From positions 186,001 to 250,000 of the forward strand of contig CAADRB010000089.1 in NCBI GenBank assembly GCA_900708905.1: 64,000 nucleotides of DNA, in the 5' to 3' direction. Positions 1 to 64,000 of this stretch are shown here, in pieces. The DNA is from Hymenolepis diminuta (Eukaryota; Platyhelminthes; Cestoda; Cyclophyllidea; Hymenolepididae). Every line of letters begins with the position of its first letter. Within the stretch, counting starts at the first letter, position 1. Under the pieces are notes generated by a model, which did not search any database, was not told the DNA's origin, and saw nothing but the letters and a program-made list of their open reading frames with translations. A program made the position numbers and the translations under genes.

Positions 1-2449
1 ATAACTATACTTCTGGATGCCTTCGAATTAGATTTTAATGAAAGAAAACCATAAAAAAGACGAGATTTGCATATTTTATCATGTTTCGTCATTTTAGTCA
101 GTTAAATTATGTAACCTGCTTCAAGAAGGTGTTCGTTAAACTAACATCTATTAGACGAAAAAGTCCAATTAAACGTATCAAAGATTAATCAAAGATCAAA
201 TTACATTTTTCTCATACTTATTACAGTGTCTAATTACTCGAAGCGAGAAGATATCAATCAAATCATGTCATACCCCCATTTTAATGATGCTGCTTTTTAA
301 TAAGCTGCATAGGATCACGTTAGATAACTCTGCTTCCTAGGCCTTTGTAAGAAAAAATTTATTGAGGTTATAACCCCACAAACCCAACTAATTATTCGTG
401 AAATTTGAATTTTCGAATCTGGACTACCAAATAAGCACAACCCGAATCCAAAAATTAGTTCCATTGACAACACCCCATCAAACCGACTTTACAAGTTCAA
501 GAAGCAGTGGACAACTGCCAAAGGCAAGCATTTCGGTATGGCTACATTCGATTACTATTCAAAGCAATCAATTTAACTGCACACGAAATCACGGGCTTTA
601 GGATCCAAGTAAATTAGCCTAAACTAACGAAATGGAGAATCTCTATCGATCATAGAAGGCCTTGTGAGATGTTTCGGCTGAGAGATACTGAGAGGGGAAA
701 CCTATACTTTTAGACAGCTTTACACAAAAGACAGTAGGTTAAATTTCACGCACAACTTCGCTGTCTGACTCTAGAATGAGTTCAATGGTCCATGAAGAAT
801 AACGAAAGCAAAGGTGGCTAAGGGTGATTTCCATATAGATTTCCGCCAATTTTATGCCTTCGAAAAAGGCCAATTCAGTTTAAGATTGCCTAATGAGCAA
901 ATTTCACAATTAATCGGTGAGCACACTCAATAACAAATCGAAACGTTAATTACAAAAGCAGGATGCACTTTAACGATTTATTAAACCTATCAGAAAGGGA
1001 GCAAAGACTGATTGAATTAAACTGACGAACGACCATAATTACTAATACAGCAAATGCCATTCTGTTCACTTAGGCGAGAGATAACTGAAAATCGTATACA
1101 ATACTTATGTTTCATAAAACTCTCAGTCTACCAAAGGACTAACTAGATGAACTTATTTAAAAGACATCCATACACAATTTAGGATGTTTTAATGCGTCAT
1201 AATGTGAATGAATTTCAACGGTGATTAAATTGTCAAATGATTTAATGCATCACCATTAAAATTAAACAATGAAATTACTAAATTACTCGCCGATTCGTGG
1301 AAACAGAAAAAAGTAAAATATCAGTCCATCAATTTTTTCTCAAAAAGTGTTCTACTTCCTTTTCACCTCATTATCAGTTATTACAAGAAAGCAAACAGCC
1401 CGTAAGTGACACTGTTGGCACATCAATTCTTATCGAAAAGTAACAAGGTCAATTTCAATATGATGTTAACAAAACTAGCTTCCAATGGAAACATATCATC
1501 ATCATCTAAATTATTGCAAATTGTACAGTCATGAATCGATTTTCATACATGTTTTACAATCAGTGTTAAGTCTTTCTATCCTGATTAGAAGAAATCCGTA
1601 TTAACGCATCGTATTTAGTAAAATGAAATTGTGGATGCTTCGATTTCCTGGAATCGAACGTAATTTCACAAACCCCCGAACTGCCTGTGGTACTTAGGCA
1701 CTTAAAAAGCCACCTTTTGAGTATTGAAGTTCGACTGTTAGCCTGATTCATATATTGATTAAATTCGGTTTAATACCTCCTCCACTTTGTTCTGCATATG
1801 ATTCACATATCGAAATATTAGCTGAACTTCACTCTGTTAATTAATCACTTTCGTCTTATCGGTCTCAAGACCACAATCTTCTATCTGTTCTAGTGCCCAA
1901 AATAAATTCTACCACCATCTTTACCATATTTCAACCTTATGGTAGTAGAATCTGAAAAGCTTGAAAGTGCAATATCTTACGCTGGAGATTTTTAAACTAT
2001 AACCTCTTTTGCAATACCTGTTTGTTTATCCAAATAATTGTTATTCCACACAATAAATTAAGATGTGGCATAGACGAAAGGTATATCTTAGCCCTTCTGG
2101 GGTTGATGATAGGAAGACATTACAATAATCTCGATTTATATTAAAGAAAGCTAATACTGAAATCCTGCGAAATCAGAGCTCGCGGATTTGTTCCCCATCG
2201 ATGCAAACTGGGTGAATTAGATAGACAACCGCACTTGCTCATACTAACAAATAATGAGAGTGGCAGAATTCGATTTTCTCATTAGGGGTTACGTAATGAT
2301 ACCGTTATAACAAAGATGAGTGCATAAAAAGGCTTTCCTAAATGAACATAGAATAATTTATTATCCTCTTACGGGGTAGGATCAACCAATATCGGGCGTC
2401 CCTACTACTGGATATAAATTTCACCTCTGTCACACCAGAGCAAGCTATA
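1..2449. other. Intergenic, AT-rich; 3' flank of the TMEM131 gene
   Basis: No convincing gene is visible. The open frames near 398-601 (plus) and 1566-1751 (minus) are short and show no family motif. A possible minus-strand AATAAA polyadenylation signal lies at about 2357-2362, roughly 90 bp beyond the proposed TMEM131 stop codon. A SINE-like repeat occupies about 2149-2335. Confidence 0.5.
2149..2335 (+). repeat. SINE-like repeat, copy 1 (tRNA-like head)
   Basis: The head has an A-box-like stretch followed by AAATCAGAGCTCGCGGATT, which resembles a degenerate tRNA B box. The 3' half ends in a block containing TAACAAAGATGAG. That block is also found, slightly diverged, near 38.97-39.01 kb. 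A tRNA-derived family is inferred from this shared order of blocks. Confidence 0.45.
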
Positions 2450-5400
2450 TTAAGAAAATGAGTAACCGGCTAAAAGGTCAATAAAAACTAGTGAAAATAC
2501 AAATCAAACGCCGAATTTAAGCACATAGCACCGGAGGAATTGAACACTGATTTTAATCAACCTTCATCAACCACAGTAGATTTAGTAAGATGCTTAGGTA
2601 GAAGCGCATCCAATGATGGAAATTCCAAATCATCTATACGTTGTTTGAGTCAACAAATTACGAAATACCTTTATCGTCGTTCAAAGTTTCACCTTCAGAT
2701 ACTAGATAAAGAAAAATAAATTAATCTGCGAAAAAACTAATATTTGAAAACTAGACAGAAAACAAATAACAATCGACAGAAAAAACAAAACACAGAAGAA
2801 ACAAAAGAACAGAACTCCTATATTCGGATATTTTCCACGTAGTTTTTGGCGATAGAGTATCTAAAGACAAGAGTAAGAATCTGATCAAAGGACTCATTTA
2901 AATATAAGTAAAGATCCAAAAACACAATATTTTTCTTCGGCAATTGGTGGAAATAAAGCGAAACTAATTCTTTATGCTACTATTGATGAAGCTAAAACCA
3001 CAATATCATAAATGAACCACAAAGTGGAAAAAAGATACCATTAATGTTCACAACGATCCACGAGATTAGCATCCTCGTTGATCAATCATTAAGACTCAAA
3101 GCCGTCGATGTAAATATTCATTTCAGTGTACTATTTTGAAATTTTAGAACTAAACTAACCTTCATCGGTCACTGAAGATCTACTGAACCGTTTCGGAGGG
3201 AGAGTTCCAAGGGGTGGAAATTCCATGTCTCCGAGATGATTTTTGTTCAAGTGCGGAGTAAAAATCGACTCTGCTTGTCTGGATGTAATCGACCACACGC
3301 TGGTTGGAGGTAATCCAAACGAGTTTGAGGATAAACTTAACCCTGTTGAATCATTTTCGGCGACTCTTGGTGCTTCTGAAACTTCAGATCTCCAAACTTT
3401 TCGAGGCTGCCAAGCTGGAACAGTTGGAGTAGATTGTGGGGCTGAAATTGACGTTTTAAGGAAAGAATTAACTTTCTTTTCCGATTTCTTCCGCTGAGCT
3501 GTGGAAATGATAAAGCATATCAGATGTCATTAGAATGCAAAATAAAGTGCAAGGATTTAACCTGATAAATTTGCAATTTAATTTACGACTCAAAAGCATG
3601 TGAGAACACAGCACGCTGCAAGGTTAAATTAACCAGTGTCGTGCAGGTGTTATGTTGCAACAAAACAGACTGGGACTTATCATAGTTGGCGTAAACACAT
3701 GATACACGTGATGCAAATAGATAAAATTGTTATTTAAAATGTAATTAAATTAATGAAGCATTAATCCTCTACCCTGCTTGCCTCTCCCCGTATATATGAA
3801 TGCTAAATGAAAGCGCACGAGTAAACCTACTTCATTCTGAATACAGCTGAACATATTAGATCGCAAACTCTTGAACTTTCCAACGCTCATTTTGAAGAGA
3901 GTAGTAGCATTCTGGAAATATTATTATTATTTTACTATCTTCCCTCAAGTAGTTTTTACCAAACACGGTTGGTCAGGCCATTTAATGGATACCCACTAAT
4001 GATTATCGAATCCGTCATCCGATTTGGTAGGTTATACCATTTGTATATTCCTTATGGTTGAAAAAAATTAGTCACTTATTACTAGTATTAAAATAAAATT
4101 CCGACAGAGATACAAAGCTTCCAATAGTACAATAGTACTAGAAATAAGACAACAAGAGTTAATTTTTAAAAGGTAAGGATTTCATTGCAGCCCCTTTAAC
4201 TTTCAAGATACTTGAGAAGTTCATTTCGATTGATCAACTTTCAAGACGATTGGAAGGAGGAGGGCACTTCAATTGAATTTATTAACGATAGTTTGAAATA
4301 ACCTGCAACTTCACCGTAACATTTCACAAACTAGATCTACTTGGTTTGATACTAGGAGAAAGCTTACTTCTAAAGTTTTAACATGAGGGGTTGCACCATT
4401 TCCATCTTCATTATCTTAGAGCGCTATGCCATTTTTGTTTCACTAGTTAACCTATATCACTTACGAAAAAACTATAAAGATACAAATGTTTCGTCAGCTA
4501 GATCAAGGTATGATTTAAGTGCTAGAAGGCCGAATCAGACACAATCAATACACTCGAGCGAAATTCATAAGTTTCTCCGCATTACCATTTATTAGATTTC
4601 TGCTCTCACACATGAATATGTAAAAAAATCAATGAAGCAAATATTGCTAAATTTAATCGCTAACCAAGCAGTTGGTCATCTACCGTGTATCCAATTCCGC
4701 AAAAGCAAATTCATTTTCTTAATAAAAAATCATCAATCGGACTGTAGGTCCTCAGCCTTCTTCTCCTTCAAGGCCAATTTACATTCCCAAAAAATACAAA
4801 ATCCTCTGACGTCTCTAAAATATCAAACCTTGATAGTGTGACAAGAGTTTTAAATTTTCGGTTAGGTCAAGTAGGCGCGACGCAGCATACCTAAATTTTC
4901 TACAGAGGCTGGGTCAATTTGAGGCGACTTCTGTTTTGCACTAAACCTAGGAAAGAAGGAAATGTTTCATTAAAGTTTTTGATAAAATCGACTTATAAGA
5001 GAGCGGAGGAATGAAAGCATACGGTGGTGCCTCCTTGCCCAAGTTATTCTTCATTTTAGCAGACTGTTTGCATGCTTGAGGTGACTGTGGAACAAACTGC
5101 TTGCGTTTCTTAACTCCCAAAGAAGCAGATTCCACTTTGATGCTTTCCATGACGAGTGAAGGAGAGGGCGGCATGGACAGTAGTGATGTTGGTTTTGAAC
5201 TCCGACTCTTAGGGCATGACGGTATCGTGGATGTGGACTGTGACGGCATAGGCAGCGAATGTTTCTTCGCAGTAGCACTATTTGACTTTGGTGAAGATGC
5301 CAAGTCAGTTGGACCTCCACTTATTGAGATTTGTTTCCCTCCATTTCCACGAGCCTTCGATGACTGACTGGTTAAAACTGTTGTCACACTGTACAGAAGT

Positions 5401-8400
5401 AAAAGAGGGAGATGAAAAATGTGTGCTCTAGTTGAGTGACTTTCAACGGCAAACTGTAGAAGGCATACTAATTATTATACCATTTACATAAATAATAATG
5501 AATAGTGTAAAGAGCATTCTAATCATATCCTGGAGAGTATTAAGTACCTATAGCTAAGATAATTGGCAGCTGATAAGATATCGTGCTAATCATGAGGAAT
5601 GAATAGAAAGGAAACGGTTAGCTATAAAAAAACTACCTTAAGAAATTCAGCATTAAACATGTGGATGTGATTTTTGGTATTCTAAGACATTACCTAGCAG
5701 TATCACCACTAGCCTGTGTGATATTTGACACAGAGGCCGACAGATCTCCGTTTGATTTCCCGTGGGACTGTCTTGGTGTCTGAAAATGAAAATAAAAGGG
5801 TAAAAACTTAGGTCAAACTATACAAATATAGAACTAAGATAACAGTCGTTCTTACCCGTTTCACCTCTTCTAATGATTTACGGGGAGTGCTGATATTGCT
5901 AATTTCAGTGACAACAGTTCCAATTTTTCGATTCTGTGTTTGATTGGCACGAGAGGAAGGCATTGGGGCGGCTTCAGTAGCGGTTTTTGTTGGAAATGAC
6001 CTTTGAGGTTTAGAACGAACAGAATGGTCACTCTGCATTGAAGTTTGACCCCAGAAGAGGGTAAGAAGGCTAATAAAGTATTGTCCCATTGAACAGACAC
6101 CCCGTGATACTGGCTCATAAACACTTTTTACAGCATTGACAGCTACAGTACGAAGACTTCGTCCAAGAGATTTCATGAATTTACTCATGGCGTTGGTGAA
6201 AGAGTGCCGATTAGCGTGTCGACGACGAATATTGCAATTTTCTTCACTAATAGGCTGAGATCCGGTAGTTCTAACTGCCCGAAGATAAGGGGATAAGGAA
6301 CCTTCCATTTGTTCAATTGGAAGGTTGAAATCGAGGTTGTAGAGTTGGGGTGATGACACTTGTGGATCGCTCTCAAGGGAAGTGGTAGTAGGATTACTCT
6401 GAGTATCAGGAATCAATCGAATTGCGTCAAAAGAAGCAGCAACGAAGATTCCAGCCAAATTGGAAGCGAATATGAACAGCAGAACGAACCTGAAAAGTGT
6501 ATTCAATATTAGTAGTGAATGAGCCACTGGAATAGTAGAGTTATATGCATAACATATAAACGGTTTCTCAAAATCCACGTAAAAATAGACTATAACGCTA
6601 AAAGGACAAAGAACATCGAAACGTCAAAGTGAAATCCGAAAGAACAACACGTTTTCATTATGGAGTTTTATTGTAAAAAAAATGAATGGCTAACATACCA
6701 CAGTAGTGATTTAGCATAATTAACTGTAAATATACTATTTAAAAAAGTCGTTCGATCAACGAGATCACAGCAGTCGAGAATTCAGCTGTAGAGTCCAGGA
6801 ACATCAATACGTTATTTCATGAAACTCGCAATAACTTAATCACACATAAGATTAATAACCTAGATTATTGATTACGATCGCCAGTATAGGAGGGAAGAAT
6901 TAACATGTAACATCACGTAATCTTCACTATGAAACAAGAGAGAAGATTAGGAAAATCCAGAGATGAACGGGGTGCATCGATATTGGGTTAGGTGGACAAC
7001 GTGCACGTCTATTAAGTCAGATATCACATTCACCGATGTAGATGATCAAGTATAGTCAACAAGGGGAGGAGGGGGGGGGGGAGGCATGGCAGAATGTGAG
7101 TTTCTCATAAGAGCACATTCCTTTTAACCAGGTCAAATGTTTTTCCTCAATGCACTTGAGAATTTTGTGCAATCGGGCAAAAATATTAACGTAACACATT
7201 AACCCAAATTGCTAAAAGATAGCCTAGAAAATTATATTAATTCAATAACAAAACCATAACTCAAAAACAACACAAAGCGAAGAGAATTCGTGAATAAACT
7301 TTTGAGCTATAAACATATTACCCTTTCTGTTTAACAAAATTATCTCAGTCTTATCATTATGGCCATTTACACAAAAATATCCCCTTCGGATTCATAAAAT
7401 TCATGGGCACTTTTTGGGAAACGAATACATCCATAAGGTATCAAGACTTAGCAGGATCATTTTTCAATTTGGTAAGGCGGTAATAGTTAAAACCTATCTA
7501 CTGTCCATTTATTTGCTTCTTATTTGAGAGATTTACAATCGTAAAGAACAATTTAAGTTATTGTGTAAGTCGTGTAAGTGTCCACTTCCGTATTAAAAGT
7601 TGGTGGTGAAGACCTTGTTAAAGTAAGTGAACTTTACCTTTCAGGATTTCAATAATCGACGCCTTAAAGCCGAAATTCTGACATTTCAGTGGAAAAAATA
7701 TGAGCTAGCAAAGCTACAGAAACTTTTCATTCTACATGCTTTATCCCTTCTTAAATAATAAATACCCACTTAAATCGAACTTACACTCTTCTTAAAAGAA
7801 ATTAAATGGACTATTGAAACAAACCCATTCGATGTAAGATTAACATTAATGGTGCGCTTACCAGAGTGTTTCCTCGAAACTAGGTCTAAGGAGCGAGTTG
7901 TAACAGAGACGAGCGAGCGAAGGCGACATTTTGGCAGTCATTGGAATTGGCTCCAACTGAAAGACTGAGCACTCATTACCATTACTCGCATTGAACCCGT
8001 GATTCGACATCACAGGTTCTAGGTCTAGCATTCGTTTACTTAGCCACACAGGCCTCCCAGAAGCGGGAGATTTCAATGAGGCAAAGAGACACAACTCCAC
8101 ATTGATTTCAGAGTAGAGGAAATCGGGCGCATAGAGCACCTCTAACCAACGCTGATCGCCGGGTTTGAGCTCGAATTCTCTAATAGCGCCATCAATAGTC
8201 TTTTGCGAAGACTTTGCAGGGCCATCAGACTTATCACATAATGCGACAGAAAAGCCATTGAGATGGGGTTCACATTGTCCCATAGTAGGAGTGTGTCCAA
8301 TACCGCCGGACTGTCGGAAACCTACCCGTATTATCCACACTGGCATAGAGGCTGGATTAAAGAGAATAATGCGGCGAGGCAAAACGAGTCCGGAACTGAA

Positions 8401-11400
8401 CTCCGAAGAAAAGATGGGCGACCCTTCTTCATCGACAGCCCAGGCGAGCTGAAGATCGGACGGAAATCTAGACGAGTCAACAGTGGGATTAGAACCTGGC
8501 CATTTCGTGAAGAGCCGGAAAAAAAGATTGAAAGGAAATGTCGACTTCATGTCCCCTATGACGCGCATAATAGAGGGATGGGGACGATTTGCACCGTCAG
8601 CACCTTAATAAAAGTAGAAATGAATATATTAAACTTAGAAACATTATTTTGAACACACCTTTTAAATCAATACATCTAGAAATTAGCGCGCGTCAAAGAG
8701 ATGCCATCATACAACCAGAAAACCAATTCATGAAAAGCAACGAATAATGTTAGAACGTTCAAATCTTGAATAAAATAAAAAGATCATCAAATGACTCAGG
8801 TAGCATAAATATATGTGGAAGAGAAAGCAAAGTCTATGTGTAAATTATTAAGTCGGTGAAATACTAACCAATCTCACTCTGAATTCTAGAGTATGCTATA
8901 AATGCAAAGTGTGTTACCAAGTAGGTGTTTTGAATTAAGTCTGATACTATAACATTATTAGAGTTGAATCAAGATTGGCTTGTCATATAAGAACAGCTTG
9001 GCTATCTTCTAGTATCTTATCAGAAGAGACATACCAAAATGACATGATGAAATCTCTCAAATCAATCTGCCGATAAATAAGCTCTGAATTGTCAGTTAGG
9101 AGACAGATTTCAAAATTTGAATTAACTAGCATGCAAAAAAATCTGATACATTCAGAATCTCAAGTAAGTAGGACTCTTCATGTTTTGACTTTTACTATCT
9201 ACTTTTACCTCACCCTCTCTTTGGACTTTTATAGTTGTCTTCCTGTGGTTAAAATTGTAACTTTTAAGATCTGTAAGCCGATATTCCAGCTAGAGAAGAA
9301 GGAAAACACAAATTCTCTTTGTTATAGCGAAAACTTGTTACAGTTCAATCCGAACCATGTACCGATTAAAATTGTAAATAATAGCTAAGATAAACAATCT
9401 AAGGGATAAGAGCTACTTTCAATAATATTGGAAAGACAGCATAAAAATATTAATTTCGTCAAAATATTATTAATTATACTTTCACCTTGACAGTAACAAT
9501 TATTGCCTCATCGTGGGTAATAATACTAGGTTGTCGTGGCTGATTAGGGCTCAATACTGCTTCTAGGATGCTTTTAGTATTGCGCTACCCATCACAAAAC
9601 CTGGAATATTTCAACACCTAATCAACAAATGTCACTAAATTGTTAGTATTCAAAGTCAAAAGATTTAAGAGCGACTTAATGTGTCTGTTCAAGTAGGACA
9701 CAAAAGAACTGCGCGTTGGAGTCCGTTTCAAATAGTTTTAATGGACTCTAAAACAAATTCTGCGTCCTAAATATAAGACATGACAAAAGTCTTACCAGTG
9801 CGAAATACCACGGCAAACATGAAGATGAGTGACTCATCAAAGTCTACTATCTATTGCTCAAAATATCCTACTCAATTGGTGCTTGCTAAGGAGAAATCCT
9901 AGAAGCCATCAACTGTTTTTTCAAATGAAATGACACCAACATAACGATCTCTACAAACTCACTAATGGTCAACTGCAATATAGATTGAATAGTCAGAAAG
10001 TTTACTACCATAAAGCTAAATGATAGTAATTAATATCTTCCTGACTTTCACACGAGAAAAAAGTGACCGACCGACAGTACCTACCCAATTTATGGATATT
10101 TTAGAACGCCAATAAATTTAGAGTACTGCATAAGACAAACCTACAAAGTGACTTAAGACGAGCTTCATGGAAAGTGAAGAAAAATTCATCCGGTGCTGAT
10201 GAATTTAAAAAGGTGGCAGGAACCTTGCACAGAGAGAGATTGGCTCCATTTTGGGCTACAGCAACTGGACAGAGCGGCTTCCCATCTTCTCTGAGAAGAT
10301 TATATCTGGCTATATCGATGCTGCCAGCCAAGGGCGTACTCTCACATGCTGCATTATTGAGTGATGGATTAAAGCCCACAGTTTCATCGAAAGAGGCAGT
10401 GGGAAATGTAGTTTGACTTCTCTCACTTCCCTCAACTTTTCTTGAGGGGATAAGTTCACTACGAATTCCCACTGCAGCTGTCTGTGTTGTAGTTTGAAGT
10501 AGGAGAGTCTCAAGAATAGTTTGGTTATTTCCCAACAGCAGAATGGAAAAGTCGATTTCAGGTTGGAAGTTCCCAGTGCTTTCATTGTGAAAAGCACCCG
10601 GTGCGAAGGTGATTGAGTAATTCAATTCCCCCCGTGGTGGCAATGTGTACAGTGGACAACATGTAGGAGAAACAAGATTCTGCAGATTGTTATTATCCTG
10701 CATGATTAAACGCAAGCATTCCGACGAAACATCTCGCTTATTTGCATCGAATTGAGTTATGAAACGCCCAGTTCGTTGAGAAGGATGCTAGAAAATGAAT
10801 AGAAATCTCAACTCATGGATTTACTTGAAAAGAAAATTACAAAAAAGACTGATCATACGTGAGGGAACTTAGTGAAGTGTTTTGGAACATGAGCAACCCG
10901 AAAAAGTTCATCTGAGAGGATAGGCAACTGTACTACCATTTCGGTGTAGTTCATGCTTCCAGGAAGGAGGTCATCAAGTAGGATGGGTTGAATTAGAAGT
11001 GGGTTGTCGGTTGGATTGATAAGAGTAAGGTGACACGTGATAGCTTCACCCATACTGCTATGGATTCGCAATTGAGAAAGACCCTCAGTAGTGCCGAAAT
11101 GGATATCCAGTTGACAGAAAGGGGTTTGATCGACTGAGAGATGATCACTGAGGATACTGGGCCAGACAATATCAGATGCAACATTTCCAGCAGCTGGAAT
11201 TTCCTCCTCTTTGGATGGGTGAATTGCGGAATGACTAGGAACCTTACATTGCTCAAGCGATTCTGCGGAAACAAAAACGGCTCCAATCGTAGCAGCGTGG
11301 ATGTGATTAAACAGGGAATGCCAGGCATTTTGCAGTTGAAAATAAAGGTTGATCGAAAATCGAAGACCAGGAAAAAAATCAATCACTGAACCCTTCGTCT

Positions 11401-14400
11401 TCAAAAATGAAAATAAGTTAACCGCAAACCATTGCCATCCTACAAGCAAAAGAATAATGTGTTACTGAATGTGCAAACATCAAAATATGCGCATTATAAT
11501 TGCCCTATTTGGTTAATTAAACTAGTTGCAATTTAAGTGTATTTAACATGTGGAGATAAAACACAAGCAATGCGCCAAAAGAATAGATTATTTGACAAAA
11601 TTCCTTAAGCAGAAACGAAATATTGTAGAAGGCTTGTACTAAAACAGTAAAATCTAATGTTAGGTTAGATTAAACCTAAATGACAAATACAAGACAGAAA
11701 ATTAACATCAATATCAAGTAGATATACTGCAAAGTAAATTGAAAATGATCACTTCATTACATTAGTTTAACGGTCTTAAGGCAGCAATTGCTGAGATAGG
11801 GAGAAAACTACAGCTCAGAAATTACCAAAGTAAAGTAAAGAAGCTCGCAAAGCTATCTTGCCTCCAAGCCCCAACTAGCCAACTACAACTACGATAGAAG
11901 AGAGACAGAAAATATGATGTAGATACCTGTTTAAGGAGAGTTTAACGACTCCAAACTTGTAGATGGCAGTAGTAAGAGAAAGGGGCATACGTAAAAGAGT
12001 GATATGGAAGAGATTAGTAGGATAAATCAAGAAAAAACTTAAAACAGCTCTGAAGAGGACAGTAGGCCAAATCTAAAACCTGAAAGCAAACATTATGAGA
12101 TGCATATAAACGAAGACGTGGAGATAATACCTAGGCAACAATGTAGTAATAGTTAGCTTCATTTTGACCATTTTCCCTTTTCCCATATTATTAATATAAT
12201 TTGATTAGTTGATTTAAAAATATAAAGAATCAAGTTCAGTTGATATTTGATATTTAAAAAACAAGATCCTAATCTGCCTATTTTGACTACACGATCAAAA
12301 ATTTGTTTACCCCAAGATAATTGATAAACATGGCCAGAGAGTCAACAACACACGAAAAATGATAAAGGAAAACGTACTTCTGGTATTATCAAGTTCAAAA
12401 GCAGAGTAGCGGACCAGATTAACATCAGGTGATACATAGGGGAGAGAGTTGATCCTAGTGGTTCGTCGGAGCCCAGCGAGTTGGTTTAATTCAGTATGAA
12501 GGGAAGAGGACAGATGATCAGTGTCATGCAGTTCAATGCAGGACAAATCCATAAGATCCGAAAGGATGTTGATTGGCACATACTTGCCCTGGAAGGTGAT
12601 GAAACTAACAATTAAGCAAATCGGATAAAAAATGACAAGGCGATTATTAAAATCGCATTGGAGAGCCTTAGTATGCAAGTGAGGGCATGATTACGAAATT
12701 TTTGCGAAAAAATCACGATAATACGTACAATTCAAATTTTCTGGCACAAAACCTGATATTTAAATATACATTGGATACACAAAGCGTAATTATAATCTGA
12801 GCCCGATGACAATCCTCATCACTGCTTCTTAGCGTTCACCCCATAATTAAGTGCGCAAATAAAGTGGGATGGACCTAAGTAGCTTTGAATCATCAGTTCA
12901 CAAAATTAAAAAGCAAACAATAAGCTGATAATCGCAATTTCTGAATGAGAATTATGATATCTTAATCAACTATTTAAGATCCTGCGACAAAATGCCTTCA
13001 GAGCAATGAGGTTTGAGGAGCTTGCTCAGCGAATTTCTCTTGGAGATCCCGCGTCCATGCTCTAACAAAGAAGACTTCGCCTTTGGGCTGTTATGAATAA
13101 TCTATCTAATTCTCTTACAGTGAACCTTATTTAAAACCAACAGACAGCAACAATAGAAAAAAATACAGTTAGGATAAATATGGCAAGATGTCAACGAAAT
13201 TTTTGGGGAAAGCAGTCTATCATGTCTGACAGTCGGAAGCTGTAAATAAACATCACAAAAAGACATTACTTTCTGAAGTGATCACTGTACAACAGGTGTA
13301 AGGAACTCTAGCGACTTCAATAGGCCTACTTCTGGATGCCTTAACTCCTATAAGGCGGTTAAAACTTTACCTACCAATAATACTATCTTCAAGTCAGATA
13401 TTATTAGATGCCAAATAAGTGTAAATACTGTACATACGGCATAAATCTGTAAATTTAAAAGTGAAAATACTAAAACCTAGAATCCATTCTAATTCCTCAT
13501 TACCAGTCCGTTGAGTATTGAAATAAATTAGAAAATGAACCCAATTTAGTATTAGTGGTTCTAAGGGAATCTTAAAGCGAAACAAAATACAGACAAGTAT
13601 TAAAGAAAAGCTCTCTCATTAGAACTTTCGTGAGTACTATTAAGTTCAAGTGTTAACGAGCAGAAGAAACTTAACACGTGCTAACTCTCAAGCCAAAAAA
13701 AGATGAGGAAACCAATCTTATCTTCTATAATATGACTTGCATCATGGTGACTCGAAATTACTTAAACAATTAAAATTAACAAGTATTAAGGAAAAAATTA
13801 ATAAGTCTCAGGAAGATTTATAACTATTCATTCCTTCAACAAGATGAGTTAGTTAAATTTGACTCTTCAGACAAGGACTCACCTGACAAAGCGCATAATA
13901 TGAAGTCGTGCCGACCGGACACATACAACCTGACGATTTCTGCAGTTTCTTTCACATCATTCAACTTTTGAATTTCAGGTATATTTGAAAGACATTTTTA
14001 TATTAAATCTAATGTTGAGAACACAAATTCTGGTATTGCTACCCTACCAATGAGTGCTCACGGGGATTATTTAGTAAGAATTTATTTATTAATACATGAA
14101 ATTTATGCGCGGAACTATAAATTCTTTGTGTGTGGTGGGGGCATTGGTTTGATAAGTCATAATTTACGATTTCGATAGAGATCCAGTGAACGACAAGACC
14201 AATAGAGTATTAGTTTACGCGTTTCTCAGTAGAGGTTATAAGATGTTATCCCATGATAGTTGTTGGAAAGCACCTTCAATGGGTATTGAAACTATAAAAA
14301 TTCAACTGGAACCTAAATACCGTTAAATTCATTTTAATTCAGAGAACGATATGATGCTTATGGGTTTTTGTCAGTATCATATCCATAACGCCTTTATTTC

Positions 14401-17400
14401 AAAAAGGAGAAGAACTAAAGTTTAACATTATATGGTTACTTGGTAAGGGGAATTAATACATCAAGCTCTCTTTCCCCACTCAAAGGTATCGACTTACTGA
14501 CACGAAATGTACTACTGCTAAACTATATGCAAATGTTCGCGGAAAAGAGAATAACTTATGCATTATGGGAAGGATCACAGTATTCCAAATACTAAGGACT
14601 TCAACCCCTTTCAATTACTTATTTCCAAATGATTTAAAACACGTAAGAGAAAGGATAGCTAAAATGTTAATTATAAGAGCGTCAACTTCAATCATGACAT
14701 TAAAAGATGCTTATTTATATGCGCAATAATCTATCTTATACATTGAAGGCGAAGCTTATTCAACTTTGGCGGAAGCTGGTACAGTAAACATGGGAAACTC
14801 TAAAAAAACTCTCTTCACCTCTCCAGTAATTTAATAAATTAAAGTTATACATTAACAGTCGAACTGGCATAACGGATACTAATTTAAAAAGTAAGTAATT
14901 ATTGACATGAGCTTCCAAAGTGGATTTAACAATCTCCAATCGACTTGATAGGCCTCAGATATTAATAATGGTTATGTAAACTTATGAAGTTAATATTGTC
15001 ATTAAACGGCTTCTCATTCGCAGAATATTTGGCTTTCAGATTTTTTAATATGATAAGAAAAAGCTAAGTCAACGAGAGAGAGAGAGAGAATGGAATAAAT
15101 TTGTGAAATTTTACGCCGTTTAGAACTCTCCCTCTCTACCATCCTCCCAATTACGTTTACTGTGCAATGGCAACTGAGAAACGCAGAAGCAAATCATATG
15201 ATCACAGAGAAAGAAATATTAAGTTAGCACAGGAGAAGCACGATTAAGCGCCTTATTTTTAAACAAGACGTCAACAACAACAAGTGAAAGCAAGAGAAAA
15301 CATGGAATCAAAGGATTGTGTGGGTCCTTCTACTTTTGCTACTGTGACCACAGTAATGATGCTGATCGGCATGTTACTACCTATTGCAAGCTGAAATGCA
15401 CGTGAGAAAGCGAAAGAAACGTGAAAAAAGTAATTGGTGCCTCTTTGCCTTCAGACATTCTCATATTTTATGACGTTTAATTTTAAAGAAATTTGACGAT
15501 ATTAGTTTTAAGAATGGAGGTTCACATTCAGGTGTATTTTGATGATATCCCATTTCATAAGTAGGTTGTGCAATAAATCTGAGAGCGGATAAAAGCATAT
15601 AATACCACCGGGCGGTCACACCCATCCGTTCTTTAAAGTTGAAATAAAAAAATAACCATAGGCTTAAATTTGCAAATTTGATACAAACCAAACATACTTA
15701 GTTGTACTAATAAATGTGCCCTCCCCAATACCTATACCTACTTGACTAATCAGAAAATTGATAGAATAATCCCTCCAGGATTTGAAAGCTGAAGAGCTTA
15801 CGATGAAATTTACCCTCTTCCATTTAACAATGCATACTCAGTGTTTTATGCACTGATGACGCAGTAGTTAACGTGTACGTCTACTAAATCAGAGGTCACG
15901 AGATTAATGTCCATTGATGCACATCCAGTTATGTGGAGGACTGAACTCGATGATTAAGTCTATTCAACAATAGATAATAGATTAAGAGTGACTCTAGGTT
16001 ACCATCTCTCTAAGTCAAGCTTTGTAAGCGCCTTTCTTAATAGGCTAAGAATAAGAAATGCCTAAAAATGTCACCATATTTGAGCTAATTTTTGGAAAAA
16101 AACAGAAAAACTCCGAAATCTCCAACCCTTCACCCCCTTCAAATGAAACGAACTATGTAGAAGAATTAAATATTTTAGTTTGGACGATAATTTGCTAATT
16201 ACATAGACTATTAGCATTTCAGTATAATTTCTAAGCAAGAAAAAATCAAGAATCGGGCAAAATTTTGAATTATCTTAATCTCGGCTCAGATCTCGGACTT
16301 TACCCACCGAAGCTGACCCAACAGGACTTATATGAGCTGAAGTAACACAATATCTGATTTTCGACCAGTTTAAAAGGTCAACCAAAGAGTGATTAGATAT
16401 AACGTTCCTTGCCCTAACGACCCGATAATAATAAAAGTTGTTGGATTCGATTGTAGCTCACTTCAAGAAATTTCACAGGGTATTGGTTATCCGATTAATC
16501 GGGTCATATTTCATTCATTGTTCCTTTCACAAGACACAAAAATCACACACGGTGATTTATACAAGTGGATGTCACTTTCGTCACTTTATAACCTCTAAAA
16601 ATTGATTTTTAAACGTGAAACATATTGTGAGGTGACTAACAGACCTAGCACTGTAAAGTCATCAAAAAACGGGTGATCTAATGGTGCTAAGTTTGAGCAT
16701 CAAAGAGCTCATGGTAAAAATCTAGTTCTTCAATATACATAAAGATATTCAGGGATTTTATCTTTCTATGGCTATTTATGGCAGTAAAAAGTCAATTGAA
16801 CCAGCAATGGCAAATAAATATTAGGAAAAGCCCTGCTTGATAAAAAAAATGAATTATATGTGATAAACGCTCAGTAGAGTGAATGCACTTTAAAATTTTT
16901 CTTAATTTGAATTCCATTATTCTTTAGAAGTCATTCACCAGGTTCATAATATATAAACTATCAGCGAGAGCTACAAATCATAACGAATAAAACTACCTAC
17001 CTGCTGGTGTTACAAACATAATTACAAACCTTACGTTTATGTTGGTGTTATTATCAAATCTTGGTATACTAAGACCAAACCTATTCCTCCAGATAAGGAA
17101 CTCCTAAGGAAAGAATATACAATTAGAACAAAAAGAGTTATTAGTTGTAAGAAAATATTCCCAAATTGGGGCAGAGAAGCCAACGAAAGTATTATGGAAT
17201 AAAATCTTCTCGTCAGACACAATATGTTTATAAAGAAAAAATCGGCCAGGTAACCACCCTTCCTATTTTTTTGCTCTACTAGATGTTCACCTTCATATAA
17301 TTATTCCAAATGCAAGGCTGCTTTCCTGGTCCCATTAACATAGTAACAAAAATCCCTGGATTCAGTTGAAAAATATTCTAGGAGCAACGATTAGCCAACT

Positions 17401-20400
17401 AAATAGACGGAATTTTTAAATTCCTAGTTCTATTTTTTTTGGAAAACACAAAACCCATATAAAATAGTTTAGACAAATGAATGTTATTTTTATCACTTTA
17501 TACATATTAGTACATATGTATGTAATGTATGTATGTATTTATTTTTTTATTGCATAAAAAATGAATATTGAATATTGAGCGATTGTATATATTTAATTTT
17601 TTATTCTCGATTGAGTTTGAAAAATAGCACTCTATCTTTAATTCAAGGCACTTTCTTTCCTTTTATGGTTCTTCCGATGATGAAATGTTTGGGCTTATTT
17701 TTCTATACGTAGATCTCCAAGCATTCTACGTTTACTTAATATTGCACAGGCCGGTTTTGATCATAGAAAGCATACACCAGGAAGTACCTCAGTTTAGAAG
17801 AGTAAGTTGTAGATCTATGTCTCCGCCATAGCTCTACCTTCATCTCTTCAATAAGGAAAAGAAATGACTTCCAGAACTTATGAAAAAAGTAAAACTAACA
17901 TAGATCTACGAAGGATTAAAAGAATTGCATCGTTCACAATTTAAACATATGAAAGTTGTCTAACAAGGGCAGAGGATAAAAAGAAAAACCATACCAGTGC
18001 AGTGTTGCAAGCCTGATCAGAGAGAGAGATAACCTCAGACGTCACGTCTGGGCGACATAAGAAATTTGGGTGTGGTCCGATTTGATCAAGGTCCACGCAC
18101 GCCTTGACAATCGGCTTGTCTATCACCAACCGCTTGATTAACAACTGAAGTGAATTTAAGCGCACAGCTTTTAAAGACGATGACGCAATTATATGAAGCA
18201 TAGATTGTGTAATAGCAACCTACTGGAACGGGATTTCGAGCAGAGAGATAGAACTCCATATGGTTCTGTTTACCAGTTTCGAAGATACCGAAAGTTGAAC
18301 TATCACCAAAATCCTCAGCATTGTAAGTTGAAATCTATCAAAGAAAAAGAGGATAAGATATCTTCGTAAAAAATCCCCATAAGCAATATGAAAAACAGTG
18401 CAATACCTTGAGCTGGCCATTATAGATATTCACGGGCAAATAAAAGGACGATGCATTAGTATAAAAGATGAAATTAGTGGTCATTTTGCATTGAAAAGTC
18501 GCTTCCTTCGGACCTCGAAAAGTGATAGAAACTTTCGCCGAGGCTCTCAGCAATAAGTTCTCAGCCCCCGAAAGACCAGTGATCTGGATGATGATAATAA
18601 AGAGTATTATAAATCCCGTTAGGCAGTTGACCATCTTGTAGATGAGCATATAAGCGTAAGGATCTCGTGATAAAGAGTGCACAATTTAAAGGGGTCCCAG
18701 TAGTAGTAATAAGTTCATTTAATTATTAAAGTGCACATAGAGTAAATCAGCTAATAGTGAACTCACAGCCAAAACAACAAACCACAACACACACAGGTGA
18801 AGTTAATGGTCTTAAATGCTCCTCCAATTCCCTTACAATCGCTGAATTATGCCTGGGAATAGGATATTGCAAAACTTTTTTCAATGTACAGCCCACTCAT
18901 GCAATAACAAACTTAATAACTAGAATTTCCACAACTAAAAATTCTAAGTCATTTTATGCATTAATATTAAAGCGGATTATTAAAGCACAATAACGCAAAT
19001 TAATAATTGCTAAAGATTTTAGCTATTACTCATCTATTCTACCCCATAATGGGCGTAACTGCTTACGACTGCTTGATAATGTTTTAATACGCCTAATGTG
19101 AGACAGAGAAAGGGACAATATAATGGGAGTGAGAAATGCAAGCTTATCTCAAATATTTCTGCATAAGTTTAAAATAATCTATACCCCATACTTCAAATGG
19201 ATATTCAAAGTTGTTAGTGAGAGAAATCCGGTGACAAGATTGTTCCAGACATCCACAGAAAAATGACAGTTGCTGATGCTTAAACTTCAGTGATCTAAAA
19301 GACAGTGAGAAACGAAAATAATGATATTTAAACAGGCAAAGGAGTAAGAAATAAAGCAGATAAAATTGTCATTTACCTCTCTTGAGCATAAGTTATATAA
19401 TGAAAAATAATTGGTGATTGTCTTTCTACTACAACCACTACTTTGGTAGAGAAATCACCAATTTCGTCTACAATTGCAGCTGAAATAATAATAGGGAACG
19501 TTAAGTTAATAGATTGTAAGCAAACAAAATAAGTAGCGTTTGAGATATTGGATTAAGCGAGTAAAATCCTAAGTAGATAATAAGAGCTCTTAAAATGCTT
19601 TACATTCTTGTATAACAATCTTACAAGTATTTAAATATATAATAACATAGATTCATTATCACTTATAATTAAATAAAACAAAAAATGAAATTGATTAAAT
19701 ACCAAGAGGAGTTAACAAAGCACATACGATTCAACGAAACGGGTGCAATTTTTATGTTTTTAGAAGAATTTCCAGGAAAGACCAAGGAATTATAGATAAA
19801 TCTAGGGCATCTTTTCCCATCTTCTGAGTTTACCTAAAAGATAACAAGAGATTTCAAGTATTTTTCATGAAAGTAAGTGCAAAAATAGGAGAAGTGAGCC
19901 AACATGCAATATCGAGGGAGCTGTTAAACTATTGAAAGTCGTGAGACGAATATTTCTAGGGAAATCGAAATGGCAAAGAAAGTCGAAATCAAGGAGTTCT
20001 TCTTGTACATTAAATAGGCTTGCGATACATAAAAATTGTGACCTTATGAGAATAAAAACAATATTAGACCTACAATCATCAAAATTCCATTTGAATGGAA
20101 TGAGAAAGACGATTAACTTTAGGGGAAATTTACTCAGGAGAAAATTAAATATATTTCTGGGCAAATTGGGATCCCTTACTAACGTATCGGCTGGAGATAT
20201 AATTCCACAAATGCAACCTCTCAATGACTTCGAGAGTTTATTTAAAAAATTCGATTTATCCAGTCCATTGCTTCCCTGTTCAGCCAATGAAATGAATGCA
20301 TGAATAGATAGGTCATCAATTTTCGAACAGAGAGAATTTTCTGGTGACAAAAACGGAGCCTGACTTTCTTCATTCAATTCACTGTCAAACGAACGCAGAG

Positions 20401-21260
20401 ATAACTGGCATACCTACAAAAGCATATGAATTATTTAAGAATTGAGTATTACTTCAATAGGGTATAGATGTGGATCAAAGAAAGTCAAGCAAAACCGATA
20501 CTTCGTTGAAAGATCGATTCGTTCAGCTTTAAGCAGTCGTATAGCATATTTGCTAGTCGTGGAAAACCCATATACCTAGAGTGAGATTCGCATAGAGAGA
20601 AAACCAGACAGCGTACCTTGTATCTGGCTAGAGTGGAATTAGTTTCCACATATAACTCATATGCGTATGTGTTTATATGACCCACTTTATTAGGTAGTTG
20701 CCGCGGTTCAAGTGTCTAAAAAATATCATTGTCATTGAAGCATGCCATACCGCGACATTTATGGGCTTAAAGAGTAAGGTGAACGACGATGCTTGAATTG
20801 ATATAAGATAGAGAGACTGACTTGGGGATGTATTTGTAATGGTTACAACTTCATAAGCAGCAATCCCAATTTCCCTAGAACATGATGAGGTAAATAAATC
20901 AACTTACTGCTCAGTGAAATTTGCATAATTAGGCGGAAAGTTCAACTTCGAAGTATTTTCAGTTACACTAATAAACTTCTCTGATGCGTCGAACGGAAGG
21001 GTACGATTTGATAGCTCGTCATCGGGGAAAGATGTTCCCACCTAAAACGCTGTAAGAAAACAAAAGGCAAGACTACCAAACAAGTTACGCCATTTATGTG
21101 AACAGTGTACACCCCGCACCGAGAAGCTAGGCCAAGAACGTTAAAAAAATATATAGAGGTTACCTATAGCACTCGGTTGTGGACTCTGAATGAACGCATT
21201 CACAGCCAATAACGTGATTAGGCACAGCCAATATTTTACTGCATTTGGGCAATTTTGCAT
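2450..21260 (-). CDS. TMEM131: TMEM131 orthologue, about 22 exons
   Basis: In animals TMEM131 is a single-pass membrane protein of the early secretory pathway; its luminal PapD-like domains and cytoplasmic tail support collagen export. Exons (5' to 3'): 21164-21260, 21113-21126 (tentative), 20908-21041, 20751-20874, 20617-20715, 20134-20413, 19377-19479, 18795-18852, 18407-18583, 17995-18219, 12378-12588, 10859-11439, 10145-10787, 7862-8603, 5856-6489, 5694-5779, 5023-5388, 4891-4946, 3160-3498, 2562-2633, 2450-2487 (tentative). All junction phases agree. The model gives about 1,690 aa; human TMEM131 is about 1,880. Landmarks: signal peptide; PapD-like start with TNTSPSQSLYLISIQAS; NASSFYLPVNIYNGQLK; WPSILS followed by NPTDNPLLIQP; a PDF...L block; then LLRPSFEETLW just before a transmembrane helix at about residue 1163. 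The roughly 510-residue tail is Ser/Pro-rich. The 12.6-18.0 kb intron is large. The least certain parts are the 14-nt exon, the 58-nt exon and the last exon. Confidence 0.88.
2562..2633 (-). CDS. TMEM131: TMEM131 penultimate exon, duplicate of the end of the preceding exon
   Basis: This 72-nt exon, phase 1 at both ends, encodes DDLEFPSLDALLPKHLTKS followed by TVVDE. The preceding exon (3160-3498) ends DMEFPPLGTLPPKRFSRSS followed by VTDE. About 12 of 23 residues are identical, and the donor context GATGAAG/GTT is the same in both. It reads as an exon-scale internal duplication. The acceptor (TATAG) has a weak pyrimidine tract, so the exon may be optional. Confidence 0.6.
5023..6489 (-). CDS. 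TMEM131: TMEM131 exons for the transmembrane helix and cytoplasmic tail
   Basis: Three exons: 5856-6489, 5694-5779 and 5023-5388. The first begins after TTTTCAG, completes the W codon of ...EETLW, and encodes the hydrophobic FVLLFIFASNLAGIFVAASF. Basic and Ser/Thr-rich tail sequence follows. The 86-nt exon (TPRQSHGKSNGDLS...) joins phase 0 to phase 2. The third exon is Ser/Pro-rich and ends in a consensus GTATGC donor. The tail is poorly conserved between phyla, so only its position and composition support orthology there. Confidence 0.85.
6988..7050 (+). repeat. SINE-like repeat, copy 2 (fragment)
   Basis: The stretch GGACAACGTGCACGTCTATT and the following AAGTCAGATATCACATTCACC closely follow the head of the copy at 15.86 kb. 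It lies in a TMEM131 intron. A run of about 11 G follows at 7071-7081. Confidence 0.4.
12589..17994 (-). other. Large TMEM131 intron (about 5.4 kb)
   Basis: I see no further coding exon here. The flanking exons (17995-18219, phase 0 out; 12378-12588, phase 0 in) join cleanly. It holds a GA microsatellite at about 15074-15090 and a SINE-like copy at about 15855-15975. Confidence 0.55.
15855..15975 (+). repeat. SINE-like repeat, copy 3 (tRNA-like head)
   Basis: GCAGTAGTTAACGTGTACG followed by AAATCAGAGGTCACGAGATT has the order and spacing of a degenerate tRNA A box and B box. The continuation ATGCACATCCA is shared with the copy at 38.85 kb (GTGTACATCCA). Confidence 0.5.
21113..21260 (-). CDS. 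TMEM131: TMEM131 5' end: signal-peptide exon and a 14-nt microexon
   Basis: The ATG at 21258-21260 opens MQNCPNAVKYWLCLITLLAV and continues NAFIQSPQPSAI, a typical cleavable signal peptide, ending at a GTAACC donor after 21164 (phase 1). The next firm exon (20908-21041) starts in phase 0, so the two cannot join directly. A 14-nt stretch at 21113-21126, with CCTAG before and GTGTAC after, restores phase. The microexon is inference; the signal peptide is seen directly. Confidence 0.55.
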
Positions 21261-23700
21261 ATTTTCTGACTAAAAATAACCTAATAAGGTAAATTATTAC
21301 TCTAAGTATTGAAGTACAACTAAGAAAAATAATGGAAATATGGTAATTGGATTTAAATGAGTCCACATGCCAATGAATTTTTAAAATGCATTTAATAGCT
21401 TATAAAATATATGCGAAATACAATTACATCTAAATCTCAAGTAAACGGTATCTGGGACCGCTAGGACCACGCCAGATTCCGCGCAAGAAGATGATTGGTT
21501 ATACAGATGCTCTGTGAGTTTTGTGCTTCAATTGGGTAAAACGGTAAAGACATCAAGGTCTTTTTGGACTAAGGTCCAACCTTGAGTGCATCGAAAAGAA
21601 TCACAACACAAATACGTCTGTGCTCAAAGATATATTTAAATATAATCTGCAGAAATTATAACATTGCAATTTTTAAATATCAATTTCAATAATGTGTTAA
21701 AGTATTTTAAAATGATGCCAAATATACCGCATAGGGACATCAAATGGAAAATTTTTATTAGTTTATTAGTCGTTATATTATTTCAATCTTTAATGATGAA
21801 AAAATAATGAAACTATATGAATTTGATATTTTAAGTTATCATAATCTTCGTTGATTTTTTTATTTGAGAAACGGAAAAATAAAAGCACGTTCACAAAATC
21901 TCGCGGCATGGAAATCTCACGCATAAGATAATTTCTAAGATTATTTCATTAATTCCTTTCAATATTTTCTGAGAATATTACATAAACAGGATGTAAATGC
22001 TAGCTCACTTCTACTCTGATCGTGAATATCACTTTTCCACTCCATCAAATAGAAAATGTTTAGAAGTTTAATTGAAATCTTTTTGTCACATCCGTTTGCT
22101 ATGATCGGAACACTCTACTCTCTATTCTAAATTTTCATTTTTTATTTCACATTCTTAGTGTGTTGACGATCACTAATGTTTTTTAAGCTTCTCATTTCCT
22201 GTAAAATTCATATTTTGGCAGCGTTGGTCTTCCATCTGTCTCGAAGGATAACGCAATATTTAGTTTCATACATTATATCAAAGCACGGATCCACGTGGTA
22301 GGATTGTTGTTCTTCGCTATATTTCATCCACTATTCGCAATATTAAATTGATTTGATTTTTTCGATATCTTCCATAGACAAAATGATAAGGAACTTCTAA
22401 AATTAGACATTACAATCCTCAATAACATATATAAATACATACATACGTAAAAGAATAGATAGCATGAGAATCAGTAACCATGTTCTAACAAATTTATTGA
22501 AATTTATGTTTTAGGAAAAAGAGGAAACAGGAGAGTGTTGGAAACGATGTTTTAAACTGGAATTAAAAATATGTGTTATTAATTATAACAGTGCATTAAA
22601 CAATGGGCGTCAACTCGAATCTCATTTACCAACAATTCTACGCTAATTCTCTTTTATTTATCAGCTTTCAAGCTCATTAACGCAATGCTATCAAAATTTT
22701 GCAAATTCGTCCATCCAGCTATAAAAACTGACAAGGCTCTAACAAATTACTCAGACCCATGGAAATTATCTTTTACCTTGAGATAAGTTAGTCCTGTATT
22801 GTGACATTTAGCAGGCCCATTATCTTCACTAGTGTGCGGGTGCACGCTGGTGCTGGCATTTTTAAAGTAAGTCGTGACAGAAATTGCCATCGGTGTAGCG
22901 GTATTTCGATTATCAATCCATAAGAATACGACTTAATTAAATTGGTGAAATGTCTTAGAGAAATCGCGCTTCTGCTTTCTCTCACCAAGTCCCAATCGAC
23001 TTTATCCTAGCTCTATCTAATGGCCATCTATACAGAGATAATTATGCTTAATAGACCATGTGTATTATTATTTGTGAGTTCAATGTAAAAAAATTTGAAT
23101 ATTATTTCTCACAAAAGCATTTAAGCCATGCAAAACTATATTAGTATATAAATCGAATATTCGAAAACAAAATAAATACGCAGCAAATTATTGCGTTAAG
23201 AAAAATATATTTTATGTAAAAAAAGCTGTGTCGCACTGCAAGAATTCTTTTTCTTTTGAACAGATCATATGTATCAAAGTAATATGTGCTTTAACTTGGA
23301 TTCGACTGTTCACAGAGGCGAGTTAGTCCAGATTTAAAATAAAATAAAAATAAAATATTAATAGGAATTGAGCCATTTAAGAAGTCTGTTTGCTATTGAT
23401 AGTGTCTACACATTTAGTGGGTAAGTGACATTTTGACTTCTTTAGTGATTGTCCTAGTTTCAGATACAAACCTTATCAATTCCACAATATTTAAACAGAA
23501 CGCACGTTTCGTATCGTTTAAAAATGTACATTTATTACAACCGCCATGTAAATAAGCTTGTTCAAAGAAAAGTGAATTAAAAGGGGGAAAATAAAGGATC
23601 TTACTTAGAATAGTTATAACTTTTTCGCAAAATATTCCTTCTTTCTTTGTAACAGTAATTTTAACAAATATAAGTTGATTCATTTACACCGAAAAGCAAA
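21261..23700. other. Intergenic / upstream region of TMEM131
   Basis: No supportable gene. Open frames at 22788-22988 and 23414-23683 (minus) lack motifs and good splice context. The promoter and 5' untranslated exon of TMEM131 probably lie here, but no clear element can be named. Confidence 0.4.
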
Positions 23701-23729
23701 TTTAAATTTTCTAACCAATTACGTCATCA

Positions 23730-24790
23730 AATAGTTGACCAATGCCGAAAAAGCCATTCATCATTCTGACAAGATTTCCTCATTAAGTATATGATCCGTG
23801 CCACTACGCAATTTTCAAGTCCTTTATGAAGGCCGATCAAGGGAATCTCGCGAAAGAGGAAGACACCAAAACCTATTGCGTTGAATCGACAAAAACTGCC
23901 TAAATCAGGCATCTAACACAAAAGCCCAAAACACCATCTTCCTCATGGAGGATCATATTACCTAATCCACCCTAACCCGCTGCTGGTTCAAAAGTCTCAT
24001 AATTTTACTAGAAATGGCAGACTGCAAGGATCAGTCCTACATCGACGAATCCTATCAACATGCCAACCTCTTTACAAACTCTGTCGCCGTCTACTAGATT
24101 AAAATTATCAACAATAAATTACGGCCCTCGAGCTTACCAAAAGCAACACCTTCAAGGAAATTTAACACTTGCGACCTACTTGCAGTCAATGATAAATCAA
24201 ACTCCAGCATGGAACAGACGCCGAAAGAAGGGACTTCACATGTTTGAAAATCTCAATCTGGGAATCAAGCAGCCGAGCCGCCACCGACTACTGTCGACTA
24301 CTTATCTCTTGTAAACCCTAATTCTGTATTTCCTAACCTTCCTCCTGCTGTGTCCTCTAATAAAGTACATGCTTATGATATTCCTGTTCAGTCCTCCTCC
24401 GAAGATATTGTACTTCCTTTCCCTCATTCAGCCCAGTCCTCACCCCAAGATACTGTTAGCTCTATCATTCCACATTATCGTAAATCTAGACCCAAAATTT
24501 CACGCACTCGTTGGTGTCTGATTATGTACAGTAACTAATTGTCGAGAGGTTTTCTCTCTTTCGAATATCTAAGGAGGCTCTAGAAGGGGATTACCGTGGA
24601 GTTCACAAAGTTGCGAAGGCTAATCAAAGGAATCTCGCGTGGACTTAAACATTCTGGAAACTGTCATCGTACTATCGAGCGCATAGCAAACAAGTGCGGC
24701 GTGCGTGCACGTATCTTACCAGTCAATCATCGATCAGTAATCCTACAGCGTAGCGTTGATTATATTTAGTGACTAAGCCTATTGACAGTA
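23730..24790 (+). CDS. Unidentified coding-like island, possibly a decayed gene
   Basis: This is a block of higher-GC, codon-like sequence within AT-rich spacer. Three open stretches lie on the plus strand. One is at about 24012-24095, starting MADCKDQSYIDE. A Ser/Pro-rich stretch at about 24271-24538 includes PQDTVSSIIPHYRKSRPKIS. A basic stretch at about 24590-24772 contains KLRRLIKGISRGLKHSGNCH and ends in a stop. A short related phrase, RPIKGISRKRKTP, occurs near 23830. The pieces are in different frames with no fully consistent splice solution, so this may be a decayed gene or mobile-element relic. I recognise no family. Confidence 0.3.
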
Positions 24791-24799
24791 AGCCATAGT

Positions 24800-25018
24800 T
24801 TACAACAAACTATCTCCACTTAGTATCTTCTTTATTATTGCTACTTTCGGGGGCAAATTTATGCTAGAAGACTCTGTTAGAGGCTTGTTGTTCTTGCCAG
24901 CAAATCGTTAGACTTCTAAAAGGATTACTAAGGTTTAGTAAAAAGGCTCATTTGTGTAGCCTCGCTACTTACATCAGAAACTCGCGTTCGATCATTATTC
25001 TTATTGGCCGGAGCCAAA
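24800..25018. other. Spacer upstream of the glucose-6-phosphatase gene
   Basis: Nothing coding is visible. The G6PC promoter is expected in or near here, but no element can be named. Confidence 0.35.
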
Positions 25019-28000
25019 ATGGCAGAATTCCAAGTTGGCCTATATTAGTCTAAAATCATTGGTCAATTAATTGCCTATTAAAATTATTTTAATTGACACC
25101 ATATAGCAAAATTTGAACTTAAAAACAAGTAATTTAATAGGTTTAAATGCCTTTAAACTGTTATGAACATTATCACAGTTTAAATTGCCTAACCTTTGTT
25201 CACTGACTATAGGTCATACATTTGTTGGAGTCTAATTGGTTCCCTGATATCGTCGGTGATTCAATTACTGACGCGTCTCTAGGGCTCGGTATGGTTTATC
25301 AGTATGGCGCTTTATTTGTCGAACTTCTCCAAAGGACTAAGGTAATCTAATTATTAATTGGAACTTATAATAAACATGCATTATATACGGTTTTTGTTGC
25401 AGTATAAAATAACATACTAGGTTATCTTTTAAGTGCAAATGCTCCTGTTTTGTGTTATTAATATTTGTTTCTGTTAACTTAGATATCTCCGCAAATATTT
25501 CTTCTCGCCAGTCACTTTGCTGATCCACCTGCTGTCAATCTAATTGCATTTCCTGTTGCTTTTTTTCTTCATCCAGTTCTTGGTTCAGCTACACTCTTAT
25601 CCATTAATTTTTCAGAATGGCTCAATTGTGTCTTAAAATGGTACACACTGGAGTCTAAATTTTAATCTTACTAGGCTCCTTGATGATGACAGACCATATT
25701 GGTGGGTCCATACCAGCGAAAAGGCGTATATAAAGCTCAAACAATTTCCCCTAACTTGCGAAACTGGTCCGGGAAGTCCATCCGGTCATTGTATGGTTAT
25801 GGTGTCGGGATGGCTTCCTTTACTGCTCTACATTAGAAGCAACTACAACAGGTTTGTTTTCATCTCTTATTTTTTTAAAAACTTAATTTACACGTAGACT
25901 CGGTTCTGTTTTTCTTGCCTTATTCATTACTTGCACCGTTCTGGTTGCTGTGAGCAGAATTTACATTGCCACACATTTCCCTCATCAGACTATTCTGGGA
26001 GTAGTAGCAGGTAATAATTCTAAGCTCTCAACCATTACAGACATATCATTTATCTGAGTAGTATGTTTTTCTTAATTTATAGGTGCTCTTATAGGTCTCT
26101 TTTTCTACGAATGGTCACTGTCTTTCCATAAAAGGAGTTCTAAATCGGGCAAAAAGATGGCGAATTTCCATTCTTCCATCCTAAACTCTCCATCATCGCT
26201 AGTTAACACTGGAGTTCTTAGTTTGATCGCTGGAAAAGCTGTTGGTATTTTATTGAGTTACCTGGGCACTGATGTTGAACGCAGTTATCGATTAGCTGCA
26301 AAGTATTGCGCACGACCTGAGTGGCTGCATCCTTCAACATCTGTCATGGCTTCATACGCACGAGTCGCTGGTGCTCTTATTGGTAAACCTCTATTCACCC
26401 TTTATATTGATACTGAATTTTAGGTGTTTGCCTAGGTCCGTAGTTGTATTGAATCGAATTTCCAAAGTTTTAAACAGCTTAGGTTACCTCTTAATATCCT
26501 GATTGCAGGTCAGGAAATGGACGAGAGACATATATTTTTCAGATATAATAGTGAAGGATAAGTTGGTGTATTTTAATTATGAAGTCCCGAGACTTCCAAG
26601 CATGGTGATGAAAAGCAACAGATGCAGTCGTCTCTCAAATCGGTTTAAGCGGGATTTAGATCAATCAATACAAAGAAAAATTTTAATGAACAAAGATGCC
26701 ATAATATTTTTGTGCCAATATTGGTATCTTGCCCTCTAGGAGGGTAGATTTCTTAAAGCTATGATTTGGCCATCCCTACCAGGATCAGTATGTACTGATC
26801 TATTGTATTTAATGTTTTTAAATCAGTTTGATATATTTTTGACTCCGGTTTCCTGGAAAAGCTTTTTCGTAAATAGTGTTTCGTAAGAGTTTATGCTGAT
26901 GACTTAATTTTAAATTCAGAAGTCATAGTTCTGGACCTCATTTGTACAATTATAGTGGTTTGGGTGGTCAGGCAATCTTGTGAGATGTTGGCATCTCTGT
27001 TTTGCTGCTGTTCAGTTGATCACTTTTGTAGAATATGACTCTTATGCTGTAATACTGTTAGGAGATCCAGTCCTGCTGCCATGATATATCCGTCTACTAG
27101 ATAGCACTGGTCTACAATTGACTCCCACTGGAGAGAAGGTTAAGACGGGATGCAGGACATTTTATTAACCAAACCAAGACATTATATAGGAATACAATTT
27201 GTCCTCATATTTTTTATGTTGGGAGATCAAATCAACGCCAGACTGATAATCTGTGGGAATTGATTATCTCCAGACAAAAAATTAAATACTGCATCTATGG
27301 GCTCTGCTTTGTCGGACTCCTATCACTTAGCTATAAATAATTTTTCAGTAGGCGAATTATCAGGATATCCGCATTCTTATTAATGACTGTGTAAATCTTT
27401 TCTTTCCATGATCTTGAAATTTATCAATAACGGGGAGTCATTAAAGAAGTTTACAACTTTCTGCGAAGTACTATTTTTAATACGCAATAAAACACGGTGT
27501 GTGGTGTGATAACTCAGTAGCTGCATAACGTCTTTCTATTTGGGTCCTGAATAAGAGATACAAAACGCTCAAGAAGTTATGTTAACCATGAATCTTTTAT
27601 GAGTCGTTGACTGAAAAGCCTCCGCAACACGTGTGTATTCCTTTAGTGTCGTTACTTGTTCTAACGTAGTAATCCTGAAGTCACAGTAATAATCTCGCAT
27701 ATCAACGTAATCTAGAAAACTCTGTAATATAGCTGCTTAACACAGAAGCCAATAACTCAAATCAGGACACAAGGCATTTTATGGAAAACATGCGTGTATT
27801 AAATAAAGTGGAACTCAATTAGAATAGACTTAAGCGGATAGGCACAATAACAATGTATTTTTTATTGGTAAGTAAATAAGAAAAAAATATTGAGCGCGGA
27901 GACAATGATAATTATTTATTCTAGCATTAACCATTTCCAATCTGGTGTATTTCCACCCGGGAATTGACTGCTGAACTTTAGTTGTTGAAGGTCACTTTTT

Positions 28001-28560
28001 CTTAACATTCAGAGGTCGATCAACTTCTTCATCATGTAATTGGGTTTGGGAGCAGTTTTAATTTTCCTCAAAACATGGAATTACAAGGTCAAATTCTTAA
28101 TAAAAGGTAGCGCTTTACAAAATAGCATCTTAGCGGTTCTGCTTTCTTGAGATTACTACATTCGAAATAACTTTTTTTGTGCTTATATACATTGTATGTA
28201 TTCACTTCTTCAGGACTAGCAGGAGCAATTTTTCTGCGCCCTCTATCCTCGCGTACTTCTAAGCCAGTTATCACGCCTCTTTGGGAGATCATTGTGCCCA
28301 GTATTATCACATTTCTTGCCTACTATGTGTTCCATCAAGTAATTCTCTTTGTCTCTCCCCACATGAAAAACCTCGTTGAACACATTCCCCTTATCTCTGA
28401 TATCTCCCTTCTTTTCTACATGGCTATTCTGGGTGCTCTTTCCCCAATGATTGTCGTTTTCGTATTTTCAACATTTCACGACAAATTCTTTCTAAGTTTT
28501 AAACAGCAATTTACTCCTCCTAAATCCAAAAATGGAATGTCAACCGTGGCCACTAATTGA
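25019..28560 (+). CDS. G6PC: Glucose-6-phosphatase catalytic subunit
   Basis: This ER multi-pass enzyme hydrolyses glucose 6-phosphate, the last step of gluconeogenesis and glycogenolysis. Firm exons: 25283-25341, 25512-25640, 25675-25851, 25898-26010, 26083-26382, 28214-28560 (TGA). The phosphatase signature is complete: KWLLDDDRPYWWV (K-x6-RP), TCETGPGSPSGH, and SRIYIATHFPHQ (SR-x5-H with the nucleophilic His). Later helices include the RPEWLHPST region and a C-terminal membrane segment. Two 5' exons are proposed: 25019-25033 (MAEFQ, weak GTTGGC donor) and 25213-25251, the latter followed by a 31-nt intron. They give about 392 aa and put the catalytic Arg near residue 87 (83 in human G6PC1). 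If translation instead began at the ATG at 25304, the N-terminus would be about 20 residues short. No KKxx tail is seen. Confidence 0.92.
26755..26940 (+). mobile_element. Decayed LINE-type reverse transcriptase fragment
   Basis: It lies inside the last G6PC intron. One frame reads GSVCTDLLYLMFLNQFD, resembling the LINE RT motif GSVxSPLLFxLFLNDFD. About 80 nt later another frame reads FVRVYADDLILNS, containing the YADD catalytic box. Stops and a frameshift separate the two. It is too short and diverged to name a clade. Confidence 0.5.
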
Positions 28561-29639
28561 GAAACAGGATCTATGCTAAGCAGAAAATCCCGCTCATGAC
28601 ATCAGTCAATCCCACTTTAGTATTTCTCATTTCTATTCCTATTGACGAATATAATATACTCGTTCTGTTGAATTTACATTATTCTTACTTAAACATTGTA
28701 TTAGCTACATAAGAAGTAAACAGACTTAAATAAAATTCCCATCAAGTCGAAATATTTTGTATCTGAGACAGCGGTAAAATTTGACCTAGACTTGATATTT
28801 GTATGCGAATTTGGATAACGTGCAAAATTCCAAACAGGTGGTCATTCATAAAGTCAAATCCAATAAACCTAGAGGTTCTTTAAAATTCACAAGGATACCT
28901 GGTCACCCGCTAACTTGACACCCGTGTGCAACACCATCAATAGCTAAATCCACTACAATAGTACCCTTTGTGTTAAGCGCAGAATAAAAACTAAATCTTT
29001 TCCTTCAGGTATAGATGTTTTAGCAGAACTGGAATGCGAGTTTCCCTTCAGATGAGTTATAGGTTGTCATTTCTCTGTACAATTTGAATGACGGAAAATG
29101 ATTCCCTTTAAATCCACCAATTCTCCCCCTTACAAAAATTAGTTTTTCCCTAAATGAAGAAGGTGCTCTGAAAAATTCACATTTATGTATATATATATAT
29201 AATTACTAGATAAACTAACTAAACATGTAGTATCAGGATAAGGCATGTCAGAAGTAGTTGTTAGTTTTTAGTAATAAAAAAAGCGTCCATAAACTCCTAC
29301 CACTTGGTAACCTACAAATTCAGCTCAACCTTACATCCAAGACGACGTTACAGACAGTAAGCAGTAAGCCATCAAGATATCCAGACACCCAAATACTGGA
29401 GAAAGAGAATGGCCTCAGTAATGTTTTAGCACTATCAATTCGGCGCATTCCGATAGGGCGCCTCTCAAACAGTTATAACTTGAACAATGGAATACGTGTC
29501 TTCTGACCCATTTGAAATTTAAATACGTCACTCTTTTCATTTGCAAGTCAAAATCCCAGCAAACTACGAAAAGTTAAATTTATACATCAGCAACCTATTT
29601 ACGCAAGCAAGCTATACATTCTATACACAAAATTGGAAT
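28561..29639. other. Convergent spacer between G6PC and MRM1
   Basis: This is the 3' flank of both genes. No gene seen. It contains an AT dinucleotide run near 29187-29203. The plus-strand frame at 29258-29506 has no recognisable motif. Confidence 0.4.
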
Positions 29640-31194
29640 CTACGAACGAAGACTCTTAATCTGATGCAGCAGAATTGCAGTAGCAGCTGCTACATTCAGA
29701 GATGTTGGAAGAGGCGAGGATTCCGAGGAGCAGTCATCAAGCTGATCGACAAGACCAGGAATTCTTACAATCAGATTGCAGGTGGACAACACAGAATCAG
29801 ACAAGCCGCACGCTTCCGATCCAAGAACAAGGACCAGAGGCTGTGGGGGGCCATTTTTACGGGCTCCAACCTAAGGAAAAAATAAGTAGATAAATTAGTA
29901 GAAAGATGGACCAAAATTTGGCGAGAAATTCAATCAATGGATAGAAGAAAACAACCAAACATCAGTCAAAAACTAAGGTATGATAAGAGTTCAGATAATT
30001 CGTTCTAAGAGTCACAACAGTGTTCTTTTTTGAAGATTTAAGATGACACTTGGGGTGGCGTATTATCAATCTAAACACTACCATTAAAATTTATCGAAAT
30101 TAAGCACAAATAACTTTCCATTTAATGACTAAAATTCATTAAATATGGAAATCCTGAACAGAAAATAAGTTTACTAAGATCACACACAAACAGCTTCAAT
30201 CAATGATGCTGATAGACTTAGTAGTTGTCATAAATGCAAATAATGAAGCACAAATAGCATATTTTTCAACTAGAGAAAAGGAAAAATCGCATGTAAACAT
30301 CAATATTCAAATAGTTTCCAATTCAGCTTTCCTTCTTAATATGAAATATTATATACATTAACCTACTATTTGCGACCCTACTCGGCATAACTCAAGAGGG
30401 GGAGGGTGATTAAGATTTTCTGACAAATTTGACTGCATTCCGGAAGTACCGACAATAACGAAACCTGCATTGGAAAGTTGTTTCAGTGCAGAGACTGGAT
30501 TAGTCACTCGAAAGAACTTTAGAGACTCCATCGCTCCGGAACTCAGTTTGCTAATTAGAGGAGAAGGTGAAGCGGAAAAGAAGGCGGAAATGAGAACACT
30601 TGGGATGCCAAAAAAGACAGCTGAGCGGAGAATGCTTCCCATGTTCATGACATCTTGAATTTGATCGAGAAATAGGATAATTGAAGCAGAACCACAACAA
30701 GAGATCGGTTTTATTCCATTATAACCACAATGATTAAAATGGAGAAGGGAACTGGCTAAGATGCCTTTGAGATTCGGCATGGGGATCGGTGTACACTCGA
30801 TTGCAATTCCCTGATTAGATCTACCGTTAGTGAGTACACTGAGAAAATCACGTGTGACTGATTTCACTTCAATTTTCATTGCAGCCTTTTGAACAGCTGA
30901 GGCCAACCATGGATTCCTAGTTTTCAGTTCATCATAAGGAAGGTTAAATAGATCTTCCCTCAAAAACACGCGAGAAACGGTGCGCTGCTTTCCGCATAGA
31001 GCAGCTAGTGAAGGTTGAATCCCATAAATGATTTCTGAATTTTGACAATTGTTACGTATCTTTTCGATTTCATGGCGAGACTCCTCGGGAAGCGCGCGAA
31101 TCCCACCACTGAAACGAAGCCTCTGTAAAAGAGAAATCGATGCAGTACTAGCATGTGGTCTCAAGTTCACAAAGAAATGATGGAGTTGGAACAT
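29640..31194 (-). CDS. MRM1: Mitochondrial rRNA 2'-O-methyltransferase (SpoU/TrmH family)
   Basis: In mammals MRM1 2'-O-methylates a guanosine of the mitochondrial large-subunit rRNA using S-adenosylmethionine. There are two exons: 30382-31194 (ATG, 271 codons, ending CGA/GTAGGG) and 29640-29870 (acceptor TTTCCTTAG, TAG stop), joined in phase 0. The total is 347 aa; the human protein is 353. An N-terminal SpoU substrate-binding segment (IYGIQPSLAALCG) precedes the SPOUT knot. Its three motifs are present: LDQIQDVMNMGSILRSA (motif 1, with N and R), LVLVLGSEACGLS (motif 2) and SLNVAAATAILLHQ (motif 3). The first residues are Phe/Leu/Arg-rich, which fits a mitochondrial presequence. The start at 31194 is the first ATG of the frame. 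Confidence 0.93.
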
Positions 31195-31650
31195 TAATTA
31201 GCTATATGGCGTTCTGCTATTGAATAGTAATATATAAATAATGAGAAAGCTTTATCATACAATATTTCAAATTACAAAATTATCCCTTATCTCTTATTCT
31301 TCGAACATGCACACTTTTTCGTACAATCAAGGTGACAATAGTCATGATTGATTAACTAAAAGCATACATTTTTAAATGAAGCATTAATACAGTACTGACT
31401 GTTCCGATTCAAATTTAGTTCTCTTGTTTTCCAAAAAACAGATTTGTATTAACATAGGCTTATCGAACATTTTGTTTTGAAAAATGAAGGAATATTTCAG
31501 CATATATTATTTATGTATACATTTATTATTTAACCACAACGCTGAAAATTAGGAAATTTAATGTCTTCTCACCTGTACCTTAGGAATCGGTTTCGTGTAA
31601 ATAGCATAACGCAGTGTCTTGTACCTTGCACTTTCTACTGCGTCACAAAA
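31195..31650. promoter_or_regulatory. Shared divergent upstream region of MRM1 and KRTCAP2
   Basis: This 456-bp AT-rich spacer lies between two oppositely oriented start codons and is probably a bidirectional promoter. No specific element is recognised. Confidence 0.35.
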
Positions 31651-32184
31651 ATGGGTCTTGATACGAGGATGTCATGTCTCACTTCGACTTTAATTTTCAT
31701 TGTGTCCATTGCAGGCTTGCACCTCATCAAGAACCTCACCGGAGATCTGCCAGTGGTTTTTATTTTGATTGGCATTTATGGAGGATTTTTAAGCGTCTTG
31801 CTCTTAACTGTAATGTCTGTAAATTCTTAATCGTTTTAGGCTATAAATAATTTTGAAAACATGACTTTCGGATACGACTTTTACGCGCAACTATTTCCTG
31901 AGGGTATTTTTTTATTCATTAGAAGTGTTATTTTTAGTCATTTTCTCCATTCTTCTAACCACTTTCGCGGTTGGAACTGTTCATAGAGTTTGTGGAACCG
32001 TCTGGTAAGGTGCTGGCAGTTTCTTATTGTTATTCCAATTACATTGTTCTTACTCGTGTTTCCTCCTTACAGTCTTTTATCTTCATGCGCCTGCGTTTAT
32101 TTCCTAAATGTCATGTCCCAGCAGTATTACTCGTCTAACAATATTAACCCATCCAACGTTGTTTTGAAAAAGAAACGAAATTGA
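31651..32184 (+). CDS. KRTCAP2: Keratinocyte-associated protein 2, oligosaccharyltransferase subunit
   Basis: KRTCAP2 (KCP2) is a small ER membrane subunit of the STT3A oligosaccharyltransferase complex, which N-glycosylates nascent proteins at the translocon. Exons: 31651-31809, 31840-31903, 31938-32004, 32073-32184 (TGA); 133 aa against 136 in human. Family-specific strings are AINNFENMTFGYDFYAQLFP (human: [20 protein letters not shown]), then VGTVHRVCGTVC, and the C-terminal KKKRN (human KSKKRN). The open frame extends upstream to 31561, but alignment to the family supports the Met at 31651. Introns are 30, 34 and 68 nt. The 31938 acceptor was chosen over one at 31923 because it keeps the family's 19-residue spacing from FPE to HRVC. 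Confidence 0.93.
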
Positions 32185-32281
32185 TGTTTATAATGCATGC
32201 TTTTCTTTACTTGACAATTTTTAGTGCTTTTTAAAATAAACAGTGATTCTTTATGACATTTTGTATTTTTAAAATTTCTTC

Positions 32282-35200
32282 TTAGCCACGATTATTGTAG
32301 GTGAACTTCTTTATTATTACCGATTGATCCACATCAGAAAATATATTCGGAGCACTGATTAGGATGATTATCATGCCACACGTCGTTATGCAGAGGAAAA
32401 TGATAAGTTGAATTCTGTCAATGACCGATGCGACATGTTTCCAATTCTCACGTACCTGAAAAGCCAAAAAGTGTAAAGAACTCTCTAAATGCTGTGAGTT
32501 CTTACGATGGTATACTCACCATTTGCTGTTTCTCTCCAGCTATTACATGTTTTGTTATTTTGTCTACCTTTTTTATTATTGTATCCAAGCTCCTATTGAT
32601 GCTTTCAAGTAGTGTTTCGGATGTCTGATATGTGTTGCACAAGTTGCAGCTGAATCTGACCTATAGATGAAACGTAATTCAATTAGGCATTCTCTCTGTA
32701 CCCTTCTCATCCGTATATCAGTTAACTGTCACAAAATGTAATTTAGTGCATTAAAACAGGTTTAGTTCTTTTCGTATTTCTTAAGAAATACTGTTTCCCA
32801 ATTTGTGTATTTTTAGTACCATCTTAAAATGTGATTTGGAGTATGAAAGGAGGCTTGATTTTTAATTTTGTTAGATAAAGGTATAGTATATCGCTGCTTT
32901 TACTAGCTAAGCGTACGGTAAATATAAGTATGACAAGGAAGGAAGAAATCTGTGTTCAGCGATAAGATATCTATTTCACTTTAAGCACACAATATTTTTT
33001 AGAGAGGAATAATTCGGAATAGCCTGCATAATTTGGTTAATTTTAGGCAAGGCGGGGAAGATGATGCGGATAATGTACTCACGGACCTTTTGTTCAGAGG
33101 TCTCGACTCTCAATGTATGCCTCTGATGAGAAATGCCTCCGTTGACTGGTTTTAGCCGGTGTAGCTAGTCATTCCGTTCACTATATGTGCATCGATGGGT
33201 ATCGAATTAACGACCAATAATATTTTGACATACACTTTGACTACTACAACAAGATAATTTCAGCGAGAACATATTCCATTTGATAGAATTTACTAAGTTT
33301 GACTTATAGACATTTTGTTAAGTGAATCCTATTAATGTGACGTTAGTTAATGATATTTTCTATGTAGCCGTTCATCTAACCTAAAGCCCCCCTCAATTTG
33401 TGTCTGAATTTCATCGTTTTTATATATAGATATTACTTATTATACCTAAGTAAGTAAGTAAAACGGTTAGACTATATTAAATTGAGTAAAGGTGGATAAG
33501 CAATCGAATTCCCCTTTAATTGTTAGATTGTATGAACTATATTCTAAAATGCTAAGTACGCTTTATTAAGACCTCATATCTTATTTTACGAATGTCCTAC
33601 ATTCTTTTATGTCATGTCTCTTCAGTCCTGTCTGATTCGAGGTACGCTTGTTAATTAAGATAAGCTTCAGTGGTGAAAGCTCGTCTAGGACTTCTTCTTC
33701 CTGAATGCGGATAAAATTGAAATTCTTTTAATCTTATTTATATTTAAACTTACTGAATTTCCTAGAAGAGAGCATTCTTTACTATTGCAAAGAGTAGGAC
33801 CAACTTCGCGGATTTCGTTTTTCAGACTATTTTCCTCCGATTCATCTGTATCAGATGTTGAATTACTTTCCTCATTAGTTTCTACCTTCCTATAAAATAA
33901 ACGGAGAAGGTTAAATTACAATCGCAAACGTTTGAGATGGTAGTGAACATAAGGACCTTTGAGGACACAGAACTGGACGGAGCCATGGGATAAACACTCG
34001 TCGAATCCATTTTGGAATTTTCGGATTACTTTTAGAATTTCGATGATTCAAATTAATAATCACTGCTGCAGTGATGCACAAACTCAAGAATGCCATCGCA
34101 AAAGTAAAGAGAAGGAATTTCGATAGAAGAGGAATGCTTTTCGTCCCAGCTGGAAGCATCTTGCTTACTAGAATCATGTAGACCACAATGGTAACCAGAA
34201 TACTGATGGAAAGAGTGATTTTTTCCCCCGCATCTGTCGGTAGACAAAACACACAAATCCCAAGTAGAGCTATAAGTGCGCAAGGAATGATTATGTTTGT
34301 AATGTAGAAAAGTGGCTTTCGACGAAGGACAATCTTGAATGAAATCCGAGAAGTGGGTGGACGATTGGAGATAGTTCCATGACGATAGAGAGGTGAAGCT
34401 TTCAGTCGCTCGTCATAAACTGGAGGCTCGTCGATATGGAAGTAGCCAGGACCTTCTATGAAGTCCCAGACTCCACTTGGAACATAGTCCGATAAATCGA
34501 TATTAGTTTGGTTTTTATAGAATTGCAGTTCAACCTATTGAACACTCAGAATCGTATACTCCAGTTTACCTCATCTTTAGTGTAGGTCCAACTTCCTAGA
34601 TCTATTCGACAGGTCTGCTCATCGAAGGGAAAGTACTTGACGTCTATTTCACAGGAAGTCTTGTAGATTATCGGTGGGATCCAGAGAACATGTCCGTCAT
34701 TTTGGAGAACCACGTTCGGTTTAAACGTTGCTTCGAATTCGCCATCAACACTTAAATAAGTAGTGAGTATAAATATAACTTTAATGTACTTGTTTAGAAC
34801 GACAATGTCTGGTCTCCAGAGCTTGTGAATAGCAATATTGATCGATTCAATACCTGCGAATTCTCTGGGATTCCAGGCCAATCGGTAGTCAAACCATGAC
34901 TGAACTATGTAGTAATTAAGGAAATATCAGACCTACTATTCGCAGCCATACATTGCTCTTGAGGCGCTGATACTTTTCATCCTATTTAGAAGAATAAAAT
35001 TGAAGTTGTTTGAACATTATACAGTTTCAACTTTCTTTTTTTTCACTGTTTGCCTCCAAGCGGACAGAAATTTGAGCATTCGAAAAAATGAATTGGCCAA
35101 GGTACAGAATAATGGTTATTATAAATTACAAACTGATTATCAGAAAAATAATACATATCAGCTATTCTAATTTATGCAGAAGCATTTAATGCTTAACGCG

Positions 35201-36545
35201 AACGGATGAATTATTTTCTTTGGTGATTACTGATAAACGATACGCTATGACGATAATATACAAACCATATGAGATCCCTTTAATTTGAAAGACCTCTATT
35301 TAAATTTCATACCTTACGGAATTCGGTTTTGTAAGTCTTTGATCACTTTATATTGAACTGTGCCTATCCTCTCGACAAAAGAGCTTACTCCATTAATTTG
35401 TATTAATCTTCATTTGGTTATATTTTTAATAATAAGTCTATTTATTTAAAAATCGTATCAAAGTTACGTATTGTACAATTGAATGCATGATTTTCAAGTT
35501 CCAGTTCATTGAATGAGGGCCTTAGGAGGCATTACCTCCTGTGTATTTTGACTTTTCCATTTTAAAAATGTTAATGTTTGGTTAAGAAGGTTTTATTAGT
35601 GGAAACATTTTCTTTTCATTTAGTTGAACAGCTTTGCATTTAAAATAATTATATGAAAGTGTTATAGTGCGTGGCCAAGACACCGTAATATTTGGTTAAA
35701 CCCATTAGTATATGGTATGCTACATTGCTCAGACCCCGAAGAGAGAGATATTTAACCTGATAAGATTAATCTTGTTACCAGATAAAATCAGGCTTTTATT
35801 GATGAAAAAGACTTCTTTTTATACATCCGGTTGCGCAGAAATAAGAAGAGTGGCTGTATGACCAATTTATCCCTTCATGTTTGTTGTATCCGACACGAAG
35901 ATGTTATATCAACAGAACTCACAAAAGTTCCAGTAATTATCAGTACTGCTACTACTACGGTGGTTGTATGAATGCTTCATTTTACTTTAAGACTTATTAT
36001 CACCAAAATAATAAAACAGAAACTGAATTTAGAACATTTAATGTATTCAAATTATAATGCGGAAATTTAAAAGTAACCGTAATGATATTTGCCCAATATT
36101 TTGCTTAATAAAAATGAACTAGTATGATTTCAAAACTGAATTACGTTATTATTTTTCATTTAGAAAATCTCTCCATTCCTATTTATCCTGCCAATTGCCA
36201 TTAAAACTGTTGCTTTTATTTCAAATTAACGCGTTGATACAATTTGAATGAGATATAATAATAATATCAAAGAAGACTTACAAGTTGGACTATCTGGATC
36301 ATTGCAAGTCCAACTTTAACTTGTACTGTTTCATTCCTGTTCAAAACAGGTCGAAATAATGGGTCATATTGCTTATCCTCGAATATATATCTCACGAGAA
36401 GTTCCTGGTCTGAAATCGGAGCACCTGCTATAAAGGTTTCATCTTTATCCATAATAAAAATGTTCTTACCTCTACTGGAAAAGTGCCTCCTTGTTCCATT
36501 TGTCAAAAGGACCAAAAAACTCAAGCAAATATAGAAACGGTTCAT
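32282..36545 (-). CDS. Nicotinic acetylcholine receptor-type Cys-loop channel subunit, non-alpha
   Basis: This is a subunit of a pentameric ligand-gated channel of the plasma membrane. Exons: 36282-36545, 34937-34981, 34790-34899, 34570-34750, 33957-34534, 33754-33889, 32520-32624, 32282-32455 (TAA); 530 aa, all phases consistent. In order: signal peptide ([18 protein letters not shown]); [17 protein letters not shown]; loop [10 protein letters not shown]; the Cys-loop with 13 residues between cysteines ([15 protein letters not shown]); M1 ([15 protein letters not shown]); M2 starting [13 protein letters not shown]3; a long acidic intracellular loop; and M4 after [15 protein letters not shown]. 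Loop C has no vicinal Cys pair, so it is a non-alpha subunit. The GEK before M2 is the cation-selective form, unlike the PAR-type motif of flatworm anion channels. The ligand is inferred from family. Confidence 0.94.
33062..33215 (+). repeat. SINE-like repeat, copy 4 (diverged)
   Basis: GATGCGGATAATGTACTCAC followed by GTTCAGAGGTCTCGACTC repeats the A-box/B-box-like order of the other copies. It then runs into TGTGCATCGATGGGTATCG. It sits in the channel-gene intron between the exons at 33754-33889 and 32520-32624. Confidence 0.35.
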
Positions 36546-36599
36546 TTTTACTATAGAATAAAAATGAAAGTGAAAGAATTCCGTTTTTCTATCCATTGT

Positions 36600-38440
36600 A
36601 AATTAATTAAATAAAAGCATTGAGGAGGAAGCTACTAGTCATGCGGAAACAACCAATCAAATCCCAGCGCTCGGTTATCCGGTTGAGAGAGGAGGGAGAA
36701 AATTTAATCTTGACTAAACATTTTCTGCTTGAAAATCAATTTGTCTGAGCTACTGTTAAATGATCGGATAATGGTAATACATGTCAAAGGACAAAATAAT
36801 TTAGCAGTTTTCATCGTGAAAACGCATCTGAACTAAGGGAATTGAAGAGGATCAGGAAGAAGTTCAGAATTAAATTCGGACATTAAAAGCCCCAAATAAA
36901 ATTTGACTTTTGTTTATTGGGAATAGTCCACCGCTTCATATCCTAGTTGTGCAATTTATCTCCCGTTTCACAATGGAAATCCAGTTTGTGGTCTCTAAAG
37001 CTTAGTGACCAATTTTAAGTGGTTGATTAATCACTTTAGGTATTTTTTACTCCGTTAATCAAGGAATTAGCAGAACGACAAGAGCAAGTACGGTCATAAC
37101 ATTAAGGAGCTCACTAGAGTTCAAGGTCAGGTCTAGCAATCTTGAACACAACTAAATCCTATTTAAAGAGGTTTGATATATCATGATGAACAAATTAGAA
37201 CGTCAGGATAGAAATACTATACTCCTGACATAGATAAGAAAGACTTGCAATAAGAGGATCAAGAGTCTTTGATTTAGACCCAAAAGCGATCTATTAATAT
37301 AAAGTCTCGCAACAATCTCTTCTTATCCAAAAAATAAACGTAAAGTTTTTTGATGTCAGTATTGTACCAAGTCCTTTCATCCGATTTTATCTTTAAATAT
37401 TTGATTGTTTTCACTTTACTCGATTTGATTGTAACTTTCATTAAACTAAAAGATAACCAATGATATATCATGAAAGCCGAGTGGCATAACTCGACGTCGC
37501 ATAGTGCATCCCTTGGCTCAATTGGATCTTAAACATTTCGCATATAGTCTCAGAGTCTGCTCGTCATTCTTATGATCAAAAAGATGTACACTTGCCGATT
37601 CCGTTCTTGATACCTAGCCACTTTGCTTTGGCAGAGTGAATCAACAGCATTTCATAATTATGGTGATGGTTTAAATTGCAGCAACTCGTCTAAATGACCA
37701 TGTCAGCATTAGAAGGAAAATGTATAATTTGTATTCAAAATTTTTTATATTAGTCTGCCATTAAAATAATCCAGACAACCGAAAATGGTAAGCTCTGACG
37801 CATTTTGCAATATTACAGGGTTCTTTCTGCTTTTATTTTTATTAAATTAATGTGTATTCTGAAAGGGCACCGTGAATCAAATAAAGTATATCACAATGAA
37901 AACCGATCGGACCAAGATTGATTGTTAATTTTGAATTTCTCTTTTTTCCACTTCAGAAGCCCTAGTAAATTTGGAACTCAATAAAGTACAAAATGAATTA
38001 AAGAAATATATTTTTTATTTTTATTGATAAATGAATGATTATGATTTCTCTAGCGTATTTTAATCGATACCACTCAATACAGATCAAGGATAAAAGTAGG
38101 CTTGAGGAAGATCTTTACTCAACTAAGCTTTTACTCAGATATTTAACAAAAGCTCAGAGAAGGAGGCCAAGTGTATAGAAAACTTGTTGTATTTCGCACA
38201 GGGTTCTATTCTTATTTGCAAGAGAACAAAATCATTGAAAAATAAGTTTTTATCATAAATTAAATAGCTGGATTTAAACAGGAAGAAGTAGCAGAAGTGT
38301 TTAGATCCATTTTGGGGACAAAATTCAAAGTTAAGACTAAATGAACTAAAAGACTAAGTCCTCTACAATTAGGGAAACTTAGTGAATAATATTACAGTAA
38401 GTTAATGAGTTACGCCCGTATATTCATATAAAAGATGATT
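36600..38440. other. Intergenic between channel gene and VAL cluster
   Basis: No gene seen. The minus frame at 37274-37471 has no motif. It contains the promoter side of the channel gene. Expected last exons of the VAL relic at 38.4-39.4 kb were not found here. Confidence 0.4.
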
Positions 38441-38454
38441 GAATTCATCTGCCT

Positions 38455-39413
38455 CAACAGTAACCAGGAGTACTCATCAGACACATATTAGAATCTAAAT
38501 CATAGAGAAGACCTGACGGCACCGGTTCATTAGAACCTATTCATACACTGACTTGGAGGAAGTAAATTTCGCTACAGCATCGTCAAGGTCATTGAATGGT
38601 GTAGTATTTAATCCTCCTGGTTTTTCAAATAGGCAATTCCTCACAATGTACATTGGATAGGCGGAGAGATATTGAACATATGACTAAAGGATATAAAATT
38701 AACTGACAAATCACTTAAATTAATAACGTTTCAAGATCGTCAAAATGCATGCCAAAATTATGTTTCTTTTCATTGATTTGATATATTGAGATCTTGGCAA
38801 ACTACTGAACATCTAAATTTTGTAAACTGTTGACCAACATTGCGCTGGTAGCGCAATCGCTAACGTACTCTTAGGTGAAATCAGAGGTCGTATGTGTACA
38901 TCCAGTGAGCACAATGGCCAATTAGAGATGTCAAATCTGACTAATAAAACAGCAGTTCTCCATCAGGGAGTCGCTATGATGCTATAATTCTACCAAAGAT
39001 GAGCGTTGGACAATCATCAGTGTTCAGGCTTTTCAAGTCAGAAATGCAGATGACCAACAGTAAAGGTCAATTTTAATCAGCAAGAGAATATCTGATTGTT
39101 CGGAATATTTACCTCTACTCCTATTAATGGTTTTTAAATATTTACGGAGCAAATAATAGGCTAAACTTTCTAATTTTAATATGTTTATCACTGTAGCATC
39201 GACAGCAGCAGCTCGATACCTTTCCATAAACTTGATGATACCCGATTTTTCAGTTGCTGTTGATTGCACAATTTCTTCAGCTGAAAGGAGACTGGAGGGC
39301 TAACAATGGACGTTGTTGTATAGTAGGCCATCTTGCGGCCGCAGTAGTTGTGGTTGTTCCTCTAGTATTAGTGGTCGTGGTGGTAGTTTTTACTGTTAGT
39401 TTCTGTGTTTCAT
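38455..39413 (-). pseudogene. Decayed two-domain VAL (SCP/TAPS) copy
   Basis: Three parts of the intact neighbour's architecture are recognisable in order. First, a Thr-rich linker at about 39310-39413 (KTTTTTTNTRGTTTTT). Second, the start of SCP domain 2 at about 39160-39275, containing EKSGIIKFMERYRAAAVDAT; the intact gene has EKAGLIRFMDTFRSTVTPTA. Third, the main domain-2 exon at about 38455-38690 with YIVRNCLFEKPGGLN and LLYDLDSNMC. A frameshift lies between linker and domain, and in-frame stops and another frameshift break the last exon. Domain 1 and the final exons are not found. Confidence 0.75.
38843..39015 (+). repeat. SINE-like repeat, copy 5
   Basis: The head is GGTAGCGCAATCGCTAACG followed by AAATCAGAGGTCGTATGTG. 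The tail contains TCAGGGAGTCGCTATGATGC and TACCAAAGATGAG, matching the tail of the copy at 2.2 kb. It lies between two remnant exons of the decayed VAL copy, so it may have helped break that gene or have entered an intron. Confidence 0.5.
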
Positions 39414-39429
39414 TCTAGATGCGGAGGTT

Positions 39430-41917
39430 GATTCCCCATTTGGTTTAACCTGGGTAGGCACAACAACTTGATCCTACCTTAGATCGTTTCACTTAACGCT
39501 AATTGTCTCTGAACAAATACTTTTCTTCGATGTCCGGTGCTTATTGACCGGTTGTATAAGTAGAACCTGTTGTATTCTAAGCCACCTTATCTCGACTAGA
39601 ATACCCTGCTTTTACAATTTCTCCTATGTCCCTTTGATACGTCTTTATCCGACCAAATTTCCCTATTTATGTGTTTACCTAGACTGATGTATATGCATCC
39701 AGCGCCCTCAATAGATGCAGCTGCGTAAACTCTCCGTTGTATCATCCCTATATGGCTAAATTTTTCCGAATAAAAATAGCCCTCTACTGTACTAGTGCAG
39801 CAAGCAGAAAATCACTCAAACTCATCCTTTTCTACCAAAGATTGAGAAAGCAGGATATTCTTATATGATCTATGTATAGCAGACTTACGTTAATCAATTA
39901 TATTATAATCTTTTATGTCTGGATCCTTCCCAAGATTAACAATTGCTATATTTCAGCATTTCCATGGGTAATAGTTCTAATAACAGCTTAATCGGTTGAT
40001 GGCTTATTCTGTTTAGTTTTAAACTCACAATAAAATGCTGTCCTAACTTTAGCTGATCAACGAGAAATAAAATAAGCGATAAAATTCAAATGCATAATTA
40101 TTTAATTTATCATCTTTATTTAATTACTTGTTTAATTCTTGCAATATGATATCCGAAGCATAACTCATTCACTGCATTTGTGTAAATTAACCATTCAGTA
40201 AAAAGTTAAATTGACTGTATCGAGAAGAAAACGATTTCGAATTCTGGTGCATTGCATTTGGCTGTCTGAATAATTTTTGATGCATTCATTTCTGGATTCA
40301 ATTTCTTCACAGCTTCAGATAATGTTGATCATGGAGGTCAGCTTTCAATAACGAGTATTTTATGCTTAGCAGAAATTTCTAATATTTGGAAATATTTTAT
40401 GAAACTTTACGGTAAAACAGTGGATGCATTGTGAATTTCCTCTAAACAAGATTGCTGTCTCCAACATGAATTCACTTTAAGTTATCAGTTATTGTTAGTA
40501 CTAATATCAAACAAGTATTACCACTGAGAATTTAATTTTATCGCTGATTTTCAAATCGTACAGATATTCACATTTAAACACATTACCCTACTACAAACTA
40601 TTCATATTGAAAACATCAACTTTTGACAACAGGTAGATATAGGATGGTGTATGAAAAAACAAACGACCTAACATCATGCCTTTCAACAGATCTTGACAAT
40701 TCATTTCAAAATATTATTATTAATATTAGTCTCCCTTATGAATCATTATGAGTTCATAAGTTTGGCCATGAGTAACAGGCAAAAAATGAGAGACGTACAA
40801 ATTTGTCAATCGAACTGATACATTTAAAAAGGGTATCATATTAATATTAATACAAGACTATGTAAGGTGGATTAATTCAATGCTAATAAAAAGATAGCAA
40901 ATGACAAGATTCCCAATTTCAGACATCCTGAGATAATCGGGGTTTCACAATAAAAAAACAACAAATTATTTTTTTATTTAGATAGGGACATACCTAAGTA
41001 GAAATCCTACTTGTGCTATCCATTCAGGAGCAGCGGTCTAAGCTTTGCAATGGACCGATCAATGACAAAAGGACTTAAGCAGTTTGAGCACACGTCCGCA
41101 CTTATTCGCCACGCGATCAGTAACACGCCTCACTTTCCTAGTCAGCCTTAGTAGCGTTGTACAATCTCCGATTATAACTAACGGCAACTTTACACGTTTT
41201 ATACCTTAACCCACGTCTCGCAGACTTTTCCTAATACCATTCTTATTATTTATTTATCTAAATTCATTTAAACCATAACACCGATATTTAATGGTATATT
41301 TTATCGCTCTTCAGTTACTTAATGTTGGTAAATTTTATTGATGTACAAATAAAAATAGATGGTCTGTTTTTTCTCAAATTGCAACAAAATCGATAATATT
41401 ACTTGAGTAGTACGATATTGTTTATGCCTTCTGGTCACAGTAATTGCTAAAACTTAATCCTAAAATGTTCAGTTATCTCTGAACATCGTAGAATTGACTG
41501 CTCTTCCTATCCAGCAGGATAAAACCTAATTACAGAAATTTGGAATAACTAGAAATGCAGAATGAAATAATTTATGAATAATTTAATTAACTAACTTCTA
41601 GCTCTACTCATTTATAATTTTACCATTTATGTCGTTTAGATATTTATCTATAATTATAAATTCCAAGTTTTCCCCTTTTTGTAATATTACAATGCTTAGG
41701 TTTAGAAAATCGCTTGAAATCCGTGAAGCAACATTATTATTTAGCATTGATGGGATTGAGTACACACTAATAGAAACTTTAAATTAAATAAAAAGAAAAC
41801 AAAAATTCATGTATTATGTGATTATTATTACTATTTAAGTTTAAGATGTCAGTTAATAATTGAATTAGCACAATAATTCAACGAACTTTACTAAATGATT
41901 CATTTCATTCCTCCAAA
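39430..41917. other. Spacer within the VAL cluster
   Basis: AT-rich. I searched by eye for first-domain VAL exons of the decayed copy to its left and found none. No other gene is evident. Confidence 0.4.
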
Positions 41918-44763
41918 TTACTTCTCTGGGTAACAGAGTTTATTTCTTCCTATGGTTCCACTTGGACACTTACTCGCGCTTGGACCCTTAGTGTACGGTT
42001 TACTATTGAAATGAGCTCTGAAAAAATTCAAAATGTCATTTAACTTTACTAAGAAAATTCATGAGGTGATACAAGTAGACTACTTACGCGGAATTGTACA
42101 GACAGGCAACATGATGAGTATTTCCACATCTTGCGGCTCCGCATCCGATTTCTCTAACGTCATGCCAAGCCATCTAAATTTATGTAAATTTGAACAATTA
42201 GTCTCAGTTAAGAATAATCATTTTGATAATTTAAAATGAGAATATTTTGATTTACCTGCTGATAAGGTCTACAGTATGAATCAATGTTAATACGGCAAGT
42301 ATTGGAGTCGTAATCGTAATTGAGTCCTCTGCGCCACAAAAAAAGTAAGACGGTTTCAAACGTCAACTTGGAAGTTGTAATTCTTGTAACAGTAACTCCA
42401 AGATCATGGAGTACAGCTGCACCCAATTCTCTAGGGAACTCATGTTTGCAATTTTTCACAATATACAATGAAAAATTGGATAGAATTGGGGAATAAGCCT
42501 AAAGAAAATAAAGTGGCGCCATTATTTTGTTTGGTATTTAAAATTAAGTTAATTCATCAAAAAGCCGAAGATTGTTTCGTGTCTATAATTTACCACTTTC
42601 ATCATATCTGCTGCTGTAGGAGTGACGGTTGATCTAAAAGTATCCATGAACCTGATAAGGCCTGCTTTTTCTGACTCAGAAGGTAGCAAGAATTCGTCTG
42701 CTATTCCGGACAGAGGGGGAAGTGGAAGTGTGACCATAGTTGGGGTAGTTGTAGTTGTTGGTTTTCTCGTAGTCGTGGTAGTTGTGGTTGTTGGTCTGCT
42801 CGTAGTCGTGGTAGTTGTAGTTGTTGGTCTGATCGTAGTCGTAGTCGTAGTAGTAGTTGTAGGTTTAACAGTCGGTTTTTGTGCGCCACCCGCAACACAG
42901 AGATTGTTTTCACATGTGGTATCGGAGGGGCATGCGCTACAACTACGTCCTATCTTATACGGTCGAATATTCCTGTAGTTACCCCTGATATAAAATAATG
43001 CATTTGTAAGTGGATGGAATACAGGATCAATAAAATTCATAATTGTTAATATTGCTTACGGTGGCCTATATTGGCAAGCATATATGTAAACTGGTTTTCC
43101 CCAATTTGGTTTTGCATCTGGACACGATTTCCATGCACAGCCAACTTCAGTTGAAGTTGCCCATGCCATCTATATAAAATCATTTCGAATTATATTAATT
43201 TAGTCAATTACCGCAGTGTAGTGGCCACAAGCTCTCGCGTTGCACATAAGACTCTCTATGTTGTAACCTTTGTATTCGTTCCACCAGTTTTCAAGGGCAA
43301 CTGAAGTAAAATTGGGCTTTTGTCCACCAGAAATGGCGAGGTTTTGCCCTAGGCCTCTATATTCTGTGTCGGCTGCTGTTGGATGCTGAAAAACACATTT
43401 GTCTGTCCATTTTATAGCCAGTTTTTCCAGTTCCAAACTGTAGGTCTGAAATTTGATAAGATAATCAACGTATTAGTATATTTAATTTGATCTGGTATGT
43501 GCAATACAAATCAAACCTCATTTCCAGTTATTATTGGTAAATGTTTCCTTTCCTTCACTTTATGAATAAAACCACAAGGCAATTCCACAAATTTTGTATT
43601 ACGTTTTGAAATCGTCCCATGAAATTCGTTAAAGTGAGTTAAATAATTCGCCAAGAATTTGTATTTTTTAGAAATTCTGAGTAAGCTGGATGCTCCGTTT
43701 ACTTAAGTAAGGCAGGAAAAATAACAAGAATTCACAGAGGAACGAAACTTATTCACTGAAAGAAGTAGGAAATTGACAGTGTAAGAGAGTGAGAGAGATC
43801 GATCAATCTTTAATTGTTCACTTTATAAAATAGTATATTTAATCGGTCCACCCAAACCTATGCAAAGTACTTCAAGAGAGAAAAATAATAAATGGAGATT
43901 ATTATATGCAGTGAATTTATAGTAATTCCCCTGAAAGAGATACATTTGTGTAAATTTTTAAGAACTAGCCAAATTATCAATGCTTCGTTAGGTTTCGAAA
44001 CCAGTTGTTCTATTGCATATTTGATATTAGATCATTGCAAAATGATATGTTCATATGAATTCTAATATTACCAAGAACACAAAAAAGACCACGAATTCTA
44101 TAATGGAATTCTGCGGAGTTTGAGATACTGCAGAAGACCACTTGTGTGCAATTTGAGTTTCAAATAAAACCATATTCAATACGGGTTTCTCCCATTTTTC
44201 CCTCTATGGAAAATTCGATTTTTAAAACAGCCTGTTAGTACATTTTCTCCTTGTTCAATTTATTAATCTTGAAATGAAGTTGGTAATGCAACCACTCTTC
44301 CAAATTGTTGAATGAGAGCTTTCATATAATTATGGGAGTTACGAATTGAAAGAAAATGCATATATGATTATAACCTCAAGAACCAAAATTTTAAGGGTCA
44401 AACCGAAAAAGAATGTCAACGCACAAGAAAAGAAATCCTACGATCTCATGGACAGCCCCCTTCCATTTACTAGAACTTGAATGGCTATAATTTCGTCAGT
44501 CCAATATAATAAGTATTCAAAATGGTTTGGGTTTATCAATAAGTGGTAACTAAAGGATTGTATTTTTTTGGTAAATGAGAATCAAATTTCTTTAGGAAAA
44601 TTGAATTCATATTACTCACCATTTTCATCATATTTGAAGCAGAAGGTACAACGCTTCCACGATGACGATTGTGATTATCGATAATTTCTTGTCTTACTTC
44701 TTCAGTTAACGGGTCTGCATAGCCGAGAGATATCACAGAAAGAAGCAATATTAAGTTCATCAT
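41918..44763 (-). CDS. Two-domain venom allergen-like protein (SCP/TAPS), secreted
   Basis: VAL proteins are secreted CAP-superfamily proteins; in parasitic worms several bind sterols or lipids or act on the host. Exons: 44620-44763, 43212-43445, 43060-43169, 42594-42984, 42256-42498, 42088-42173, 41918-42017 (TAA); 435 aa, all phases consistent. A signal peptide ends near GYA. Domain 1 has IIDNHNRHRGSVVP, KWTDKC, GLGQNLAISGG, CGHYTAMAWATSTEVGCAW and a Cys-rich C-terminal hinge. A Thr-rich linker, TTTTTTTTTIRP and similar units (about residues 204-247), follows. Domain 2 begins EKAGLIRFMDTFRS and continues YIVKNCKHEFPRELG and MAWHDVREIGCG. Domain 2 keeps the MAW helix but has CRPYQQ where CAP domains have GHYTQ, so its cavity His is lost. 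The usual GENLA is GQNLA in domain 1, as in several flatworm VALs. Regulation is unknown. Confidence 0.93.
42760..42861. repeat. 33-bp tandem repeat encoding the Thr-rich linker
   Basis: There are three consecutive units, about 42760-42792, 42793-42825 and 42826-42861. Each on the plus strand has the form GGTYTKVTCGTAGTCGTRG plus a GTAGTTGT-type tail. On the minus strand each encodes a run of Thr ended by Arg-Pro or Arg-Lys-Pro. Length change in whole units would keep the reading frame. Confidence 0.8.
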
Positions 44764-44769
44764 TTTGCT

Positions 44770-45790
44770 TCCGCTTGCACTAATGTCCTCTACAACAGGT
44801 CCTTTATATACCTATTATCTCTTTTTAAAAAAAGTGAGACATATGCAGATTTTCACAAAAAAATACAAATAATTAATTCGTTTGAAAGACATTAACTATA
44901 ACTGAGTCAGAATAAAATTAGTATAAAAAATGTAACACCTTTGAACAAGCCACTTAACAACTCTTGATTTAATAACTTAAGATGGACTTAATCAAAAACT
45001 GCCGACAAAGTTTATTATTTGTGTGAAGTGTTGATTTATTATCGTGATTCACATTTAACGAAAGAGGTGTTGAGGGGAGGGGGGTATGAGATTGACGGTT
45101 CTCTACTGGGAACTTGAGGTTGCAGCAGAATCAAACACTTCAAGCCTCGCTCTAAAGTCGAGATAATTGAGCGTTAGAGATTACTAATGACCTAGATACA
45201 AATTTTAGAGATAATAATAATAAATATAAATATAATACAGATGAAAAATAAAAAAATGACAGAATCTGTTATAGGAAGAGTTAATTTATAACTTCTATGT
45301 AAACAATAAACATTTAAGATCGATCATTTTAGGTAAATATAAGCTCGTGTACTTCTAAAGATCGCCAATAGGCAAATCCGTTCAACATTCTCGTGATTTG
45401 AAACAAATTCTTAAAAATATTGGTTTCTTTATTCATTTAATTCAAAGAACCATACTAGTTTGACAAACAGATTGCTTTCAGTCTTTCACATTTGGAGAAG
45501 AGAGAGGAATTCGTTCCGTGGAAATTGGGAATTTGCCTAATTTATAATTAAATCTTGATTAGAAAATGAGAGTAATTTTCTTGTCATTTTGAGTTATTCC
45601 TCTAAAGTTGAATGTTTCTACTACAACGACTCGGAAATAAAAATAAAGTTTTGGAGTAAACAACTTAATCATGTTTTCTTTTGTAAAATTTGAGGAATTG
45701 AGTAAGTATCTTTGCAATTATTAATTACATTTGTATTGCAGTGACCTCCTCTATGAAGCAAGTAGGATATTTTTTCTGTAAATATTTATA
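44770..45790. other. Upstream region of the intact VAL gene
   Basis: The 5' flank of the VAL gene is AT-rich, with an AAT/AAAT-rich stretch near 45212-45240 and a G run at about 45077-45084. No gene seen. Confidence 0.4.
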
Positions 45791-45795
45791 TACTA

Positions 45796-46041
45796 TTATT
45801 TGAAATACATTTCAATATTCCACCTTAAAGTTACTTGAGATTGGGTCTCACAACTCCAACAAAGGCTTCCTTTTCCATTCGTTTGGGCCATTAATTTAAG
45901 AGAGTCATCTTTCTTGTTTATATCGGTACTCGGTGTTTCGAAAAGAGTTTCAGCAAAAGAATATTTTTTGAATTTTTCTTTTCTGCATGAGGGCTGATTC
46001 TCTTGTACGAAAAATGTTAAAGGAAAACCCCCTGGATACAT
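45796..46041 (-). CDS. Unidentified 81-codon open frame
   Basis: The frame starts MYPGGFPLTFFVQENQPSC and has a C-terminal Cys pair (CWSC). It is hydrophilic and not low-complexity, but no family is recognised and no firm splice sites flank it. It may be an exon of the helical gene immediately upstream, or chance. Confidence 0.25.
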   Translation of the reverse strand: MYPGGFPLTFFVQENQPSCRKEKFKKYSFAETLFETPSTDINKKDDSLKLMAQTNGKGSLCWSCETQSQVTLRWNIEMYFK

Positions 46042-46305
46042 TTTCTCTCATTGCAGGAATTCAATTCTAACATTTTCTTTACAAACGGTATTCGGGGAAG
46101 TTTTAGATTTGCTATTATCGAAGTTTAGATCTTTTTGTTAACCCCATTATTTCTTAAATATGTGGATTTGTGAAAAATTTTTTAATATTTTATTTTTGGA
46201 CGTTCAAATTTCATGTTAGTATTACGATCAATCTTTCAATAGGCCATTTCCTTTAATTCAGAAATGGCATAAGTTAATTTAAAACAGAATTTAGTTGCTA
46301 TTTGC

Positions 46306-48500
46306 TCAAATTTCTGCTAATATATTTAAAATTGAAATAGCAGATTCTAATATTTCCTTATATTTCTTTATCAAATGGATTCTGGTACTCATCTCATTAA
46401 AATACTTTAAAGTGTCCATTTTAATTTGACTAAAATCTAAACAATACGACACGTCCTGTATCTTGTTAAGAACTGGTGGTAGGAAATGAGACGACAGCAT
46501 TATCAGATGCTGTTTTAAGTAGATGAACTCAAGTAGATATAACAACAGTGAAGACTGCTCATTGCTGCAGGGTTGGCCATTATTATAACCTACGGCAATG
46601 TCTACATTCTTGCACGTTTTGATGATGGGCACATGCAAGATCCGAATGGTCCAATCAAGGATTATAATGAGTCATGGTTCGGTGAGCCGTACTTTGTTTA
46701 AATTCCACCATCTTTGTGATATCATTTCCCATAATTCCATTTGTAATGTCTGAACATTCCAAAGCTTAATTTTTACGAGTTGTGTTTTTCTGCGTTCGTT
46801 CTTGTAATATTGAAAGTTTATTGAACAAGTAATGTAATTTAATGGTTAGTCATGTTATTAATTCATTTGTACCTTCTAACAGTTACAAGCAAATAGATGA
46901 GATTAAGAAAAGAAATTTAAACAAAACATAGCTCATTAGAGTTAATTCAACGTGAACTCTAATTGATCCTTGTGTCATCTTTAGTCACTAGTTCACTCTG
47001 ACAATCTCGTTGTTTATTAATAAGGCTGGGTCACGGTTTTGATATATAATCGTTTTAGGGCACAACGCTAAGTGTTTTCTCCTTTTCAGTCTCGATAACT
47101 TCTGGAAATTATGGTCGCACAGTTCAGCCTTATTCTAATGAGTTTCATTAATTTGTTTAAACTATAAATTATTGAATGAGTAAATGATTAATTGAGTTAA
47201 AATTTATAAGATTTAGAGATCTTTATTGAGTCATTCTCCTTTGAATTTCAGCTGTTACACTTTTACATTCACGATATAATAATGGCCTGTCCATAATACA
47301 CTTGTTAATTGTATTTTTATTGTAAAGTTAATTTTTAACTGGCTAATGTTCACAAAAATACAGCATTACTATTGTAACTCCAAGTTTTCTTTGCAGATCT
47401 ATCACCAGTTTTGGTTTTTATTTAAAATATTCGTATTCATCGGTGATTGTTAGGTTCAGTTGATGAACCGAAACAAGGATCGTATTACAAATACGATTTT
47501 CATATATACAAAAGTACAGCTTTTAATATTACGATTACCAATTTGGGAGTAGGGTAAAATATTAGAATGTTTTTTGAAAAGTAGGGATATATCTGGGGCT
47601 CGAGTTGCAATTTACGCCACCTTGTCCATAACACCTTCATTATAGATAAGCAGTTCATTTCTGTTTTTGTACAGCTCCCTAGATAATTGGGGACAAATGC
47701 GCTGAGTTTCATGAATGGAGATTTAAATTTTCTTGTAGCTTCATGGTCACATATTTCACGGTCTGATGCCAGAAGGTATCTAGGATCTCTAATTGTATTA
47801 ACTTAAAGAATGGGTGGTTGCATCACTCCTATCTTCATTTCAGTAAAGTGTTTATTCGGTTTAGGCCAATACTTACAGGTTTGAAACCAGCTACTACGTT
47901 TTAATACATTAATACCACTAATACGTTTTCGCATACTCTTTTACCGTCTCTATTGTGGATAGAATTGTGATACTAAGAAGGTTTACTAACTCTTCCCGGG
48001 CTTCTATAGCATCTTCAATATTAGTTTGCAAGTTTAAAACATTTTTTTGTACCAACCACTTAGTTTCGCTATCAGAGCATTTTTTTCATTTAAACTCATT
48101 ATCATTCGGGCACTTTTTTGAATATCGTGGTTCTCATTGTTCTTAATAACTTTAAGCAATCTCGGTTGATGACAGGAAATCATTGCCATTTACTTCTCCT
48201 ATATCTGAATTTTTTTATTAATACTTTATATAAAAATTTACTCTGTGTAGCATGTATTGTTTCCGTTTTGAAGTTAACTGACGTTGACCAAAAATTTATG
48301 AATCAAAAAATATGAAACCACATAAATATATTTTTATGAAGAATATGACACATAAAAATAATATGCCGAGTTTCTAGATAGTGCCCTTCAATTTTCAACT
48401 GACAATTCTCGGAGGGATAAAGTATCTTTTCTCTAGTTGATGACGTCATTAGGAATCCGAGTAATCGTAGAGGCAATAGCACGAATGACCTAAGAATCAA
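46306..48500 (-). pseudogene. Unidentified helical/coiled-coil gene, apparently decayed
   Basis: Several minus-strand stretches have strongly coding-like, amphipathic helical sequence. Near 48435-48495 is VIRAIASTITRIPNDV after a good acceptor. At 47935-48185, SARMIMSLNEKNALIAKLSG continues after a one-base shift at an A run into LQTNIEDAIEAREELVNLL. At 47615-47790, TVKYVTMKLQENLNLH continues after another shift into CPQLSRELYKNRNELLIYNE. At 46306-46650 a single 110-codon frame contains KMDTLKYFNEMSTRIHLIKK. The shifts and stops argue for a relic, although base errors in A runs could also explain them. The family is unknown. Confidence 0.45.
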
Positions 48501-48509
48501 TTAATTATA

Positions 48510-50860
48510 GATGAACAAAAGTTCTAATATTGCATCGATGGAGTAAAAATGAATAGTCTCCATAACCCCAATTGTCCCAAAAACAGAATGTAATAGGTGA
48601 AAGCTTACATAGTGAGGATATTAGATATTGTGCTCTGCAATTGATTAGAACACATTGAAGAGTATAGTATAGTGGAATAATATACAAGAATACTGCCTCT
48701 GTGTGTAAATGTAAGTTGAGATACCCATAATTGTGTGTTAAATACTATTATAAAGCTATTTGCATTAGGATCATGGAACAGAGGTTTAGAAGGGAGAGCG
48801 CAATTAACAGTTTAGCTAGTTAGTTAAAATTCGGCTGAGCTACCACTCTTCTAACCTCTTTTGATCCCCATCACACAATAAGATGGAGAAGAGAAAAACA
48901 GCTAGTTGGAGATCCATATCGAGGGCTGAGAGAACACTCAAGAGTGAGAGAGACTTTTGTTAATTGCGAAGGTGCGAAGGTGAAAGGATAAATGGCTTGT
49001 TTATTTAGATAGAACAAAGCGAAAAAAATGAACTTTTAGGGAAAAATAAGATAGCATAGAAATGGTTCACACACGACATCGTGGATGGGTTGGGAAGCGA
49101 ATGAGTCGTATCATGCATCATGTAGGCGTCAGCACGTCTGCCCGGACAGACAACTTAAGAGGACATTTGCTTTCTAGTATCCAAAATTTTTTTTAAAGCA
49201 CGAGAAAATAGCCGAAATAAGGAAAGTGGTTATAGACAAGCACTACGGAGGGATCACATGACCAATAGAAACACGAAGTAAGTGGCTACCGATTATAAAA
49301 GGGAGCAAATAGAAAAACATCAGTGACCATTATTCTCTCTTCACTTAATACCTCACAGAAACTTCTTACATTTAGAAATTTCATCAAAAGGTTATGCAGC
49401 AGAAGATACAATATTTTATTCCTTTCATGGGAGGCATTTCGAATTCAAAGTCTCCTTAAGTTACGTTCTACTATTAATGCGAATGCTTACACTATGCAGC
49501 ATAAAGTTATCTCCTAGTATACACATACTTCAATCTCAACGAATTACTCAGGTAGAATTATTGTTGAAAAACATACATGTGGTCCCCATGATCGACAAAA
49601 ATTATAAGTTAATACTTGAATTAAAGTAAGATTTAGGCATGCTGATGTTCAAAAGTACATTTTGAAAAGTAGGAGAACAAAGATTCGCATCTGAAAAGCA
49701 AAAATCTCACTGAAGCTCTAACTAGAGAATAGAGAATTTTATTTCGGTTAATTAATTTTCTGGATTATTGAGACAATTAAACTGATTATTGTTCATGAAG
49801 GTTTTCATTGGCGCATATTTAGCAAATCAAATATATTTTGCTAAAAATCAGGAGAAAGTTTGCATCTGGAATCGTTCAGGATGAAAAAAATTGGTGGTTA
49901 TGCCATTTCAGTTTTCATTATACCATAAAGCTTAAGAGGTTAAGAGCCTAAATTTACATCTTTATTACTGACAGCAAATTTTTGCCTTAGCAGAGTTCAA
50001 TAATCTGTTAATTTTCGATCACTGCGGACTTGAATGAAGGAGAAAGCCTCCCTGGATTCAACTCCAGCTCATTTACCGGCGACTTGAAATAAAGTTGTTA
50101 GATTAAATAATTCATATCTACGCTTGCATATGCTTTTGTTATTGCATAATAAATGACAGCAATTTACATTTTAGTCAATCAAAATAGTACTTACTTAAAA
50201 AGCTAACGAAATTGATATGGGACTGTGTAGAATAATTTGATAGATTAATAATAATGTCTATTAAAGTTGTAAGAAAGTCGTGGTTTTGCAGTGGAAGTAT
50301 GTGAATTATTACTGAAAATATGTGCATAATCCGATGATACAAAACCAAGTTTTGCATTGCACTCACAAGTGGTGCATTAAGCTTTGAGACTTATCAATCA
50401 CTGATCGTGGAAGGAAATTATTTATTATTTTCTTTATTGCAAATTTAACAATCTAAGGTCTTTCAATTACCTAGCCAACTTTATCTACTTGTATGTATCA
50501 TTTTATTCCCATATCCACCCTCTAAAATTTGCTAAATCTTCACTGAATCTTGATTTCGTTCTTATTTGATAGCAGTCTGCTCGTCTTGGATGTTTCAGCA
50601 CAATTCTAGGCCTAGCAACAATTACTTCGCTTGTTCTGGATATAAAGTTCCCTCATTCCATCCTTTTAGAATTTTTATATCTTTCCTTTCCTTGCATATG
50701 AAGATGTTTTTCCATGACTGAAAATCAGAAATGTTTTTATAATTTTGCTTTGCCTGTATAGTTGAGCAGAGAAATCAGCATTAACCAAAGAAACGGAATG
50801 CGTTAAATCAGAAGAGTAATTGAGAACTTGAAATGTATACGTAAAGGACAGCTTTTACTC
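48510..50860. other. Spacer upstream of the helical relic
   Basis: No supportable gene. Short open frames at 49323-49517 (plus) and 50175-50366 (minus) have no motif. 48.78-49.0 kb is purine-rich with several GAGAG runs. Confidence 0.35.
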
Positions 50861-50869
50861 TTCGTCATA

Positions 50870-52440
50870 GAGACGAGCAATCAAGTGGATATCATCGCGT
50901 TTAGTAGCTGAGCAATCTACGTCCAATATCTTGTGCCGGACCATCCATCTAAAAATGTGATCAATTAGCTACCTTGTGCGCAATCATACATACATGTAAA
51001 AGTCATGTTTGAAGTAGCTGATTGTGCTTGCTTATAGTCTTTACAATGGAACTTTGAGGCACTTTCAATGCATAAATTTGATGTGACGTCAAAGAGCAGA
51101 TCATCATACCACCAATCGAGAAAAATCTGTTCATACTTCAATGTGGAGATCCTAACTTTTGTGATGGTGACGATAAGTCCGGTGAATCTGCCTGAATCCT
51201 ATTTTTTAGGGTTTTCAAAATCCCGGTCTCTTATTATTTTGGTTGACATGATTCAGAGAAGCTTTGAATAAATCTGAAATGAAGTATTTATGAGTATGAG
51301 CTAAATGTCGGCTAGAAAACTTAGCAAGTGCTAAAATCTGTCTTGACTCTTCTGTTTTAAGTTAGCATACCCTTATATTACAAGCAACTGAAAGATGAAA
51401 TCTCTTTCTGAAAGGATAATTAAAGAACCGGACACAGTTGCTGAACAAATCGGACTCAGAACGGTGCCTTATTTGAGGATCTTTGCGGTATTTCGATTCA
51501 AGATAAGCAGTGAAGCTGAAGGAACATCATTTCAGTAATTGCATTTGAAACAATATTATTTTTCATCAGTATTGAGAAAAATTATTTGTGCATATGATTT
51601 TGTAGAAATATAATATTATTTATGCAGTCCTATGTTACACCTGTTTAATTTACAAGTTTAAACAATAATTATTATATTTTTTTATTAGCCGGACCTCACC
51701 ATTTTCAGCATTTTCGTCACTGTAGAATTAACAGTAGCCCTATATCTGTGAAAAGAATAATAAATACCTGTTTTGTAGCATCGAGCCCTGAGATATAATC
51801 AGCTGCTGAATTGGAGGCCTGGTTGTAACGCCATTAGCAGTAAGCCTGCCATTTTAGTGTTTATTCTCCTCGTTGTCTTAGTAGTGATTGTGGCCCTTCT
51901 TATTACGGTTGGTGTTTGGGAGTCATGAGAAATAGAGGTTATTTCCACAGGTACTACCAGCCTACCGGATATAGTCTCATTCTCTTGCAATTTCCTCCAA
52001 TGTAAGCAAGAAATAATGTTTAGGAACAGTTATTGATATGAAACTACATACGTTGGTTTATGCTGACAAACATATACGTAGACAGGCTTCCCTCAAGTGG
52101 AACTTAGGTCTGGACACGATTCCCATGCACACCAAAGTGCAGTTGTTGTTGCCCATACCATCTAATTTAATTATATTCAATAAGAGTAATTCGAGTAATT
52201 ACCACAGTGTAGTGGCCGCAGGATTTGTTATTACAAGCATTTGTTCGAATATCATATTTAAAATATTCGTACCTCAATTTATAAAGCGCAAATAGGGTAA
52301 AATTGAGCTGTGCCTCACCAGAGATAGCAATGCTGTGTCCTCTTCCCTTAAATTCACTATCACTAGGTCTTGAATATGCAAAACCCATCTATCTGCCCAA
52401 TTTTCGGCAAATTTTCCACTTCTAAACAATGGTGCTAAAA
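50870..52440 (-). pseudogene. Decayed two-domain VAL copy, almost full architecture
   Basis: The exons follow the order of the intact gene. Domain 1: FAENWADR, then HSIAISGEAQLNFT and CGHYT (about 52200-52440), then MVWATTTALWCAWESCPD with GKPVYVYVCQHKP (about 52040-52163). A TGA stop replaces the Trp expected before GKP. Next come a Thr/Arg linker (about 51840-51960), a domain-2 start FHRYRATVNSTVTKMLKM (about 51700-51775), domain-2 main exon IFLDWWYDDLLFDVTSNLC (about 51075-51200), and MVRHKILDVDC (about 50870-50952). The internal stop, frameshifts in the linker and domain 1, and the missing signal exon mark it as non-functional. Confidence 0.78.
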
Positions 52441-52984
52441 CAATGACTAGGAAAAGAAGAAATATTTTGGTATACGTATGATGCCGTGAATTGAAATTTT
52501 AAATTTAAAGTCACAATTATAAAATAAATTTTCTTCTTCTCTCCAATTAATTCAATATGATCTCAAACTTGCTTTCAAAATTATGGTAAAGTATAATAAA
52601 ATCACCCGCCTTAGATGGAAATTAAAATCACCTTGTTTTCGAGAAATGATTTTCATACAACCTTGAATACGGTAATATCTGCCTTTATTAAGTTGTAGCG
52701 TACTATTTAACGTTTCAACTAAATAATAGATTTATTCATTATGAAATCTTAGCGTTATCAGCAAATCAATCTTCGCATTTTAATACACGAAATAGCTCAA
52801 CTTTTGGACTTCAAATGGGAGAGACGAATCGCATTCTAGGAACAATCCAATAACTTTTCCAAAAATCAGAAGGAAAAGAGTTGAGATAGACCTGTTTTTC
52901 TTCTTCCTGTTTTCCTTTTAGAAGTAAACGAGATTTGAATTTGATTTGGCTGCTCAATTTGGATATCAGATGTTTACCACTTTT

Positions 52985-53650
52985 AGCGTGTTTACTGCTG
53001 TGAGACTGACAGCAATTTGATATATGTCCATGGATTTAATGATTCTTTCTTTTCAACCACATCAGGTTGCAAAACTTTGCTAGCAGTACCAGCTGAGGAT
53101 CAATAGGCGATCCAGTAGTAGTGGTGGTGACTGGTCTTTTGACTGTCGTAGCAGCGGTTGAAGATTTTCTGGTTGTCGTAGTAGCTATAGTACTTGCACC
53201 TTGGCTCTAATTTATGCGGCTTAGTATTCTATCCATTCCCTCTGGAATAAAAATTTTGTCAATTTAGAAGTGAGTATGGAATATGAAAAAGACACGGGGT
53301 TTGAACAGAGCGGTCGTAGTGTTGGGCATAGCTCCAGTGGATAACCAACTTCAATCGATGTGGGTTTAACCGTCTATTTTAATTTAAACTCAATTTCATA
53401 ATTCGAACACTTACTCATGTGTTAAGTCCGTCAGATTTTAAGCTACCAGAAGGGTCTTCAATATGGTAATAAGGATTTCCATTCTACCAGCTTTCATATG
53501 CGTTTGCAGTAAAATTGGGCAGTAAACCGCCTGATATGGCAAGATTTTTGTCCCGTACAAACGAATTCAGTGCCGGTTGGTCCTGGATGATCAAAACACA
53601 CTGTCTGCCCATTTTACGGCTAGAGCTTCTATATCTACACTGTGTCTTTG
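52985..53650 (-). pseudogene. Decayed VAL copy, truncated in domain 2
   Basis: Recognisable parts, in different frames: DIEALAVKWADS (53600-53640), NLAISGGLLPNFTANAYESW (about 53490-53555), TSIEVGYPLELCP (about 53325-53370), a Thr-rich linker with TTTTRKSSTAATTVKRP (about 53110-53200), and a domain-2 start RIIKSMDIYQIAVSLTAVN (about 52985-53045). There are several stops and frameshifts. The next copy begins about 550 bp further on, with no room for the rest of domain 2, so this copy is truncated. Confidence 0.7.
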
Positions 53651-53659
53651 AAATTTTAT

Positions 53660-56600
53660 AATAAAGTCTGAAAATCTTGTCATGTAATGCAAACTATGTA
53701 TCTTTCGTCGAATCTCGGCATTGATGAGTAATTTTTTATCTCATTATTGAAAATTTAATCAAAATGTTAAGGTTTAAAACCTATTTTAATTCTCCAATTA
53801 TTCATTCATATAACCATCGTTTACTTGTCAATGGAGTCGGTTTGGAAATTTAATTTCATTTAACTTTGTTACATATTTTCTACATGCATTTTAGTTACTT
53901 TCCAACGATTTCTGGAACATTCTTACACTTAATTGAAGTCACTCAATAGCTGACGTAACTTCTCTACGTTGAATACTATGGTATCGAACAATTTCCTAGT
54001 TAACTTGATCATATAATGCTTCTGAATAGACAAAATTTAATAGGGAAATAAGGTTTGTTAAAAAATCCGTTTCGCCTAAATTAAAACCATTTTCTCATAT
54101 TTCTTTATATACTTTCTTTATACACTTAGAAAAAATGAGATAAATGAAAAAAATTTTTCCAACCAAGAGATCGAAAAAAATGCCTTTCAGTGACTGACTG
54201 TCTAGTCAGTTCAAGCGTTTTCAGTAAACTCTGCCCTCATTTATTCCATTATTTCATACTTATTGGAGTATAGATGGAACCTATTTCTCAAATTTGGGTA
54301 ATTCCTTTATATCTGTTACTATTCTCATATTGAATTTCAATGACCCATTGACTCAACTTCCTTATAAAACACATTTCAACTCACGATCTCAACAATTGCA
54401 ATATAACTTTAGAAATGAGAACTGACCCATTGTCAGTAGACTTTATGATTGTACACAAGTGTGGATTTACAGTAGCGTAAGCTATGAAACTTGAGGGATT
54501 TTTGTGTGGAAGTGTGATTCATTTCATTTTACTTTAACAATTTATTTTCGGAAAATAAGGTTAATTAATGTCATTTTCTACTGAGATTACTCCGCCTATT
54601 ACATAAGAGAGACAAATAATTCCCTGCATTTTACATGATTATTACACCAAATGTATTTCATTTACGTAAATCGTACACAAAGAGGAATGTACGTTTTATG
54701 CTCAGGGTTTAAAAAATGCGCAATCAAGTTTGTATCTTTGATACGCTTTGAGTATGGGATGTACAGCTATCAATTTTGTATTTCGTGGAGATAGACAGAG
54801 TAGGTACTGATTCTTCGGTCCTGACATTTAATGCCTTTGTGGATCAAGATATTTGAAAACAATAAACCCAGCTTTGCATGAATATAGAACATTATCATAA
54901 TTGGAAAATGTTTCCACTGCATTCAGTAACAATATTTTAGGATTGATTTGATATAACATATTCAGGGTCATTGAAAGATTGATTAACACAGCTTACATTT
55001 ATCAAATTTTTAAAATATTGTTTAATTTTTTTGTAAATAGATTAAAGTGTTCTAGGGAAGATGACTACTCAAAATTCTGATTAAATGCGGCTTGGAGTTG
55101 AAACTAAAAAGTGATGTCTTAGCTACCCAAATTAGTATTACAAATGGGAGAATAAAGTTTTTTACTAGAACCATTTAAACATTACTTGTGAAAGATTTGT
55201 GGAGAGAAAATATTATGTGAATCTGGCCACATTGAAGTCAAGTTATTCCTGTCGGTAGAACAGTTAAAGGAGATTGAGAAAACCTCTTCAATTTATGGAT
55301 TAAAATAATAATGGAAATGAATCTTTTCATTACTTTGAATTTTAAACTATCGTAATCGCTTTATTTCTGGTAGAACTGGTCTTGAGGGTGTAATTTTAAT
55401 AATCAAATATTTAATCACCTTTTATTGGAATAAAAAATCAGCACTACAGGTTTTCACGTTTGCGAAATAATTACCTTCGTAATAATGAGGAAGTTTTTTG
55501 TTTTAATGCAACACTAACTCCGTCGAATGTTTCAGAACGGCCTTCAGAATCTGAAAAAAGTACTGATATTGAAAATATTTTTTCTTCATTTATGAACGAC
55601 TATTTTTGTGGATGTTTATTAAAAAAACTACCTCAAAGAAAATTTTTAAATTAGCTCTTCGAATAAAGAGAGCTTGGTTCTAGCTTTTGACATTGCCTTG
55701 AATCTTTTCATAGGGTTATCGGTTTACCTTTTATCCATTACTATTGCTTCTTTAATGTTCAATCCACCCTAAGTTTTGAGTTTTCTTTATCCCTTTCTTC
55801 CCTGATCGCCGATCATTGTATATACGGACGCGCATCAAGCATCCACAAAACACACATTCCTTTCCTCTTGATTAATCTATTTTATTTTATTTCTCATCAA
55901 CTTATGCGACATCTAAACCGAAATTCACCAAACATGAAGAAGGATCAACGCAAAACATCATCTATATTTACGTTCAAAATTATAATTTAGTAGCCATAAC
56001 TTGACAAATTTATAAAATTCGCTCGAAATGCTGTTTTTTACACATCAAATTCGTAACTGAGACAATAACAGTGTATATTGCTTTGTCTCCATACATTTGT
56101 TCAACTATTTCATGAAAAGATGACTTTCAAGTGTTCAGTACGTAAAGTGAATGAAACTTGGAGGCATCTAAATAGTGATCTTGCTATTTTTGTCAAACGC
56201 CCCATAGTCCAATTGTATTCTTACCTATCCTTTAATGGTTAAACATTATAAACTTATTTTGCTTTATTATGAATAACACCGAAAAACGTCAGTTAATATT
56301 CACATAATAACGAAATTGTTACTTGCTTTGTTTTCGTGACTAAATCACTGACTGATGTACTTCGAAATGTAGGTAACACCTTTTTTCCTTTTAAAATGCA
56401 ATGAGAGGACGGTAACAAAACGTATTTCATCGAAAACTGAGCATATAGCAGACAATTTTAGTGAGTAAACTTTGAAAATATGAAACTACACCCATCACCT
56501 CTTGTATGAAAAATACAAGAAATTAAAATTACGATTTTTTGACAGGTAAAGAATTGGGCCGGAATGAACCCGAATAAAGCATTGAACTTCAAAAACACTT

Positions 56601-59600
56601 GAATTTACATATTACTAGAAATCTTCCATTCATGTTTGCAGGCAAAATAAAGTAGAGGAGGGTGGAAAAAAGAGACAAATTTTTTCCACTAATTTGAGAA
56701 CCACCTCAATCGACAATTAACAAGTTGCTTACAATGATGCCACAAGAGTGTTTTGAATGTGCGAAGATTTGTCGCTGGAAATAATTATTTGTTTTGTTGA
56801 AGGCTAGTATTATCAGCTTCCAGCTACGGCTGATGCAAAAAGGTTTTCACAAACAATAGACAGCCACAATTTTAAATTAGGTGCGATCTAAAGCTTGGGA
56901 CTCGTGCATGTGTACTATTAGACGTCCAAACGACGTGTGTGGAATTTTTTACTGGCGAAACCATCAGCTACTGTGAAAAGGCCGAGTGCAAATCACTAAT
57001 CAATGCTCTCCAACTGAAACATTAAAAAAACAGCTCAAGTAAATATGAATTTTTTTGATCCAATAGGAGAAAAACCAAAATAATAAGAAATTTTTTGGGG
57101 AAACCCTCGGTTTAGAGTATGTTAAATGCCAGGAAATATTAATATGCCGTATATAGGCCTCCTATTTTTCTGTTGGAGCGATAGGATATTATTGTATTTA
57201 TTAATTCAAATAATTATTGGTCCGAATTATTCGCTAACATTATTTGTTAAATTGATAGGTGAACCGATCAGAAGTAATGCAAAACAGTTTCAGCTGATGC
57301 AGATCGAAAGTTGTTTATTTTCTTGGTCAAATAACATGCGAATGGTATTTACTACGCGCCTTTGCGCGACAGTTATTTCAGGATGAACTCATACTAACGG
57401 TAATAGCACATTATTTCGGGTGGTGGAATGAGGTGAGAAGTAATGGTCTTGACAAGACCACATTATACGAAATAGTTTTGAACTAATACAACGCTAACTT
57501 TCAAGAACCTAATCGCACGTTTTTTAAGGTAATTACAATAAATTTAATTTGTTTACGTTGAACATTCGCATCAATCATAGTTGGGTTAAATTCTCATCAA
57601 TCTTCGACTTTATTACTTTATCATTATTGACAGTTGGTGAGAGAATGTTTAATTTCAAAAACTCAAGCACTGAAGTCTGATCTCCAAAACTTAAGCAATA
57701 CAGTTGATATGCAAAGAGACTGGCAGACCATATTTTATTTACTGAACCCTTCTATTAATCACTTAAAAATGTAATATCAGAATTTATGAACTTGGTCGAA
57801 TGATGCAGAATGATTTCTATGAAAAATCGTGACCAGTTCGATACTCAGGTTTTCTCAATCAATCAATCTAATTATTCGCTCTCGATCCATCCAAAATAAA
57901 GAATGGAGGTCTGTGTACATTTACGACTCTTTAGGGATTAAGATCACGCCTTTATCAAGTTCTTTTAATCAGGTGTAGAATTTTTAACTTTGCTTGTTAT
58001 GATTTCTCAAATGGTGAGAAATCAAGGGTTCTTTTTTGTTGCTAGTGGTTATCTTTCAACTGGTACATAAAGATATCCTGTATTGAAAAAATGATCTCCA
58101 TCTATTTTTTGACAGCATATGTTTTTTCAGTCTTCCACGTAAAGATTTAACATGATTAATATCAGATGTAGCTTTAACTGGAGTCTGGTTCTGATCTCAT
58201 AGGTATTTTAATGAACAGTCAATGATCTGGTTTATGAGATAAAGACAAATTTGTGTCATAAATGGTCCACAAAATGGTAGGTTGGCAGAATTATCCATTT
58301 GATGAAGTTCAGTTGACTTATTTACTATTGCTCTTCCCTGAATGGTTTAATTGGAGGTATTTCTTAAATGTATCCTTCATCTTCGAAAATACCAAGAACG
58401 AATTTCACCAATTGACAAATTGCGAGTGTAAACTCCGAACTAAATGCTACTAAAATATGCCCGATCCATAATTTTGAAAATTTTAAATTATATGTTCATT
58501 GATCCACGCTAGACTGTTGAAGTTATTTTCATTAGAGCCGTTTGACAAAGACGAAAATGTTTAGGTAAGAGATCTAAAATCTCAATTTTCGAAATTAATT
58601 AGCACATTATTAAATTAGATCATTTTAAATAATTTGCATTGAAAGTGGCATTATTTTTTCAGTTCGTGATTAATTGTTGAATAGACATACTCAACTATAT
58701 TCTCTCGATTTTTATATTTCATTAAAAGTAATTGCTAATCAGTTTCAGGCATAACGGATTACGAGGTTTATTTTATTTCATACTTTTCCTCGTAGACTAC
58801 TATAATGATGAACACTTTATGTTAAGTATTTGAGTCCATTATCTGCGCATATCTTGGTTTCTAACCCATTCACAATTGTATCCTTACACGTGATCCCAAT
58901 TCAAGCATTTATTCAAGAAAATTTAAAAATTCGTTTCCGTCACGCGGAAGTTATTATTAGAAAATTTCCCACTTTTCACTGATATTCGGAACTATAATTA
59001 ATTCTTTTTCCTTTTCCCGCATTGTTGTAACTTTTCCCGGAATAAATACAATTTAGAATTAATCTCGGCTAATTAATTCGGCCACAAATCAAAGCGTCTC
59101 AAAGTAACGGAAAATTAGAAAGCGGGACTGCATGCAGTATTATTAGAGATAAATAATTAGAAATCAGATTTTGGCCCTTTGTTATTCTTCAGACTATACC
59201 CTTCCAATTTAAACAAATTTTCAATTCAGGAACAGGATAGAGAGAAGATAATGTGACAAGTAGGTTTTGTTTTAGTGGAGGTCTTGAAAGAGCAAGAGAT
59301 GAAGTGAAGCTATCGAATGTCTTGATACTGTGGGTTTCTAGAGGGAGAATACATATTGTTCTCTTGATGGAAAAAGCAGATAATGGGAACTTAGGCCACC
59401 TCTAGTACATAATAAGAAAAATTTAAGGACACTCGTGATACAAAACATGGGCTGATGTGTATAGGTCAATTAAGCTTAAAAACCAACTAGGTTACTCTGG
59501 GTTCACAGTAGAGAATCGTATCAGACAATTAAAATTCACGTGCGCGAAAACACTTAGAATGATAAATCATCACTGCCTTTTAAGTTATTCCAAAATTTCC

Positions 59601-61260
59601 GTTAATATTTAAAATTAATTCTTTTTAACTATTTTTTCTTCATTTGATAATGCGATAACTTTTGGCTCTGCAAATACGTGTTAACTAAATAGTCCATATT
59701 CTGTCTTATCATCTCTTCTTGTGGAAACACTGGATTCAGGAAATCTGAAATAGTCTTAGGTTTTATATAGTTTTGATCATTATCCTGTCTTTCATTTGAG
59801 AAGCTTTTGTTTGCAAAATACTACTAATTATGGTATGATCATCCAAGTGAATGCTCAAAGTAGTGTCTTTCTAATCAGCGGCCGTACTTCCGAATTGAAA
59901 TAATACCAAAAAATATTGAAACTGATAATTCGCAAAGACAAATGCTTTTCACGTAAGAGTAATTAATTGTCGATTTATTCAGCATTTACTATTTTCCGGA
60001 ATTTTTTGCATGGAATTGGGTTTCTTTCCAGACGTTCGCCACAAATATTTACCATGCTCGTTTGAATTCATTAGAAATAGTTGTTCAATTGTTAGTAGGG
60101 TCTAAAACAGAAAATGGTATACAAGTCAATCGCAACTTTTTTTAAAACTTTGAAATTGAAGTCAAATGGGACTCTTCTCTAATTCATCAAATCTATCGTG
60201 ATTTTGTGGATCCACCCAACTTGGCTCACAAACTGGTCACATTATTTCTGACGTCAAAACTGAGTTTGTGTCGGCTGGCATCATATTGGCGTTGAACATT
60301 CTGAACAAAATTCTGACATAAATAGTCACCGTCACTGTTACTCTTAATCAGGAGCAAATGTCATTTTAATGAAATAGGCTACTCAGCGCCGTGTTCGAGG
60401 GGAAGGGAAAAGGATTGAATGTTATTTACATTCACAAATAAAATTTCACATAAAGATTCCTTTTTTGCTAACTTTTCACTTCATCATTTACCTTGAAGTC
60501 GTAGAGATGAATAAAAAAATGTGTAGTACTTCATAAATCGTTCTTACGTGTCTAATAAATTTATGAATTAATAGGTGGTGGTTTATAGGGATTTAACGAA
60601 ATTTTTAGCAATAATCCTACCGGCATGGTTAACTAGACCAAGTCTGACTATTTAATTCGTGTTTTACAGACTCCAGACACAGTCTCTTGATTATGCCAAT
60701 GCTAACTGTTTGATTTCTATATTTTGCATTTGTAGGGTAGCAGCCTTGACGCAGATATCAGCTATACCTATCACTCATGTTAAATCGAAAAATAGAATTT
60801 TATAGGTGCAAGAGTATTTAAATACTGGTGGCAGTAGAATAACCCAATAAGAGACGAATTAAGAGATGAGAATTAGACGTCATTCAAATTTTGTGGTTTA
60901 ACACATTCGTTCCTGAGTGTCTTCATATTCTTGATGTTTGGTGCTTATTGACAGTATGCAAACTAGTTTTTAATCGCTCTGTTTTTATATTTTTTTGTCT
61001 AACGGCCAAGAAAATATATTTGCTATTAGCTAGGAGGTTTAAAACATAGCTTAATTCATTAGAGTTTGCTCAATTTGGAATAATATAATAAATTAAAGAT
61101 TTAACTGCCTAATATTGTAGATATCTAAGTTGGCAATGGAGTTCTTAAACCGAATGGAAAATTTTAAATTATTTCTACTCAACAAGTAAGTTAATGTCAT
61201 TCTGCATCTGCGCGTCTTTGCTACTCTGTCCTCAGAGCCTTCTATTGAGGTTATAAGAAA
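53660..61260. other. Long intergenic region, no gene recognised
   Basis: About 7.6 kb of AT-rich sequence. Open frames at 55460-55654, 57126-57386 and 58262-58453 (plus) are isolated. They lack convincing family motifs or splice context. No RNA gene, transposon core or array is evident. Confidence 0.45.
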
Positions 61261-61266
61261 GTTAAA

Positions 61267-63908
61267 TTAAAGCTTTTTACATACAAGTGAGTCTAAATTT
61301 TGATTATTGCGATTGAGTTGTTTGTCGTAATTTGGTAGATGTTTTAGAGAGGAGGATTTATCTGTTAAGATCGGCCTCGAAGATACTGAAACAGTTCAAA
61401 ACTGGCAAGTAAATGCATGTTCTTGGGACACCAAATGAATAAGGATATTAGGAAATTACTCACGTTCAGAGGAATTAGAATTAAGCTGTTGGTGTACATC
61501 TAAAGGAATTAATGTTATATAATAGAGACATTAAAGGAATAATTTAAATTAGTAACCGTGATACGTACATTTATCAACAAGAGGCAGTTTGCTATGTGCT
61601 GAAAGAGCTCCCGCTCCAAGTAAATCTTCTTTATTCCCGAAGTACTTCAGTGGATTCGTAATAAACTCTGGCATTTGAAGGTCCTTCGGTTTCTCTAGCC
61701 ACTTCATATTTAGAGACTAAAAAGGCATACAAAATAGACCACTACCATTACATGAATTGAGTAAGCTAAATAGAAGTCATGCTTAGGAAATACGAACAAA
61801 GTAAGGACCGTATTTCGCCTGCTCCAGGTTATCTGCATAGAGGAAAGGCATATCTCTAAGAGTTCTTGGCTGACATCTCGTTGGCTTCTCAAGGCGAATC
61901 TTTCGATATTTCTCTCCTATAATTTGCAAAAATTTATTGTGATATTGCAAGTGAAATAAAGATATTAACATTTAAATTCCTCCAAAAACTGTTGCACGCA
62001 AGATTTCTGAGCATAAAATTTAACTTTTGTGTGTATCAAAAGTAAGATATCTGCATAACACTCATTCGATTGACAGATGACCTTAATTTCAATATCTATA
62101 TATCAATATCTCTACATCAATATTAACAAGCTCAATTTATCATTCAAATTACCGATTGTACCCCAATTAAATTCATTTAAATTTACTTTAATAATTTGGA
62201 CAGATTTGAGACATTAGCACTAACTGCATGTGATCGACTAAAATCATAGACTGAAATGGTAGCATGTTGTGTTATTCTCATTAAACGCCTTGGTACGAAA
62301 ACAGTTGAATTGATGAGTCCCTATGATAGAGGAACGATAAATGAATATGCGATAAAACTGGATTATTCAATGGTATAATCCAAGTTAAGACAGAAACGCT
62401 GTTGATAGGTCGACGACAAACATGACTCATTGTCGAAGAGTGTGTATGTTGTCCTGGGATTAGCAATTCCCGTGGATGCTACTTCTCTACGTCATGCATC
62501 AGTGTTATCAGTTTGTGGGCACCCGATGCTACAGAAATCTTGATATTCCAGACAAAATTGGCATAAATAGGGAGGTTGATTGACATGCACCCACCAATTA
62601 TATAAAGAAACATATATTTTAATAAATAGATTTGAAAAATTAATGAAGTGTCCTGCTACTACACTGCTGTTTTCAGCGGTCTTTCTATGAGCCTACGCTT
62701 GACTTATTGAGTCTCAACATCTCCCTTGGAATCATTTTTCTGGAGCACTAATTTTAGCCATAAAAGGTATTTTCAATCATGAAAAGGACCAAATTATATG
62801 TTTTTAAAGAATTTACCAAGAACGCTTTTTTCCCAAACTTCTAATCCGGCCTTTATGAGATTAAGATCATAATCAGATTGGATTTTTCCGTCTCCTAATG
62901 CAGCCTTAATTCCAAAATTGAGATTTTGTCCAGGCACATTAAAGAACGGCTAGAGAATAAATAAAATAATATAAGATAAAAGTTTTATTATTTTGTTGTT
63001 TATTGTAAAATCAACATACATCGTCATCTTTCGATTTTTGATAGTCATTTTGAGAATAACCTTCACCATCTTTTTCCTCGGAGGAATGGGTTTTCATTTC
63101 CTGGCTAAACATTGAACCTGTTGTCAGATCTCTCATGTACGTATCCAACTTCCAGCGCTCAGGCTTTCAGATGGAATAAAAAAATAGAAAACACATCGTC
63201 AAAATATTTCGCTACAGTCTCTTCTCGCATAACTATATTGACAGGTGCGACATTATGATAAATACTAACGACATTTAAATCTAAACGGGCCTATTTTACC
63301 TGACCAAAGACACCAAGTCGATGACCTTCTATACTCCAGAGACAGACGGAGAAATCAGAGCTACTTGTAGCAATCACAGTTCGCCTTTCAGGTCGAACAC
63401 AAAACACCAGGCCTGTGATCTGATCAGAATGTGCTACCCATTGTGATATTATTGCTAAAATGAGATGAAAAAATTTTCAAATCAGATACTCAATTTTAAT
63501 AAGATAAACCTTAGAATGTCCTTACTTGGCGGGTACATGCACTCCTCTTCACCACTAACTAGGCAGTAGTTGGAGATATCCCACAATTTAAAGTAACCTT
63601 CAACGTCTGCCGTAGCCAGCATCTCATTGGAAGGATCAACGGCCATTATGAGGCCTCTTACTGAAATATTATTAAATAGTTTCAAATTTCGCAATCTGCA
63701 TTGGTTACATTGGAAGCTCAGTTTATAATTTACCATTGGGATGAGCAACAAATGCTCCGATAAGAATACATTCATAGGCATTCCAGAAGTGAATTAGTCC
63801 GTTTCCACCACAGGATACCAGATTCGCACCTTTTCTGCTGCCTGGCTTGATAGCAGTTCGAGCATCAAGCAAAAGCACTTGCGAGATCTTAGTATGCATA
63901 TCGGTAAA
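61267..63908 (-). CDS. WD-repeat protein, WDR49/WDR64-like, 3' exons (partial at the right edge)
   Basis: Exons: 63734-63908, 63526-63660, 63300-63454, 63020-63163, 62817-62949, 61798-61916, 61569-61716, 61464-61499, 61267-61385 (TAA). All phases agree; the 61798 donor (GTTCGT) is weak. Three WD-type blades are visible: NLVSCGGNGLIHFWN, MLATADVEGYFKLWDISNY and VIATSSSDFSVCLWSIEGHR. The last ends GVFGQPERWKL, recalling the GTFGQ...W close of the last blade in WDR49/WDR64-type ciliary proteins. The tail has DMPFLYADNLEQAKYGPYF and then MPEFITNPLKYFG. The 5' part lies beyond 64000; sequence to the right of 63908 is intron. The subfamily name and a ciliary role are inferred. Confidence 0.8.
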
Positions 63909-64000
63909 CTAAAATTTAATAGGAATGTGAAACTATTTGTAAGTAGGTTATAAGAAAACAATATGAACCTACTTTATCGGTGGAGTTGTTGTAGCGCAGA

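Follow-up and report, generated by a model that had tools for sequence, protein, structure and literature searches.

An apparently intact cestode gene for a probably secreted two-domain VAL protein, probably of fused origin, with three decayed copies at one locus

Introduction

VAL proteins (SCP/TAPS; CAP superfamily) are widely studied secreted proteins of helminths. Within the window, the 64 kb of Hymenolepis diminuta DNA analysed here, one locus carries what looks like a gene for two such domains in a single chain, accompanied by degenerate relatives of the same gene. We consider it likely, at a probability of about 0.75, that this is an apparently intact gene for a secreted two-domain VAL of a cestode, that it arose from fused genes and that three copies of it have decayed.

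Results

Seven exons and a single reading frame

The gene lies on the minus strand (44763-41918) and encodes 435 aa in seven exons, as follows (D1 and D2 are the first and second CAP domains):

44804..44810, minus strand: TATA-like motif, 41 bases 5' of the ATG (pattern scan; a consensus match only)
44620..44763, minus strand: exon 1, hydrophobic start resembling a signal peptide (residues 1-16), together with the first helix of D1
43212..43445, minus strand: exon 2, core of D1, phase 0
43060..43169, minus strand: exon 3, D1 with the MAWATS motif, end phase 2
42594..42984, minus strand: exon 4, Cys-rich hinge of D1, Thr-rich linker and first helix of D2 in a single open frame
42256..42498, minus strand: exon 5, core of D2, phase 0
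42088..42173, minus strand: exon 6, D2 with the MAWHDV motif, end phase 2
41918..42017, minus strand: exon 7, remnant of the D2 hinge and stop codon

The joined frame is free of stops and all six introns (1174, 42, 75, 95, 82 and 70 bases, in order) are bounded by GT and AG, in agreement with the proposal of an earlier note on this DNA that seven phase-consistent exons form one fused gene. The two SCP domains share one reading frame and are linked via exon 4, where splice sites and phases agree. Downstream of the stop codon, no AATAAA was found within 418 bases and a single ATTAAA lies at 330 bases.

Features suggestive of secretion are the hydrophobic residues 1-16 and the Cys content of the two domains (10 in D1, 8 in D2); group 1, or secreted, VALs are marked by a signal peptide together with disulphide Cys. 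Residues 1-15 form the most hydrophobic 15-residue window of the protein. Outside the N-terminus, the most hydrophobic window falls within D2 (residues 293-307), and no signal-peptide-like window was seen ahead of D2 when hydrophobicity windows were taken over the whole protein.

Two CAP domains with the same exon layout

The presence of two CAP domains, also part of the earlier proposal, is upheld by the Pfam CAP profile (PF00188), which scores 92.4 bits on the full-length protein over two separate stretches, the better being residues 29-160, and matches D2 alone with 34 bits (E 6e-8) at a cut-off of 21.1 bits. D1 matches GLIPR1 (3q2r) with an E value of 1e-30. The two domains are 28% identical to each other (BLASTP E 3e-17), their local alignment scores 156 against a best of 64 among 2000 shuffles, and 8 of the 10 Cys of D1 have a counterpart in D2. 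Each of the three exon junctions inside D1 has its counterpart at the aligned residue of D2 (48/293, 126/374 and 162/402), and the phases of the internal introns are 0, 0 and 2 in both. Since the introns are aligned and of equal phase, and since two single-domain paralogues, one at C1:6.90 Mb and one at C63:891 kb, are spliced at the same positions and in the same phases, D2 appears to be an entire VAL gene body fused behind D1.

Alternatively, D2 may have come from an internal duplication of D1 rather than from fusion with another paralogue. D2 has diverged further than any other tip of the tree, and the branches around it, which would indicate its nearest relative, have supports of only 35 and 44, so that duplication may be its source. 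The failure of D2 to find a homologue in any of 322 candidates (below) is a further point against our reading of the gene as a whole, and the shared layout with single-domain paralogues is a point in its favour.

Cavity residues

Alignment with GLIPR1 and the paralogues places His69, Gln82, Glu105 and His123 of D1 at the cavity positions, that is, three of the four residues of the tetrad, and Phe, Val, Arg and Pro of D2 at the same positions, none of which belongs to it. A CRISP-like cavity, with two His and two Glu, is thus found in neither domain. The earlier description of the first CAP domain as canonical holds for both cavity His and fails for one Glu of GLIPR1, which is replaced by Gln. 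The same Gln occurs in both halves of a Taenia crassiceps protein discussed below and in three of the seven aligned paralogues. Three further paralogues lack the second cavity His, and those on C36 and at C63:796 kb lack both; loss of cavity His is therefore not unique to D2. According to PMC6193718, the cavity His are absent from the majority of the helminth VAL sequences available, and two VALs without them, SmVAL4 and HpVAL-4, rescue sterol export in yeast.

A threonine-rich linker within exon 4

As had been suggested, a mucin-like linker separates the domains: residues 199-250, within exon 4, comprise 33 Thr and 7 Pro out of 52 and are encoded by a short tandem repeat.

42737..42859, minus strand: 33-bp tandem repeat, 3.7 copies, encoding the Thr/Arg/Pro linker

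Judged by composition, the linker is probably O-glycosylated. The paralogue at C63:891 kb ends its last exon in a Ser/Thr-repeat tail and has no D2; a tail of this kind is a possible source of the linker.

The existence of such a paralogue, with a D1-like domain and a Ser/Thr tail, lends some weight to another reading of the locus, in which the working product is D1 with a Thr-rich tail, splicing to exon 5 is rare, the message is read for a few codons of intron 4 until it meets a stop, and the exons of D2 are a leftover subject to drift. The frame does continue beyond exon 4 and closes only within intron 4 (open frame 42549-43055), and D2 has both lost all four cavity residues and diverged the most. 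Exons 5-7, however, form an open frame whose splice sites and phases are correct, D2 keeps its eight Cys and it still scores above the Pfam cut-off, and we regard this reading as unlikely.

Three decayed copies of the two-domain gene

Besides the intact gene, the locus holds three relics, all on the same strand as that gene and none of them complete:

38457..39504, minus strand: relic A, remnants of exon 5 and of the hinge, Thr-rich stretch and D2 start of exon 4, with stops and a frame break
50864..52382, minus strand: relic B, exons 2 and 3, a weak Thr-rich stretch, D2 start and exons 5 and 6, with stops
52978..54052, minus strand: relic C, remnants of exons 1-4 including the Thr-rich stretch, and D2 start, with stops and a frame break

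Exons 1-3, 6 and 7 were not found in relic A, exons 1 and 7 in relic B, nor exons 5-7 in relic C. The best pieces in the search of the whole window, reported here for queries other than the linker, were exon 5 of relic A (E 8e-9), exons 3 and 2 of relic B (5e-15 and 7e-13) and exon 2 of relic C (4e-7). The pieces corresponding to the start of D2 are weak when taken singly (E 0.003 in relic A and 0.055 in relic C over the whole window; 0.009 in relic B and then only in a narrower search, which covers minus-strand matches to queries other than the joined domains), and their order along the DNA is correct. We note that relic B follows directly after relic C, and that the interval between them (52382-52978) looks like a single deletion of the end of C together with the start of B.

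In the six frames of the window, seven stretches reach the threshold of 8 Thr in 25 residues, four of which belong to the intact gene and to relics A, B and C and sit in each case after the hinge of D1 and before the start of D2. Per 25 residues, the intact gene has 19 Thr, relic A 14 and relic C 12, the three richest, and relic B has 8, exactly the threshold; the remaining three stretches lie elsewhere in the window, one of them out of frame within exon 2. The claim that the decayed neighbours share the design of the intact gene accordingly stands in so far as all three retain a Thr-rich stretch with a remnant of the D2 start behind it, and goes too far in so far as no relic has every element. 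Over 261 aligned codons, the differences at positions 1, 2 and 3 number 95, 82 and 131 (p 0.0019), a pattern that would fit past coding constraint, although the choice of pieces by protein similarity itself biases the count toward an excess at position 3.

With three copies out of four decayed at this locus, the fourth could be a young pseudogene as well, silent and yet open. Against this stand 435 codons free of stops and frame breaks, the full set of splice sites and the TATA-like motif upstream, and we hold it to be very unlikely.

CAP genes in the rest of the genome

Lineage markers point to a cestode: the Taeniidae antigen family (PF05596), which is not known outside cestodes, gave seven matches over cut-off against none in 14 controls, and the one hit of the D1 search (below) is from T. 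crassiceps. A taeniid spliced-leader stretch gave no match with up to 3 mismatches, which speaks against a close taeniid unless the leader sequence used was faulty. PF00115 likewise gave no match, and PF08034 and RF00198 gave none here and none in the controls. The assembly searched comprises 170.6 Mb in 203 contigs. Queried with D2, it returned seven matches at E<=1, all seven at this locus: four are the intact gene and three are relics A and B. With a home-made profile (E<0.5) applied to selected stretches, CAP exons were found in at least 15 places outside this contig; no second domain joined to them was seen in the flanks covered, mostly ~1.5 kb, and the 5 kb flanking the window at each end yielded no CAP exon. 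One tabulation of these CAP loci is confined to queries other than the linker piece and to loci other than L001.

A signal-peptide-like start is clearly present in six of the ten first exons inspected by eye (C202, C63:876, C63:880, C63:891, C36 and C141). Two loci at C63:876-880 kb (L024 and L027) are tandem single-domain CAP genes, each with such a start, an arrangement that could give rise to a fusion. At the other end of the protein, four of eight paralogue last exons, again by eye, encode a hydrophobic C-terminal tail as in GPI-anchored proteins (C1:6906471, C63:877140, C63:890984 and C110:1022759); the window gene lacks one. Downstream of the cluster, the window also contains two open frames on the minus strand, one with a neurotransmitter-gated ion-channel membrane domain (33911-34534; PF02932) and one with a SpoU rRNA methylase domain (30358-31197; PF00588).

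Known double-domain proteins

The full-length protein gave 24 matches from the 7978 candidates sharing most words with it, a search probably swamped by the Thr runs. With the D2 region as query, none of 322 candidates reached E<=10; with the D1 region, one of 48 reached E<=1e-5, the T. crassiceps protein. Because candidates were limited to 0.55-1.75 times the query length, single-domain relatives are under-sampled in these searches.

The two-domain form, which the earlier note set against mostly single-domain worm VALs, is not new: double-domain SCP/TAPS proteins are already described in trematodes (PMC3284463) and in nematodes (3nt8). The former source gives 11 double-domain predictions among 148 SCP/TAPS sequences of trematodes, nine of which keep the SCP fold in both halves and were accepted. 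These resemble the present gene in coming from flatworms and in having two SCP domains per chain; they differ in that eight of the nine fall in Cys-group 2, and the word 'linker' is absent from the main text of that paper. Hookworm Na-ASP-1 (3nt8), which D1 matches with an E value of 4e-22, is likewise a secreted chain with two CAP domains, and its structure has been solved. According to PMC5893428, one of its domains bears the cavity His and the other does not, as in the window gene; Na-ASP-1 is a nematode protein, however, and it is the N-terminal domain that lacks the His there and the C-terminal one here. In the blowfly, an insect whose genome carries tandem CAP arrays, a single CAP gene, LCSc0-DD1, is of the double-domain type, and the main text of its description (PMC7694928) mentions neither 'linker' nor 'threonine'. 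No double-domain VAL of a cestode was met in the titles and abstract openings of the literature searched, although one may be in print.

The T. crassiceps protein, P0025 ('Peptidase inhibitor 15', 396 aa), is a cestode sequence with two CAP domains, each ~47% identical to D1 and each with Gln in place of the cavity Glu. Unlike the window gene, P0025 has no Thr-rich linker, has the cavity His in both domains and has a second signal-peptide-like stretch in mid-protein, because of which we read it as probably two tandem genes merged by annotation. Published tallies of double-domain proteins may, we infer, include joins of this sort. The same reading of the window gene, as two neighbouring single-domain genes merged by prediction only, could draw on P0025 and on the tandem single-domain genes at C63:876-880 kb, and is rejected as highly improbable because the D1 hinge, the linker and the D2 start are read in the same frame from exon 4 and the hydrophobicity windows show nothing like a second signal peptide ahead of D2.

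Discussion

We favour an origin of the gene by fusion. Two adjacent VAL genes on the same strand, each of the usual four-exon layout, would have been joined end to start: the final exon of the upstream gene, encoding the CAP hinge and a Thr-rich tail, would have become continuous with exon 1 of the downstream gene, which would have lost its signal peptide. The fused gene would then have been copied at the locus, where three of the copies would have decayed.

With regard to function, we tentatively propose from these sequence features an extracellular two-headed binding protein, a suggestion that we put below even odds. D1, whose cavity would be largely that of CAPs known to bind ligands (sterol/lipid or cation), may serve as the ligand head; D2, as a disulphide-stabilised CAP scaffold devoid of cavity residues, may be a module for the binding of a partner; and the linker, if extended and O-glycosylated, would act as a spacer that keeps the two apart. 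Somewhat more doubtful is the broader idea of a CAP-mucin-CAP family of the cestode lineage, in which a ligand-binding head and a cavity-less pseudo-domain would be joined by a glycosylated hinge coded by repeats and variable in length, with an origin in the fusion of tandem VAL genes and with birth and decay confined to a single locus. Were this the case, the length of the linker would differ among individuals.

What is distinctive about the gene is its mucin-like hinge, the combination of two unlike domains, D1 with its cavity His and D2 lacking all four cavity residues, and birth and decay restricted to one locus. It is an unusual form of a well-known family of worm proteins, a modest addition to it and not a novel kind of system. 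The gene illustrates how a two-domain form can originate by fusion with every intron kept in place, helps to tell a genuine double-domain gene from joins made by annotation, of which P0025 is probably one, and provides, in one chain, a natural pairing of a cavity-bearing with a cavity-less CAP domain.
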